The translations under genes and the position numbers were made by a program. The notes under the pieces are model-generated. The model was not told the origin of the DNA and searched no databases. It was given only the letters and a program-made list of their open reading frames with translations. Positions 1 through 64,000 of a stretch of 64,000 nt of DNA are shown here, piece after piece. Origin of the DNA: an uncultured Alphaproteobacteria bacterium (lineage in GTDB: Bacteria; Pseudomonadota; Alphaproteobacteria; HIMB59). The stretch is taken from NCBI GenBank assembly GCA_902619375.1, contig CACNEB010000005.1, forward strand, positions 17,355 through 81,354, given 5' to 3'. Within the stretch, counting starts at the first letter, position 1; each line of letters opens with the position of its first letter.

Positions 1-696
1 GCCATCTATTTCTCTATTCTTCTCAGGTATAATATCTATGCTTTTGTGACAGTATTTGTGAACATTTTCTAAATTAAATATATAAGGTTTTCCTGCAAAG
101 GTACTCGCGATCCACTGCCAAGAGAAGTTATTACTTGCAATATCTCCATCCAGTAAATGACTCATAAAAAACTTCGCTCCAGCTTGCCACTTCACTCTTC
201 TAAAGTGAATAATATAAGAAGCCAAATACATACGTGCATGGTTATGAAGGTACCCAGTGCTAGTGAGTTGCTCGATGAAAATATTAATAATCTGTGTTGG
301 TGTTGTTGCTGATATAACATCCTCAGGTAAGTTATCTTGATATTCTTGAGCTTGAAATCCAGTTTTATATTCTTCTACATCTGTCCATAGTTGATCAGGA
401 TGATGGTAGGCATAGCTTCTCCAGAAATCTCTCCATGCTAATTCTTGAATAAACTTTTCACTCTCAACAAAATTATATTTGTCTCGAATATATTGATAGA
501 GCTCTTTGTTAGTGATGATTCCATATTTTATATGGGCTGATAATCTTGAAATTTGTCCATTCAAAAAGTTTCTTGTTTTTGCATAGAGAGCAGGATTAAA
601 AGAATTGAATTTTTCCAGTGCATCATTTCTTGATAACATGGAGATATTCGAATTTTTCGATATTGGTATTAGATCTTGAACACTTGAGATTTTCAC
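1..696 (-). CDS. Photolyase/cryptochrome-like FAD-binding-domain protein, C-terminus cut by window edge
   Basis: Reverse-strand reading from a GTG at 696 (or ATG at 639) gives ...SRLSAHIKYGIIT...QELAWRDFWRSYAYHHPDQLW...YLHNHARMYLASYIIH...GAKFFMSHLLDGDIASNNFSWQWIASTFAGKPYIFN, typical of the photolyase FAD-binding domain. Not in the ORF track because it is open at the edge. Confidence 0.85.
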   Translation of the reverse strand, partial: MKISSVQDLIPISKNSNISMLSRNDALEKFNSFNPALYAKTRNFLNGQISRLSAHIKYGIITNKELYQYIRDKYNFVESEKFIQELAWRDFWRSYAYHHPDQLWTDVEEYKTGFQAQEYQDNLPEDVISATTPTQIINIFIEQLTSTGYLHNHARMYLASYIIHFRRVKWQAGAKFFMSHLLDGDIASNNFSWQWIASTFAGKPYIFNLENVHKYCHKSIDIIPEKNREIDG

Positions 697-720
697 TTTT
701 AATTATACATAAAATCTGTG

Positions 721-1599
721 CTAATAGATTGTTTGTAAATCGAAGGTGATTTTGGTTTCAGGGGGGAGCTGAGAGATTCTTGAAATATCCACTTCATTTA
801 ATATTGCAATTTTTGGATACCCGCCAGTACAAGGAATGTCCCGCATTAATACAATGGGTTGCCCATCACTTGGCACTTGAATAGACCCAGGTAATATTCC
901 TTCAGACAAAATATCATGAGACTTAGAACTAATGAGACTCTCGCCTTTGAGCCTGATACCCATTCGATCACTTTGATTAGTTACCGTAAAAACACCGCTA
1001 ATAAAAGATTGTAGAGTATTGTCTGAGAAATATTGAAGTTGAGGACCGGGGTAAACTTTGAAATTGGTTACCTTTTCTAAATCAGGTATTGGTATAGAGA
1101 TAAGATCCCAAGAGCTTACATCTTTGCTAATGTGAAATATATCTTCATCATTTAAAGGTCGATTAATCGAACCTATTCCTGCTTTTGTGTCAGTAGAGTA
1201 GCTATTAAGACAAGGCTCTAACCCAAGTCCATGCTCAAAAGCTATGTATCCATATACTGAGTCTATTGTATTGTGAATAATCAATTCATCGCCCTCAAAT
1301 AAATTAATACTTTTATAGGGCTGGCACTCAAGCTGGCTGTTGTTATTTTTCTGAATACTCATATTACAATTACCACCAACACAAATCTTAACAGACCCTT
1401 CTTTTACTTTTATTGAAGGCCCCACATAAGCAAATTCTAGAAATTGATTTTGATGATTGGGTATAATTTTTTGTAGCTCTGTAATAATTCTTTGGTCCAT
1501 TGCTCCACTTGGTGAAACTCCTAAGTGCTGATATTGAAATCTTCCAAAGTCTTGAATCGTTGAATGAGTCCCTGCACGAGTGATTATGATTGAGTTCAT
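721..1599 (-). CDS. pxpC: 5-oxoprolinase subunit C / biotin-dependent carboxyltransferase family (PxpC/KipA)
   Basis: GTHSTIQDFGRFQYQHLGVSPSGAMD N-terminus and GMRLxG-like motif; adjacent to pxpB. Confidence 0.9.
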   Translation of the reverse strand: MNSIIITRAGTHSTIQDFGRFQYQHLGVSPSGAMDQRIITELQKIIPNHQNQFLEFAYVGPSIKVKEGSVKICVGGNCNMSIQKNNNSQLECQPYKSINLFEGDELIIHNTIDSVYGYIAFEHGLGLEPCLNSYSTDTKAGIGSINRPLNDEDIFHISKDVSSWDLISIPIPDLEKVTNFKVYPGPQLQYFSDNTLQSFISGVFTVTNQSDRMGIRLKGESLISSKSHDILSEGILPGSIQVPSDGQPIVLMRDIPCTGGYPKIAILNEVDISRISQLPPETKITFDLQTIY

Positions 1600-2315
1600 G
1601 ACGAGTATTCCTTGATCAATTCATTTAATGAAAAATTATATTTTCTAATTTTTTCAAACTCTGAAAGTGATACTGAGTAAAATTTTACCTCATCACCTGG
1701 AAGAAAAAGGGAAGGGTAAGAACTTTGTAAATCAAAAATATCAAATGGTATTTGTCCAATTATATTCCAACCCCCAGGTGAAACTTTTGGATATATACAG
1801 GTATGGTTTTTTGCTATGCCAATGGATCTAGCAGGAATTTTTACCCTTGGAGTAGCTAACCGCGGTGTGATTAATTGGGAGGGAACATCCCCTAAATATG
1901 GAAATCCCGGCATGAAGCCTATATAATATGTATAGTAACGAACTGATGAGTGAAGATTGATAACCTCTTCTTTTGTAATCTGGTGTAGTTTTTGGATGAT
2001 CTTTATATCTAAAGCAAAATCTTCATTATAACATGCCGGTATTTCCCATGTTTTAGTGACATTTTTGTTAGTTTGAGATTTTGTATCTTTCATTTTCATA
2101 CTAATTTTGTCTTTGTTTTGATCTCTAATTTTTGAATTTTCAAAAATTACAACTATTTTATTGAAGGAAGGAATAATGTTTAGTGATTGAAGGCTAAGGT
2201 TTGAAATATTTAAAAATGTCTCATTTACCTCCTGTGATATAGATTTTGAGGTTTCATTTCCAAAATCTAAGACTAAACCCCGATCCCCATAAGAATTTAT
2301 TCCTTTGAAATACAC
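1596..2315 (-). CDS. pxpB: 5-oxoprolinase subunit B (PxpB/KipI), GTG start
   Basis: YYIGFMPGFPYLGDVP...PRVKIPARSIGIA...SPGGWNIIGQ motifs; overlaps pxpC by 4 nt. Confidence 0.9.
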   Translation of the reverse strand: MYFKGINSYGDRGLVLDFGNETSKSISQEVNETFLNISNLSLQSLNIIPSFNKIVVIFENSKIRDQNKDKISMKMKDTKSQTNKNVTKTWEIPACYNEDFALDIKIIQKLHQITKEEVINLHSSVRYYTYYIGFMPGFPYLGDVPSQLITPRLATPRVKIPARSIGIAKNHTCIYPKVSPGGWNIIGQIPFDIFDLQSSYPSLFLPGDEVKFYSVSLSEFEKIRKYNFSLNELIKEYSS

Positions 2316-2338
2316 GCTAATATCATAATGTAACTTTG
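2313..2338. promoter_or_regulatory. Overlapping divergent -10-like elements of pxpB and pxpA
   Basis: TATGAT-N6-GTG (minus) and CATAAT-N6-TTG (plus) share 4 bp at 2324-2327. Confidence 0.5.
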
Positions 2339-3112
2339 GTGCATTTGAATAAAATTAATTTAAATTCTGATATCGCAGAAAAAGATCTCAGTTTTTTCGA
2401 GACTGTTGATGCGCAGTTAATAAATAAAATTAGCTCTGCTAATCTTTCTTGTTTATATCATGGGGGGTCAGAAGACGTTGTTTTTAAAGCACTAAATTAC
2501 TGTAAAACAAAACGTGTTTCAGTTGGTGCGCATATTTCTTTTTTAGATAGAGATAATTTTGGGCGCACAAAAATTAATTGGAACAAAAAATTAATCCAAG
2601 AAATCGTCAAAGACCAGTTAATGTTTATGCATAATCTTGCCTCTAATATTAATTTTCCATTAACACATGTTAAGCTTCATGGAGCTTTGAGTAATATGGC
2701 ATGCGTTGACCAAGACCTTTCTAGTGAAATAGTAGATGTTTTAAAAAAAAATTACCCATCAATGATATTACTTGCACCTGCTTTAAGTGAACTTGCTAAA
2801 ATTGCTATGAATTGCAACATACCCACCGCCCTTGAGATTTTTGCAGATCGCACTTATGAAGATGATGCTACTTTAACACCTCGTTCCATTAGTGACTCTT
2901 TAATAACAGATCCTAGAAGCGCCAAGGAGCATGTAAAAGCCATGCTTATACAAGAAGGGATTATTTCACGTTATGGGAATACTCTCAAAACAAACATTCA
3001 TTCAGTGTGTGTTCACAGTGATACGCCAAATAGTGTTGAAATTTCTGAACAAATTTGCATACTCCTTCATGAAATGAAGATAAAAAAAGCAGCTCTTCCA
3101 GAATTTTTCTAA
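2336..3112 (+). CDS. pxpA: 5-oxoprolinase subunit A (PxpA, LamB/YcsF family), TTG start
   Basis: INLNSDIAE...ANLSCLYHGGS...GAHISFLDRDNFGR...HVKLHGAL...EIFADRTYEDD motifs. Confidence 0.9.
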   Translation: MVHLNKINLNSDIAEKDLSFFETVDAQLINKISSANLSCLYHGGSEDVVFKALNYCKTKRVSVGAHISFLDRDNFGRTKINWNKKLIQEIVKDQLMFMHNLASNINFPLTHVKLHGALSNMACVDQDLSSEIVDVLKKNYPSMILLAPALSELAKIAMNCNIPTALEIFADRTYEDDATLTPRSISDSLITDPRSAKEHVKAMLIQEGIISRYGNTLKTNIHSVCVHSDTPNSVEISEQICILLHEMKIKKAALPEFF

Positions 3113-3119
3113 GACTAAA

Positions 3120-3617
3120 ATGAATAATTATTTTTTTTACGGCACTCTTCGCTCTATTGCAATATTAGAGAAGGTTATAGGAGGAAAAACTGATCACTTA
3201 AAAATAACTAAAGCTTTTGCACCAGAAAGTGAATTGCGTTTAGTCATTAATGAAAACTTCCCTGTAATAATCTTCGGTGAAAATTATTCTGGCGTTGAAG
3301 GTATAGTGGTTAAAGGATTAACCGAAGAAGATATAGCACGTATACGTTTTTTCGAGGATGTAGAGTTTTCTCCTAAAACAATGATTATAGACATAGGGGG
3401 AATTCATGAAGAGGTCAATTATTTTTCACAAAAAGGAGTTGAGCCCTCTTTAGACCCTTGGTTCTATGATGAGTGGAAAGAAAAAGAGGAAGCTTTATCT
3501 TTAGTGACAACTGATCTTTGGATGCAACTTTACGGAAAATATACAGCTGAAGAGGCAGATCAATATTGGAATGACGTAAAAAAGCAGGCATATCATCAAT
3601 ACCTCTCACAACAATGA
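3120..3617 (+). CDS. Gamma-glutamylcyclotransferase / AIG2-like family protein
   Basis: N-terminal YFFYGTLRS motif and AIG2-like length and fold pattern. Confidence 0.75.
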   Translation: MNNYFFYGTLRSIAILEKVIGGKTDHLKITKAFAPESELRLVINENFPVIIFGENYSGVEGIVVKGLTEEDIARIRFFEDVEFSPKTMIIDIGGIHEEVNYFSQKGVEPSLDPWFYDEWKEKEEALSLVTTDLWMQLYGKYTAEEADQYWNDVKKQAYHQYLSQQ

Positions 3618-4171
3618 AAATTGTTAATTTCTTTATCTTAATTTCTCTTTTTTTTACATTTAATTCTTTATCTGATGAAACAACAAGTTGGGAATTATTA
3701 AAAGAGGGTGGCAAAGTAGTTTTTATTCGTCACGCATATGCTCCTGGAGGCGGTGATCCCAATAATTTTGAATTATACGATTGTTCAACACAAAGAAATT
3801 TAAATGAACAAGGAATTAATCAATCTAAACGAATGGGTATATTATTTTCTAAATATTCTATTCCAGTAGACTCTGTTTATTCCAGCGAATGGTGTCGCTG
3901 CAAAGAAACCGCTCGTCTGGCATTTGGAATTTTTGAGAGTTTAAGTGCCTTAAATTCAACATTTTCAGCTGATTATCAAAAAAACCATTCAAAACAAATG
4001 TACGAATTAAACCAATTCATTAAAAATTGGGACGACAGTCAAGGTAATTTAATTTTTGTAACCCATTATGTAATTGTTGGTGGTTTTCTTGATTATTATC
4101 CAAGTTCAGGAGAAATGGTGATAACAGATAAATCTCTATCAGTTCTTGGCACTATTAAAATAAATTTTTAA
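3614..4171 (+). CDS. Exported histidine phosphatase family protein
   Basis: Signal-peptide-like N-terminus; VFIRHAYAPGGGDPNNF RHG-type motif, SEWCRCKETA, FVTHYVIV. Confidence 0.8.
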   Translation: MKIVNFFILISLFFTFNSLSDETTSWELLKEGGKVVFIRHAYAPGGGDPNNFELYDCSTQRNLNEQGINQSKRMGILFSKYSIPVDSVYSSEWCRCKETARLAFGIFESLSALNSTFSADYQKNHSKQMYELNQFIKNWDDSQGNLIFVTHYVIVGGFLDYYPSSGEMVITDKSLSVLGTIKINF

Positions 4172-5295
4172 AAGAATACTCTTTCAATAAACCAATATAA
4201 ACCAATCATTGAAATTATAATCGAAATAGGAATTTGCAAAAATGCTCTATACCAACTTTGACGTGAAGGTATTACAAAGATAATTGATGCTAAGATAATA
4301 ATTGCTATCTGTGCTATTTCTACACCAATGTTAAATGAGATTAAACTTAAAACAAGTTGACTAGTATTTAACCCAATATCTCCCAGCACAAATGCAAAAC
4401 CTAAACCATGAATTAATCCAAAAATAAAAATTATTAAATACCGAAGTAAAGTTGAACGTCTTTGAAAAATATTCTCAATTGCAACATAGCTAATAGACAA
4501 TGCTATTAACGGTTCAACAATAGTAGCAGGGATAAAAATTAAATTAAAACTAGCTAGAATAAGTGTGATCGAATGCGCAATTGTAAACATTGTGACTTGA
4601 AGTAACAAAGGTTTAAATTTGATGGCGTAAAAAAAGATACCTATTATGAATAAGATATGGTCAAGTCCCTTAGGAACAATATGCTCTATACCTAAAACCA
4701 AATATTCAATTGTCGTACTTAAAGCTGAAGACCGTGTCTGTTGGGATATGAGTGATGATTTTTCAGCGGGTTGTAAATAGGTTGTAAATAATACAGACTC
4801 TTTTGATAAATCCTCAAAATGTCTAATTACCACGGGACCCAATTCCTTTTCAAATTGAATGGAAAAAGACTCATCATTTATTTCAAAACCTATGCTTAAA
4901 GCTGTATCTCTGGGAAATTCATCATTTATTTCTTGAAAAGTTTCTACATTTCTTAAAGAAAGTGGAATAGTTTCATCTCCAATATTGATTTTAATCTTAT
5001 CTGTAAATTTATTTTCATTTTCTATGACCATTTTTTCTACTTCTTCAGTGGAAAGGGCTCGTAACGCATCATATTTTTGAGATTGAGGTGAGTCGTTGGT
5101 ATCCTGATATAAAGAGGCATCAATTTCAGAAAGAATAGTTTCTGCATTTAATTTAAATTCGATTGATGCATTTCCTTCAATAATGGTAATATCCATCACC
5201 GCGGGTTTAATTTCGTGTGAATGCAGAGGAGAGCTCAATATTAAAATTAGAAAAAATAAGTACTTAATCATTCGGTCATGTTTACCAAAATTCAT
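4168..5295 (-). CDS. HupE/UreJ family membrane protein (true start perhaps the internal MIKYLFF at 5271)
   Basis: Signal-like N-terminus, then multi-TM C-terminal half with GIEHIVPKGLDHILFIIGIFF...FTIAHSITL...GLIHGLGFAF. Confidence 0.8.
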   Translation of the reverse strand: MNFGKHDRMIKYLFFLILILSSPLHSHEIKPAVMDITIIEGNASIEFKLNAETILSEIDASLYQDTNDSPQSQKYDALRALSTEEVEKMVIENENKFTDKIKINIGDETIPLSLRNVETFQEINDEFPRDTALSIGFEINDESFSIQFEKELGPVVIRHFEDLSKESVLFTTYLQPAEKSSLISQQTRSSALSTTIEYLVLGIEHIVPKGLDHILFIIGIFFYAIKFKPLLLQVTMFTIAHSITLILASFNLIFIPATIVEPLIALSISYVAIENIFQRRSTLLRYLIIFIFGLIHGLGFAFVLGDIGLNTSQLVLSLISFNIGVEIAQIAIIILASIIFVIPSRQSWYRAFLQIPISIIISMIGLYWFIERVFF

Positions 5296-6111
5296 TTAAA
5301 AATTCTTTATATTTTTTTGCTTCTTATTGCTTATTCTATTAGAGCAAACGCTCATGAATTTTGGATCGAACCTACGCAATATCAACTTAATGATGACTTA
5401 ATAAATGCTCATTTGAGGGTAGGACAAGAATTTCAAGGTATGGTTTTAATGTATAATCCACAAGATTTTAAAACATTTAAAATATTATCTGGATCCAAAA
5501 ATAAAAAAGAAAAAATAAAGGGCATACTAGGTGATGTGCCTGCAATTAATATAACGACTAATTTAGACAATTTATTAATTATTTATCATGAAACTAAAGA
5601 TAAATATGTTGATTATAAAAAGTTTCAAAAATTCGAGGATTTTGTTAATGAAAAAGGTTACCAGCAACTAATCAATACTCATTTTGAGAAAGGATTTCCC
5701 GAAAGTAATTTTATTGAGAGTTATCGTCGTTATGCAAAATCTCTTATTACACTAAATGGCAGTGAAGGGAAGGATAAAAAAACAGGACTTCTATTTGAAT
5801 TTGTTTTAGACCAAAATCCTTACAAAGAATTGAATTCAAAGCAAATGAGTGGAACTTTATATTACAAAAAAAAACCACTAAAAAAAAATCTTGTTACAAT
5901 TTTTTCGAAATATAAAAATACAAAGTTATCAATTGTAAATATCATAACGGATGATAAAGGAAAATTCACTTTTGATATTGAACCAGGAAGGGAATATCTT
6001 TTAGACTCAGTTGTGATTTATCCATTAAAAGCAGACCCAGAAAAAAATGAGCCAATCTGGCATAGTGATTGGGCATCAACAACTTTCTTAATACCTGAAA
6101 ATAATCTTTAA
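5278..6111 (+). CDS. DUF4198-like periplasmic protein
   Basis: Signal peptide followed by AHEFWIEPTQYQL; C-terminal carboxypeptidase-regulatory-like region (GTLYYKKKPLKKNLVTIFSK...DDKGKFTFDIEPGREYLL). Confidence 0.7.
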   Translation: MFTKIHLKILYIFLLLIAYSIRANAHEFWIEPTQYQLNDDLINAHLRVGQEFQGMVLMYNPQDFKTFKILSGSKNKKEKIKGILGDVPAINITTNLDNLLIIYHETKDKYVDYKKFQKFEDFVNEKGYQQLINTHFEKGFPESNFIESYRRYAKSLITLNGSEGKDKKTGLLFEFVLDQNPYKELNSKQMSGTLYYKKKPLKKNLVTIFSKYKNTKLSIVNIITDDKGKFTFDIEPGREYLLDSVVIYPLKADPEKNEPIWHSDWASTTFLIPENNL

Positions 6112-6141
6112 TTATTATTAATTAGTATAAAATAGATAATT

Positions 6142-6477
6142 ATGATTTTTGCTTTAAAAGTTTTATTAGCTGCTCTTGTGATTGCATTTGCAAGTTGGCT
6201 TTCCGGTAAAAAACCTGAGCTATCTGGATTTATTATTGCTCTTCCAATAGCAAGTATAATAGCCATAGCCTTCTCTTTCTTAGAGCATAAAAATACTGAA
6301 AATACTGTAATATTTGCAAAAAGCATTCTTATTGGAGTACCTGTCTCATATTTATTTTTCTTACCTTTTTTCTTTGCAAAAAATCTCAATATGAATTTTT
6401 GGTTAATTTACTTGATTGGATTGACTTTACTCGTAATAGGATATTTTATTCATAAATATATTATGAGTTTAATTTGA
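6142..6477 (+). CDS. Small integral membrane protein (DUF3147-like)
   Basis: Four hydrophobic segments; MIFALKVLLAALVIAFASWLSGKKPELSGFIIALPIASI. Confidence 0.55.
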   Translation: MIFALKVLLAALVIAFASWLSGKKPELSGFIIALPIASIIAIAFSFLEHKNTENTVIFAKSILIGVPVSYLFFLPFFFAKNLNMNFWLIYLIGLTLLVIGYFIHKYIMSLI

Positions 6478-7092
6478 ATGTTTGAGTTATTTGCAGACTC
6501 AACTCCAAATGCAAGAAAAATTTCAATAATGTTAGAGGAGATTAATGAGAGTTATGATTTGACTTTAATTAATTTAAATAAGGGTGAACAATTCAACGAG
6601 GAGTTTAAAAAAATTTCTCCATTTTCAAAAATTCCTGTTTTAAGACATAATAACAAGACCATATTTGAGTCTGGTGCTATCTTAATTTACTTGGCAAATT
6701 TATCTGGAGAATTTTATGGCTCAAATCAAAGTTTAACAACCCAGTGGTTGATGGCTCAAATGGGATATATAGGCCCTATGTTAGGTCAGCATCATCAATT
6801 TCATCATTATAATCCTGGTAAAAGTGATTTTGGTGAAGATAGATATTTTAAAATTGCAGAAACGATATACAAAAATTTAGATGATCATTTATCTATAAAT
6901 GAATATTTGGCAAATGAATATTCAATTGCAGATATTGCAACATTTCCTTGGATCGCTAGACACCCAATTCATGATATAGGTCTGAATAAATACATCAATC
7001 TATTGCGTTGGTATGATCAAATATCACTTAGACCTGCTGTCTTAAAGGGATATGATCTATTTAAAGATGGCTCAATACCACCACCCGCGTAA
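6478..7092 (+). CDS. Glutathione S-transferase family protein
   Basis: FADSTPNARKISIMLEEI...NPFSKIPVL-like, FESGAILIYLA. Confidence 0.85.
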   Translation: MFELFADSTPNARKISIMLEEINESYDLTLINLNKGEQFNEEFKKISPFSKIPVLRHNNKTIFESGAILIYLANLSGEFYGSNQSLTTQWLMAQMGYIGPMLGQHHQFHHYNPGKSDFGEDRYFKIAETIYKNLDDHLSINEYLANEYSIADIATFPWIARHPIHDIGLNKYINLLRWYDQISLRPAVLKGYDLFKDGSIPPPA

Positions 7093-7097
7093 TCAAA

Positions 7098-7436
7098 ATG
7101 AAAGTATACTTTAATGGTTCATGTAATATTTGTAATGCAGAGATAAGTCACTATAAAAAGAAAACCTTTAATATAAACTATGTTGATATTTCAAAAAATA
7201 AAGATGAGCATATAAATCATCTCTCCAAAAAAGATTTATTTAGAAGAATGCATGTATATCATGATGGAAAAATTTTTTCTGGATCAGAGTCCTTTTTAGT
7301 TTTATGGGATACAATTCCAAGATGGAGATACCTGTCTTTATTGTTGAAGCTACCATTATTTAGACAACTATGGAAAATTGCATACGAAGGGTTAGCTTTA
7401 CTACTTTATTTGAAAAACAAAAAGAAGATTGAGTAG
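7098..7436 (+). CDS. DCC family thiol-disulfide oxidoreductase (DUF393)
   Basis: VYFNGSCNICNAEI CxxC motif; RMHVYHDGKIFSGSESF. Confidence 0.8.
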   Translation: MKVYFNGSCNICNAEISHYKKKTFNINYVDISKNKDEHINHLSKKDLFRRMHVYHDGKIFSGSESFLVLWDTIPRWRYLSLLLKLPLFRQLWKIAYEGLALLLYLKNKKKIE

Positions 7437-7470
7437 AACCATTCTTGAAGAAAACCACAAGAATGGTTCT
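7435..7470. repeat. 13-bp perfect inverted repeat, 10-nt loop (AGAACCATTCTTG-N10-CAAGAATGGTTCT)
   Basis: Directly visible in the convergent gap between the DCC protein gene and folC; no adjacent U-tract. Confidence 0.85.
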
Positions 7471-7582
7471 GGAGGATTAAGGTTAGTTATTAATTATTAC
7501 TTTTTTGAGAAAATTTAGATCAATCAATATATTTTTATAAATGGGGATATTTTTGCTATTTGGCGCTATATAGCGAGAAAAT

Positions 7583-8830
7583 CTAATTTTTTAAACGATT
7601 TAATTTTATCACTTCACCAATAAAATATAATGATCCTCCAAAATAAATTGTGGTCTGATTTGATGAGAGTTTATTAATCATTTTAAATGAATCTGTTAAG
7701 GAATTTGCAAAATAGAGCTTAAGGTATTTGGGCAGCAGATCCTCGGTAATAGAGTTTTCCTCGTTCATTTTAACAACAATTATTTTATTAAAATGATTTG
7801 ATAAGTTAGAGAGCATTTGAGTATATTTTTTATTATTTAAAAAAGAGCATATGAGTATTTTCCTATTCTTTGGTAATGATTTAATTAATGCTTTCATGCC
7901 ATCGATATTGTGAAAGCCATCTAAGTAAATATTCTTATATTTCTTTATTTTTTTATTTAAAAGTCCGCTCTTAATTTGCTGCAATCTCCCAGGCCACTCA
8001 CAATTCATCAACGCTTTTTCTGTTTTTTTTATTACAAATTTTTCTTTTAATATATACCTGGCTAAATGTATTGCTAATCCAGCATTAATTAATTGATGTG
8101 ATCCTAATAAACTTAAATTTGATAAATTAACTCTTATATCATTCGATAAATAAAAATTAGATTTTATTTTCCAATGAATATTAAATAGATTTGCATTTAA
8201 TTTTCTTTTTTTTAATTGTGACTTGATATATTTCATAACATTTGTTTTCTGTCGATTAATAAAAATCGTACTTTTTAGATTTAATATTCCTAATTTCTCA
8301 AAAGCAATTTGATACAATGAATTTCCTAAATAATCTTGATGATCTAAAGAAATTGGAGTAATAGCTGCATACTTTGATTTTTTTAAAATATTCGTGGCAT
8401 CAAATCTTCCTCCAAGCCCAACTTCTAATATTAGATAGTCAGCTTTATGATCTTGGAAAGCTTTAAACGCCGCCGCAGTAGTAATTTCAAAAAATGTTAT
8501 CAAATTTCCTTCATTTTTATCTTCGCAAAACTTTAAATATTTTAATAATTTTTGATTTGAAATTTCTTTAGATCTTAATTGAATTCTTTCATTAAATTTT
8601 ACTAGGTGAGGCGTGGAGTATACGTGTGTTGAGTAATTATGATGATTGAGAATTGATTTCAAAATAGTTGCTGTTGAACCTTTACCATTAGTACCAGCTA
8701 TATGAATGACTTTTGGTAATAAATTTTCATCAAAATTTATTTTTTTTAAAAGTTTTTTGATTCTCCCTAAAGATAAATCTGAAAATTTTGGATGTAGATT
8801 TAGTAGCCTTTGAAAAATGGGATCTTTCAA
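7583..8830 (-). CDS. folC: Folylpolyglutamate/dihydrofolate synthase
   Basis: HIAGTNGKGSTATIL, EVGLGGRFDATN, ITPISLDHQDYLG. Confidence 0.95.
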   Translation of the reverse strand: MKDPIFQRLLNLHPKFSDLSLGRIKKLLKKINFDENLLPKVIHIAGTNGKGSTATILKSILNHHNYSTHVYSTPHLVKFNERIQLRSKEISNQKLLKYLKFCEDKNEGNLITFFEITTAAAFKAFQDHKADYLILEVGLGGRFDATNILKKSKYAAITPISLDHQDYLGNSLYQIAFEKLGILNLKSTIFINRQKTNVMKYIKSQLKKRKLNANLFNIHWKIKSNFYLSNDIRVNLSNLSLLGSHQLINAGLAIHLARYILKEKFVIKKTEKALMNCEWPGRLQQIKSGLLNKKIKKYKNIYLDGFHNIDGMKALIKSLPKNRKILICSFLNNKKYTQMLSNLSNHFNKIIVVKMNEENSITEDLLPKYLKLYFANSLTDSFKMINKLSSNQTTIYFGGSLYFIGEVIKLNRLKN

Positions 8831-8834
8831 GAAT

Positions 8835-9680
8835 TTATTTTTTTACGAATGACAAAACTTTTGAAAGTGTTTGACTTAATTCTTTTCGATGGACAACCAT
8901 GTCAACCATTCCGTGTTCAAGAAGATATTCCGCTGTTTGAAAATCCTCAGGTAATTGTTCCTTGATCGTCTCTTCGATAACTCTTTTTCCAGCAAAACCA
9001 ATCATACTTCCTTTTTCAGCAATTATAATATCTCCAAGCATCGCAAACGAAGCACTCACACCTCCAGTAGTAGGATGAGTTAGAACACTTACATAAGGAA
9101 TTTTATGTTGGTCTAGCATATTCACAGCTGCAACTGTTTTAGGTAGTTGCATTAAACTTACAATACCCTCTTGCATCCTTGCACCTCCTGAAGAAGCAAC
9201 AGATATAAATGGACAATTCAAATCAACAGCATTTTGACAACCAATTTTAAATGCTTCACCTACAAATTGACCCATTGAACCACCCATAAAATTAAAATCC
9301 AAAATAAAAACTACAACTTTAGTGCTTCCAATTTCACCTTTAGCTAAAATAGCGGCATCTTTTTGGTCAGTTTTCTTTTGCGCAGCTTTCATCCTGTCTG
9401 TGTATTTTTTAAGATCTTTAAATTTCAGAGGATCATTATTTTCAAAAGGTACATCGATTAATTCATAATTTTCGTTATCAAATAAATTTTTTAATCTACT
9501 ATTTACATCCATCCCCATGTGAAAGTCACAATATGAACAGACATTAAGATTTTCTTTTAAGTCACTTACATACAGGGTTCTTTCCCCACATCCACACTTA
9601 GTCCATAAATTAGATGGAGACTCTTTTCGATTAACAAGGGAGCTTAATTTAGGTTTTACATAATCTGTGAGCCAGTTCAT
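8835..9680 (-). CDS. accD: Acetyl-CoA carboxylase carboxyltransferase subunit beta
   Basis: Zn-ribbon WTKCGCGERTLY...CSYCDFHM; SVASSGGARMQEG; HPTTGGVSASFAM. Confidence 0.97.
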   Translation of the reverse strand: MNWLTDYVKPKLSSLVNRKESPSNLWTKCGCGERTLYVSDLKENLNVCSYCDFHMGMDVNSRLKNLFDNENYELIDVPFENNDPLKFKDLKKYTDRMKAAQKKTDQKDAAILAKGEIGSTKVVVFILDFNFMGGSMGQFVGEAFKIGCQNAVDLNCPFISVASSGGARMQEGIVSLMQLPKTVAAVNMLDQHKIPYVSVLTHPTTGGVSASFAMLGDIIIAEKGSMIGFAGKRVIEETIKEQLPEDFQTAEYLLEHGMVDMVVHRKELSQTLSKVLSFVKK

Positions 9681-9682
9681 AT

Positions 9683-10468
9683 TTAGACCTTAACCTCTTG
9701 AATAAATTTTTTAAGGTTTTTAAGGTACTTATTTAAATCCATCTTTAAATCAAAATATTTTTGAATAAGAGCTGAACCAATTATAACACCGTCTGCATTT
9801 GTTTTTTTGGATATATCAATGACATCTTTTTTTGACTTAATCCCAAATCCAACTAAAACAGGAACAGAAGACATTTTTTTTATAGATTTAACATTTTTAT
9901 TTATTTCTTTGTAATCTAATTTATTTGAACCTGTAATTCCTGTTGCTGATATATAATAAATAAATCCTTTTGAACCTTTTAAAAGTTTTTGTGATCTTTT
10001 TTTATCAGTCATTGGAGAGATTAACTTGATCAAGTGTATATTATTTTTAGACAATGACTTTTTGATTGCACTTTCCTCTTCAAAAGGTAAATCAACAATT
10101 ATTATACCATCGACAATACTTTTAATATTATTAATAAATTTATTTAATCCAAATTTGCGAACAGTATTTAAATAACACATGATAACAAATGAAGTATTAT
10201 TTTTAGATTTACTCAAATATTTAATTAAATCTAATGATTGCTGTGTTGATAATTTTGATCCAAGTGCAATTTTATTTGCCTCTTGGATAATTGGGCCATC
10301 TGCCATTGGATCAGAAAAGGGAAGCCCAAACTCAATAATATCTGGTTGATGAGATAACATTTCATTAAAAATCTTTTTACTATGACTCAGCGAAGGAAAC
10401 CCACACGTCATAAATAATGAGAGTATCTTTTTCTTAGGAAGAGAGTCTAAATTATTCATCTGCATCAA
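9683..10468 (-). CDS. trpA: Tryptophan synthase alpha chain
   Basis: [39 protein letters not shown]. Confidence 0.97.
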
Positions 10469-11657
10469 ATCCTATTGCTTTAGCTGCAGTAAATAAATCT
10501 TTATCACCTCGTCCACACAAATTTAAAATTACAACTTTGTTTTTATGTTTATTTTTAAATGCTTTAATTAAGTAGGCTAGGGCATGGGAGGGCTCTAGTG
10601 CGGGAATAATTCCCTCCAGTTTTGAACATGTTTGAAATGCTTCAAGAGCTTCTTTATCAGTTATACCAAAGTACTTAACTCTTTTAATATCTTTTAAGTA
10701 TGAGTGTTCAGGGCCTACACCAGGATAATCGAGACCGGCAGAAATTGAATGAGCCTCTTTTATTTGTCCATCATTGTCTTGTAATACATAACTATAACTA
10801 CCATGTAAAATACCAGGTGTTCCGGACGTCATAGTAGCTGCTGTTTCTTGTGTTTTAGCACCTCTACCAGCTGCCTCGACTCCAATGATCTTTACCTTTT
10901 TATCATTCAAAAATGGATAGAATAAACCCATTGCATTTGATCCGCCTCCAACGCAAGCTATCAAATAATCTGGTAATTTTTTCTCTAACTTTAATATTTG
11001 CTCTCTTGCTTCTTTTCCAATCACTGATTGAAAATCTCTTACCATTTTGGGATAGGGGTGAGGACCTGCGGTAGAACCGATAATATAAAAAGTATCTCTG
11101 ACGTTTTTAATCCAATCTCTTAAAGCTTCATTCATTGCATCTTTTAAAGATTTACTCCCAGACTCAACAGGAATAATGGTGGCTCCCAGAAGCTTCATTC
11201 TAAAAACATTAGGTTTTTGTCTTTCGATATCTTTAGACCCCATGTAAATATAACAAGGAAGACCAAAAAGGGCACAAACAGTTGCTGTTGCAACTCCATG
11301 TTGTCCAGCACCTGTTTCAGCAATGATTCTTGTTTTTCCCATTTTTTTCGCAAGAAGTATTTGCCCTAAGCAATTATTGATTTTATGGGCACCTGTATGA
11401 TTAAGCTCATCTCTTTTAAAATATATTTTTGGTCCATTAATATATTTAGATAAATTTTTAGCAAAGTGCAAAGAGGAGGGCCTACCCACATAGTTTTTAA
11501 AAAGATCATTTAGCTCTTTTTTAAATTTTTTATCCTTTTGAATTTTTTTGTAAGATTTATCTAAATTTAATAATAGGGGCATTAATGTCTCTGAAACATA
11601 CATGCCACCAAACTCACCAAATCTTCCAACAGTGCTAGGTTGTTTATATTTTTTCAT
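10452..11657 (-). CDS. trpB: Tryptophan synthase beta chain
   Basis: [48 protein letters not shown]. Confidence 0.98.
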
Positions 11658-12283
11658 TAATTATAAATTGATGAAATAATACCATCTATCAAAGTAAGGC
11701 TTTTTTCACCTGGGTGTTCCTCTACACCAGAATTTATATCAACAAAATCAGTACCTGTTAAGTTTATTGCTTTTTTTATATTAGTGACATTTAGACCTCC
11801 TGATAAAATATAAGGGAGTTTTTTAATATTTTTAAAATTAGACCAATCCCAAGTTTTATTGTTTCCTCCAGGCATCTGATTTGAAGAAGGTTTTGCTTCG
11901 ATGAGGAACTTATCTACATCAATTAACTCAGTTGTTTCAAAATCCTCTGGGGATATTGATTTAAATATATTTTTCTTAAAATTACTTTTAACTTCGCTTA
12001 TGAAGTTTTGATCTTCATGTCCATGAAGTTGAATTGTATCAAAATCAAAAACTTCTAATTTATTTTTAATTTCATCAATTGATGAATTTACAAAAACACC
12101 CACAAATTTATCTTTATATGATTTAAAATATTGGTTAACAAGAGAAAGTGTGCCCATATCTATAAACCTAGGACTCTTTTCATAAAAAATTAATCCTTGA
12201 TAGGAAATATTTAAATCAAGACAATGATTAATAATAGCTGGATTATTTTGTCCACAGATTTTTATTTTTATGTTGTTCGCCAT
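11657..12283 (-). CDS. trpF: Phosphoribosylanthranilate isomerase
   Basis: [49 protein letters not shown]. Confidence 0.95.
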
Positions 12284-12950
12284 ATTTTTTTAACAAATCT
12301 AAAGGTTTTTTGCTTTCTATTAATTCTCTACCTATTACAACAAAGCTTGCACCATCTTGTAAAGCATTATGAGCAAAAGTAACTCTTTTTTGATCATCAT
12401 TTCTAGCAAACATTTTGACACCAGGTGTTATTTTAATTAATTTTTTTAGCCTCTTTAACGAATTTAGGTCTTCACCTGAACAAATAAGTCCGTGAATATT
12501 TGCTTTATTAGCAATTTCAGAGAATTTCATTACAAGCCTCTTGGTATTCTTTTCTTTATATATTTTGAAACTGTCTTTTGTATCTAAGCTGGTCAATAAA
12601 GTTACACCTAAAAGTTTTGTTTTAAGCTTATTTTTTTTTAATGAGCTTACTGCGGCATTGATCATATCTTTACCACCAGATATATGTATTGTAAGAAAAT
12701 CAGGATTAAATTTTGATATAGAGTCTACAGCATTACTCACTGTGTTAGGAATATCATGTAGCTTTAAATCAAGGAAAAGTTTACATCTTGTTTTTTTAAT
12801 TTCTGATATTAGTTCACTCGAGCTTTTATTATAAAAAGACCTATATCCAATTTTAAAACCATAAACAAGAGGATGTAGTTTTTTTACAATCCTAACATTT
12901 CTGGCGTTTGTTTCTGAGTCTAATGCTATAAAAAATTTAAATTTTTTCAT
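12243..12950 (-). CDS. pyrF: Orotidine 5'-phosphate decarboxylase
   Basis: KLFLDLKLHDIPNTV; FLTIHISGG; TPGVKMFARNDDQKR. Confidence 0.95.
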   Translation of the reverse strand: MKKFKFFIALDSETNARNVRIVKKLHPLVYGFKIGYRSFYNKSSSELISEIKKTRCKLFLDLKLHDIPNTVSNAVDSISKFNPDFLTIHISGGKDMINAAVSSLKKNKLKTKLLGVTLLTSLDTKDSFKIYKEKNTKRLVMKFSEIANKANIHGLICSGEDLNSLKRLKKLIKITPGVKMFARNDDQKRVTFAHNALQDGASFVVIGRELIESKKPLDLLKKYGEQHKNKNLWTK

Positions 12951-13242
12951 TTAACTTTTTATGAATACTTTCACTAATTTTGAATTTAACCTTCCATTTT
13001 GATGGAATATATATTTTTTTTTTATTTCTAGGATCAGAGCCATATCTCGGATTCATTAATTTTAGTTTGAAAACACCAAAGTTTCTTAATTCTATATCAA
13101 CATGATCAGTAATATTTTTCTCTAGTATATCAAAAAAACTAGTGAAAATTGCTTCGTTAATTTTTGGTGTTAGGTCGGTCTCTGACTCTAAGAATTTTTT
13201 TAATAGATCTGACTTATTTTTCTTTGGATCCCTTATCCTCAT
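12937..13242 (-). CDS. ihfB: HU/IHF family DNA-binding protein (IHF beta-like)
   Basis: ELRNFGVFKLKLMNPRYGSDPRN...IPSKWKVKFKISESIHKKLN; position next to rpsA. Confidence 0.85.
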   Translation of the reverse strand: MRIRDPKKNKSDLLKKFLESETDLTPKINEAIFTSFFDILEKNITDHVDIELRNFGVFKLKLMNPRYGSDPRNKKKIYIPSKWKVKFKISESIHKKLNEKI

Positions 13243-14911
13243 CTAAAGCCTTACCCAAAATGTCTCCTAAGACTGATCCAGAGGATTTAGATCCATATTT
13301 TTCTAATAAACTCTGCTCCTCATCTATCTCTAATTGTCGAATTGATAAAGCAAATTTCCTATTAGTAAGATCAATAGAACTGATTTTTGCATTTATCTTT
13401 TGGCCCTCATTATATCTTGATATGTTTTGTTCTTCTTTATTTTTTGAAAGCTCTTTTCTTCTTATGGTTGTTTCAATAAAATTATCAACTTCAACATCGA
13501 TTCCATTGTTATTTATTTTAGTAATGGTTGCTGATACAATATCTCCTTTAGATTTGTTTTTAAAATATTCTTGAAATGGATCTGGTGATAATTGCTTTAT
13601 ACCAAAGCTTATTTTCTCTTTGTCAGGATCAATCTCAAGAATTTTTACTTTAATACTCTCACCCTTTTGATATTTTTTTAATGATCTATCGCCATTCAAA
13701 TCAGTCCATGAGAGGTCATTTTTGTGGATTAGTCCGTCTATATTTTCATTAAGCTTCGCAAATACTCCAAATTCGGTAATATTTTTTACTTCTGTTTCAA
13801 TAATTTGATCTTTTTTGTACTCGTTTAAAATATTCTCCCAAGGGTTTGGCTCAGTTTGTTTTATGCCAAGACTAATTCTCTTCTTTTCTTTATCTATTTC
13901 TAATATTTTAACACGAATATTAAAACCCACTTCTAAAATCTTATTAGGATGGATATTCTTTTTTGTCCAACTGATATCATTTGAATGAACTAAACCTTCT
14001 AAGTCTTTATTAGTTAGTTGGACGAATGCACCATAATCAGTGATATGTGTAATTTTTCCATCATATATTTCATCAAGATTAATTTTTGTTTCAATATTTT
14101 CCCAAGGATCGTCCTTTAATTGTTTATAACCAAGACTTATTTTATCTGAGTCATCAGAAACCTTTAAAATTTTGAAGTCATATTTTTTTCCAATTTCTAA
14201 TACATCAGATGGGTGACCTATTCTGCTCCATGATATATCACTTAAATGAACTAAACCATCAATACCACCTAAGTCAACAAAAGCCCCATAATCAGTAAAT
14301 GTTTTTACTTTGCCGTTAACAACCATGTTATTTTGAGATTTTTCTAATATCTGTTTTTTTATTTCTTTTTGTTTATCTTCAAGTATAGCTTTTCTTGATA
14401 CTACAATATTGCCTTTTGAATAATCCATCTTAAGGATTTCAAATGTTTCTTCAGTTTTAATTAAATGACTTACATCTCTAACTGGTCTAACGTCTATTTG
14501 ACTTAATGGAAGAAAAGCATTAGTGCCCATTATTTTTACATATAAACCAGCTTTTGCTTTTCCAACTATGAAGCCTTTAACTCTCTCTTTATTGTCAAAT
14601 ATTTTTTGAAGTTTTTCCCAAGACTTCATTTTGATAGCTTTTTCATGAGAAACTTTGATATTTCCCTCTCTATCTTCGAGTTTCTCAATAAAAACCTCAA
14701 CTTTTTGTCCAGTTTTTAAATCATCGGAATGTCCAGTGTTTATAAATTCTTCTTTGGGGATTTGTCCCTCACTTTTATAGCCTATGTCAACAGTAACTTG
14801 TAAATCACTTATTTTTAGAATTGTTCCAGAAATTATTTTATTTGCAGATATATTGTTTTTTGAGTCAAATTGTAGATCTAATAATTTGTTATACTCTTCA
14901 TTCGATATCAT
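13214..14911 (-). CDS. rpsA: 30S ribosomal protein S1
   Basis: Repeated S1 domains (VNGKVKTFTDYGAFVDLGGIDGLVHLSDISW etc.). Confidence 0.97.
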   Translation of the reverse strand: MISNEEYNKLLDLQFDSKNNISANKIISGTILKISDLQVTVDIGYKSEGQIPKEEFINTGHSDDLKTGQKVEVFIEKLEDREGNIKVSHEKAIKMKSWEKLQKIFDNKERVKGFIVGKAKAGLYVKIMGTNAFLPLSQIDVRPVRDVSHLIKTEETFEILKMDYSKGNIVVSRKAILEDKQKEIKKQILEKSQNNMVVNGKVKTFTDYGAFVDLGGIDGLVHLSDISWSRIGHPSDVLEIGKKYDFKILKVSDDSDKISLGYKQLKDDPWENIETKINLDEIYDGKITHITDYGAFVQLTNKDLEGLVHSNDISWTKKNIHPNKILEVGFNIRVKILEIDKEKKRISLGIKQTEPNPWENILNEYKKDQIIETEVKNITEFGVFAKLNENIDGLIHKNDLSWTDLNGDRSLKKYQKGESIKVKILEIDPDKEKISFGIKQLSPDPFQEYFKNKSKGDIVSATITKINNNGIDVEVDNFIETTIRRKELSKNKEEQNISRYNEGQKINAKISSIDLTNRKFALSIRQLEIDEEQSLLEKYGSKSSGSVLGDILGKALDEDKGSKEK

Positions 14912-14976
14912 AAGTCATGATTTACCTTTCAAATTGTTAGGTCGTTTTAAAGTTTTATTTCTAATTTTCAAGAAAA

Positions 14977-16287
14977 TTAATTTAAAAATTTTCTAACATC
15001 TTTAAAAAAAGAGGGATAACTTGTTTTAACACATGATTTATCCTTAATTATGTTATTTTTTTCACATATTAAGTTAGCGATATAAAAAGACATTACGATA
15101 CGATGATCAAGATTATGTATTATTTTAGCATTGCCTTTTTTTAGTTTATAATTTCCATAGATATACAAATCAAAACCTTTAATCTCAGATTTCACACCCA
15201 TATTTAATAAATTTTTATGAATTAGATCCAATCTATTACTTTCTTTTACAGTTAGTTCCTTTAATCCTTTAAAAATAGAAGTACCATTAGCAAATGAAGC
15301 AGCTATCGAAAGTATAGGTATTTCATCAATCTGTAACGGTATATTAGACGACTTTACTATTACTGATTTTAAATTTTTTTTTTGGTCAATATATATATCA
15401 GCTACAATCTCATTATTTAATTTTTCTTTTTTTATAATCTTTATATTACCCCCCATAGATTTTAAGGTTTGTATAAATCCAATTCTTGTCTTATTAAACA
15501 AAATATTCTTAACAGCAAATTTGGATCCTGGTAATAAACATGCAGCTGTAATTAAAAATGCTGCTGAAGATGGGTCGCCAGGGACTCTGTAATTAATTGG
15601 TTTTAGGGGTTTATCATTTTGTAATTTAATAAATCTAAATTTTTTGTTTTGTTTTACAGTTATGTTATATCCCATAGACTTGAGCATGTTTTCTGTATGA
15701 TCTCTAGTTGAGTTAAATTCTTTTATTTTTACAATACCATTAGTGTTCAGTGATGATAAAATTATTGAGCTTTTTATTTGTGCTGATGGTATTTTAATAT
15801 CAAAACTCATAGGTATTGGATTTCCGATACCTTTAATTCTTATAGGGGGATATAAATCTCCCCTAAGCTTAATAATCGCACCTATTTTTAATAAATGTTC
15901 AGTAATTCTCCTCATAGGCCTTTTACTTAAAGATTTATCACCAATCAAAATTGTTTTAATATTGTTTGAACAAACAAGACCAGATATTAATCTTATTCCA
16001 GTACCTGAATTACCAAAATTTAATTTATTTTTTGGTTGAAACAATGAGCCAGGTGGTAATCCATAAATTGAAAATTTTCCTCTTTCTTTTTTTATGTTAG
16101 CACCCAAATCTCTCATAGCTTTGATAGTGTTTAATACATCCTCTCCCTCAAGCAGATTCGATACAACTGATTTTCCTAATGCTTGACTTCCTAGTATAAT
16201 TATTCTGTGGCTTATAGATTTATCTCCTGGGGGGTAATAGGAGCCTTTGATAGTATTTTTTTTGAAATTAGCCATCATAGTTTTCAC
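14977..16287 (-). CDS. aroA: 3-phosphoshikimate 1-carboxyvinyltransferase (likely start MANFKK at 16275)
   Basis: PPGDKSISHRIIILGSQA; LNFGNSGTGIRLISG; VPGDPSSAAFLITAA. Confidence 0.96.
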   Translation of the reverse strand: MKTMMANFKKNTIKGSYYPPGDKSISHRIIILGSQALGKSVVSNLLEGEDVLNTIKAMRDLGANIKKERGKFSIYGLPPGSLFQPKNKLNFGNSGTGIRLISGLVCSNNIKTILIGDKSLSKRPMRRITEHLLKIGAIIKLRGDLYPPIRIKGIGNPIPMSFDIKIPSAQIKSSIILSSLNTNGIVKIKEFNSTRDHTENMLKSMGYNITVKQNKKFRFIKLQNDKPLKPINYRVPGDPSSAAFLITAACLLPGSKFAVKNILFNKTRIGFIQTLKSMGGNIKIIKKEKLNNEIVADIYIDQKKNLKSVIVKSSNIPLQIDEIPILSIAASFANGTSIFKGLKELTVKESNRLDLIHKNLLNMGVKSEIKGFDLYIYGNYKLKKGNAKIIHNLDHRIVMSFYIANLICEKNNIIKDKSCVKTSYPSFFKDVRKFLN

Positions 16288-17011
16288 CCAAATAAATTTT
16301 CTTCACAAATTTATCTTTAGTAATCATATTTGGGGTTCCCTCTTTTACAATTTCTCCGTTGTAAATAATATTCGCATAGTCAACTATTTTTAGAGCCTCC
16401 CTAACGTTGTGATCAGTGATAATTATCCCAATACCGCTATTTTTCAGTTTTAATATTGTTTCTTTGACATCTTCAATAGCAATAGGATCTATGCCAGCAA
16501 AGGGCTCATCGAGCAGTAAATATTTTGGATTGCTTGCTAGTGCACGAGCTATCTCAGTTCTTCTTCTCTCCCCACCCGAGAGAAGCTTTCCTTTAGTATA
16601 AACAAACTTATCTAATGAGAAGAGATTGACCAATTTTTTTGTAATAATTTCTGCATTTGCTTTTTTATGAAACAACTGAGCAATTGATAATATATTTTGA
16701 TAGACGTTTAGATCTCTAAATATAGAAGCCTCTTGTGGCAAGTAGGATATACCAAATAGACTTCTATCATTGAGACTATAATCAATTAAGTTCTTTTGAT
16801 TTAAATATATTTCCCCACTATCTGGTTGTAAAAAGCCAGCAATAATATTAAACAAAGTAGTTTTTCCACTACCATTAGGTCCTAGAAGTCCATAGATTTT
16901 TTTTTGATCAAAAAATAAGTTTATTTTATTTAAAGCAATTTTTGATTTAAATTTTTTATTTATATTTTTTAATTGTATCTCATTACTCATTAATAAATAC
17001 CTCAACAACAC
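16268..17011 (-). CDS. lptB: LPS export ABC transporter ATP-binding protein
   Basis: GLLGPNGSGKTTLFNIIAG; LSGGERRRTEIARALASNPKYLLLDEPFAGIDPIA. Confidence 0.95.
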   Translation of the reverse strand: MLLRYLLMSNEIQLKNINKKFKSKIALNKINLFFDQKKIYGLLGPNGSGKTTLFNIIAGFLQPDSGEIYLNQKNLIDYSLNDRSLFGISYLPQEASIFRDLNVYQNILSIAQLFHKKANAEIITKKLVNLFSLDKFVYTKGKLLSGGERRRTEIARALASNPKYLLLDEPFAGIDPIAIEDVKETILKLKNSGIGIIITDHNVREALKIVDYANIIYNGEIVKEGTPNMITKDKFVKKIYLGENYDG

Positions 17012-17438
17012 TCTCTTTTTTTGATGTACTCATGGTTCTTGTATTGTTTTTGAGGTCTATAATAAGTTCATCACCTTTAAGAATTCTATCCTCTGAAACT
17101 ATTTTTACATTATCATAAAGCTCAATTATATTTTTTGGCTTCAAATATAAACCATAGTCCGAATAGTATATTTCTTCATTATAAAAAATTTGTATGTTTC
17201 CTTTAATTTCAATTTCGTTAAAGATTTCTTTATCATTTTCAATTTGATATTTAGCTTTGATGTAATCACTAAGTATTTTTATATCACTACTTTCATATTC
17301 TACACTACCTGTGGCAACATACTCTTGATTTTCAGAGTCCCAAGTAATCCCCTCTTTAGCTTTTAAAATATCTTTTGAATTTGAAATCGTTGGAAAAAAT
17401 AAAAAAATAACAACAAATATTTTAATTAAATTACTCAT
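16983..17438 (-). CDS. lptA: LptA/OstA family protein
   Basis: Signal peptide, OstA-like beta pattern (YVATGSVEYESSDIKILSDYIKA); between lptB and lptC. Confidence 0.8.
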   Translation of the reverse strand: MSNLIKIFVVIFLFFPTISNSKDILKAKEGITWDSENQEYVATGSVEYESSDIKILSDYIKAKYQIENDKEIFNEIEIKGNIQIFYNEEIYYSDYGLYLKPKNIIELYDNVKIVSEDRILKGDELIIDLKNNTRTMSTSKKESVVEVFINE

Positions 17439-17862
17439 TTAGAAATGTAACTACAGTTTTCCCAACAAAGTTTATTATCCTTGTGGAGTTATTGAATTTA
17501 AAACCCTCAGATATGACATTAACATTTCTATTATTTAAATTTGTATTATGACTGCTTTCAGCATTGCCTGTGCTAAAATTAATTAATATATTAAAGCTTT
17601 TAACTTCATAATTTTCATTTTTCAAACTAGACTCTCCTTGTAGCAAAGTTTGTTTATCATCGATATATATTAGTTTATCAGCTTTAATAAGATTATTTCC
17701 GTCTTTATTAAACATTATAGTTTCAAATCTATCTAAAGAATTACTTTGCTCCTTGATATAGCTATTAGATTTATTATTCAAAAATATAATCAATGCTTGT
17801 ACTGATAAACATGTAAAAATTAAAAAAAAAACAAAATAATTTACCTTATTTATATTAAACAC
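17431..17862 (-). CDS. lptC: LPS export protein LptC-like
   Basis: Single N-terminal TM; ...LQGESSLKNENYEVKSFNILINFSTGNAES; position in lpt operon. Confidence 0.7.
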   Translation of the reverse strand: MFNINKVNYFVFFLIFTCLSVQALIIFLNNKSNSYIKEQSNSLDRFETIMFNKDGNNLIKADKLIYIDDKQTLLQGESSLKNENYEVKSFNILINFSTGNAESSHNTNLNNRNVNVISEGFKFNNSTRIINFVGKTVVTFLNE

Positions 17863-18811
17863 TAAGAGTACATTCCTTTAAATTGACTATCCCTATGGGT
17901 TTTCCATTATCAGATATAATTAAACTTGTTATTGATTTTTTATTCATCAAATTTATTGCCGCCGTCACTAAAATATTCTTTTTAACAGTAACAGGTTTTG
18001 AATTCATCATATCTTTGATTTTTAAACTATTTAAGTTATTAATTCCCATTTTAAATGATCTCCTAAGATCACCATCTGTAATTATACCTTTAATCATTTT
18101 TCTGTGATCACATATTATTACACAACCATATTTCTTTTCAGTCATAACTAAAATTGCCTCAGAAATAGTTTCTTTAACATTTACGGTTGGCAAGTCTTTA
18201 CTCATAATATCTTCAAGAGTTTTGAGGTTTTTCCCAAGTTTTCCTCCAGGGTGAAATTTACTAAAAGATTTTTTATCAAACTTCCTATAATTTAATACTG
18301 TACAACATAAAGCATCACCCAGAGCCAATGCCATTGTTGTAGAAGTTGTGGGAATAATACCTAGCTTGTCTGCCTCAATATGTTTGGGAAGTCTCAATAC
18401 TATATTAGAATTTTTTGATAAAATGCTATCTGAGTTTGAGGTAATTGAAATAATATTAATTCCTTTAAGTTTTGCAAAGTTAATAATATCTAAAATTTCA
18501 TTTGTTTCGCCTGAATTAGAGATAATAATTAATATATCTCCCTTATCAATAATACCAAGATCACCATGACTAGCCTCAGAGGGATGCAAATAAAAAGATG
18601 CCATTCCTGTTGATTTGAAAGATGAAGATACCTTTCTCGCGATATAACCACTTTTACCTAATCCAGTAAAAATTATTTTATTTTTACTTTCTAAAATAAG
18701 GTTCACTGCTTTGGCAAAATTGTTGTTCAAACTTTTTTTGAGAGAACCAAGACCTTTAATTTCTGTTGCTAATACCTCCCTTCCAACACTCAAAATTTTT
18801 TTCATAGGCAT
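17855..18811 (-). CDS. kdsD: D-arabinose 5-phosphate isomerase (KpsF/GutQ family, SIS + CBS)
   Basis: IFTGLGKSGYIARKVSSSFKSTGMASFYLHPSEASHGDLG; FHPGGKLGKNL; paired CBS domains. Confidence 0.93.
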   Translation of the reverse strand: MPMKKILSVGREVLATEIKGLGSLKKSLNNNFAKAVNLILESKNKIIFTGLGKSGYIARKVSSSFKSTGMASFYLHPSEASHGDLGIIDKGDILIIISNSGETNEILDIINFAKLKGINIISITSNSDSILSKNSNIVLRLPKHIEADKLGIIPTTSTTMALALGDALCCTVLNYRKFDKKSFSKFHPGGKLGKNLKTLEDIMSKDLPTVNVKETISEAILVMTEKKYGCVIICDHRKMIKGIITDGDLRRSFKMGINNLNSLKIKDMMNSKPVTVKKNILVTAAINLMNKKSITSLIISDNGKPIGIVNLKECTLSV

Positions 18812-18826
18812 AACAGCAAATTATTC

Positions 18827-19453
18827 TTAATGGGAATATATATCAAAGTCCCACCCCATTAAATCAAGTCTTACTTTAGTTTTTAAAAAAGATATTATTT
18901 CATCATATTCTTTGATTAATGATTTTTTTTTTAGCTCTGCATTCAAAACCTGATATATTTCATGGAGATATTTAACGTCATTCAAAGCGTACCATATTTG
19001 ATCTTTAGAAAGACTTTTATTGCTCCAGTTTGATGATTGTTCTTTCTTGTCAATATCGATTTTCAGAAATTCAGATATTAAATCTTTCAGCCCATGCCTG
19101 TTTGTGTAAGTTCTAATAAGCTTAGAAGCAATTTTTGTACAAAAAATATTATTAACATTTATTTTAAGATAGTGTTTCAATACAGCTATATCAAATCTAG
19201 CGTAATGAAAAATTTTTAAAATTTTTTTATTTTCTAAAAGAGTTTTTAAATTTTGGCATTTTTTTGGGTCTATTTTGTCATTAATTTGAATTAAATAATT
19301 TTCACCATCACTATTATTTTTAATTTGCACGAGACAAAGTCTGTCTCTTTTAATTACTAAACCCATCGTCTCAGTATCTACAGAAATTGAAGTTTTAAAG
19401 GTTTTCAATATTTGTTTTGGTAGGTCATTTTGGAATAATTGATAATTTGACAT
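18827..19453 (-). CDS. rnd: Ribonuclease D-like 3'-5' exonuclease
   Basis: VDTETMGL; FHYARFDIAVL; YALNDVKYLHEIY DEDD motifs. Confidence 0.88.
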   Translation of the reverse strand: MSNYQLFQNDLPKQILKTFKTSISVDTETMGLVIKRDRLCLVQIKNNSDGENYLIQINDKIDPKKCQNLKTLLENKKILKIFHYARFDIAVLKHYLKINVNNIFCTKIASKLIRTYTNRHGLKDLISEFLKIDIDKKEQSSNWSNKSLSKDQIWYALNDVKYLHEIYQVLNAELKKKSLIKEYDEIISFLKTKVRLDLMGWDFDIYSH

Positions 19454-19488
19454 CTTAGAACATATATTTATATAAGATAGATATCACA

Positions 19489-20418
19489 ATGAAAAACAAA
19501 AATATTTTAGTTTTCGGATCTACAGGCTTCATCGGTAGAAGTGTCACAAAAAGACTGCTTCAAAATGGTGACAAATTAATATGCCCTGTAAGAAATTCAA
19601 GTAGAGTTAAAAGAAATATTCTTTCAGGAGATATTGGGCAGATAGAAGTAATAGAATTTGATATTCATAATTTAGATGAAATTAAAAGCTTAGTTGCAAA
19701 TTCAGACTTAGTTATTAATTTAATTGGTATTTTATATGAAAAAAATAACTTATCATTTGAACTAGTCCATTATTTGTTACCAAAAAAAATTGCTAATTAT
19801 TGTGAATTATACAAAAAACCTTTTATTCATGTTTCTGGCTTAGGGTCTACTTTTCAAACAAAATCAAATTATTTAATCAGTAAAAAAATGGGTGAAGAAT
19901 TTATTGAAAATAATAATACCAACCACATTATCATAAGGCCAAGTACTGTTTATGGAGAGGAAGATAATTTCTTTAACTTATTTGGAAGGATGGCGAAAAT
20001 CCTACCATTTCTTCCTTTGATTAAAAACGGAAAAACTAAATTTCAACCGATTTATGTTAATGACTTATCTCTTCTTATTTTTAATTTACTACATAACTTT
20101 GATAAGTATAAAAATTCTAATTTAGCAGCAGTTGGTAATGAGATTTTTACTCTTAAAGAGATATTAAGCCATATATTTTTATCTTTAAAAAAAAAGGAGA
20201 GGTTTTTTTATATTCCTTCTTTTCTAGCAATTCTTCAAGGCAAAATATTAGAAAAACTCCCTAAACCTTTATTCACTTATGACCAGTATGTAACTCTTTC
20301 TCATGATAGTATATCAGAGGGAAGTCAAAAATTAGTCACCGAAATATTGAATCAAGATCTCTCAAATATGAAAATTATTACTTCGGAGTACCTTAAAAAG
20401 TTTATTGATAAAGTTTAA
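19489..20418 (+). CDS. NDUFA9-like NAD(P)-binding protein (complex I-associated SDR family)
   Basis: NILVFGSTGFIGRSVTKRLLQNG; IIRPSTVYGEEDNFFNLF; FQPIYVNDLS. Confidence 0.8.
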   Translation: MKNKNILVFGSTGFIGRSVTKRLLQNGDKLICPVRNSSRVKRNILSGDIGQIEVIEFDIHNLDEIKSLVANSDLVINLIGILYEKNNLSFELVHYLLPKKIANYCELYKKPFIHVSGLGSTFQTKSNYLISKKMGEEFIENNNTNHIIIRPSTVYGEEDNFFNLFGRMAKILPFLPLIKNGKTKFQPIYVNDLSLLIFNLLHNFDKYKNSNLAAVGNEIFTLKEILSHIFLSLKKKERFFYIPSFLAILQGKILEKLPKPLFTYDQYVTLSHDSISEGSQKLVTEILNQDLSNMKIITSEYLKKFIDKV

Positions 20419-21170
20419 TAAACATAAATTAATAAGACTATGCCTATAAAAATTCTATAAATAACAAATGGTGTGAAACCAATTTTATTTATAAAATTTA
20501 TAAAAATAGAAATTGTAATATAAGCTGCAAAAAATGAAGAAAAAAAAACTATAAATAGTCCCTTATTAATAATAACACTCTCAAAATCTTTTATATTTGA
20601 AAAAAAAGATAACACAATAATGGGTATACCCATATACAAGCTATAAATAGAAGAATATTTACGGTCTTCTCCAAATAACCTGAAGGCAATGATACAACTC
20701 CCTGCTCTACTAAAACCTGGCAAAAAAGCAAGACACTGGAAGAAACCAGCTAAAATGAATTTGGTACTTTTGCTTTTTATAACAAATTTAAACTTATTTG
20801 GTTTGTCTGAGATATAGAGCAATATTGCTCCTATAATTGAGGTGTATCCTATTAACTCTAAGCTAATAAAACTTAAATTATAAAATTTTAGTATAAAGCC
20901 CAGAAAAACTGCTGGTATAGTTGCATAAACAATTATCTTAAAGTTGGCTTTGATATTTGATTTTGAAAAATGTTTATGTGCAAACAGATATATTAATAAA
21001 GCTAATAAAGAGGCAAAGTGGGCAGATGTTTCATATAAATAGTTTCTTGATTCTATATTTTTATAAAGTATTTCTAAGATATTTATGTGACCACTTGAAC
21101 TAATGGGGATAAATTCAGTAATTCCTTGTATTAAACCATAAAAAATATAAAAAATACTATCAATAGTCAT
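20415..21170 (-). CDS. uppP: Undecaprenyl-diphosphatase
   Basis: GLIQGITEFIPISSSGH; FLPGFSRAGSCI. Confidence 0.93.
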   Translation of the reverse strand: MTIDSIFYIFYGLIQGITEFIPISSSGHINILEILYKNIESRNYLYETSAHFASLLALLIYLFAHKHFSKSNIKANFKIIVYATIPAVFLGFILKFYNLSFISLELIGYTSIIGAILLYISDKPNKFKFVIKSKSTKFILAGFFQCLAFLPGFSRAGSCIIAFRLFGEDRKYSSIYSLYMGIPIIVLSFFSNIKDFESVIINKGLFIVFFSSFFAAYITISIFINFINKIGFTPFVIYRIFIGIVLLIYVY

Positions 21171-21265
21171 AATTTATTATCATTTCTTGGTTTACTATGT
21201 CTAAAAATCTTTATATTAATACCATCCAATTTATTTGTAGGAGAATAAAGTAATATTTTATTATC

Positions 21266-22678
21266 ATGTTAGAGTTTCATAAAAAAAAACCAAAGAATCC
21301 ATCTAAAACTGAACCTGAAAAGAGAATAAAGGATTTTCAAGAGATTTACAGTCAGTTTGATAAAAATGACTCTGTAGAACAATCTTCAAGGTGCTCACAA
21401 TGCGGAATACCATATTGTCAAATTCATTGTCCTTTAAATAATAATATACCAGATTGGCTTCGTTACATCGCTGAAGGCAGACTTGAAGAGGCATATCAAG
21501 TTTCAGCATCTACAAATGCATTTCCAGAAGTGTGTGGAAGAGTTTGTCCTCAAGATCGTTTATGCGAAGGAAATTGCGTTGTCGAACAGGCGGGTTTTGG
21601 TTCAATTACAATTGGTAATTTAGAAAAATACTTAACAGAAATAGCATGGGAAAAAGGATGGGTAAAAAATTTATCTTCACAAAATCAATTTAAACAAAAA
21701 GTGGCTATCATAGGATCTGGTCCTGCAGGAATGGCTGCTTCAGCTTATTTAACTCAAAATGGATATAAAGTAGATGTCTTCGAAAAAAATGATAGAGCAG
21801 GTGGCTTGATGATTTATGGAATACCTAATTTTAAATTGGATAAAAAAATTGTTGAAAGAAGAACAGAGTGGCTTTCAGAAAGTGGAGTTAAATTTAATTT
21901 AAATATGGAAGTCGGAAAAAACATCTCTTTTCAAGATTTGGAAAAAGATTATGACGCAATATTAATTGCAACTGGTGTTTATAAGGCTAGAAAATTGGAT
22001 ATAGATACTTCATCTGTTAACAATAGCATTCCAGCTTTAGATTTCTTAATTGAGAGCAATAGAACTGGATTAGGTGACTCTCCATCAAATAATAAGTTTC
22101 TCACCGCAAAAGATAAGAATGTAGTTGTTATTGGAGGCGGAGATACAGCTATGGACTGTGTTAGAACAGCAATTAGACAACAAGCAAAAGAAGTTACTTG
22201 TCTTTATAGAAGAAATAAGGAAAACATGCCTGGATCAGCAAGAGAAGTTTTAAATGCAGAACAAGAGGGTATTAAATTTAATTGGTTATCTGTCCCATCT
22301 AAAATTATAAGTGATAACTCTACTGCAACAAGTATGACATACAAAGTCGCTGCCTTAGGAGAAGTTGATGAGAGTGGAAGAAGAAAACCAGTTGATACAG
22401 GTGTTGAAAAACAAATAAAAAGTGACTTAATTATTCAAGCTCTCGGTTTTGAACCTGAAGATTTAAACCATAATTTTAAAACTAATATTGAATTAACAAC
22501 CTGGAAAACAGTTAAAGTTGATTTTAAAAAATTTCAAACTAGTAATCCAAAGATTTTTGCTGCTGGGGATATCGTCAGGGGTGCCTCTCTTGTTGTATGG
22601 GCGATCCACGATGGCCGTGAAGTTGCAAAATCAATTCATAATTTCTTACAAAATTCAAAAATTAAAAAAGCATCATGA
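21266..22678 (+). CDS. gltD: Glutamate synthase small subunit
   Basis: SRCSQCGIPYCQIHCPLNNNIPDW; VCGRVCPQDRLCEGNC; IGSGPAGMA; VIGGGDTAMDC. Confidence 0.96.
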   Translation: MLEFHKKKPKNPSKTEPEKRIKDFQEIYSQFDKNDSVEQSSRCSQCGIPYCQIHCPLNNNIPDWLRYIAEGRLEEAYQVSASTNAFPEVCGRVCPQDRLCEGNCVVEQAGFGSITIGNLEKYLTEIAWEKGWVKNLSSQNQFKQKVAIIGSGPAGMAASAYLTQNGYKVDVFEKNDRAGGLMIYGIPNFKLDKKIVERRTEWLSESGVKFNLNMEVGKNISFQDLEKDYDAILIATGVYKARKLDIDTSSVNNSIPALDFLIESNRTGLGDSPSNNKFLTAKDKNVVVIGGGDTAMDCVRTAIRQQAKEVTCLYRRNKENMPGSAREVLNAEQEGIKFNWLSVPSKIISDNSTATSMTYKVAALGEVDESGRRKPVDTGVEKQIKSDLIIQALGFEPEDLNHNFKTNIELTTWKTVKVDFKKFQTSNPKIFAAGDIVRGASLVVWAIHDGREVAKSIHNFLQNSKIKKAS

Positions 22679-25600
22679 GAGATCACTCACTAGAAATCTA
22701 CAAAAGAAATAAGCAAAAGCTAAAAGACAATTACGTTTATAATGAAAAACATGAACATGATAATTGTGGTGTCGGTTTAGTTGCCTCAATCAAAGGTGAG
22801 TCAAGAAGAGATATAGTTGAAAAGGGTGTCGAGGCACTTAAGGCTGTATTTCATAGGGGTGCTGTTGATGCAGATGGCAAAACTGGAGATGGTGCTGGCA
22901 TTATGTTGGAAGTTTCAAATTCATTCTTCAGTAAACAAGTTTTAAAAATGGGCCATAGAACGAGCCAAGACTCTATATTGGGTGTAGGTATGATATTTTT
23001 ACCAAAAAGAGATTTTGGAGCACAAGAAAAATGTAGAGCTATAGTTGAGTATGAAATTATAAAAGCTGGAATGAATCTTTTTGGATGGAGACAAGTTCCA
23101 GTTAATACAGAGATCATTGGTGAAAAAGCTAATTATACAAAACCAGAAATTGAACAAATAATCTTTTCCCCAAAAGAAACCACGCCCGATATTGAAAAGG
23201 TACTTTATTTAACAAGAAGAAGGATAGAGAACAAAATTAAATCTCAGAGTATTAATGATTTTTACATTTGCTCTTTATCGACAGAAACAATTGTTTACAA
23301 AGGTATGTTTTTAGCTGAACAGCTATCTGAATTCTATCCAGATTTATTAGATGATGAATTTAAATCTAAATTTGCTATTTACCATCAAAGGTACTCCACT
23401 AATACATTTCCTACATGGTCTCTGGCGCAACCATTTAGAGTTTTAGCACATAATGGAGAAATAAATACTTTAAAGGGAAATATAAATTGGATGAGCGCTC
23501 ATGAGCCAAGAATAACCCACCCTTTTTTTAATGAGAGAATTAATGATTTAAAACCAATACTTGATCCAGACGCTTCTGACTCTGCATCCCTAGATGCTGC
23601 TTTTGAACTTTTTGTTCAAACGGATAGAGACATGCCTATGGCAAAATCCATGATAATTCCAGAATCTTGGTCTAATCGATCAGATTTATCTGATCAACTA
23701 AAGAGCATGTATGCCTATTGTAACGCTGTCATTGAACCATGGGACGGACCAGCAGCTGTCTGCGGAAATTTTGGAGATTGGATAATTTCTGGTATGGATA
23801 GAAACGGTTTAAGGCCTCTTCGATACATACTGACAGATGACAACTTATTAATTTCAGGGTCTGAAGTTGGAATGATTAATATAGATGAGAAAAATATCAT
23901 AAAAAAAGGAAGAGTTGGGCCAGGTGAACTAATAGCAGTTAATTACAAAGAGAATAAGTTTTATGAGAGCTTTGAATTAAAAGAAATACTCTGTAAACGT
24001 AATAATTACTCAGATTGGAATCAAAAAACTATAAATTTAGATAACATTTTATCGAATGAAAAAATTTATGAACCATCACGAGAGGATGAGGAAAATGTTT
24101 TTCAAATTGCTAAATCATTTAATTTAACATTAGAAACTCTTGATTTAATTTTAGATCCTATGGTTAAGACAGGGCAAGAGGCCGTTGGATCAATGGGAGA
24201 CGACGCACCACTAAGTGTACTCACTGAAAGATACCGAGGCCTCCATAGTTTCTTTAAACAAAATTTTGCCCAAGTAACAAACCCTCCTATTGATAGCCTT
24301 AGGGAACAAGTTGTAATGAGTTTAAAAACTAGGCTTGGAAACCTTGGAAATATTGTAGAAGAAGACTCTGAACAATGTAATTTGGTACTTTTAGAGAGTC
24401 CTTTACTATTAGATAATGAACTGGAAACATTAAAAAGTCATTTATCAAAGTATACAACTGAGATTGACTGTACTTATAAATTAAATGAAGAGACTAATTT
24501 TTTAATTGAAATACAAAGAATATGTTCTGAAGCTGAACAGGCAGTCAGGTCTGGTTCTCAACATCTAATTATAACTGATAACAATATTAATAAAGATAGA
24601 ATTGCCTTGCCAATGATACTAGCTACTAGTGCTGTTCATAGTTATTTAATTAAAAATAACTTAAGAACTTTTACTTCTTTAAATGTATCATCCAGAGAGT
24701 GTCTTGATGTACACTATTTTGCAGTACTTATTGGTGTTGGCGCCACAACTGTTAATGCCTCATTAGTAGAGAAACTTATTTCAGATAGGTATAAAAAAAA
24801 TATCTACCAAAATACTGATTACCCTCATCTTATAAAGAACTTTAAAAAATCCATAGAGAAGGGACTTAGAAAAATTATCAGTAAAATGGGTATTTCAGTA
24901 ATTAGTTCATATCGGGGTGGAAGAAATTTTGAAATAATTGGCTTAAGTAGAAGTATGGTAGAGAGTTTTTTTCCAGGAATGTCCTCTAGAATTTCTGGTA
25001 TTGGATTAGATGGATTAGAAAAAAGAGTAAGGCGACAACACGATGAATCCTTTAAATCTGATAATGTAATTTTAGATATAGGTGGAGAATATCGATTTAG
25101 AGCTAATAGCGAAGCACACGCATATGAGGGCGTTTCAATACATATGCTTCAAGAAGCTGTCACTAGGGACTCATATAATCTTTACAAAAAATATACCTCA
25201 AAAATTTATAGCTCTAAACCAATTCAGATAAGAGACTTATTACAGTTTAATGAAAGTCCTAATTCTTTAAATTTGGATAGTGTAGAGAGTATCTCTGAAA
25301 TAAGAAAAAGTTTTGTATCTCCGGGAATCTCACTAGGTGCACTTAGTCCAGAGGCACATGAAACCTTAGCCATAGCTATGAACAGAATAGGCTCAAAATC
25401 AGATAGTGGGGAGGGAGGAGAAGATGCAAGAAGATATTTTAAGTTAAAAAATGGTGACAACCCAAGTTCAGCTATTAAACAAGTTGCAAGTGGAAGATTT
25501 GGTGTAACAGCAGAGTACCTAAATAATTGTTCCGAATTAGAAATTAAAATAGCTCAAGGTGCTAAGCCTGGTGAGGGTGGGCAATTACCTGGTTTTAAAG

Positions 25601-27189
25601 TCACAGATTTAATTGCTAAATTAAGACATAGTACAAAAGGTGTAACACTCATTAGTCCTCCTCCTCATCATGACATTTACTCTATTGAGGATCTTGCTCA
25701 ACTAATTTACGATTTAAAACAAATAAACCCAGTAGCAAAGGTATGTGTAAAATTAGTTGCTCAGTCAGGAATAGGAACAGTTGCCGCTGGTGTTGCAAAA
25801 GCTAAAGCTGATGTAATTCTAGTTTCAGGACATTCAGGAGGAACAGGAGCAAGTCCACAGTCAAGTATCAAATACGTAGGCCTACCTTGGGAGTTAGGAA
25901 TCAGTGAAGTCCACCAAATTTTAGCTTTAAATGGTTTAAGAGATAAAGTTCTTCTAAGAACTGATGGTGGTATTAAAACAGGAAAAGATATTGTTATTGC
26001 TGCAATATTAGGAGCAGAAGAATATGGAATCGGCACTGCTTCATTGGTTGCAATGGGATGTATAATGGTTAGACAATGCCATTCGAATACATGCCCTGTA
26101 GGTGTTTGTACACAAGATGAGCAACTTCGTGAAAAATTTGGAGGTACTCCTGAAAAAGTTGTAAACTTATTTTCTTTTATCGCAGAAGAGGTAAGAGAAA
26201 TCCTCGCCTCTTTGGGTTACAAGTCCCTTAAAGATATTATAGGCAAAACAGAATTACTATCTCAAATTCATTATGGCTCTAGTGATTTAGATAATCTTGA
26301 CCTGAATCCAATATTAACAAAGATTGATGATGGCAAAATTTATGATTATCACTCTGAAAAAAAACGAAATGAAGTGCCTCAAACACTTGATGATCAATTT
26401 CAAAAAGATGGCAAGGATTTTATTAATTCAGGTCAAAAAATTGAATTAACATATAACATTCAAAATACATTAAGGACAATTGGAACTAAAATATCTTCTA
26501 TCATAACTAGAAAATATGGAATGAATTCTTTATCAGAAGATCATGTTACACTCAAACTTAGAGGCTCAGCTGGACAATCTTTAGGTGCATTTGCTGTAAA
26601 AGGCCTTACTTTAAAAGTTTTTGGTGATGCAAATGATTATGTCGGCAAAGGTCTTTCAGGGGGAAAAATTATTGTTCAACCCAGAAATTCTTTCACTCAG
26701 CCGAGCTATGAAAATGTAATTATAGGCAATGTCACTTTATATGGTGCAACAGATGGTAGATTGTATGCATCTGGACAGGCAGGTGATAGATTTTGTGTAA
26801 GAAATTCAGGTGCTTTAGCAATTGTTGAAGGATGCGGAGCTAATGGATGTGAGTACATGACAGGGGGATCTGCAATTATTTTAGGTAGCATTGGTGACAA
26901 CTTTGGTGCTGGAATGACAGGTGGTTCTGCTTTCATTTATTCTGAGCAAAAAAATATTTCTGATTTGATGAACATGGAAACAATAGGACTTTATGAAGTA
27001 GATAATAAAGATTGGAAAAACCACCTTCTAGATCTCCTAAAAGATTTCTATAAAGAGACTAAATCAAAGAGGGCAGGTTTTATTATCGAAAACTTCGAAA
27101 CAGAAATTCAGAAATTTGCTCATGTTGTTCCAGACGAGGTTATTGATAAACTCGAATTCCCTGTTACAAAAAAATCAAAAATTGCTTAA
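22675..27189 (+). CDS. gltB: Glutamate synthase large subunit
   Basis: CGVGLVASIKG N-terminal Cys; GEINTLKGN; EGGEDARRY; GHSGGTGASP; CHSNTCPVGVCTQ. Confidence 0.98.
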   Translation: MRDHSLEIYKRNKQKLKDNYVYNEKHEHDNCGVGLVASIKGESRRDIVEKGVEALKAVFHRGAVDADGKTGDGAGIMLEVSNSFFSKQVLKMGHRTSQDSILGVGMIFLPKRDFGAQEKCRAIVEYEIIKAGMNLFGWRQVPVNTEIIGEKANYTKPEIEQIIFSPKETTPDIEKVLYLTRRRIENKIKSQSINDFYICSLSTETIVYKGMFLAEQLSEFYPDLLDDEFKSKFAIYHQRYSTNTFPTWSLAQPFRVLAHNGEINTLKGNINWMSAHEPRITHPFFNERINDLKPILDPDASDSASLDAAFELFVQTDRDMPMAKSMIIPESWSNRSDLSDQLKSMYAYCNAVIEPWDGPAAVCGNFGDWIISGMDRNGLRPLRYILTDDNLLISGSEVGMINIDEKNIIKKGRVGPGELIAVNYKENKFYESFELKEILCKRNNYSDWNQKTINLDNILSNEKIYEPSREDEENVFQIAKSFNLTLETLDLILDPMVKTGQEAVGSMGDDAPLSVLTERYRGLHSFFKQNFAQVTNPPIDSLREQVVMSLKTRLGNLGNIVEEDSEQCNLVLLESPLLLDNELETLKSHLSKYTTEIDCTYKLNEETNFLIEIQRICSEAEQAVRSGSQHLIITDNNINKDRIALPMILATSAVHSYLIKNNLRTFTSLNVSSRECLDVHYFAVLIGVGATTVNASLVEKLISDRYKKNIYQNTDYPHLIKNFKKSIEKGLRKIISKMGISVISSYRGGRNFEIIGLSRSMVESFFPGMSSRISGIGLDGLEKRVRRQHDESFKSDNVILDIGGEYRFRANSEAHAYEGVSIHMLQEAVTRDSYNLYKKYTSKIYSSKPIQIRDLLQFNESPNSLNLDSVESISEIRKSFVSPGISLGALSPEAHETLAIAMNRIGSKSDSGEGGEDARRYFKLKNGDNPSSAIKQVASGRFGVTAEYLNNCSELEIKIAQGAKPGEGGQLPGFKVTDLIAKLRHSTKGVTLISPPPHHDIYSIEDLAQLIYDLKQINPVAKVCVKLVAQSGIGTVAAGVAKAKADVILVSGHSGGTGASPQSSIKYVGLPWELGISEVHQILALNGLRDKVLLRTDGGIKTGKDIVIAAILGAEEYGIGTASLVAMGCIMVRQCHSNTCPVGVCTQDEQLREKFGGTPEKVVNLFSFIAEEVREILASLGYKSLKDIIGKTELLSQIHYGSSDLDNLDLNPILTKIDDGKIYDYHSEKKRNEVPQTLDDQFQKDGKDFINSGQKIELTYNIQNTLRTIGTKISSIITRKYGMNSLSEDHVTLKLRGSAGQSLGAFAVKGLTLKVFGDANDYVGKGLSGGKIIVQPRNSFTQPSYENVIIGNVTLYGATDGRLYASGQAGDRFCVRNSGALAIVEGCGANGCEYMTGGSAIILGSIGDNFGAGMTGGSAFIYSEQKNISDLMNMETIGLYEVDNKDWKNHLLDLLKDFYKETKSKRAGFIIENFETEIQKFAHVVPDEVIDKLEFPVTKKSKIA

Positions 27190-27908
27190 ATAAATTTTAA
27201 AATAGTTTTCAAACTATTTTGGTCTGAGAGACTATGGTCAGAATTTTTAAGAGTTATAAATTTAAGGTTTTGAAAATGTGATGTTTTAAGTAAATTATTA
27301 TTATACTCAAAAGGAACTGATTTATCTTTGAAACCACTTAATACAACTGTTTCGCCCTTATATATTTTATTTGACCTATTTATAAGTTTATTTTTGCTTC
27401 TTTTAAACAACTCTTTCGAATAAAAATAACTAAAATCTTTTGTAATTTTTTTTTCTATTACTTTTCCTGAACGTATTGACTCTCTATCTTTTTTATTAAG
27501 CTTTTTCCATATTAGTCTCTCAGTAAAATCAGGTGCAGGAGCTAAACCAATAAGCTTTGTAACTTTTCTTGGATAAGTTAAAGCATAACTCATTGCTATC
27601 CATCCACCTAAACTACTTCCTATTAAAATTATATTTTTAATTTTTAAATTATTAATAATATTATTTAAGTCTTTAAACCAGTCATCGACACCAAATTCAG
27701 TAATTTTTCCACTAGATTTACCATGCCCCCTAAAGTCAAAACTTAAAAAAGAATAATCTTTTTTGAGGCAAAAATTCCTCAAAAAATTTGATTTTTTACC
27801 ACTCATATTTGACATTAATCCATGTAGAAAAATTATTGTTTTTTTTCTTCTCTTAAAATATTTGTAAGCTATTTTGTACTTATTATTGATAATTAAAAAA
27901 CTTGTCAC
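27186..27908 (-). CDS. Alpha/beta hydrolase
   Basis: FLHGLMSNMSG; SFDFRGHGKSSG; LIGSSLGGWIAM; SDHSL. Confidence 0.88.
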   Translation of the reverse strand: MTSFLIINNKYKIAYKYFKRRKKTIIFLHGLMSNMSGKKSNFLRNFCLKKDYSFLSFDFRGHGKSSGKITEFGVDDWFKDLNNIINNLKIKNIILIGSSLGGWIAMSYALTYPRKVTKLIGLAPAPDFTERLIWKKLNKKDRESIRSGKVIEKKITKDFSYFYSKELFKRSKNKLINRSNKIYKGETVVLSGFKDKSVPFEYNNNLLKTSHFQNLKFITLKNSDHSLSDQNSLKTILKFI

Positions 27909-29038
27909 AATTCAAAAATATTAAAAATCTGAGGGTATTACAAATAGTTCCTCAATTAAAGTTTGGTGGAGTTGAAAGAGGTGTAATTGATATTTTAAGA
28001 TTCCTAAATAAAAAAAAAATTGAAAACTATATATTTTGTGAGAACTTCAATCCCAAAATAATAAAAATTGAGGAAAAAAAACAAGTAATATTATCAAAAA
28101 ATATAAAATTTAAAAATTTTTTTAATATTTTTCGTTCAAATTACGAGCTCAAAAAATTAATTCTTAAAAAAAATATAAATTTAATTCACGTATCATCTAG
28201 GGCACCTGCGTTTATTTTTTGTAATTTAATAAAAAAAAGTGAAAATATAACTTATATAACTAGTTGTCATAACCCGTACACAGGGAGTTTGATAAAAAAA
28301 TTTTATAACTCTTTTTTATGTAAAGGCGACAGAGTTATTTGTAATTCAAATTTTACAAAAAAAAGCTTAATTGATAACTATAGACTTAATAAGAAAAAAT
28401 TAATAACAATACCCAGAGGAGTTGATATTAATTATTTCAACCCTAATACGCTAAAAAGTAAATCAAGAGATGCTTATAGAAATAAATTAGGTGTATCAAA
28501 TAGCCAAATTCTAATCACCATACCCTCAAGATTTTCAAATTGGAAGGGCCATTTAAATTTAATATCGTTACTATCTAACCAGCCAAAACCTATATTGAAA
28601 AATTTAAAATTATTAATGTTTTTAAATGAGGATAATAAAAAACAAAAAAAAAATATATTAAAAACTTGTAGTGCCTTTTTTTATGACAAAATAATATTTC
28701 ATAATCCTTTACTTGATATGCGTCTAATTTATCACTGCTCTGATATAATTATTAATAATTCATCTAAACCTGAAGGTTTTGGAAGAACAATTTCTGAAAG
28801 TTTAGCAATGAATAAAATTCCAATTGGTGTTAATCATGGTGGCGTAAGAGAACAACTATATAATTTTGATAAGAAGCTACTATATAAGTTAGATGATCAA
28901 TTAAGTTTTAATAAAGCCTTAAAATATGCAATTTACTTAAAATCAAAAAATCATTTTAAAGGTAGGGATTATGTAAAAAATAATTATTCTTTGGACACAA
29001 TGTTGAAGTCTACATTAAATGTTTACTTAGATGTTTAA
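27902..29038 (+). CDS. Glycosyltransferase family 4/1-like
   Basis: QIVPQLKFGGVERGVIDI; IPRGVDINYFNP; KPEGFGRTISESLAMNKIPIG. Confidence 0.85.
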   Translation: MSQFKNIKNLRVLQIVPQLKFGGVERGVIDILRFLNKKKIENYIFCENFNPKIIKIEEKKQVILSKNIKFKNFFNIFRSNYELKKLILKKNINLIHVSSRAPAFIFCNLIKKSENITYITSCHNPYTGSLIKKFYNSFLCKGDRVICNSNFTKKSLIDNYRLNKKKLITIPRGVDINYFNPNTLKSKSRDAYRNKLGVSNSQILITIPSRFSNWKGHLNLISLLSNQPKPILKNLKLLMFLNEDNKKQKKNILKTCSAFFYDKIIFHNPLLDMRLIYHCSDIIINNSSKPEGFGRTISESLAMNKIPIGVNHGGVREQLYNFDKKLLYKLDDQLSFNKALKYAIYLKSKNHFKGRDYVKNNYSLDTMLKSTLNVYLDV

Positions 29039-29918
29039 AAATAAAAATATTTTAATTATTAAACACGGGTCTACAGGTGATATTTTCATGTCCTTTAATA
29101 TTATAAAAAGTATAAAAAAATCTAGTTCTAAAATCACAATTTGTAGCACCAGAAATGGCCTCAAATTATTCAAATTATTAAATATTCAATATAATGAAAT
29201 TATTGATGAGCGGGGTAAAATAAAAGATACATTAAAAGTACTTTCAAAGATTAAGAAAAAAAAATTTGATTATGTCATTGACTTACAGAACTCAACAAGA
29301 TCAAGTATGTATCTTCTTTTTATTAAATTTTTTACTAACTCCCAATCTAATGGAACTAGCATTTTTTCATCGAGACGATATATACCTCAAAATTACAAAG
29401 AACACGTAGTAACTGGTCTTAAAAAACAAATTGAGCTTCTAAATATAAAAAAAATACAAAACAACTACCATCAACCAAAAAAGAAACTTAATCAGGTAAT
29501 AATTGTACCAGGTAGTTCAAAATCTGGTGTGGGTAAAAGATGGCCATTTGAAAAGTATTTAAAAGTCATAGAATATTTAATTAGCAAGAGGATTAAGTGC
29601 TATATTATCGGCGGAAATGATGAAAAAGAAATTGAGGAAATGATCCCCAAAAATAAATATATTATTAATCTTATTAATAACTCACCATGGGAATATGTAA
29701 AAACAATTGCTCTCAAATCTAAAGTTACTATTTCTAATGACACATCAGCAATGCATTTTATAAGTAATTTAAATTTACCAGTAATTGCCATTATGAAAGA
29801 TAATATTTACGCGCATAGAAATTGTCCTTTGAGTGATAATTCTATGATTATTAAAAGTAAGAATATTAAACATATCTCTGTAAAAAAAGTTACTTATGCC
29901 ATATCAAAGTATATCTGA
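29031..29918 (+). CDS. Glycosyltransferase family 9 (heptosyltransferase-like)
   Basis: IIKHGSTGDIFMSF; DYVIDLQNSTRS; VIVPGSSKSGVGKRWPFEKY; ISNDTSAMHF. Confidence 0.85.
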   Translation: MFKNKNILIIKHGSTGDIFMSFNIIKSIKKSSSKITICSTRNGLKLFKLLNIQYNEIIDERGKIKDTLKVLSKIKKKKFDYVIDLQNSTRSSMYLLFIKFFTNSQSNGTSIFSSRRYIPQNYKEHVVTGLKKQIELLNIKKIQNNYHQPKKKLNQVIIVPGSSKSGVGKRWPFEKYLKVIEYLISKRIKCYIIGGNDEKEIEEMIPKNKYIINLINNSPWEYVKTIALKSKVTISNDTSAMHFISNLNLPVIAIMKDNIYAHRNCPLSDNSMIIKSKNIKHISVKKVTYAISKYI

Positions 29919-30984
29919 AGAAATAGCTATTCTTCCTCCCTTCAAAGAAAAATTTAGCCCAGATGATTTTGGCTCCGTGTCTTTGTATGTTAAGGACATA
30001 AACGAGAATTCAAAATTTAAAAATAAAATTAAAATCTATGTAAATATTACTTCTAAAACTTTTAAAGGTTTTAAATCTGTAAACTTACCAAAAAATTATA
30101 ACCATATTCTTTTTGGAAAAAATATGGGACATACTAAATCTTTTTTGAAAATTATTAAAAAAAAGGTTCCTAAAGTAATTGAAATACACAACCGTCCAAA
30201 ATCAGCATTGAAAGTATCTCAGTCGTTAATTGGGTCAAAAATATTTTTATTTTATCATAATGACCCATTATCATTTAAGGATTGCTCATCAGTAGTAAAA
30301 AGAATAGAAATACTTGAAAATTGTCACTCTATTTTTTTTGTAAGTAATTTTCTAAAAAAAAGATTTTTAGAGGGAATTCCAAATAGATATTTATCCAAAT
30401 CTAAGCTTAATGTTATTTACAATGGTGTAAATCTAATTAAACAAGTTCCCTTGAAAAAAAAAAAATTAAATATCGTTTATATCGGTGAGCTTGAAAAAAA
30501 GAAAGGCTTTGATATTTTTTATGAAGCTGCTGTAAACATTATTGATCAATTTCCAAAGTGGAATGTACATATTTTTGGAAAATTGAAACCAAATACTCAA
30601 AAATTACTTAATAAGCATAACAAAATTATTTTTCATAATTTTAAAAAAAATAATTTTGTGCAAGAATTTTTAAAACAATCATCAATATCAGTAGTCCCAT
30701 CAGTTTGGGATGAACCTTTTGGTAGAACTTTAATAGAGTCAATAAATTCAGGTACTGCAACTATATCCTCCAATAGAGGCGGTTTAAGAGAGATAAATAA
30801 ATTTTTCAAAACTATAAAATTAAATAAAATAGATAAAAAAACTATTTACATCGCTTTAAAAAAACTAATAATGTCCAGTGATGAAAGATCATATTACTCT
30901 AACAATAAAGTTAGTAAAACTCCCTTTACATTGAAAAAAATAACTTCAACTCTAGATAAACATAGATCTGATATATTTTCATAG
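29896..30984 (+). CDS. Glycosyltransferase family 4-like
   Basis: IYNGVNLI; NIVYIGELEKKKGFDIF; VPSVWDEPFGRTLIESINSGTATI. Confidence 0.85.
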   Translation: MPYQSISEEIAILPPFKEKFSPDDFGSVSLYVKDINENSKFKNKIKIYVNITSKTFKGFKSVNLPKNYNHILFGKNMGHTKSFLKIIKKKVPKVIEIHNRPKSALKVSQSLIGSKIFLFYHNDPLSFKDCSSVVKRIEILENCHSIFFVSNFLKKRFLEGIPNRYLSKSKLNVIYNGVNLIKQVPLKKKKLNIVYIGELEKKKGFDIFYEAAVNIIDQFPKWNVHIFGKLKPNTQKLLNKHNKIIFHNFKKNNFVQEFLKQSSISVVPSVWDEPFGRTLIESINSGTATISSNRGGLREINKFFKTIKLNKIDKKTIYIALKKLIMSSDERSYYSNNKVSKTPFTLKKITSTLDKHRSDIFS

Positions 30985-31001
30985 AATGAATTCATAATAT
31001 T

Positions 31002-31535
31002 TTGAAAAAAACTAATTTTAAAAACAACAAAAAACCTTTTCATAGAATTAACTCACAAATTAAAAATGAAGAGGTTAGGGTTTTAATGGATGATGGTGAG
31101 CAATTAGGAGTTATGAAGACAATAGAGGCAATAGATTTAGCAAAAAACAGAAAAATGGATCTAGTTGAAATTGCTGCAAGTAATAATCCGCCAGTTTGCA
31201 AAATAATAGACTACGGCAAATTTAAATATCAAGAACAGAAAAAAAAAAATGAGGCCAAAAAAAAACAAAAAACTATAGAGACCAAAGAACTGAAAATTAG
31301 ACCTGGTACAGGTGAGCATGATTATCAAGTCAAAATTAAAAGTGCACAAAAGTTTTTAAAAGATGGTAACAGAGTAAAATTTAGTTTGAGATTTAAGGGA
31401 AGGGAAATGGAACATTCAAATCTTGGTATCGATATGCTCAAAAGAATAAAAAGTGACCTTGATCAGTTGATCAGAGTTGAAATGGAACCTAAAATTGAGG
31501 GTAGACAAGCTTTCCTCGTGGTTGCACCCAAATAA
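31002..31535 (+). CDS. infC: Translation initiation factor IF-3 (non-canonical start: TTG 31002, or ATT 30999/30990)
   Basis: RINSQIKNEEVRVL; PPVCKIIDYGKFKYEQ-like; KELKIRPGTGEHDYQVK; VKFSLRFKGREM. Confidence 0.95.
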   Translation: MKKTNFKNNKKPFHRINSQIKNEEVRVLMDDGEQLGVMKTIEAIDLAKNRKMDLVEIAASNNPPVCKIIDYGKFKYQEQKKKNEAKKKQKTIETKELKIRPGTGEHDYQVKIKSAQKFLKDGNRVKFSLRFKGREMEHSNLGIDMLKRIKSDLDQLIRVEMEPKIEGRQAFLVVAPK

Positions 31536-31553
31536 ATTATATGATATCAAATT

Positions 31554-31600
31554 GACCTCAGTTGGTCGAAGGGGCTTTAAAAAGGGTATGCCTTAAGACC
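31554..31600 (+). promoter_or_regulatory. Candidate structured leader between infC and rpmI
   Basis: GGTC (31564-31567) can pair with GACC at either 31554-31557 or 31597-31600. Confidence 0.35.
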
Positions 31601-31627
31601 TTATTAATGCACTCAAAAGGAGATGAA

Positions 31628-31828
31628 ATGCCCAAACTTAAAACAAAAAGTAGCGTCAAAAAACGCTTTAAAAAATCCTCATCAGGAAAATTAGTTGTCG
31701 GAAACGTTGGTAAACGCCATGGCATGTCCAAAAGAACAAACTCTTTTATCAGAAATTCAAAAGGTACTAGGGTTTTATCAAAATCTGCATCAATTATAAT
31801 TGATTCAATGATGCCATATTCTAAATAG
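31628..31828 (+). CDS. rpmI: 50S ribosomal protein L35
   Basis: [23 protein letters not shown]...[15 protein letters not shown]; start trimmed from the ORF-track call at 31562; AGGAGATGAA upstream. Confidence 0.95.
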
Positions 31829-31844
31829 GTAAGGGAGAGATATT

Positions 31845-32204
31845 ATGCCAAGAGTTAAAAGAGGTGTTACAGCAAGAGCTAAACATAAAAAAGTTTTTGA
31901 ATTTACGAAAGGTCATCGCGGGAGAAGAAAAAATGTTTATAGAGTAGCAACACAAAGTATGGATAAAGCTCTCCAATATGCATATCGTGATAGAAGAAAT
32001 AAGAAAAGAGATTTTAGAGGATTGTGGATTCAAAGAATTAATGCCGGTGTTAGAGAACACGGTCTAACTTATGCAAAATTTATTGATGGATTAAAAAAAG
32101 CAAACATTGAAATCAATAGAAAAATTCTCTCTGAAATTGCATTTCATGAACCCGCTGCTTTTAAATCAATTGTTGAGAAAGCAAAGGCTAATTTAGCCAA
32201 CTAG
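31845..32204 (+). CDS. rplT: 50S ribosomal protein L20
   Basis: [17 protein letters not shown]...[28 protein letters not shown]. Confidence 0.97.
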
Positions 32205-32211
32205 ATTAAAA

Positions 32212-33261
32212 ATGGACATTAAAAAAGTCCTAAACGAAGTTACGAAAGAAATAGAGCAAAGCTCTAGCCAACAAGAATTACAAAACGTTAAAGTAGCTTA
32301 TTTAGGGAAAAAAGGAATAATCACTGAGTTACTCAAAAGTCTTAAAGACCTTTCTTTAGAAGAGAGAAAATCTTCAGGTTCAAAATTAAATTTACTAAGA
32401 ATTGAAGTTGATAATCTTATCAAAAATAAATTTAACGATTTAAAAATTGAAGAAATAAACTCTAAATTAAAAAATGAATATTTAGATATAAGTTTCCCTC
32501 CGCCAAATTCTATAGCCTCGAAGGCTCATCCAATATCAAAAACATTTGATGAGGTTATCACTATTTTTGGATCAATGGGTTACTCTGTTGCCGAAGGCCC
32601 TGATATTGAGACAGATTTTTTCAATTTTTCAGCATTAAATATTCCTGAAAATCATCCTGCGCGTGAAATGCAAGATACCTTTTACATCGATGACAAGGAT
32701 AAAGAAGGTAAGCCCTACGTTTTACGAACACACACTAGCCCAGTTCAAATTAGAACGTTATTAAATCAAAAACCCCCAGTCAAAATAATTGCTCCTGGAA
32801 GAACATATAGGTGTGACTCTGACTCAACACATTCTCCAATGTTTCATCAAGTCGAGGGTTTGTTTATTAATGAGAATGCAAATATGGGAAATTTGAAGGG
32901 CACTCTAATTGAATTCTGTAAACAATTTTTTAATGTACAGAATTTAAAAGTAAGATTTCGACCTAGTTACTTTCCTTTTACTGAACCTTCTGCTGAAATG
33001 GATATTGCTTATGAGATTGTGAATAACAAAATTCAATTAGGTCAAGGTGATCGTTGGCTTGAGATTCTTGGATGTGGAATGGTAAACCCAATAGTTCTAG
33101 AGAACTGCAATGTAGATACGAATATCTATCAAGGTTTTGCATTTGGAGTGGGCTTAGACAGAATCACAATGTTAAAGTATGGGCTTACAGATATTAGATC
33201 ATTTTTTAGTGGAAACTTAAATTGGATAGCTAGCAATGGCTTTACCATAGGGGATTTTTAG
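32212..33261 (+). CDS. pheS: Phenylalanine--tRNA ligase alpha subunit
   Basis: GYSVAEGPDIETDFFNF; HPAREMQDTFY; LRTHTSPVQIR; FGVGLDRITMLKYG. Confidence 0.97.
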   Translation: MDIKKVLNEVTKEIEQSSSQQELQNVKVAYLGKKGIITELLKSLKDLSLEERKSSGSKLNLLRIEVDNLIKNKFNDLKIEEINSKLKNEYLDISFPPPNSIASKAHPISKTFDEVITIFGSMGYSVAEGPDIETDFFNFSALNIPENHPAREMQDTFYIDDKDKEGKPYVLRTHTSPVQIRTLLNQKPPVKIIAPGRTYRCDSDSTHSPMFHQVEGLFINENANMGNLKGTLIEFCKQFFNVQNLKVRFRPSYFPFTEPSAEMDIAYEIVNNKIQLGQGDRWLEILGCGMVNPIVLENCNVDTNIYQGFAFGVGLDRITMLKYGLTDIRSFFSGNLNWIASNGFTIGDF

Positions 33262-35654
33262 TGAAGTTTAGTTACAGTTGGTTGTGTGATCACTTAGAGA
33301 CAGATAAAAGTGCAAGCGAGATTGGTGAAGCTCTTACAAATTTAGGTCTTGAACTTGAGAGCTTGACTGACTATTCAGAATACTCAAAGTTTGTTGTAGC
33401 TACCATAAAAGATTTTAGAAAACATCCTAATGCAGATAGATTAAATATCTGTAAAGTTGATGATGGAACCAATACCTATCAGGTAATCTGCGGAGCAAAT
33501 AATGTAAAGAAGGGATTAAAAGGAATATTTGCCAAAGATGGAATGTATATTCCAGGAACACAGATAAATTTAAAAAAAGGAAAAATTAGAGGTGAAATAT
33601 CTGAAGGTATGCTTTTATCTGAGAGAGAGCTCAACTTAAGTGATGATCATGAGGGCATTATTGAGTTATTAGATGATTTTCAAAATGGCACCTCAGCAGT
33701 TGAAGCTTTGAAGTTAAATGATCCTATTTTCGAGATAGGTATTACACCTAACAGAGGAGATTGCCTTGGTGTTAGAGGTGTTGCTAGAGATCTTTCAGCC
33801 AAAGGTGTTGGTAAACTAAAGCCTTTGAATTTTAAAAAAATAACTCAGTTAGAATTTGCAAGCCCAATCATTTGGAATATTAACAATGATGATAATAGCT
33901 GTGAATATGTAGTAAGTAGATATTTTAAAAATGTAAATAACTCTAAATCTCCAGAATGGTTACAAAAAAAACTTATCAGCCTTGGGTTAAGACCTATAAA
34001 CGCTTTAGTTGATATAACAAATTATATTACTATTGATTTAGGAAGACCTTTACACGTTTTTGATGCAGATAAAATTGGAAAAAAACTTGATATGAGGCTT
34101 GCAAATGCAAATGAAAGAATGCTTGCTTTAGATAATAAAGAATACACTCTAGATAAAAATACAACTGTGATAGCCGATGGAGATAATGCACTCGCTATAG
34201 CAGGGATTATAGGAGGAGAATATAGCGGATGCACAGATGATACTAAAAATGTATTTCTTGAGGTTGCTCTTTTTAATCCGAATAGTGTTGCACAAACTGG
34301 TAGAACTCTTGGAATAAATTCAGATGCCAGGTATCGTTTTGAAAGAGGATTAGATAAAAATATGGTCATTGAAGGTTTAGAATATGCATCATATTTAATA
34401 AATAAAATATGTGGGGGCTTAGTAAGTAAAAATATTGAAGCTGGAAAATTAGATAATTTTGAGTATAAGATAAATTATAATTTTGACTATTTTAATAAGA
34501 CTATTGGTTTAGAACTAGATCCACAAAAACAAATCAAAATATTAAAAGACCTTAAATTTCAAATTAGTAAAAGTAATGAAAAGGAATGTGAAGTCTTAGT
34601 ACCATCATGGAGGAATGATGTTAAAAACAAAATCGATATAGTTGAAGAAATTATAAGAATTTATGGATATGAAAATATTAAACAAAGTGTGCCCTCTGCA
34701 TCAATCGATGAGATTGATAAAATTGATAATTCATCAACAAATAAGAAATTTAAATCAATAAAAAAACTTAAAAAAACCCTTATATCTAATGGAATTTCTG
34801 AAGTTATAACTTTTTCTTTTCACTCAATTAGAGCTCAAGAAATTCTTAAAGGAGATAAATCCTTAAAAATTTCAAATGCAATCAGTGATGATCAATCTTA
34901 TATGAGAAATTCTATGATATTTAATCATTTAGAAAGTGTAGAATTAAATTTTAAAAAAGGTTTTAAAAATATTCAATTATTTGAAATTGGACCTATTTAT
35001 AATTCATCTCAATCCCAAGAAAATATTCTATCATTGCTTATTTCAACTGAAGAAAATACAAACTCTATTTACAAATCTGAAGAATTTAATTTTTACTCTT
35101 TAACAGAATTAACCTCAATATTAATAAGTTCATTAAATTTTGACATAAAACAATTTAACATATCAAGATCAACTTCAAATACTTATCACCCAGGTCAGTC
35201 TGCCGAACTATTTATGGGAAAAAAATTAATAGCTAGATATGGAAAAGTTCATCCACTAATAATGGAGGAATTTTCTAAACTAAAAAATTGTTATGCAATT
35301 GAATTATTTTTTGAAAACCTTCCAATTGACTCAATAAGTAGAGCTAATAAAATAAATATCTCAGACTCCCAATTTCAGTTCAGTGAAAAAGACTTTTCTT
35401 TTTTATTCGAAAAGGAGCAAAATCTTTATGAAGTTCAGAGATACGTCAAAGGTTTAGATAAAAACTTAATTAAAAATGTAGAATTTTTTGATTTATATGT
35501 AGCAAAAGACTTAGGTGATGACAGTAAAAGTGTAACATTTAGGGTTACTATTCAATCTAAAGAAAAAACTCTTGAAGAAAAAGATTTAGAACAATTACAT
35601 AAAAATATTTTAGAAAAAGTATCAAATAAATTTAAAGCAAAAATTAGAAGCTAA
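33261..35654 (+). CDS. pheT: Phenylalanine--tRNA ligase beta subunit
   Basis: [28 protein letters not shown]; tRNA-binding EMAPII-like domain; [17 protein letters not shown]. Confidence 0.97.
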
Positions 35655-37453
35655 TGGAAATTTCTAAAATTAGAAATTTTTCGATAATAGCTCATATTGA
35701 TCATGGTAAATCCACTCTAGCGGACAGAATAATTGAAATTTGCGGAGGGATGGATGACAGGACCAAAAAAGACCAAGTCTTGGATTCAATGGATATTGAA
35801 AGAGAAAGGGGGATCACTATAAAAGCTCAAACAGTACGATTAAACTATAAAAATAAAAAAGGCGATGAATATCAACTTAATATACTTGATACACCTGGAC
35901 ACGTTGATTTTTCCTATGAAGTTTCAAGATCACTATCAGCTTGTGAAGGCTCAGTTTTAGTTGTTGACAGCACACAGGGTGTTGAGGCACAAACTCTCGC
36001 AAATGCTTATCAGGCAATAGATGTAAATCATGAGATACTTCCGGTTCTTAACAAAGCAGATTTACCTGCATCTGAGCCAGAAAGAGTAAAAGAAGACATT
36101 GAACAAACAATAGGAATAGATACTTCGGAAGCTCGTCTTGTTTCTGCAAAAACTGGACTAGGAGTTGAAGATTTATTAGACCAGATTGTAGAAAAACTAC
36201 CCTCTCCAAATACAAATGAAAAAAATCTCAAGGCTCTCTTAGTGGACAGTTGGTATGATAATTATTTAGGAGTAACAGTTCTGGTTAGAGTTCTTGATGG
36301 AGTTATGAAAAAGGGTATGAAAGTTAAGTTTTTATCTAACAATCAACAATACAATATAGATAGAATTGGATATTTCACACCTGAAATAAATTATTGTGAT
36401 GAATTAGGTCCAGGAGAAATAGGTTTTATTAATGCAAGTATAAAGTCAGTTGCTGACTGTAAGGTCGGTGACACAATAGCAGAATTAAATGATCAAAAAA
36501 TAAAACCACTTCCAGGTTTCAAGCCCTCATTACCAGTCGTGTTTTGTGGGATATATCCTGTTGATACATCAGACTATGAGAGACTTAAGGAGAGTTTTGA
36601 AAAACTTGCGTTAAATGACTCAAGTTTTACATATGAAAATGAAACTAGTGCTGCTTTAGGTTATGGTTTTAGGTGTGGTTTTTTAGGTTTGCTTCACCTA
36701 GAGGTTACAACAGAAAGACTTAGAAGGGAATTTGATTTAGATTTAATCACTACTGCTCCAGGGGTTGTATACAAAGTAATAGACAGAAATAAAAACGAAA
36801 TTGTAATAAGAAATCCCTCTGAACTACCTGACCCAGCAGAAATAGATAAAATTTTAGAACCATGGGTTAAATCTACTATAATAGTGCCACAGGATTATTT
36901 AGGGACGGTTATAACACTTTGTATTGAAAAAAGAGGTAAACAAAAAAACTTAAACATACAAAACAACAGAGCTATCTTAGAGATGGAATTACCTTTGAAT
37001 GAAATCGTTATAGATTTTTATGATAAATTAAAATCTTATTCAAAAGGTTATGCTAGTTTTGATTATCAGGTCTATGATTATTTTGAAGGAGATCTAGTAA
37101 AACTAAATATTCTTGTTAATTCAGAAACTGTTGATGCTTTTTCAAATATAGTTCATAAAACGAGAGCTGAAACGATTGGTAGAAGGATATGCAACAAGCT
37201 AAAGGATTTAATCCCTAGACAAAACTTTCAAATACCAATTCAGGCTGCAATTTATGGAAAAATTATAGCTAGAGAAACCATTAAAGCTTTTAGAAAAGAT
37301 GTGACTGCTAAACTTTATGGTGGAGATGTGAGTAGAAAGAAAAAACTTTTAGAAAAACAAAAAAAGGGAAAGAAAAGAATGAAACAATTTGGTAATGTCG
37401 AAATCCCGCAGACTGCTTTTTTTGAGGCACTAAAAATAGGTGATAATGAATAA
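35654..37453 (+). CDS. lepA: Elongation factor 4
   Basis: [61 protein letters not shown]. Confidence 0.98.
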
Positions 37454-37457
37454 TCAC

Positions 37458-37547
37458 GGAGAGATGGCCGAGTGGTTTAAGGCGCACGCCTGGAACGCGT
37501 GTATAGGGGCAACTCTATCGTGGGTTCGAATCCCACTCTCTCCGCCA
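37458..37547 (+). tRNA. tRNA-Ser(GGA), CCA encoded
   Basis: Cloverleaf: GGAGAGA/TCTCTCC acceptor, anticodon loop CTGGAAC, long variable arm, GGTTCGAATCC T-arm, 3' GCCA. Confidence 0.95.
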
Positions 37548-37557
37548 TACTTAATAG

Positions 37558-38376
37558 ATGCAAAACAACACAATAAATAAAATTAAATATAAAATAAGAA
37601 AAATTACAGAATACCCACTTGTAGAAATACAAGATCAAATAGCAGTAAGACCACCAAATCAAAGAATTTCGCCTGTGGTATATCAAACGTGGGTAGATAA
37701 TAAATTTGGAAAAACTCATGCTAAATCAATTTTAAAGTTTAGAGAGTTAAATAAAAATTTATCATTTAGGATGTATTCAAATCAAATGATGGATAATTAT
37801 ATGAAAAAAAATTGGGGTAAGCAAAAAATTTACCAAATTTTCAAAAATTCATTAATTGGACCTCTCAAATCTGATATTTTTAGATATTGTATTTTATATG
37901 ATAAAGGTGGATACTATTTTGATATAAGTCGAGGTTGTGATGTCCCTCTTACAAAACTTCATGATAAAAATACAAGTTTCATCTTAACTTATGAAGATAC
38001 TGATTGTTATATACCACCCAATAATCAAAAAATATTTAATTTAAAAAGACCCTTTAATCATATACTCCAATGGGGACTAGCTTTTGAAAAAAAATGTAAA
38101 TTTTTAAAAATATTAATTGAAGAAATAGTTAAGTCTTACTCATTTTATAAAAATAAAGTTTTTAAAAATCCCAAAGTTGCAATATTAAATTTTACAGGTC
38201 CGGGCATGTATACAAAAATAATGAGAGAGTATATTTCTTATAACCAAAAAAATAATTACAAAGAACTTGATATTAAATTTAACGGGAAAGGAATATTTAA
38301 GTTGAAAGGTTCACAGGTGAGATATCATAAAGAACCAAGTTACACATACTTAAAAAATAAAAAGATATGCAATTAA
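37558..38376 (+). CDS. Glycosyltransferase with sugar-binding DXD-like region (capsular/OCH1-like)
   Basis: [30 protein letters not shown]. Confidence 0.7.
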
Positions 38377-38379
38377 TAT

Positions 38380-39285
38380 TTGTTTACAAAAAAACTTATA
38401 ATGAGTAAAAATCTAATCGTAAGTTCCTCGGATGAAAATTACTCTCATCTTCTTAAAGAACTATATTTTTCAACATTAAATTTGAATGGTTATGATTTTG
38501 CTATATTGGATTGTGGCCTTTCCGAAGAAAGTAAAGACTTTTTCGACCAAAAAAATATTCAGGTTTTAAAATGTAAATGGGATATTGATGTCCCTTCCTA
38601 TAAAGTAAGAGGTAGAGAATATTTAAAAGCACAATTTTCTAGGTTTTTTTTAGATTTATACTTTCCCGGATATGAAAATTATATTTGGATGGACTCTGAT
38701 ACGTGGATAGCATGTCCAAATACTTTTGATTATTATGTTCAGGGGTCTAATCAAAGAGGATTTGCAATTACACCGCAAGTTGACAGAGCATCTCCTAGAC
38801 TTATAAATATTAAATGGTTTATGAATATCCCTTCAAAAATTAATTCCATCAATTATAAGAATATATCTAAAAGTATTTCAAAAGATTTAGCAAAGAAATA
38901 CGCTGGACATTATACATTAAATGCAGGGTGTTTTGCCTATAATAAAAAGTTTGATGGTATGAAAACTATAAAAAAAAACTTAAATAATGCATCTAGAAAA
39001 GGAAGGTTATTTGGTTCAGATCAAGTTGCATTAGCAATTTCATTGTTTGAAGATAATTTAGACTTTGAACTCCTTCCGTCATACTGTAACTGGCTGTGTG
39101 AACATAACATGCCAAAATTTTCTATTGATAAAAATACTTTTGTTGAGCCATACATTCCAAATCATAACATTGGAGTAATGCATTTAGCAGGTTTAGATGA
39201 AGATAGAAGCAGAAATATTTTTCACAAAATATCTACCACTGACAATAAAATTGTTGAAAAATCCCTTAGATATAAATCAATTTAA
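38380..39285 (+). CDS. Putative glycosyltransferase (GT-A/GT8-like)
   Basis: YENYIWMDSDTWIACPNTFDYYVQGSN; YTLNAGCFAYNK; GSDQVALAISL. Confidence 0.65.
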   Translation: MFTKKLIMSKNLIVSSSDENYSHLLKELYFSTLNLNGYDFAILDCGLSEESKDFFDQKNIQVLKCKWDIDVPSYKVRGREYLKAQFSRFFLDLYFPGYENYIWMDSDTWIACPNTFDYYVQGSNQRGFAITPQVDRASPRLINIKWFMNIPSKINSINYKNISKSISKDLAKKYAGHYTLNAGCFAYNKKFDGMKTIKKNLNNASRKGRLFGSDQVALAISLFEDNLDFELLPSYCNWLCEHNMPKFSIDKNTFVEPYIPNHNIGVMHLAGLDEDRSRNIFHKISTTDNKIVEKSLRYKSI

Positions 39286-40230
39286 GTCTTTTTTATTATT
39301 TGCTCCAAGATTTCTCATTTGTTCGGCTCTGTTAAACAACGAACCTCGACCCTCTTTAAGATATTTTTTTGCATTTACCAAATTTTGAGTTGCCTTAATT
39401 AAACTACTTTCAGAGTCTTCAATTACATTGATTGATTTTATAATTTGATCAATCATTTGACCTCCAATATCAGCAATTTCTTTAGAGTTTTTATTTTGTT
39501 TTTCAAGCCTCCAAATACTTTCAACTAATTTCATACACATTATAAGTGTTGAGGGACCAACAATGATAATTTGTTTTTGTTGAGCAAAATTTAATATGCT
39601 CTGATCATATTTTTGTGCTGTAATTAATGCAAATTCATGAGGCATAAAGATGAAAACATAGTCAGGTGAATTTATATTTAATAATTTCGAGTACTCTTTT
39701 TTATGAATACTAGTTATGTGACTTTTTAAAGAAACTATAAAACTTTTGATTTCCAATTCTTTTGAGGACTGGTCATCAGTATTCTGAAATTTATACCAAT
39801 GTTTCATGGGAACTTTCGAGTCAATGATAATATTTCTTTTTTCTGGCAGAAAAATTACAACATCAGGTCTATATATATCACCTTCATCATTCCTATCAGT
39901 ATATTGAGTTTTGTAATCTCTGTCTTTTGTCATACCACAATCTTGTAATATATTTTCAAGTATTACCTCACCCATTTCTCCCATTTCGTTAATATTAGAG
40001 GTCATGGCATTAGTCATTTTTTTTGTAAGATCTCCAATTTCATCTATCTTTGAATTTACATATCCAGTTTGTTCCATTGTTTTATCAAATAGAGTTTGGA
40101 GATTTTGATTAATTCTTTGTATATCTAGATCAGAATTGGATACATTTCTAAGTTTTAATCTAAATATCAAAAAAATTAGCAAAAATACTATTGCTATTAA
40201 AAATATAATTATAATTATATCGTTATTCAT
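39277..40230 (-). CDS. rmuC: RmuC family DNA recombination protein
   Basis: N-terminal TM; GEMGEVILENILQDCGM; YRPDVVIFLPEKRNIIIDSKVPM; IVGPSTLIMCMKLVESIWR. Confidence 0.88.
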   Translation of the reverse strand: MNNDIIIIIFLIAIVFLLIFLIFRLKLRNVSNSDLDIQRINQNLQTLFDKTMEQTGYVNSKIDEIGDLTKKMTNAMTSNINEMGEMGEVILENILQDCGMTKDRDYKTQYTDRNDEGDIYRPDVVIFLPEKRNIIIDSKVPMKHWYKFQNTDDQSSKELEIKSFIVSLKSHITSIHKKEYSKLLNINSPDYVFIFMPHEFALITAQKYDQSILNFAQQKQIIIVGPSTLIMCMKLVESIWRLEKQNKNSKEIADIGGQMIDQIIKSINVIEDSESSLIKATQNLVNAKKYLKEGRGSLFNRAEQMRNLGANNKKDLN

Positions 40231-40250
40231 AATTTTTATATTTTTATAAC

Positions 40251-40625
40251 TTAAGGATAAACTTTAGTAATTCTATCAAGACTGCTCTTTAATTTACTCT
40301 TCAAATTATAAAAAACTTTATCATCAAAAAAGTTGTCATTTAAAAAGTGATTAAAGTTTTCCCTTATATCTTTTGAGATACTCTCTATCTTAAGGAAATC
40401 TTCAGGTATATAGTGTTTAAGTTTATTTATTTCCTCGTTAAACTCATTCAAAGCATTTTTAAAATGATTATCTGAAAAGGTTTCAAGTTTGTTTTTAAAA
40501 CTTTCGATATTTAAATTTGTATCTAATTTAGACTCAAGGTCATAAATAGTTAGACTAAAATAATCGAAAATTTGATTATACAAATCATACAATTTATTAG
40601 AGTCGATAACTTTTTGTAAATTCAT
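40251..40625 (-). CDS. Hypothetical protein, predicted helical, no family recognised
   Basis: 124-aa ORF in a clean intergenic slot with high Lys/Asn/Phe content. Confidence 0.55.
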   Translation of the reverse strand: MNLQKVIDSNKLYDLYNQIFDYFSLTIYDLESKLDTNLNIESFKNKLETFSDNHFKNALNEFNEEINKLKHYIPEDFLKIESISKDIRENFNHFLNDNFFDDKVFYNLKSKLKSSLDRITKVYP

Positions 40626-40680
40626 AAAGAAACCTTACTATAGTTACTTTTAAAATGTCAAAGTATTAATAATTTTGTAT

Positions 40681-40714
40681 AAAGCCCAAATAAACTAAAT
40701 TTTACTTGGGCTTT
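40681..40714. terminator. Hairpin AAAGCCCAA...TTGGGCTTT downstream of the DmdA-like gene
   Basis: 9-bp perfect inverted repeat directly after the minus-strand operon; short T-tract. Confidence 0.65.
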
Positions 40715-40728
40715 TTAAAGGTATAAAT

Positions 40729-42033
40729 TTAGTAAGCTGCGTCTCTTCCTTCATCTTTTGCAATTTCACGTGCGTTTGGATTAACAGAAGGTCTAAATGG
40801 AATATCAACTATCTCTCCATCAACAGGTATTCCTGGCGCATCACAATATTGATCAGGAAGGTGAAATTTGAATTTATTACCAATATCCTTTTTTTCATAT
40901 GGAACATAGCCCATCGCTATATTTGTTTCCAATTCTGGAGAATACCAAGGAGATGTTAGATAACCTATGGGTGTTGATCCATCTTCAGATACTAGCCAAA
41001 AATCAGGTGCATACTCATCAATTGGCTTACCACCTAATCTAAATCCAACTAGTTGGTTACTATATGGTTTATCGCCTGCCTCAATTTTTGCTCTCATTGC
41101 CTCTAATGCTTGCTTACCAATGTAGTCCCCTTGTTTTTTTCTTGGAACCTGGTAGCCAAGGTTACACTGAAAAGGATAAGTTTCTGCATCAAGATCTTGA
41201 CCCCAAGATAAAATACCTGCTGCTATTCTTCTGTGGTGTGCAGGTGCAATTACTTTTAGATTATGTTTTTTTCCAGCCTCTAAGACAGCATTCCACATAT
41301 CATCCGCATATAAAGTTGCATCTCTGAGGTAGATTTCATATCCCTTTTCTCCGGTAAAACCTGTTTGGGAAATAATACAATCTCTCCCTCCAACTTTGGC
41401 TGCCATTAAGCCATAGTAGGGAATATCTCTAACAGCATCTCCAACTAAATCTGCCATAAGATCGATTGACTTCGGTCCTTGAATTTGAACAGGTGATACA
41501 TCTATTTCATCAATTTCTACATTAAATTTTTTATCGTGATTTACGCCTTGAAGAAAAAACATAATATCGGAGTCAGAAAGTGAAAACCAAAATTCATCTT
41601 CTGCAATTCTAAGTAATATAGGATCATTTAAAACTCCTCCTTTGTCATTACAAAGGATTACATATTTCCCCTTCATAACTTCAATTCTCGTTGCATCTCT
41701 TGTAATAACATAATTCGTAAATTTTAATGCATCAGGTCCTTTTACACGAATTTGTCTTTCAACTGCTACATTCCACATTGTTACGTGATTAACTAACGCA
41801 TCATACTCAACCATTGCACCACCATCTTCAGGTTTTACATAACCTCTAGGATGATACATTCTATTATATACGGTGCATCTCCAACATCCTGCTTCAACTG
41901 ATAAATGCCAATAAGGATTTTTTCTAACTCTAGTAGATATAAGCATTTGTTGAGGTGTTGGTCCTGATTGCCTTAAATTAAATGGGACTTTTCTATCAGA
42001 TTGGTCCACTGAACTTGGTTGCTTTAGCTTCAT
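40729..42033 (-). CDS. GcvT-fold aminomethyltransferase/DMSP-demethylase (DmdA)-like protein, substrate uncertain
   Basis: VYNRMYHP...MWNVAVERQIRVKGPDALKFTNYVITRD...GGVLNDPILLRIAEDEFWFSLSDSDI; VQIQGPKS; SQTGFTGEKGYEIYL. Confidence 0.75.
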   Translation of the reverse strand: MKLKQPSSVDQSDRKVPFNLRQSGPTPQQMLISTRVRKNPYWHLSVEAGCWRCTVYNRMYHPRGYVKPEDGGAMVEYDALVNHVTMWNVAVERQIRVKGPDALKFTNYVITRDATRIEVMKGKYVILCNDKGGVLNDPILLRIAEDEFWFSLSDSDIMFFLQGVNHDKKFNVEIDEIDVSPVQIQGPKSIDLMADLVGDAVRDIPYYGLMAAKVGGRDCIISQTGFTGEKGYEIYLRDATLYADDMWNAVLEAGKKHNLKVIAPAHHRRIAAGILSWGQDLDAETYPFQCNLGYQVPRKKQGDYIGKQALEAMRAKIEAGDKPYSNQLVGFRLGGKPIDEYAPDFWLVSEDGSTPIGYLTSPWYSPELETNIAMGYVPYEKKDIGNKFKFHLPDQYCDAPGIPVDGEIVDIPFRPSVNPNAREIAKDEGRDAAY

Positions 42034-42043
42034 ATATCCTCCT
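42034..42043 (-). promoter_or_regulatory. Strong Shine-Dalgarno AGGAGG, 4 nt before ATG of the DmdA-like gene
   Basis: Reverse strand reads AGGAGGATATATG. Confidence 0.85.
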
Positions 42044-42113
42044 ATAAAAAATGCAGTAGCAATTTTTGAAAATTAATTTCTTTTTAAGGTCTATGCAATC
42101 GAAAAATTTGAAC

Positions 42114-42995
42114 TTAAAAGATTTTGTTGTGGAGGACTATTTTGTCATTTTCCATAGTAAAATCACCATTTTGAAGAGCATTTAACCAATGACAGGTCTT
42201 CTCGAAGCCACCAAAAGGAAAGCAGTGAAAATTTTTAAATGAACTTTGTTCTTCAGAGAAATTTGCTAACTCAATAAACATTTCATCGTTTGAAGTTTTT
42301 GTTAGAAGGTCAGTTACTTTAGATGAGTTCTTTTTAAGAAAACTTAATGAATTTCCAACACCACTCATTATCCCAAAATTAAGAAGTGTTTTAAAAGACG
42401 CTGGGCCTGGAAAGCCTACTCTGACGGGTAATTTTATATTTGAATTATCTAAAAATTTGCACCATTTAATAAATGGTTCGGCATTAAAAAAAAATTGAGT
42501 AACAAGTTCTAAACTTAAATTTTTATTCTTTGATAATTCATATTTTTTATCTAAAAATTCGTTGACAGTATTTTGATCAATATCAGGTGAACCTTCTGGG
42601 TGCCCAGCTATTCCTATCTCTTCAAATTCATTATCCTTTAATAAACCAGACTCTAGTATTTCCAGCGAGGATGATACTGATCCATTCTGATTACCACCAC
42701 CACCTATAACAAGAATTTTTTTGCTATCTGTTCTATTTCTTAGTTCTTTTAGGAAGTCTGAAACATGATCTAAATCTCTCATTGTCCTTGCTGGCAAATG
42801 AGTAATAGGAGTTAATTCTTGTTTAGATACAAAATCAACAGTTTCTAAGATATCGTTTTCCGTAGCGTCAGGTAAATATGTTATGTAGACATTATTTTTT
42901 TTATCTAGAGGGATGGACTTTAGTTTGTGTCTTACTTTTGGGTTTAACTCTATGGTAAAGCCATCTACTAAAGAAACGATGTTTTCTTTGATCAT
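42114..42995 (-). CDS. Methylenetetrahydrofolate reductase (MetF)-like protein
   Basis: TYLPDA...PITHLPARTMRDLD...ILVIGGGGNQNG...IGIAGHPEGSPDI...TQFFFNAEPFIKW. Confidence 0.75.
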   Translation of the reverse strand: MIKENIVSLVDGFTIELNPKVRHKLKSIPLDKKNNVYITYLPDATENDILETVDFVSKQELTPITHLPARTMRDLDHVSDFLKELRNRTDSKKILVIGGGGNQNGSVSSSLEILESGLLKDNEFEEIGIAGHPEGSPDIDQNTVNEFLDKKYELSKNKNLSLELVTQFFFNAEPFIKWCKFLDNSNIKLPVRVGFPGPASFKTLLNFGIMSGVGNSLSFLKKNSSKVTDLLTKTSNDEMFIELANFSEEQSSFKNFHCFPFGGFEKTCHWLNALQNGDFTMENDKIVLHNKIF

Positions 42996-43013
42996 ATTTT
43001 TAAAATATAATAG

Positions 43014-45488
43014 TTAAGACTTTAATCTATTATTTTCTGGATCCAACAAAGGCTCTTCAGTAATTGTTAATGGATACCTTTTGCCAAAGTACTCAACCTC
43101 TAATTTATTTCCTTTTTCTGAAACTTCTGTTGGTAAATATCCATAAACAATGTGTTTATCAACAAAATAGCCATAATTTGTACTTGTTACGTACCCTACA
43201 GCTTTACCATCTGAATATATTGGTTCTGTGCCTAAGGCCATTCCTTCAGGATCATCGATAATCATACAAGTAAGTTTTTTTTCAATTGGTTTTTCTTTTA
43301 TTTTTTGAAGTGCAGTCTTGCCAATAAACTCATTTTCTTTTTTAAGCTTCACCGTAAAGCCTAAGCCTGACTCATAAGGGTTGTAATTAGTATGAATATC
43401 TGTACCTAGTGATCTATAGCCTTTCTCCAATCTGAGTGACTCAAAAGCACCAGCTCCAGAACAAATCATGTTGAACTCTCTTGAAGTTTCTCGAAGTTCA
43501 TCCCATAATGATAATCCATACTCAGTAGGTGTATATATTTCCCAACCTAATTCACCTATATAAGATATTCTTACAGCAACACAGGGAATGTTACTGATAG
43601 AAATCTTTTTAATATGGAAAAATGGAAAACCTTCGTTAGATACATCATCGTCATCACACAGTTTTTCAAGAACAGATCTTGAATTTGGTCCCCATAAGCC
43701 AATACCTGCAAAAGCAGATGTCCAGTCTATGATCTGAACACTTCCATCATCAGGGGCATTTGCTCGAAGCCAACTAATATCAATCATTCCATTCCCTGCT
43801 CCTGCCAAGACCCAAAATTTATCTTCCTCAAGTCTGCTAATTGTAAGATCACTCTTTATACCACCATACATATTAGAAATTACGCTATAAACAACTTTAC
43901 CTACGGCAACATCAATATTATTTGTGCAAACTTTCTGCAATAATTTAAGAGCACCTTTTCCACTTACTTCAATTTTCACAAATCCTGTAATATCAAACAG
44001 GGCGCCTGTTTGTCTTGTTACAAGATGTTCAGCTGCTTGAATCGGTGACCAATATTTTGCAGCCCAGCCTGTTCTATTTGGAAAGTTTTTACCTTTCATT
44101 AATTCAGCATTTGACTCATACCATTGAGGCCTCTCCCAGCCCATTGTCTCAAAGAAATGTGCTTTTTGTCCTTCTAATCGAGCGTAAAATGGACTTCTTC
44201 GAAGTGGTCTTGGCTGCTCCATTTGTTGAAGCGGGTGAATAATGTCATATACCTCTTTATAATTTTGTTTACCTCTTGATCTTAGATATTTCCTGACATG
44301 ATGATGTTGATGAAAACGATTTATGTCTCCTTGGCGAACATCGAGTTCAGGTTCACCATTCACTATCCATTCTGCCATCGCTTTACCAACACCACCAGCA
44401 TGTGTAATCCATACAGCATTGGCGGTCCACAAACCTTTTACACTTGTCTCGCCCATTAAAGGGTTACCATCAGTTGTAAATGAAAAAATTCCATTAATTT
44501 TTTTTGTAAGTTTTTTTTCAGAAAATCTTGGGAACAACCAATTCGACTCTTTATGTGCACCCTCAAAATCATCAGGTCTGAAGTCTACCAGTGAGGGCAT
44601 CTCTTCAGCATCCTCAGGTTTCTTTAGTTCTTCTGACTCTAAAATTCTTGGTTCATGTCGATAATTTCCAATAACATAAGTATCATTCCATTGTCTGAAA
44701 TAGAGACTGTAATCTTGGTGACGCATCAATGCATGTTCAACCAAAGCCTCCTTGTGATCAGCTTTAAATTCTTTCAATTCTTCAAACGGCTCTAACCACA
44801 CCATTTGATGTTCACATGGAACTAAAGGTAATGATATGTTAGCAAGTCTTCCCATTTTTGGAGCCCAGATACCAGTTGAGACAAGCACAATGTCGGCTTC
44901 ATAATCACCCTTAGACGTTTGCACGCCACGAATTTGATTATTTTGAATTTTAAAACCATTAACTGCTGTATCACCAAAAAATTCGCCTGCTTTTAAATCA
45001 GTCACATATTTTGCCATTGCTCTAACTGCTCTTACGGGTGCTGCTAAACCGTCAGTTGGAACATAATATCCCCCATGAATTTTTTCTGGGTCAATATAGG
45101 GGCTCATTTTTAAAACTTCATCTGGAGTAATTATTTTTGCATCAGTTAATCCATAACTGTGAGCTATACCTAGTTTTCGATACAGGTCTTGATGTCTTTC
45201 TTTTGTCTTTGATACCTCAATTCCCCCAACAGTATGAAAACAAGGTTTGCCCTCAAATGATAAGGATCTAAGTAAGTCAACTGTGTACTGTGCAAATTTA
45301 CACATCATTCGTGAAGGATTAGTTTGAAACACACCTCCAGGTGCATGACTTGTAGAGCCTCCGGTTTCAAACAATGGCCCTTGATCAAGTATAACCATAT
45401 CTTTCCAACCCAATTGTGCTAAATGATAGGCGGCGCTTGCTCCAACAATACCACTACCAACGATTATTATTCTTGATTTTCTTGCCAT
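43014..45488 (-). CDS. Dimethylglycine/sarcosine dehydrogenase-like FAD oxidoreductase with C-terminal GcvT domain
   Basis: IIVGSGIVGASAAYHLAQLGWKDMVILDQG; GGSTSHAPGGVFQTNPS; SYIGELGWEIYTP GcvT region; 824 aa. Confidence 0.88.
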   Translation of the reverse strand: MARKSRIIIVGSGIVGASAAYHLAQLGWKDMVILDQGPLFETGGSTSHAPGGVFQTNPSRMMCKFAQYTVDLLRSLSFEGKPCFHTVGGIEVSKTKERHQDLYRKLGIAHSYGLTDAKIITPDEVLKMSPYIDPEKIHGGYYVPTDGLAAPVRAVRAMAKYVTDLKAGEFFGDTAVNGFKIQNNQIRGVQTSKGDYEADIVLVSTGIWAPKMGRLANISLPLVPCEHQMVWLEPFEELKEFKADHKEALVEHALMRHQDYSLYFRQWNDTYVIGNYRHEPRILESEELKKPEDAEEMPSLVDFRPDDFEGAHKESNWLFPRFSEKKLTKKINGIFSFTTDGNPLMGETSVKGLWTANAVWITHAGGVGKAMAEWIVNGEPELDVRQGDINRFHQHHHVRKYLRSRGKQNYKEVYDIIHPLQQMEQPRPLRRSPFYARLEGQKAHFFETMGWERPQWYESNAELMKGKNFPNRTGWAAKYWSPIQAAEHLVTRQTGALFDITGFVKIEVSGKGALKLLQKVCTNNIDVAVGKVVYSVISNMYGGIKSDLTISRLEEDKFWVLAGAGNGMIDISWLRANAPDDGSVQIIDWTSAFAGIGLWGPNSRSVLEKLCDDDDVSNEGFPFFHIKKISISNIPCVAVRISYIGELGWEIYTPTEYGLSLWDELRETSREFNMICSGAGAFESLRLEKGYRSLGTDIHTNYNPYESGLGFTVKLKKENEFIGKTALQKIKEKPIEKKLTCMIIDDPEGMALGTEPIYSDGKAVGYVTSTNYGYFVDKHIVYGYLPTEVSEKGNKLEVEYFGKRYPLTITEEPLLDPENNRLKS

Positions 45489-45546
45489 TTATTCCTCTAA
45501 AAATACCTAATCAGTTCCAAAATTTGATGTCAATATGAAAAAAAAC

Positions 45547-46068
45547 CTAATAGTTAACCGCGTCAATAAGACGATCCTCAAGATAGTCAGCAAATGATCG
45601 ATTACAACTAAGTAACAATTTAAGATCAAGATTAAAAATAGAACAGTCTACTCTTGCTAATAATGTTTGTGCGGCAGTAGATTTTTTAAAGGATTTTTCT
45701 CTAAAGTCAAAATGCGTTAATTTATTTAATATATCAAAACTATTTTTACCTTGAATTTCAAAAAATACTTGTGAGTCAGAAATATTTGTAGCTAATATTA
45801 AGGGTGATTTATTTAAATCATCTAAGATTTTGTTGAGCTTTTTAATTTCAATTTCTTTTTCAAATATTAAATTCCATTGATCAAAAGACATTTTTGCTAA
45901 AGTATAATTATCATTTGAAATTATCCTTAAATTATCTGATGGTGGTAAAAGTTTTAAAGATTTATTTATATGATTATTAAATTTTGAGTCACCAGATCCT
46001 CTTATCAGAATTTGTTGAATAACTTTTTTTTTTATTTCAATACCATCAGATCGGATTACTTCAGTCAT
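45547..46068 (-). CDS. soxG: Sarcosine oxidase gamma subunit
   Basis: VIQQILIRGSGDSKF; THFDFREKSFKKSTAAQTLLARVDCSIF; operon position. Confidence 0.82.
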   Translation of the reverse strand: MTEVIRSDGIEIKKKVIQQILIRGSGDSKFNNHINKSLKLLPPSDNLRIISNDNYTLAKMSFDQWNLIFEKEIEIKKLNKILDDLNKSPLILATNISDSQVFFEIQGKNSFDILNKLTHFDFREKSFKKSTAAQTLLARVDCSIFNLDLKLLLSCNRSFADYLEDRLIDAVNY

Positions 46069-49043
46069 GAAACTAACCTTTTATTATCTTCATCATAAAA
46101 AACAGGTTTTACTATATCCACACCAGTTGTACTCATACTTGATGTAGAAGCGTAAGCTTTTGTTCCAATCATAGAGTGGCCATTTTTGATAACAGCTAAT
46201 GCAAAATCATGACCTAATGTAGAACTATGATAACAAGATGTAATATGACCAAGCATTGGGACAGGAGACTTAATTTCTTTATCAAGAATGATATGTTGTC
46301 CTTCCTCTAGTTTATCGGCTTTATTCGAGGGAATGATACCAACAAGTTGTTTTCTATCTTCTCTTATAGTATCAGACCGAGTAAGTGATCTTTTACCTAA
46401 AAAATCTTTTTTTGATTTACCAATCATCCAGCTAAGTCCCAAATCTATTGGCGTTATAGAACCATCTGTGTCTTGGCCAACAATAATGTAACCCTTTTCT
46501 GCCCTTAAAAGATGCATTGCCTCAGTGCCGTAGGGAGCAAGACCAAATTCTTTTCCAACACTTTGAATGTTATCCCAAATTTTAGGAGCACTATTTGACG
46601 GAATATATATTTCGTAACCTAACTCCCCAGTAAAGCTTGCTCTTAGAATTCGTAATGGAGTACCATTAAATTCATGAAATTGGAAAGTCATAAATGGAAA
46701 CTCCTCATTGCTAAAATTGATATTTGGAAAGGCTTTTTTCATAATTTCTCTGGTTTTTGGTCCACTAATGTTGAACGTTGCGTATTGCTCTGTAATCGAG
46801 TTCATAAAAACTTTTAAATTTGGCCACTCGGTTTGAGCATATTCTTCCATGCAACCTAAAACAGTAGCAGCACCTCCAGTAGTTGTAGTGGCAATGAAAT
46901 GTTGATCAGAAATTTTACAAATTATCCCGTCATCTTTTACCATTCCATCTTCTCCCAACATAAGAGCATATCTTGCAGAACCTTGTTTCATTTTAGTAAA
47001 GCTATTTGTGTAAATTAAATTCATAAATTCCAACGCATCCTCACCTTTGATCTCAATTTTTCCTAATGTGCTCCCATCTAAAATACCTGCGTTTTCTCTT
47101 ACATTTTTGCTCTCTCGTTGAACAGCATCATGCATAGACTCATCTTTATTAATTTGAAAATACCATGGCCTTTTCCATTGCCCGACATCCTCAAAAATTG
47201 CACCATTTTTTAAGTGCCAACTATGTATTGGTGATTTTCTCTCTGGGTCATAAAACTCATAGCAATTTCTGCCAGCTATTGCAGAGAAACTCAAAGGAGC
47301 ATAGGGTGGTCGATAAATAGTTGTGCCAACTTCATTTACTTTTTTGTCCAGAAGATCAGAAACTATTCCCAGTGCGTTAATGCTACTAATTTTACCTTGA
47401 TCGGTTCCCATACTATTTGTTGTATATCTTTTTAAATGTTCAATTCTATCAAAACCCTCTGTTATTGCTTGACGGATATCTTTAGTTGTCACATCATTTT
47501 GTAAGTCAATAAATGATTTAGCCCATAATGATTTCTTTTGCGGAGACACCTCCCACAATTTTTCAATATTATACTTAGTGTTTGTATTTAATTCGAGTTT
47601 TACGTCTAATTTTTTGACTTTAAAAGTTTTCAATTTTTCATTTACATCAGAATTTAAATTATCAAAATTAAATTGTCCTGAGGCAGAACCAAGAGTTATG
47701 GTAGGTTGAAAAGGTTTTGATGGTTTGTAAGTTAAATCTTTCTCATCCCAATCTAATAAACCTTTTGATTGAGTAAACAAGTGAACATCTGGATTTATTC
47801 CACCTGACAAACATAAGCAGTCACATTTAATTTCATTTAAAGCACCAGAACTATCCTCAACAAGAATTTTTTCAATTTTTTTGTTTCCAAAAGCTCCTTT
47901 TATTTGTGAATTTGTGTAAAGAGGAACATCATTTTTTCTTATTAAGTCAAACAAATTTGGCTCAATTTCCTCCCCAGATCGTGAGTCGATATATGCTTTT
48001 GGTTTTAAACCAGCTTTTATAAGACTATAAACTAAGCTGTTTGAATTCGAATTATTACTGAAAATAACAGGTTCTTTAGAAGGTGCTAATCCATATCGGC
48101 ACATATATTTTTCAAAGGAAGAGCTTAGCATTATGCCTGGGAGATCATTATTTTGAAAAGATAAAAATCTTTCAATGTGTCCATTACATAATATTGTGTG
48201 ACCTGTGCGTATCTTATGTAAAGTGCTATTAACTTTTCCTTCTATAGGTTTAGAGCCAACAAATCTATCTTCAATGGCTATAAGATGATTAATGTAATTA
48301 TAAGTAGTAACAAGTGTGTTTTTTAAAATCTTTATATTCTTAGAGTCTTCTATTTCTTGTATGGTTTCTTTTAACCAATCCTTAGGCTCTTTGTTATCAA
48401 TTAATGATATTTTGTTTGAATTATTTATAATGCCACCAAGTTGTTCTTCAAAGTCAATTAACAACACATCATAATTTGAGTTGATGAAAGATTTAGCTGC
48501 GAGAAGTCCATTTAATCCTCCCCCTATAATTGTAACATCGACGTTATGATGGATATGATTACTTATGCCTTTGAAATCTTTGGGAGGTTTACCCAATCCA
48601 GCTGCTCTTCTAATAAGTGGTTCATATAAATTTTTCCAAAATTTCTTATGTGGCCCCATGAACGTTTTATAGTAAAAACCAGCAGTAAAAATTGGAGAAA
48701 ATAAGTTATTGATACTTCCAAAATCGTTTTCAAGAGAAGGCCATCTGTTTTGACTTTCAATTTCCATCCCTTCATAAATTTTTTTTATAGTCGCTCTTGT
48801 GTTTGGTTCGGAATATTCACTAATTATTTGGACTAGAGCATTTGGTTCTTCTATACCACAGGTATAAATTCCTCTTGGCCTATGATACTTAAAACTTCTT
48901 CCTACAAGGTTAATATTATTTCTTAATAAAGCTGAGGCTATAGTATCGCCTTTGTAGCCAAAATATTTGACCCCATCAAACTTGAAGCTAATTTTTTGAT
49001 GAAACTGAATAAATTGATTTTCTTTTAAATTTATAGATTTCAT
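46065..49043 (-). CDS. soxA: Sarcosine oxidase alpha subunit
   Basis: KYFGYKGDTIASALLRNNINLVGRSFKYHRPRGIYTCGIEEPNALVQI; IIGGGLNGLLAAK; C-terminal GcvT domain. Confidence 0.95.
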   Translation of the reverse strand: MKSINLKENQFIQFHQKISFKFDGVKYFGYKGDTIASALLRNNINLVGRSFKYHRPRGIYTCGIEEPNALVQIISEYSEPNTRATIKKIYEGMEIESQNRWPSLENDFGSINNLFSPIFTAGFYYKTFMGPHKKFWKNLYEPLIRRAAGLGKPPKDFKGISNHIHHNVDVTIIGGGLNGLLAAKSFINSNYDVLLIDFEEQLGGIINNSNKISLIDNKEPKDWLKETIQEIEDSKNIKILKNTLVTTYNYINHLIAIEDRFVGSKPIEGKVNSTLHKIRTGHTILCNGHIERFLSFQNNDLPGIMLSSSFEKYMCRYGLAPSKEPVIFSNNSNSNSLVYSLIKAGLKPKAYIDSRSGEEIEPNLFDLIRKNDVPLYTNSQIKGAFGNKKIEKILVEDSSGALNEIKCDCLCLSGGINPDVHLFTQSKGLLDWDEKDLTYKPSKPFQPTITLGSASGQFNFDNLNSDVNEKLKTFKVKKLDVKLELNTNTKYNIEKLWEVSPQKKSLWAKSFIDLQNDVTTKDIRQAITEGFDRIEHLKRYTTNSMGTDQGKISSINALGIVSDLLDKKVNEVGTTIYRPPYAPLSFSAIAGRNCYEFYDPERKSPIHSWHLKNGAIFEDVGQWKRPWYFQINKDESMHDAVQRESKNVRENAGILDGSTLGKIEIKGEDALEFMNLIYTNSFTKMKQGSARYALMLGEDGMVKDDGIICKISDQHFIATTTTGGAATVLGCMEEYAQTEWPNLKVFMNSITEQYATFNISGPKTREIMKKAFPNINFSNEEFPFMTFQFHEFNGTPLRILRASFTGELGYEIYIPSNSAPKIWDNIQSVGKEFGLAPYGTEAMHLLRAEKGYIIVGQDTDGSITPIDLGLSWMIGKSKKDFLGKRSLTRSDTIREDRKQLVGIIPSNKADKLEEGQHIILDKEIKSPVPMLGHITSCYHSSTLGHDFALAVIKNGHSMIGTKAYASTSSMSTTGVDIVKPVFYDEDNKRLVS

Positions 49044-49390
49044 TTTTCAACCGTAAAATTTCCCGACCCAACTTCTGGTTCACCAGAGGGCGTTTTAACA
49101 ACACTTTTAAAATTATTTAAATTTGGTTTTTTTTCATCGAGCTTGTAGGTCACTAAAATTTCATCAGTAGATGTATCTCTGACACAATTAAACCATTTTC
49201 GACAACCATGTGTGTGTACCCAGCGCTCATAAAACAAACCTTTTGGGTTGGCTCTAATAAAGACATATTCTCCCCACTCACGATCACCAATTTCTTTTGA
49301 TCCATCGGGTCTTTTTACATGTGCCTCTCCTCCATTTGAAAATTCCGATTGATCTCTCGGGCCGCAATAAGGGCAATTAATTATGAGCAT
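49040..49390 (-). CDS. soxD: Sarcosine oxidase delta subunit
   Basis: MLIINCPYCGPRDQSEFSNGGEAHVKRP; ERWVHTHGCRKWFNCVRDT. Confidence 0.95.
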   Translation of the reverse strand: MLIINCPYCGPRDQSEFSNGGEAHVKRPDGSKEIGDREWGEYVFIRANPKGLFYERWVHTHGCRKWFNCVRDTSTDEILVTYKLDEKKPNLNNFKSVVKTPSGEPEVGSGNFTVEK

Positions 49391-49395
49391 ATTTA

Positions 49396-50646
49396 TTAAT
49401 GTGCTACGGCTGCAGCACCGTGTTCGTCGACTAATCTTCCACTTGCAAATCTATCAAGATTAAAAGCACTATTAATTTGATGAGGTTCATTTTTTGCAAT
49501 GGTATGTGCAAAAACATTTGCACTTCCAGGAGTGGCTTTAAAACCACCTGTGCCCCAGCCACAATTAAAAAATAAACCCTCAATGTCACATTTACTAATG
49601 ATAGGACTAGCATCTGGGCAGATGTCAACAATACCACCCCATTGACGAAGCATTTTCATTTTGCCAAATACTGGATAAAGCTCGACCATCGCTCGAATAG
49701 TATCTTCAATAATGTTAAAACCACCTCTTTGAGTGAAAGAATTATAACTGTCGGTTCCTGCTCCAATAACTAATTCACCTTTATCAGATTGACTGACATA
49801 AGCATGAACTGCAGAGGACATTACCACTGTATCAATAATAGGTTTGATTGGTTCAGAAACAAGTGCCTGAAGTGGCTTACTTTGTAAAGGTAATCTGATA
49901 CCTGCACTCTCTGCTAAAACACCAGTATGACCTGAAGCAACAACTCCAATTTTATTTGCTCTTAAAAAACCCTTGGAAGTTTCGACACCTTCTATTGTTC
50001 CATTTTTAGTCCTTATTTGATGTGCCTCACAATTTTGAATTATATCAACTCCCATCTCATCAGCGCGCATTGCAAAACCCCATGCTATTGCATCATGTCT
50101 TGCTACACCACCGCGAGGTTGGTAAGATGCACCTAGCACTGGATATCGAAGGTTGTCAGTATTCATTATAGGAACCTTTTTTTGAATTTCTTCTTTAGAT
50201 AACCAAAATGAGTCAATACCATTTAAATTATTTGCACTAACTCTTCTTTTAATTTCTTTTATATCATGTTCGTTATGGGCTAAATTCATAACCCCTCTTT
50301 GACTGAACATTACATTGTAATTTAATTCGCTTGATAGGTTTTCCCATAACTTCAAAGAGTGTTCGTACAAATGAGCACTATCATCCCATAAATAATTCGA
50401 TCTAATGATAGTGGTGTTTCTACCTGTGTTACCTCCACCAAGCCAACCTTTTTCTATTACCGCAATATTTTTTAATCCATGTTCTTTTGCTAAGTAATAT
50501 GCAGTTCCTAGTCCATGACCCCCACCACCAATTATTATGACATCATAAAACTCTCTAGGTTCGGGGCTTCCCCACATTTTTGGCCACTCTTTATGCCCAG
50601 ATAGTGCATTTTTAGCAAGGCTAAATATTGAATATTTTTTTTTCAC
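49396..50646 (-). CDS. soxB: Sarcosine oxidase beta subunit, GTG start
   Basis: [59 protein letters not shown]. Confidence 0.96.
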
Positions 50647-50674
50647 TACAGCAAATTAGCAAAAAATAAAATAA

Positions 50675-51505
50675 TCAGCTAGTTATTTTCAGGGGCGAAT
50701 TGTCATTAATTTTTTTAAAAATTTTAGGGAACTTCCATTGCAAATCGCAGTCTACATTTGGGGCTTGAGCTGAACTATTTAAGTCGTTTTCACAAATAGT
50801 TCTAATTTCAAAGCTTATCCTTGTATTTTCAGACTTTTCTTTTGATGAGCTATGTAAGTGGGCACCTGAAAAACATAAAACTTCTCCTGGTTTTATAGTT
50901 ACTGGTATTTTCTTAATATTGCTGGGCAAGTCCTCTTTTAATTGTGGAGCAGAGGGATAAGAAAAATCGCCTTTTTTTCTATTGGCTAAATAAATGTTTA
51001 AGTCCCAAGTAGAGGTAGTATTTTTAACTGCAACATCAAAATAATCTGGATAAAAAATCATAGTATTTTTTTCCTCTACATTGCTTACTGGTGCCCACCA
51101 ATTAATTTGTTGATACAAATTTGTGCCCCAAGTATCACGATGAATATTTATTCTGGATGCTTCTCTGTAAGGTAAGTTATTTTCTGCTGGTGCTACTCTT
51201 ACCACAAATCGATCCCAAAAAGTTTCACCTTTATTGTATCCAATCTCAAATAAAAATTTTGAAAACAGTTTTCTGAAATCCTCATGGTTTTTTAATTTTG
51301 ATACAATATCCTTACTTATATCCTCAGAATTTTCTAAATAGTGTATTTTTTCTATTTCACCATCATAAATATTTTGTATTTTATTTTTAATTTGGGTTAT
51401 TAAATCATTTGAAGTTTTTGATTTTTGAAATACAAAAACTTTTCCACTAAAAATATCTTTTTTAAATTCTTGAAGATTTGAAATATTTTCTATTGGTATA
51501 AACAT
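50675..51505 (-). CDS. Putative Fe(II)/2-oxoglutarate-dependent oxygenase
   Basis: HxD (NIHRDTWGTN) and distal H...R (GAHLHSSSKEKSENTRISFEIRT) arrangement. Confidence 0.6.
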   Translation of the reverse strand: MFIPIENISNLQEFKKDIFSGKVFVFQKSKTSNDLITQIKNKIQNIYDGEIEKIHYLENSEDISKDIVSKLKNHEDFRKLFSKFLFEIGYNKGETFWDRFVVRVAPAENNLPYREASRINIHRDTWGTNLYQQINWWAPVSNVEEKNTMIFYPDYFDVAVKNTTSTWDLNIYLANRKKGDFSYPSAPQLKEDLPSNIKKIPVTIKPGEVLCFSGAHLHSSSKEKSENTRISFEIRTICENDLNSSAQAPNVDCDLQWKFPKIFKKINDNSPLKITS

Positions 51506-52588
51506 TCACTTTATATCACCAACATATACCCCAAGTGCTAAAGCAGTTTCAATTAGAGGATCGGATCTATCTACAACTTTATAAGTAGAAATTCCTTCAC
51601 TAATTGGAACATCAACAACTTTCCTATCTCTCCAGGCAACCATTCTTCCAAATTTTCCTTTTGCAATTAAATCAACAGCATAAACTCCAAAAGCACTAGC
51701 TAAAATTCTATCACGCGGAGTAGGAGGCGCACCTCGTTGAACATGCCCCAAAGAAGTGACCCTACACTCTATATCAGTACTTTTCATTATTTCCTCTGAA
51801 AGATAATTACCTATTCCGCCTAATCTTTTTTGACCATCAGCGTATTCAACAGTATAACTTTTTCCGTTTTCTGTTTTTACTGCCTCTGCTACTACAATCA
51901 GCGAATGAACTATTCCTCTATTTTTCATTTCAGTGAGTTTATTAACAATTCCTTTGATAGAGTAATCTAACTCAGGAATTAGGATTACATCTGCTCCACC
52001 TGCAATGCCTGCGTTAATAGCTATGTGTCCCGCGTCTCTACCCATTACTTCTAAAATCATCGTTCTTTGATGACTTGCAGCAGTTGTTTGTAAGTTATCT
52101 AGTGCTTGGGTAGCAACATTTACAGCTGTATTAAACCCTATGGAGCTTTCAGTGGCTCCCACATCATTGTCAATTGTTTTAGGTATGGCTACAATATTTA
52201 AGTCACCTCTTTTTGCAATTTCAGTTAATATCGACATACTTCCATCTCCGCCTATAACAATAAGCCCATCAAGACCTAATTCTTTGTAACCATCAATAAT
52301 GTCTTGGGATCTATCTTTGTATTTACCATCTGGCATGGGAAATTTAAAAGGATTACCTTTACTTGTTGTTCCCAAAAATGTCCCACCTTGTCTTAGAAGA
52401 GAACCGCTAAAAGTTTGATAGTCTAATGGAACATAAGCCACTGGTCTTTGCATCAAACCAACAGTGCCATCACGAATACCCATCACTTCCATCTGATATG
52501 TATTTTTAGCTCTGAAAAATATCGATCTAACTGCCGCGTTTAAACCACCACAGTCTCCACCACTAGTAAGAATTCCAATTTTTTTCAT
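51506..52588 (-). CDS. pfkA: 6-phosphofructokinase
   Basis: ILTSGGDCGGLNAAVR; VIGGDGSMSIL; PKTIDNDVGATESSIGFNTA; MGRDAGHIA; LGHVQRGAPPTPRDR. Confidence 0.95.
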   Translation of the reverse strand: MKKIGILTSGGDCGGLNAAVRSIFFRAKNTYQMEVMGIRDGTVGLMQRPVAYVPLDYQTFSGSLLRQGGTFLGTTSKGNPFKFPMPDGKYKDRSQDIIDGYKELGLDGLIVIGGDGSMSILTEIAKRGDLNIVAIPKTIDNDVGATESSIGFNTAVNVATQALDNLQTTAASHQRTMILEVMGRDAGHIAINAGIAGGADVILIPELDYSIKGIVNKLTEMKNRGIVHSLIVVAEAVKTENGKSYTVEYADGQKRLGGIGNYLSEEIMKSTDIECRVTSLGHVQRGAPPTPRDRILASAFGVYAVDLIAKGKFGRMVAWRDRKVVDVPISEGISTYKVVDRSDPLIETALALGVYVGDIK

Positions 52589-53512
52589 TTAAAATTTATC
52601 TGAGTCCCACAACCACGCTGCCCCTCTAACACCGCTGGAGTCACCGTGAGTATTCCGTAAGATCTTATTTCTTATCTTATCACTAAATGTGTATTTAGGA
52701 AGTAATTTAGGTATATTGTCATAAAGTCTACCAACGTTTGACATACCTCCTCCAAAAACTATTACCTCAGGGTCAACGATACCGATCATTACAGATATTA
52801 ATCTGGCAAAACGATCTTCATATAATTCAAATTCTTTTTTTGCTCTTTCATCTCCATTTGCTTCCAAAGCGACTATTTCTCTTGTTCTTAAACTAGTGCC
52901 ATATTTCTCATTAAATAATTTTGTAAAACCTATTCCTGATATAAATTGCTCAGCACATAATGGTCTTTTGCAATTACCTACATTACATTGGACATTAGAA
53001 TTAATTTCCTCCTCAGTAGGATAGGGTAATGGTTGATGTCCCCAATCTCCTGCAATTTGGTTAACGCCCTCAATGACTTTCTTTTCATAAACAAATGATC
53101 CGCCAAAACCAGATCCAATAATTACACCCCAAACTGATTTATAATTTGCCCCAGAGCCATCGATAGCTTCAGATAATGCAAAACAGTTAGCATCATTCAT
53201 GATACGAATTTCTCTATTTAAACTTTTTTCTAGGTCTTTATGAAATGGTTTGTCATTAATCCATATACAATTTGCATTATTTACTAAGCCAGTTTCATAT
53301 GAAGAAAATCCTGGTATGCAAACCCCTACAGAATTTTGTTGATCTGTAAATTTATCAAATTCTGAAACTAAAGATTTTACGGTATTTAAACCACTTTCGT
53401 AATTTTTTTCATAAGTAGATCTTTTTCTCTGAATTTCTTTACCATTTGAGTCTATTAAAATACCCTCAATTTTGGTACCACCATAATCAATGCCTATTTT
53501 AAAATCACTCAT
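52589..53512 (-). CDS. ROK family sugar kinase (fructokinase/glucokinase-like)
   Basis: IGIDYGGTKIEGILID; CNVGNCKRPLCAEQFISG Zn motif; VIGSGFGG. Confidence 0.88.
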   Translation of the reverse strand: MSDFKIGIDYGGTKIEGILIDSNGKEIQRKRSTYEKNYESGLNTVKSLVSEFDKFTDQQNSVGVCIPGFSSYETGLVNNANCIWINDKPFHKDLEKSLNREIRIMNDANCFALSEAIDGSGANYKSVWGVIIGSGFGGSFVYEKKVIEGVNQIAGDWGHQPLPYPTEEEINSNVQCNVGNCKRPLCAEQFISGIGFTKLFNEKYGTSLRTREIVALEANGDERAKKEFELYEDRFARLISVMIGIVDPEVIVFGGGMSNVGRLYDNIPKLLPKYTFSDKIRNKILRNTHGDSSGVRGAAWLWDSDKF

Positions 53513-53537
53513 TTTTAAATAGATACCATAAGTTATA

Positions 53538-53572
53538 AAATATATGTATGAAATCTTTTAAATATATGTATG
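53538..53572. promoter_or_regulatory. Tandem direct repeat AAATATATGTATG (two copies 22 nt apart) in a divergent intergenic region
   Basis: Identical 13-mers at 53538-53550 and 53560-53572. Confidence 0.6.
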
Positions 53573-53603
53573 GATTGTAGTCAAATAGGTTTAAATTTTT
53601 TTT

Positions 53604-54611
53604 ATGAAAAAAAGAATTATTAATTGGGGCATATTAAGCACTGCTAAAATTGGTTGGGAGCACGTAATACCTGCAATAAAAAAATCTAAAAATAGTCAGG
53701 TTATAGCGCTCGCTAGTAGAAATTTATCCAGAGCAACGGCTTTAACAAAAAAATTTAAAATACCTAAAAGCTATGGTTCTTATAAAGAGTTATATGAAGA
53801 TAAAGATGTAGATGTAATTTATAACCCTCTTCCTAACCACTTACATATAAAATCAAGTATTGAGGCCTGTAAAAATAAAAAAAATCTCCTATTAGAGAAA
53901 CCATTATCTTTAAAATCAAAAGATATAGACCCATTAATAAAAATTGCCTCACAAAATAAAGTTATTGTTAAAGAAGCATTTATGGTCAGGCATCATCCTC
54001 AATGGCGATGGGTTAAAGAATATATAAAATCAGGTAAGATCGGATCAATATCAAGTATATCAACAGTGTTTTCATACAATAATAAAAATCCAAAAAATAT
54101 CAGAAATATCAAAAACTTTGGTGGAGGGGCCATCTATGACATTGGATGTTATCCGACTGTCATATCAAGATTTCTTTTAGATAAAGAACCAAAAAGAGTT
54201 ATTGCAACTTCTAAAAATGATAAAAAATTTAAAACAGATATTTTATCATCCGCATTGTTAGATTTTGGAGATATTTTCTCAACCTTTACAGTTGCTACAC
54301 AAAGCACATATTCACAACAAGTAGTAATTCTTGGCACAAAAAAAACAGTTGTTATTGAAAATCCTTTCAACGCAATTGCGAATAAATCAACTACAGTTGT
54401 TATCTACAATGGAAAATCAATCTATCGAAAAGACAATACAATAAAAGTATTTCCAGCGACTGATCAATATGAACATCAAGTTACAAAATTTTCTAATGAG
54501 TTAATTTATAAAACTAAAATAGATTATGGATTATTAGATGCAAAAAAAAATATGAAAGTCTTAGATGCAATTTTTATGTCTATTAAGAAAAAAAAGTGGA
54601 TTAAAATTTAA
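53604..54611 (+). CDS. Gfo/Idh/MocA family oxidoreductase
   Basis: INWGILSTAKIGWEHVIPAI; DVIYNPLPNHLH; LLEKPLSL; EAFMVRHHPQW. Confidence 0.93.
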   Translation: MKKRIINWGILSTAKIGWEHVIPAIKKSKNSQVIALASRNLSRATALTKKFKIPKSYGSYKELYEDKDVDVIYNPLPNHLHIKSSIEACKNKKNLLLEKPLSLKSKDIDPLIKIASQNKVIVKEAFMVRHHPQWRWVKEYIKSGKIGSISSISTVFSYNNKNPKNIRNIKNFGGGAIYDIGCYPTVISRFLLDKEPKRVIATSKNDKKFKTDILSSALLDFGDIFSTFTVATQSTYSQQVVILGTKKTVVIENPFNAIANKSTTVVIYNGKSIYRKDNTIKVFPATDQYEHQVTKFSNELIYKTKIDYGLLDAKKNMKVLDAIFMSIKKKKWIKI

Positions 54612-54644
54612 TTTATTAGTGAGATAATAAAAAATTTCAATTAA

Positions 54645-55670
54645 TCAATGGGCACTAGAAGGAGCCCATATATTTATATCACCCTCTTTTGCAGCTTTAT
54701 TTATTTCTTTTATTTCTTTTTTTGAAAATTTTAAATTATCAAGTGTAGCTAAGTTTTCTCTAAGCTGTTTTACTGTTCTAGCCCCAATTAAAGCAGAAGT
54801 TATTGCACGATTATTTAATACCCAAGCTATAGCCATTTGGGATAGAGATTGATTTCTTCTTTTTGCAATTTTATTGAGTTCATTAATAATTTTAGTATTT
54901 TTTTTCGTTATTAAATCTTTGCTGAAAGAGCTATTCTCATTAACCCTTGAAACTTTGGGAATTCCTTTTAAATATTTATTAGATAAAAAACCTTGGGCTA
55001 GTGGAGAAAAGGCGATACAACCAACCCCTTTTTTTATGAGAGTTTTTGTTAAATCTTTTTCAATCCATCTATTAATTAATGAATAAGAAGGTTGATGAAT
55101 TAATAATTTGATTCCTTTGCTCTTTAAAATTGAAATCATTTTATTTGTCTTATTGGAGGAGTAAGAAGAGACACCAATATACAGGGCCTTACCAGCTTTA
55201 TAGATACTTTCTAAAGCATCAGCTGTTTCCTCAAGAGGTGTATTTGGATCAAAACGATGAGAATAAAATATATCTACATAATTCAGTTTCATCCTCTTTA
55301 AACTTTGATCGCAACTAGCAATTACATGTTTTTTTGAACCCCATTCACCATAGGGTCCATCCCACATATCGTAACCTGCTTTAGACGATATAATTAACTC
55401 ATCACGGTATTTTCCAAGATCACTTTTCATGACTTTTCCAAAATTAGACTCAGCACTGCCATAAGGTGGTCCATAATTATTTGCTAAATCAAAATGAGTA
55501 ATTCCTGCATCAAAAGACTCAAAAAGAATTTTTTTAGACTCTGAAGCCATTCCATTGCCACCAAAGTTATGCCATAACCCTATTGACAAGACAGGTAGTT
55601 TTAAACCACTATCACCACAGTTTCTATAATGCATTTTTTGATAGCGATTTTTGTCTGAAATATATGGCAT
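54645..55670 (-). CDS. Aldo/keto reductase
   Basis: GLWHNFGG; ITHFDLANNYGPPYGSAE; YVDIFYSHRFDP; IGVSSYSS. Confidence 0.93.
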   Translation of the reverse strand: MPYISDKNRYQKMHYRNCGDSGLKLPVLSIGLWHNFGGNGMASESKKILFESFDAGITHFDLANNYGPPYGSAESNFGKVMKSDLGKYRDELIISSKAGYDMWDGPYGEWGSKKHVIASCDQSLKRMKLNYVDIFYSHRFDPNTPLEETADALESIYKAGKALYIGVSSYSSNKTNKMISILKSKGIKLLIHQPSYSLINRWIEKDLTKTLIKKGVGCIAFSPLAQGFLSNKYLKGIPKVSRVNENSSFSKDLITKKNTKIINELNKIAKRRNQSLSQMAIAWVLNNRAITSALIGARTVKQLRENLATLDNLKFSKKEIKEINKAAKEGDINIWAPSSAH

Positions 55671-55672
55671 TT

Positions 55673-56593
55673 TTAAAGTAATTCCTCTTTGTATGGCATC
55701 GAATTTGCTGCTCCCTCCCTTGTAACAGAAACACCTGCCACAAGATTAGCAAACTCAATAGCTTCTTTGTAGTTTTTATTTTTTGAGATTGCCACACTTA
55801 GAGCCCCATTAAAAGCATCTCCCGCACCTGTTGTGTCAACTACTGGTTTTTTTAGATTTGAAGCAGGTACCATAAACTCCTCTTTATTGTTTTTAAAATA
55901 ACAACCATTTTCTCCAAGTGTAATAATTATATTCTTTATCCCTTTGTCTAAAAAAAAACTTCCTGCTTTTTTACAGTCTTCCTCATTTTTAATTGATTGA
56001 CCGTAATAAAAACTTGCTTCCGTTTCATTGGGGGTAAAAAAATCAAAATATTGAAAGTTATCATTAGTTATTTCACTGGCGGGTGCTGGATTTAGAATTG
56101 TTGTACAATTAAAATTTTTCGCTTTTTTTATAGCATAGAGTGTTACCTCTTTTGGTGTCTCTAACTGAGTTAAAAAAACATCAGAAGACTCAATTATATT
56201 TAACTTTGAGTCGATTAAATTTTCATCAATTGTACCAGCAGCTCCTGGAACAACATTTATTGCATTTTGCCCAGTTTTTTCATTAATCAATATACCTGCA
56301 GCACCAGTTGATTCATTTTCAGAGATAACCAAACCATCATAATTTATTTTATCTCTCTTGTATAAAGAGATTGCAAGATCGGCATAGCTATCTTTACCTA
56401 CTTTACTTATAAATGATACATTACCTCCTGCTCTAGCTGCTGCTATTGCTTGGTTAGACCCTTTACCACCTGGTCCGATGATGTATTTTTTTCCTAATAT
56501 GGTTTGACCTGGTATTGGAATATCATTTGCAAAAAAACACAGATCTGCAACGAATATCCCAAATACACAAATACTCAATGATCTAGTACCCAA
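55673..56593 (-). CDS. rbsK: Ribokinase-like PfkB kinase
   Basis: GPGGKGSNQAIAAARAGG; VVDTTGAGDAFNGALS; LNPAPA. Confidence 0.9.
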   Translation of the reverse strand: MGTRSLSICVFGIFVADLCFFANDIPIPGQTILGKKYIIGPGGKGSNQAIAAARAGGNVSFISKVGKDSYADLAISLYKRDKINYDGLVISENESTGAAGILINEKTGQNAINVVPGAAGTIDENLIDSKLNIIESSDVFLTQLETPKEVTLYAIKKAKNFNCTTILNPAPASEITNDNFQYFDFFTPNETEASFYYGQSIKNEEDCKKAGSFFLDKGIKNIIITLGENGCYFKNNKEEFMVPASNLKKPVVDTTGAGDAFNGALSVAISKNKNYKEAIEFANLVAGVSVTREGAANSMPYKEELL

Positions 56594-57033
56594 ACAGTAC
56601 CATCAGGTTTAATAACTCCTTTAGTTAAGATGAAGCATCCAAATGGTCTTGTTTCGTTTGTTGTTATTATGGCAAATGCCTTTTTGGCTTCATCATAAAA
56701 TTTAAACCTTTCAATAGATGAAATTTTCCAATGCTCTCCTGAGATTTTCTTAGTTATGTCAATTATTTCTTGATGAACTTCATTTAATTGATCTGGATTT
56801 CCATCAATTTCCATCCTTTGAATAGGAGAGTCGACGAAGCTATCTAGAGGAAATACAGAGAGTATAGCCTCGGCAGCTCTTGTAGCATTTACACCATCAA
56901 TACGATGAACTTTGGAGTTCATCGAATAGGCGGGAAAATTTGAGTCACATAAAATTAATTTATCTCCATGTCCCATCGCTCTTAAAGTATGCAAAACCTC
57001 TGGACTAAGAATAGGATCAATTTTAATAAGCAT
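56575..57033 (-). CDS. RbsD/FucU family sugar mutarotase/pyranase
   Basis: ILSPEVLHTLRAMGHGDKLILCDSNFPAYS; overlaps rbsK by 19 nt. Confidence 0.88.
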   Translation of the reverse strand: MLIKIDPILSPEVLHTLRAMGHGDKLILCDSNFPAYSMNSKVHRIDGVNATRAAEAILSVFPLDSFVDSPIQRMEIDGNPDQLNEVHQEIIDITKKISGEHWKISSIERFKFYDEAKKAFAIITTNETRPFGCFILTKGVIKPDGTVWVLDH

Positions 57034-57072
57034 ATAACATAGAACTAAATTAATTCGTTAAATTCAACTTAA

Positions 57073-58089
57073 TTAATTAATCTTTACTGGTTTGGATCTT
57101 AGTTTTCCGACAGTCTCTAGCTCTGCTTTTCTGCATAACTTTGGAGGGAGACCTTTATTTATTAGTTTTAAATCTTCAAACACTATTTCGCCCATTTCAT
57201 AAAACACAGACTCTAGAGCTCCCGCTCTGTGTGCTGAGAAAAGAATATTTTTAGATTTACGTATGGGATCATTTTTTTTTACTGGCTCCTCAGGAAATAC
57301 ATCTGTTGCAACTTTTATTTTTCTTTTTTTTGAAATTTTTAGTAGGTCTTTAAAATTCACTACATTAGCTCTACTTAGAATTAGTAAACAAGAATTTTCT
57401 TTCATCAGACTCAGTAGCTTTTTATCAATCATATGTTTGTTTTTTGTTGTGATAGAACTAAGAACATATATCACATCTGATTTTTTAAATATTTCATTAA
57501 GAGAATTAATTTTACAATTATTATCCTCAAGCAACTTGCTTGGAAGCCAAGGGTCGTATGCAAGAAAATTATTTGTGAATGGCTCTAACAAGGGTTTTAA
57601 CTTTTTGGCTAGATCTCCAAAACCAATAAAGCTGACAGTGTTATTCTGCAATAAACTAGCGTTCATATTACTTTCCAATCCATATTTTTCTTTATTATTA
57701 ATAAAATCTATATGTGATTGATGAATTTCCCTCTTGAGAGATAAAGTAAAACCAACTGCAATTTCAGCAACTGTTTGAGCAAAAACAGGAGCAGTGGAGA
57801 GAACATAGATACCATTTCTAAAACAATACTCATAATCCATATTGTCCATGAAGTTGCTCTCAACATTGAATATAGCTTTAAGTTTTGCTGCCTTTTTTAA
57901 AATTGAATTTGGAAGGTCAGGTTGTCCAATTATAAAATCTGCTTTTGATATATTGTTTTGATAAAAATTTTTTTTATTTTTTATTGGAGCGTTAATAAGT
58001 TTGAAATTTTTTTTTAAATAAACAAGCTTATCTTTAGAGAAAATAAGATCCATTTGTCTTGGAAAAGGATCAACAATTATTGTTTTCAT
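57073..58089 (-). CDS. D-isomer-specific 2-hydroxyacid dehydrogenase family protein
   Basis: VSFIGFGDLAKKL NAD motif; catalytic R (SRANVV), E (DVFPEEP), H (FSAHRAG). Confidence 0.85.
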   Translation of the reverse strand: MKTIIVDPFPRQMDLIFSKDKLVYLKKNFKLINAPIKNKKNFYQNNISKADFIIGQPDLPNSILKKAAKLKAIFNVESNFMDNMDYEYCFRNGIYVLSTAPVFAQTVAEIAVGFTLSLKREIHQSHIDFINNKEKYGLESNMNASLLQNNTVSFIGFGDLAKKLKPLLEPFTNNFLAYDPWLPSKLLEDNNCKINSLNEIFKKSDVIYVLSSITTKNKHMIDKKLLSLMKENSCLLILSRANVVNFKDLLKISKKRKIKVATDVFPEEPVKKNDPIRKSKNILFSAHRAGALESVFYEMGEIVFEDLKLINKGLPPKLCRKAELETVGKLRSKPVKIN

Positions 58090-58107
58090 TACTTGATTAT
58101 ATCAATT
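58087..58107 (-). promoter_or_regulatory. TATAAT-N6-ATG, predicted leaderless promoter of 2-hydroxyacid dehydrogenase gene
   Basis: Reverse strand AATTGATATAATCAAGTAATG. Confidence 0.6.
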
Positions 58108-58135
58108 ATTTATTTTTTTGATAATCTAAGTTGAA

Positions 58136-58801
58136 ATGAAAAGATCTGAAATAAATGCTGCAATATCTGAAGCTAAAGATATGATCGATAGATATTCGTG
58201 GGTTCTACCTAAATGGGGCTATTGGTCTAAAGAAGAGTACAACAATAATCCTGACCTAAAAAATTATTTAAAAAATCATCAAATGGGCTGGGATGTTACT
58301 GATTTTGGTAAAGGCGAATTTGAAAAAAAAGGTATCACCTTGTTTTGTATAAGGAATGGAATACAGGGTAATAATGATGACAAACCCTATGCAGAAAAGT
58401 TATTGTTTATGAGAGAAGGTCAAGAAATTCCTTTTCATAGCCATAAGGTAAAACTAGAAGATATAATTAATCGGGGAGGCGGGGAATTAGTAATTGAATT
58501 TTTAGAAGTCGACTCAAATCAAATTGAATTAAACTCTAAAATTGATGTTCTTGTTGATGGTGAAATAGTTTCCGTTGCACCAAGAGAACCCTTAATTTTA
58601 AAAAGAGGCCAGAGCGTCACTGTTGAAAGAAACATATATCATAAATTTTACTCTGCTAAGGGTTCAGGAATGGTTATGGCAGGAGAGGTTTCTCAAGTCA
58701 ACGATGATAATAAAGATAACTATTTTTTAGAAAGTGTGGGAAGGTTTACTGAAGTTGAAGAAGATGAAGTTGCGATACATCCTCTCTGGAATGAAATATA
58801 A
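58136..58801 (+). CDS. D-lyxose/D-mannose-type cupin sugar isomerase
   Basis: MKRSEINAAISEAKDMI...WDVTDFGKGEF...KLLFMREGQEIPFHSHKVKLEDIINRGGGELVIE. Confidence 0.85.
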   Translation: MKRSEINAAISEAKDMIDRYSWVLPKWGYWSKEEYNNNPDLKNYLKNHQMGWDVTDFGKGEFEKKGITLFCIRNGIQGNNDDKPYAEKLLFMREGQEIPFHSHKVKLEDIINRGGGELVIEFLEVDSNQIELNSKIDVLVDGEIVSVAPREPLILKRGQSVTVERNIYHKFYSAKGSGMVMAGEVSQVNDDNKDNYFLESVGRFTEVEEDEVAIHPLWNEI

Positions 58802-59778
58802 TGCAAAGAGGTATAATTGGCCTTGGAATGTGGTGTGTAGATACCACATACAAAATAGATAATTTACCTGATAGAGGTAAATTAGAAGCAATTTCTAATA
58901 CTTTTCAATGCGTAGGTGGAGGTCCATCGAATGTTTTGACGGATTTAAATTCTTTAGGATTTAAACATCCAATGTACGCAATGGGATCAATTGGACTTGA
59001 TACAGATGCATCAATTATAAAAAAACATTGTAGAGAAAATAAAATAGAGACTAAATATTTAATTGTATCAAAGCAAATTTCTACTTCTCATACCGTTTGT
59101 ATGTTTGAAAAACAAAAAGAAAGAACTTTTTTATATTATCCAGGGGCAAACAGCTTACTTGATAAAAAACATTTTAAAATTAACCAATTAAAAATTTCAC
59201 CTAAAGTTCTTTATGTCGGATATATTACACTATTAGGTAATTTGGACAAATTTGATGTTGACAAAAAAACTCGTTTATCAAAAGTTTTAAAAAAAGCTAA
59301 AAGTAAAAATGTGATAACAGTTTTAGATTTAGTTTCAAATAAGCACCCTAAATATAAAAATATTATTGAAAGCTCATTGCCATTCATCGATTATTTGCTT
59401 TTAAATGAAATTGAAGCAGAGATACTATTTAATAAAAAAATATACGACTTCAATAAAAAACTTAATCAAAAAATCTTAATCAAGTTAATCAGTAAAGTTT
59501 TCAAAAAGGGTATCATTAGAGGAGTTGTTATTCATAGTCCAACTGAGTCGCTCTATTTTGATAGATCAAAAAAAATTTACACTAAATCAAAGGTTTTACC
59601 AAAAAACAGGGTAATAAATTCAGTTGGAGCTGGAGATGCTTTTTGTGCAGCGTTTATATTTGGAATACATGAAAATTGGGACATAAAAAAAACTCTCAAA
59701 AAGGCTCATGCAGCTGGGACATCTATGATGAAAGTTAATGCCTCTTCTGGAAATTTACCCAATATATCTAAATTATAA
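58801..59778 (+). CDS. PfkB-family carbohydrate kinase (ketohexokinase-like)
   Basis: GGGPSNVLTDLNSLG N-terminal and NSVGAGDAFCAAFIFG C-terminal PfkB signatures. Confidence 0.88.
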   Translation: MQRGIIGLGMWCVDTTYKIDNLPDRGKLEAISNTFQCVGGGPSNVLTDLNSLGFKHPMYAMGSIGLDTDASIIKKHCRENKIETKYLIVSKQISTSHTVCMFEKQKERTFLYYPGANSLLDKKHFKINQLKISPKVLYVGYITLLGNLDKFDVDKKTRLSKVLKKAKSKNVITVLDLVSNKHPKYKNIIESSLPFIDYLLLNEIEAEILFNKKIYDFNKKLNQKILIKLISKVFKKGIIRGVVIHSPTESLYFDRSKKIYTKSKVLPKNRVINSVGAGDAFCAAFIFGIHENWDIKKTLKKAHAAGTSMMKVNASSGNLPNISKL

Positions 59779-60765
59779 TTTTAAAACTTTTTCAGTGATC
59801 TCAAGGTCTTTTAAAAGTTTCCTGTCGGGTATGAGTTTATTTTTCTTTAATTCAGAATGGTAAAGTTTTACAGCATCCTTAGGTTTAATGTTACTTTCAA
59901 CAACTTCTCTCATAATTTTTACTAATAAGATAGGATCTTCAGCTAAGTTAATTTTTCTCCCAAACAAAGCTACTTTTGCACCATATTGACTGGCTTTTTT
60001 AATTAATTCAAAACAATCTCTTGTCGTGCCCTTGCTACCCCCAAGAATACCAACAATAAGATTTTCAGGATCGAAGCTGGCTAGCTCCTCCATTGCTTTT
60101 GGACCATTGTAAGCTATTTTCAAAAAAAGAGGTCTCTCATCCCTAGTCTGCCCAGCTATTGCTTTTATAATGCAATCGTTAATGTAATCACCCATTTGTC
60201 TTATGTTCATATTTAGATCAATCGGGGAATTAAATACTTCTAAAAAATGTTTAAATTTATATTTAGAAGCCTCAATTCTATATTCTTTATAGGCATTTAA
60301 CATTGCAAGGTCATAGTCAACATTATTAGAAAATGTTATAGAAAATAAACCAAGGTTAACTAATTTACTTACTTTGTTCATTTGAGCAGACCGAAAAGGT
60401 CTAGGATTAGTTTTTCTATAATTTCCATTTCTCATCAGCCAGATATCAGTCGTATCATTCACTCTAATAGCAGGTGTAATACTTGAATTTTTAAATAAAT
60501 TTCTTTTTACAAGATCTTCACCAACTGATGCAGACATCAGCATAATATCCACTAAATTAGATTTAGTCATCGATATCATTGCATTTTTGTAATCTACTAG
60601 GTTTTTATATCCTTTTAGTACTTTTCCATTTTCATTTCTTTTTGATCCAGGTGTTGTGATGCCCATTGCTAGATCGCCATCTTTAGCATCTGCTATAATG
60701 AAGTCTCTTGGAGAATATTTATTATTTTTTATTTTAAGAATTTTTTTATCTAAAGACTTATTCAT
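59773..60765 (-). CDS. Beta/alpha-barrel, class I aldolase-like protein (DeoC/LacD/FbaB-like), substrate unknown
   Basis: RPLFLKIAYNG (candidate Schiff-base Lys), LIVGILGGSKGTTRD, AKVALFGRKINLAEDP barrel-end motif. Confidence 0.6.
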   Translation of the reverse strand: MNKSLDKKILKIKNNKYSPRDFIIADAKDGDLAMGITTPGSKRNENGKVLKGYKNLVDYKNAMISMTKSNLVDIMLMSASVGEDLVKRNLFKNSSITPAIRVNDTTDIWLMRNGNYRKTNPRPFRSAQMNKVSKLVNLGLFSITFSNNVDYDLAMLNAYKEYRIEASKYKFKHFLEVFNSPIDLNMNIRQMGDYINDCIIKAIAGQTRDERPLFLKIAYNGPKAMEELASFDPENLIVGILGGSKGTTRDCFELIKKASQYGAKVALFGRKINLAEDPILLVKIMREVVESNIKPKDAVKLYHSELKKNKLIPDRKLLKDLEITEKVLKL

Positions 60766-60784
60766 GATTTGATTATACTCAATT
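60763..60784 (-). promoter_or_regulatory. TATAAT-N6-ATG, predicted leaderless promoter of aldolase-like gene
   Basis: Reverse strand AATTGAGTATAATCAAATCATG. Confidence 0.6.
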
Positions 60785-60813
60785 CTAAAAATAGAAAATA
60801 GTTTTATTCTCTA

Positions 60814-60828
60814 TATAATATAAAAATG
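60814..60828 (+). promoter_or_regulatory. TATAAT-N6-ATG, predicted leaderless promoter of xylB
   Basis: TATAAT at 60814-60819, ATG at 60826. Confidence 0.6.
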
Positions 60829-62280
60829 TATTTAGGTATTGATCTTGGTACTTCTTCGATGAAGTGTTTGCTACTTGGAGAAGAACAAGAAATTTTGTTG
60901 AGTGTTATTAGTGAAGATATACCACTGTCCACGCCTCAAAATGGCTGGTCAGAACAAGATCCATCATTTTGGATAAAAGCGTTAGATCAGTGTATCAAAC
61001 AAATTGTTTTAAAATTTGATTTATCGCAGATTAAAGCTGTATCTTTTTCCGGACATATGCATGGTGCAACTTGTATTGATAAAAATTATAAGGTCATAAG
61101 GCCATGTATACTTTGGAATGATACACGTAGTTTTAAGCAGTGCAGTCAAATTATGGCTAACGAAACTGTTATGGATATAGCTGGAAATCTAGCAATGCCT
61201 GGTTTTACATCTCCAAAAATCTTATGGATGAAAGAACACGAAAGTGAAAATTTTAAATCAATTGCAAAGGTTTTATTGCCGAAAGACTATTTAAGGTTTT
61301 ATTTAACGGGAGAGTTTTTTAGTGATTTGTCAGACGCAGCAGGCACTTATTGGTTAGATGTTAAAAATAGAACTTGGTCTAATAAACTTTTAGATATTGG
61401 CTCAATGGATATCTCGCAAATGCCTAAAACTTGTGAGGGTACCGATCAAACAGGTGTAATTAAAAAAGATATTGCAGAAAAATATGGCTTTAATAACTCT
61501 TGCAAAGTATTTGGTGGAGCAGGAGATAATGCTGCAGCCGCTGTTGGATTAGGGCTTTACCAAGAGGGAAATGCTTCATTATCTTTGGGTACTTCTGGTG
61601 TAATTTTTGGTTCAACAAAAAATTTTTTAAAAAATTATGATGATGCGATACATTCCTTTTGCCACTGCTTACCAGAAACATGGCATCTTATGTCAGTGAT
61701 GCTCTCTTGTACCTCAAATGTTAATTGGTTTATAAATAATTTTAATTCATCAATTGAAGAGATTAATAAAGTGTTAAGTTCTGTTTTAAATCATTTTTCT
61801 GATACAAATAGATACCCTTATTATCTTCCTTATCTCACAGGTGAGAGAACCCCAATTAATGACCCTCATATAAGAGCAAGTTTTCACGAAATGAGTATTG
61901 ACACTAATCGAGACACATTAATCTATAGTTTAATAGAGGGTATTTCTTTCGGTTTGTATGATAATTATTCTTCCTTAGTTAAGACAGGTATAAAGTTAGA
62001 TAACATCTTTGTAATAGGAGGTGGTTCTAAAAATGATAGCTGGATACAAATACTTGCTTCATTGATGGAGAGAGATTTATCTATAACAGAAGCTTCAGAT
62101 ACAATGGCTGCTTTTGGGGCTGCTAGAATAGCATTTCTTGGTTACAATAATTTAAAACCAAGAGAAGCCCTTAGTCTTCCAAAAGTCAAAAAAATTATAG
62201 GTAAGAATGAAATTCAAACGGATATCTTAAAAGACAGATTTTTAAGGTGGAAAAGCTTTTATTTAGGAAAAAATGTCTAG
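60826..62280 (+). CDS. xylB: Xylulokinase-like FGGY kinase
   Basis: YLGIDLGTSSMKCLL; GWSEQDPSFWIKAL; FSGHMHGATC; YLTGERTPINDP; GGGSKNDSWIQILA. Confidence 0.92.
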   Translation: MYLGIDLGTSSMKCLLLGEEQEILLSVISEDIPLSTPQNGWSEQDPSFWIKALDQCIKQIVLKFDLSQIKAVSFSGHMHGATCIDKNYKVIRPCILWNDTRSFKQCSQIMANETVMDIAGNLAMPGFTSPKILWMKEHESENFKSIAKVLLPKDYLRFYLTGEFFSDLSDAAGTYWLDVKNRTWSNKLLDIGSMDISQMPKTCEGTDQTGVIKKDIAEKYGFNNSCKVFGGAGDNAAAAVGLGLYQEGNASLSLGTSGVIFGSTKNFLKNYDDAIHSFCHCLPETWHLMSVMLSCTSNVNWFINNFNSSIEEINKVLSSVLNHFSDTNRYPYYLPYLTGERTPINDPHIRASFHEMSIDTNRDTLIYSLIEGISFGLYDNYSSLVKTGIKLDNIFVIGGGSKNDSWIQILASLMERDLSITEASDTMAAFGAARIAFLGYNNLKPREALSLPKVKKIIGKNEIQTDILKDRFLRWKSFYLGKNV

Positions 62281-62911
62281 TAGCCAAAGATTAGAATTCC
62301 CTGAATTAGTAAACAAAATACTAGAAAATGTTATTAAAATTAATCAAAGTCGTTATTTTATTGCAATTTCAGGAGCGCCAGCATCTGGAAAAAGCACAAT
62401 ATCTGAAAAATTAAAGTCTGAACTAATATCAAAAAACCACAAATCAAGTGTTCTTCAAATGGATGGTTTCCATCTAGATAATAATATTCTTGAGAAAAAA
62501 AAATTGATTGAGAGAAAAGGGGCACCGGAAACATTTGATGTACTAGGTTTATTAAATTGTTTATTAAGATTAAAAAACGAGGGTGAAGTAATTGTTCCTA
62601 TCTTTGATAGATCATTAGAACTATCAAGATCATCTGCATTAGTCATATCTGAGAATACAAAAATTATAATAGTAGAGGGTAATTATTTATTGCTTGATCA
62701 AGAACCATGGAGAAAAATTCATAATTTTTTTGACACAACTATAATGATTGATTGCAATAAAGATATTTTAGAAAAAAGATTAATTGAAAGATGGGAGAGT
62801 TATGGGCTATCTAATGATCAAATTAAAAATAAAGTTTACAAAAATGATCTTCCAAATGGATTAAATGTTATTAGTAAAAGTATTTCTGCTAAATTTAATT
62901 TAATAAATTAA
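62273..62911 (+). CDS. Nucleoside/nucleotide kinase family protein, FrcK-like
   Basis: ISGAPASGKSTISEKL P-loop; LQMDGFHLDN; IFDRSLE; VEGNYLLLDQEPWRKI; adjacent to frcA-like gene. Confidence 0.82.
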   Translation: MSSSQRLEFPELVNKILENVIKINQSRYFIAISGAPASGKSTISEKLKSELISKNHKSSVLQMDGFHLDNNILEKKKLIERKGAPETFDVLGLLNCLLRLKNEGEVIVPIFDRSLELSRSSALVISENTKIIIVEGNYLLLDQEPWRKIHNFFDTTIMIDCNKDILEKRLIERWESYGLSNDQIKNKVYKNDLPNGLNVISKSISAKFNLIN

Positions 62912-63672
62912 TCTTGAGGTGGTTGCTTAGCACCTGTCATATATGCGACAGCATCAGACATTTCATGTTTCTTAGGGTCAATTACACATAATCGGGTTCC
63001 AAGTCTATGAATATGTATTCTATCAGCTACTTCAAAAACATGAGGCATGTTATGAGAAATTAATATGATGGGAATTCCTCTAGACCTCACCTCACCAATT
63101 AATTCTAAAACTCTTCTACTTTCTTTGACACCGAGAGCGGCAGTAGGCTCATCCATAATAACGACTTTAGTTCCAAATGATGTTGCTCTTGCAACTGCAA
63201 CACCTTGGCGTTGACCTCCAGACAATGTTTCAACTAATTGATTTATATTTTGTATGGTTAATAGACCAAGATCAGACAATCGTTTTCTAGCTTCATCTGC
63301 CATTGCTTTTTTATCTAAAAATTTTAAAAAACTACCCATAAAGCCTTTTTGTCTAATTTCTCTGCCTAAAAACATATTATCAGTGATTGATAAAGCAGGT
63401 GAAAGTGCAAGGTTCTGATAAACAGTTTCGATACCTAATTTTCTTGCTTCTATGGGTGATGTAAAAGTAACTTTATTTCCATCAAGCAATATTTCACCAC
63501 TATCAGGTATAACAGCACCACATAACACCTTAATTAGTGTAGATTTTCCAGCACCATTGTCTCCAATTACTCCTAAAACCTCACCTGGATAAAGCTCTAA
63601 ATCAGCACTATCGAGTGCAACAACTTTACCGTATTTTTTTGACAACTTATTTGCTACTAGCACTGGCTGCAT
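62908..63672 (-). CDS. frcA: Sugar ABC transporter ATP-binding protein, FrcA-like (start trimmed to MQPVLVANK)
   Basis: GVIGDNGAGKSTLIKVLCG; LSGGQRQGVAVARA; IMDEPTAALGVKES; stop/start overlaps permease as TAATG. Confidence 0.88.
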   Translation of the reverse strand: MQPVLVANKLSKKYGKVVALDSADLELYPGEVLGVIGDNGAGKSTLIKVLCGAVIPDSGEILLDGNKVTFTSPIEARKLGIETVYQNLALSPALSITDNMFLGREIRQKGFMGSFLKFLDKKAMADEARKRLSDLGLLTIQNINQLVETLSGGQRQGVAVARATSFGTKVVIMDEPTAALGVKESRRVLELIGEVRSRGIPIILISHNMPHVFEVADRIHIHRLGTRLCVIDPKKHEMSDAVAYMTGAKQPPQD

Positions 63673-64000
63673 TATGCTGAGACCTTTCTTATCCATTGAT
63701 CTATTCCAACAGCAACTATAATAAGACAACCTAAAGCAAATCTTTGCCACAATACATCAAGACCTGCTATGGACAGACCTGAGCTAAATACACCCACAAT
63801 CAAAGCTCCAAATAAAGAGCCAATTATAGTGCCCCTTCCACCAAAAAGAGAAGTTCCACCTATCACAACAGCTGTAATGGAGTCTAAGTTACCTTCATAA
63901 AAAGATGTTGGAGAGACTGAACCAACTCTACCTATCGAAACCCATGCTCCAATCGCAACAACAAGCCCAGCAACAGCATAAATTGAAACTAACATCCTGT
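63672..64000 (-). CDS. frcC: Sugar ABC transporter permease, FrcC/RbsC-like, N-terminal part beyond window edge
   Basis: GNLDSITAVVIGGTSLFGGRGTIIGSLFGALIVGVFSSGLSIAGL permease signature. Confidence 0.88.
   Translation of the reverse strand, partial: RMLVSIYAVAGLVVAIGAWVSIGRVGSVSPTSFYEGNLDSITAVVIGGTSLFGGRGTIIGSLFGALIVGVFSSGLSIAGLDVLWQRFALGCLIIVAVGIDQWIRKVSA

Follow-up and report, generated by a model that had tools for sequence, protein, structure and literature searches.

A barrel protein with a predicted class I aldolase fold, a putative ketose-1-phosphate aldolase, beside an isomerase-PfkB kinase pair in an uncultured alphaproteobacterium

The stretch of DNA analysed here (64,000 nucleotides from an uncultured marine alphaproteobacterium, probably of the HIMB59/AEGEAN-169 type to judge from its named relatives, referred to below as the window) carries near its end a cupin sugar isomerase, a PfkB-family kinase and a barrel protein, followed at a short distance by an Frc-type sugar transporter. 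A sugar-cleavage module is in our opinion the best explanation of this arrangement, with a probability of about 60%. According to this reading, the sugar imported by the Frc-type ABC transporter would be an aldose, in all likelihood D-mannose or else D-lyxose, and the isomerase would convert it to D-fructose or D-xylulose, respectively. The next step would be phosphorylation of the ketose by the coupled PfkB kinase, most likely at O1, after which the barrel protein, via a Schiff base at Lys216, would cleave the ketose-1-phosphate to DHAP and D-glyceraldehyde (or glycolaldehyde). The observations behind this reading are the gene identities, the predicted fold, an invariant lysine, the co-occurrence of the genes in the genus and the linkage to kinases; from them we infer, strongly as regards the pathway assignment, the substrate, the phosphorylated carbon and the cleavage. 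The features of the region are as follows.

55673-56593, minus strand: ribokinase RbsK (TIGR02152, 315 bits, cut-off 299.65)
56575-57033, minus strand: RbsD/FucU-type sugar mutarotase (PF05025, E 1.3e-37)
58136-58801, plus strand: D-lyxose/D-mannose-type isomerase, cupin (221 aa; PF07385)
58799-58803, plus strand: TAATG in which the isomerase stop codon overlaps the kinase start codon, coupling the two genes (from the sequence)
58801-59778, plus strand: PfkB-family sugar kinase with GAGD motif (325 aa; PF00294)
59773-60765, minus strand: barrel protein with class I (Schiff-base) aldolase fold, putative ketose-1-phosphate aldolase (330 aa; predicted fold)
60118-60120, minus strand: codon of Lys216, predicted Schiff-base lysine position on strand 215-218 (invariance in 43 homologues, hhalign)
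60826-62280, plus strand: xylulokinase XylB, FGGY (TIGR01312, 504 bits, cut-off 380)
62273-62911, plus strand: FrcK-like P-loop kinase (NF006746, 244 bits, cut-off 250; PF00485)
62908-63750, minus strand: Frc-type single-domain sugar ABC ATPase (PF00005; true start probably internal)
63672-63995, minus strand: Frc-type sugar permease, truncated at the contig end (open reading frame and homology)

The initial annotation had described three open reading frames, the first two coupled and the third convergent with the second, and this layout was confirmed in coordinates and strands. A single TAATG holds both the stop codon of the isomerase and the ATG of the kinase; as a bare string it is not rare in the window and matters only through its position at the gene junction. 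The kinase and barrel genes overlap by 6 bases. The Frc-like transporter that had been placed beside the trio is also present (62908-63995), in an incomplete form, as the window ends with the contig. Its ATPase scored about 310 bits against the ATPases located near the barrel gene in several rhizobia.

The barrel protein had been regarded as the least characterised member of the trio, and it indeed matched no Pfam family at E ≤ 0.001, including PF01791, the DeoC/LacD family to which YihT belongs and against which a search had been suggested. Its NCBIfam matches (LsrF, ADH synthase and archaeal FBP aldolase) were weak, restricted to the last third of the protein and far under the cut-offs, as illustrated by the 29.8 bits obtained with the LsrF model NF006081 against a cut-off of 297. 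The structural part of the proposal was supported. The AlphaFold2 model (30 homologues; pLDDT 92.9, pTM 0.90) was compared with the PDB by Foldseek, and each of the best 50 hits was either a DhnA/LacD-type aldolase or a related thiolase or synthase. They comprise LsrF, archaeal FBP aldolase, ADH synthase, tagatose-bisphosphate aldolase and a single bacterial FBP aldolase, with E values down to 3.8e-11.

The motifs FLKIAYNG, GGSKG and FGRKIN, which had first suggested an aldolase, are present in the protein, and the model contains, in addition to the fold, a candidate for the Schiff-base lysine. Lys216 is invariant in 43 homologues (41-75% identity to the window protein), is situated on the model strand 215-218 and was paired by hhalign with the lysine conserved among DhnA-type aldolases, with weak statistics (probability 5%, E 0.0073); the fold match would be the stronger evidence for its position. 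Also invariant in the same 43 homologues are D26 and K28 at the first strand of the barrel, E176 (strand 172-178), and GG242-243 (of GGSKG) and GRK269-271 (of FGRKI) at its last two strands, the region in which this fold binds the substrate phosphate. The dN/dS of the barrel gene, calculated against two diverged relatives where computable, was about 0.11. The barrel protein is very likely a Schiff-base aldolase of phosphorylated sugars. Its aldolase family appears to lack an assignment, since no library searched names it; a literature search, partial in its coverage, found no named family either, and we know of no activity for any homologue.

LsrF was the best match of the barrel protein both in Foldseek and by sequence. 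The barrel might accordingly be read as an LsrF-like thiolase or a DhnA-fold synthase that transfers carbon-carbon bonds instead of performing aldol cleavage, and the barrel loci of Agrobacterium resemble lsr operons in that a sugar-binding regulator accompanies an FGGY kinase. However, the score against the LsrF model is a fraction of its cut-off, neither LsrG nor LsrR was found near the barrel, the GlpD-like dehydrogenases that accompany some homologues are foreign to lsr, and archaeal FBP aldolase fits the fold almost as well as LsrF. We therefore find a thiolase or synthase quite improbable. The barrel protein resembles LsrF, archaeal FBP aldolase and ADH synthase in its fold, lysine position and C-terminal phosphate-binding region, but the structural-alignment identity is 12-15% and the protein falls below every curated cut-off.

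The isomerase scored over the Pfam cut-off of PF07385 (Lyx_isomer; E 3.9e-77, 258.8 bits vs 20.8) and under that of the NCBIfam equivalog NF051472 (D-lyxose/D-mannose isomerase; 209.3 bits vs 350). It is presumably a member of the family, with a specificity that the NF051472 score does not assure. Its only PDB match was the D-lyxose isomerase of E. coli O157 (3kmh/3mpb, E 4e-42), and isomerases of the PF07385 type have both D-lyxose and D-mannose as substrates (family description; PMC10128022). A search of nine genomes for mannose-6-phosphate isomerase of type I, with a working control, gave no match, which leaves room for the isomerase to act on mannose, and xylose isomerase (XylA) was present in all nine, including elsewhere in the genome of the window. 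Taken together, these two findings lean towards mannose/fructose. The chances of mannose/fructose against lyxose/xylulose or another sugar seem to us evenly divided, and the adjacent XylB keeps lyxose/xylulose in play.

A sulfosugar route, which had been considered in the initial annotation, was rejected. The isomerase belongs to neither of the sulfo-EMP isomerase families (YihS, PF07221; SqvD, PF02952) and matches PF07385 only. The sulfo-EMP system (YihS-YihV-YihT) shares with the window the logic of isomerase, PfkB kinase and class I aldolase, and the kinase model resembles YihV, but the isomerases are of different families and the barrel lies outside PF01791, the family of YihT.

The kinase was over the Pfam cut-off of PF00294 (PfkB; E 6.3e-35, 121.4 bits vs 25.8), its GAGD motif is invariant, and its AlphaFold2 model (pLDDT 92.5) has the ribokinase fold. 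Foldseek ranked ribokinases first and also matched YdjH (3h49) and the sulfofructose kinase YihV, and the best PDB match of the sequence profile was YdjH (E 2e-28). YdjH is a C1 kinase of ketoses that precedes an aldolase, whereas ribokinases phosphorylate O5. The first rank of the ribokinases would count against phosphorylation at O1, and the predicted fold alone would leave the phosphorylated carbon unsettled. When compared with other kinases, the genus kinase scored 133-177 bits against the isomerase-linked kinases of Rhizobium and Thioclava, about 93-128 bits against full-length kinases linked to the barrel alone, and only about 50 bits against the isomerase-linked kinase of G062, a genome of the sister family. 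In the kinase tree the barrel-linked kinases formed one supported group, and the genus and isomerase-linked kinases were left unresolved; we therefore rely on the bit scores and make no claim of shared ancestry.

Within the genus, the isomerase and barrel genes were present in the same 43 of 52 genomes and missing in the same nine, most of which are incomplete (one genus genome, G029, is a single 1.41-Mb contig). All 38 genus loci that hold the three genes, some genomes being sampled twice, have the tandem isomerase-kinase pair and the convergent barrel gene. The kept layout, the shared presence or absence and the dN/dS of the barrel gene speak against an accidental arrangement. The co-occurrence that had been expected of related genomes thus holds within the genus, in a fixed order, but outside it the barrel and the isomerase-kinase pair take other partners. 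Among the 48 genomes of the sister family, G062 contains the isomerase and the barrel about 18 kb apart and G065 the barrel only.

These data also bear on the role of XylB, which could offer a rival exit via xylulose-5-phosphate, although the XylA encoded elsewhere in the genome may be its partner. If the actual route were that of the isomerase and XylB, from D-lyxose via D-xylulose to xylulose-5-phosphate, the kinase and the barrel would be a separate module for a ketose that the Frc transporter imports directly. This would agree with the adjacency of XylB, which is over its cut-off, and with the occurrence in Shinella, Pararhizobium and Aureimonas of the barrel and PfkB beside Frc/Rbs-type transporters without the isomerase. 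It is opposed by the TAATG overlap of isomerase and kinase, by the tandem kept in 38 of 38 loci and by the closer similarity of the genus kinase to isomerase-linked than to barrel-only kinases, G062 being the exception, and we consider it unlikely.

Outside the genus, the barrel is a module separate from the isomerase. The genes around it were labelled from their homology to selected query proteins, with record annotation as support, and a sugar kinase was found near the barrel in 32 of 36 such loci. Four kinds were distinguished: PfkB (15 loci), FGGY together with a GlpD-like dehydrogenase (11), ADP_PFK_GK (5) and DhaK-DhaL (1), with none found in the other four loci. Sugar transporters of the Frc/Rbs or CUT1 type are common in these neighbourhoods. 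By established chemistry, GlpD-type oxidation of a polyol phosphate would give a 1-phospho-2-ketose, as would a C1 ketose kinase. Since both routes lead to this product, ketose-1-phosphate is favoured as the common substrate class. Cleavage of a ketose-1-phosphate to DHAP seems to us a fairly probable reaction of the barrel protein. The pairing with DhaK-DhaL, observed in Lichenicola, could reflect the release of free dihydroxyacetone and in that case would count against DHAP as the product.

Two further observations concern these neighbourhoods. The barrel homologues at L137, L135, L102, L150 and L152 are located near a bacterial kinase akin to ADP-dependent glucokinase/phosphofructokinase (PF04587), family membership being confirmed for L137 and L135 only. 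In G062 (L096:6215-10329), a probable E1 alpha/beta pair of the pyruvate/acetoin-dehydrogenase type, assigned solely from gene size and a neighbouring lipoyl-abhydrolase, lies beside the barrel homologue.

Isomerase-PfkB pairs were also found in the company of other aldolases. In Rhizobium (L146, L147) and Thioclava (L143) the pair follows a DhnA-type aldolase and a Gfo/Idh/MocA dehydrogenase; these operons are like the window in their tandem PfkB and in isomerase identity (54-56% in Rhizobium, 44% in Thioclava), and unlike it in the aldolase, which is of the PF01791 DhnA/LacD type, and in the additional dehydrogenase. The order at L160 of G062 is isomerase, PfkB, two E1-type subunits and a class II aldolase; the E1 pair inside this operon (L160:4530-9112) is of the pyruvate/acetoin-dehydrogenase type and was confirmed by family. 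On a Phyllobacterium plasmid (L145), the remaining components seen in the window, namely a ROK repressor, FucU, a kinase, a sugar ABC transporter, the isomerase and an FrcK-like kinase, were found together, and no PfkB-barrel pair.

The lmuKAIZYX genes of EHEC, for which a route from aldose to ketose, ketose phosphate and cleavage has been proposed, resemble the window in combining a D-lyxose/D-mannose isomerase, a PfkB-family kinase, an aldolase and a sugar ABC transporter, and differ from it in their neighbours (PMC10128022). LmuI forms fructose from mannose, and LmuK is active as a fructose kinase (PMC10128022). LmuA is 41% identical to the class I FBP aldolase of S. aureus (PMC10128022), and by this published description it would differ from the window barrel, which matches no Pfam aldolase family. 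The position beside the isomerase and PfkB is thus filled by different aldolases (DhnA-type, class II, LmuA), which supports the aldolase role of the barrel. At the same time, lmuK and lmuA are dispensable for growth of EHEC on lyxose (PMC10128022), which weighs against the cleavage reading, unproven even in EHEC. The initial annotation had envisaged a dedicated pathway formed by the trio: an Frc-linked isomerase-kinase-aldolase route still stands, but the trio is fixed only in the genus, and the route is not new because the same layout has already been proposed for EHEC (PMC10128022).

The possibility that the barrel is the missing glycolytic fructose-1,6-bisphosphate aldolase of the organism was rejected. 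In favour of such a role, the distance from the trio to a phosphofructokinase and a ROK kinase is only about 7-8 kb, and the only class II aldolase of the genus is IolJ-like. However, the genome of the window encodes a separate class I FBP aldolase over its cut-off (446.8 bits vs 277, L132), and rhizobial plasmids carry the homologues of the barrel as accessory genes, which makes a glycolytic role extremely improbable. A search of the genome with PF00274 gave no match, the control genomes being silent as well.

Homologues of the barrel occur in rhizobia, agrobacteria and a Vibrio as well as in bacteria that are abundant in the ocean. The proposed cleavage reaction would supply a testable function for a protein family labelled only 'hypothetical' in the annotated plasmid records examined, and since the partners of the barrel include sugar kinases of four kinds, a single assay of the enzyme could account for a number of uncharacterised sugar and polyol pathways. 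We suggest tentatively, and with more doubt than confidence, that the barrel founds a family of class I aldolases specific for ketose-1-phosphates and serving PfkB, FGGY plus GlpD and ADP-dependent-type kinase routes. In AEGEAN-169 it might possibly support a liver-like fructolysis that bypasses phosphofructokinase, leading from mannose via fructose and fructose-1-phosphate to DHAP and glyceraldehyde. If true, this would show how AEGEAN-169, which is reported to have a broader sugar range than SAR11 (PMC10308909), may feed mannose-type sugars to central metabolism.

In addition, the sugar cassette appears to have been swapped among strains, as seen when window positions 50000-63000 were compared with L049, L050, L051, L105, L055 and L042. 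The identity to L049-L051 was about 95-98% up to about 56 kb and 68-75% at 57-62 kb, and the identity to L105 shifted at about 58-59 kb. L055 and L042 displayed the reverse pattern, with a dip at 50-54 kb. Upstream of the cassette, as read from the sequence only, the window contains a sarcosine oxidase-like cluster (46065-50646; large dehydrogenase, small subunit and FAD oxidoreductase), which is followed by the phosphofructokinase and ROK kinase at 51506-53512.
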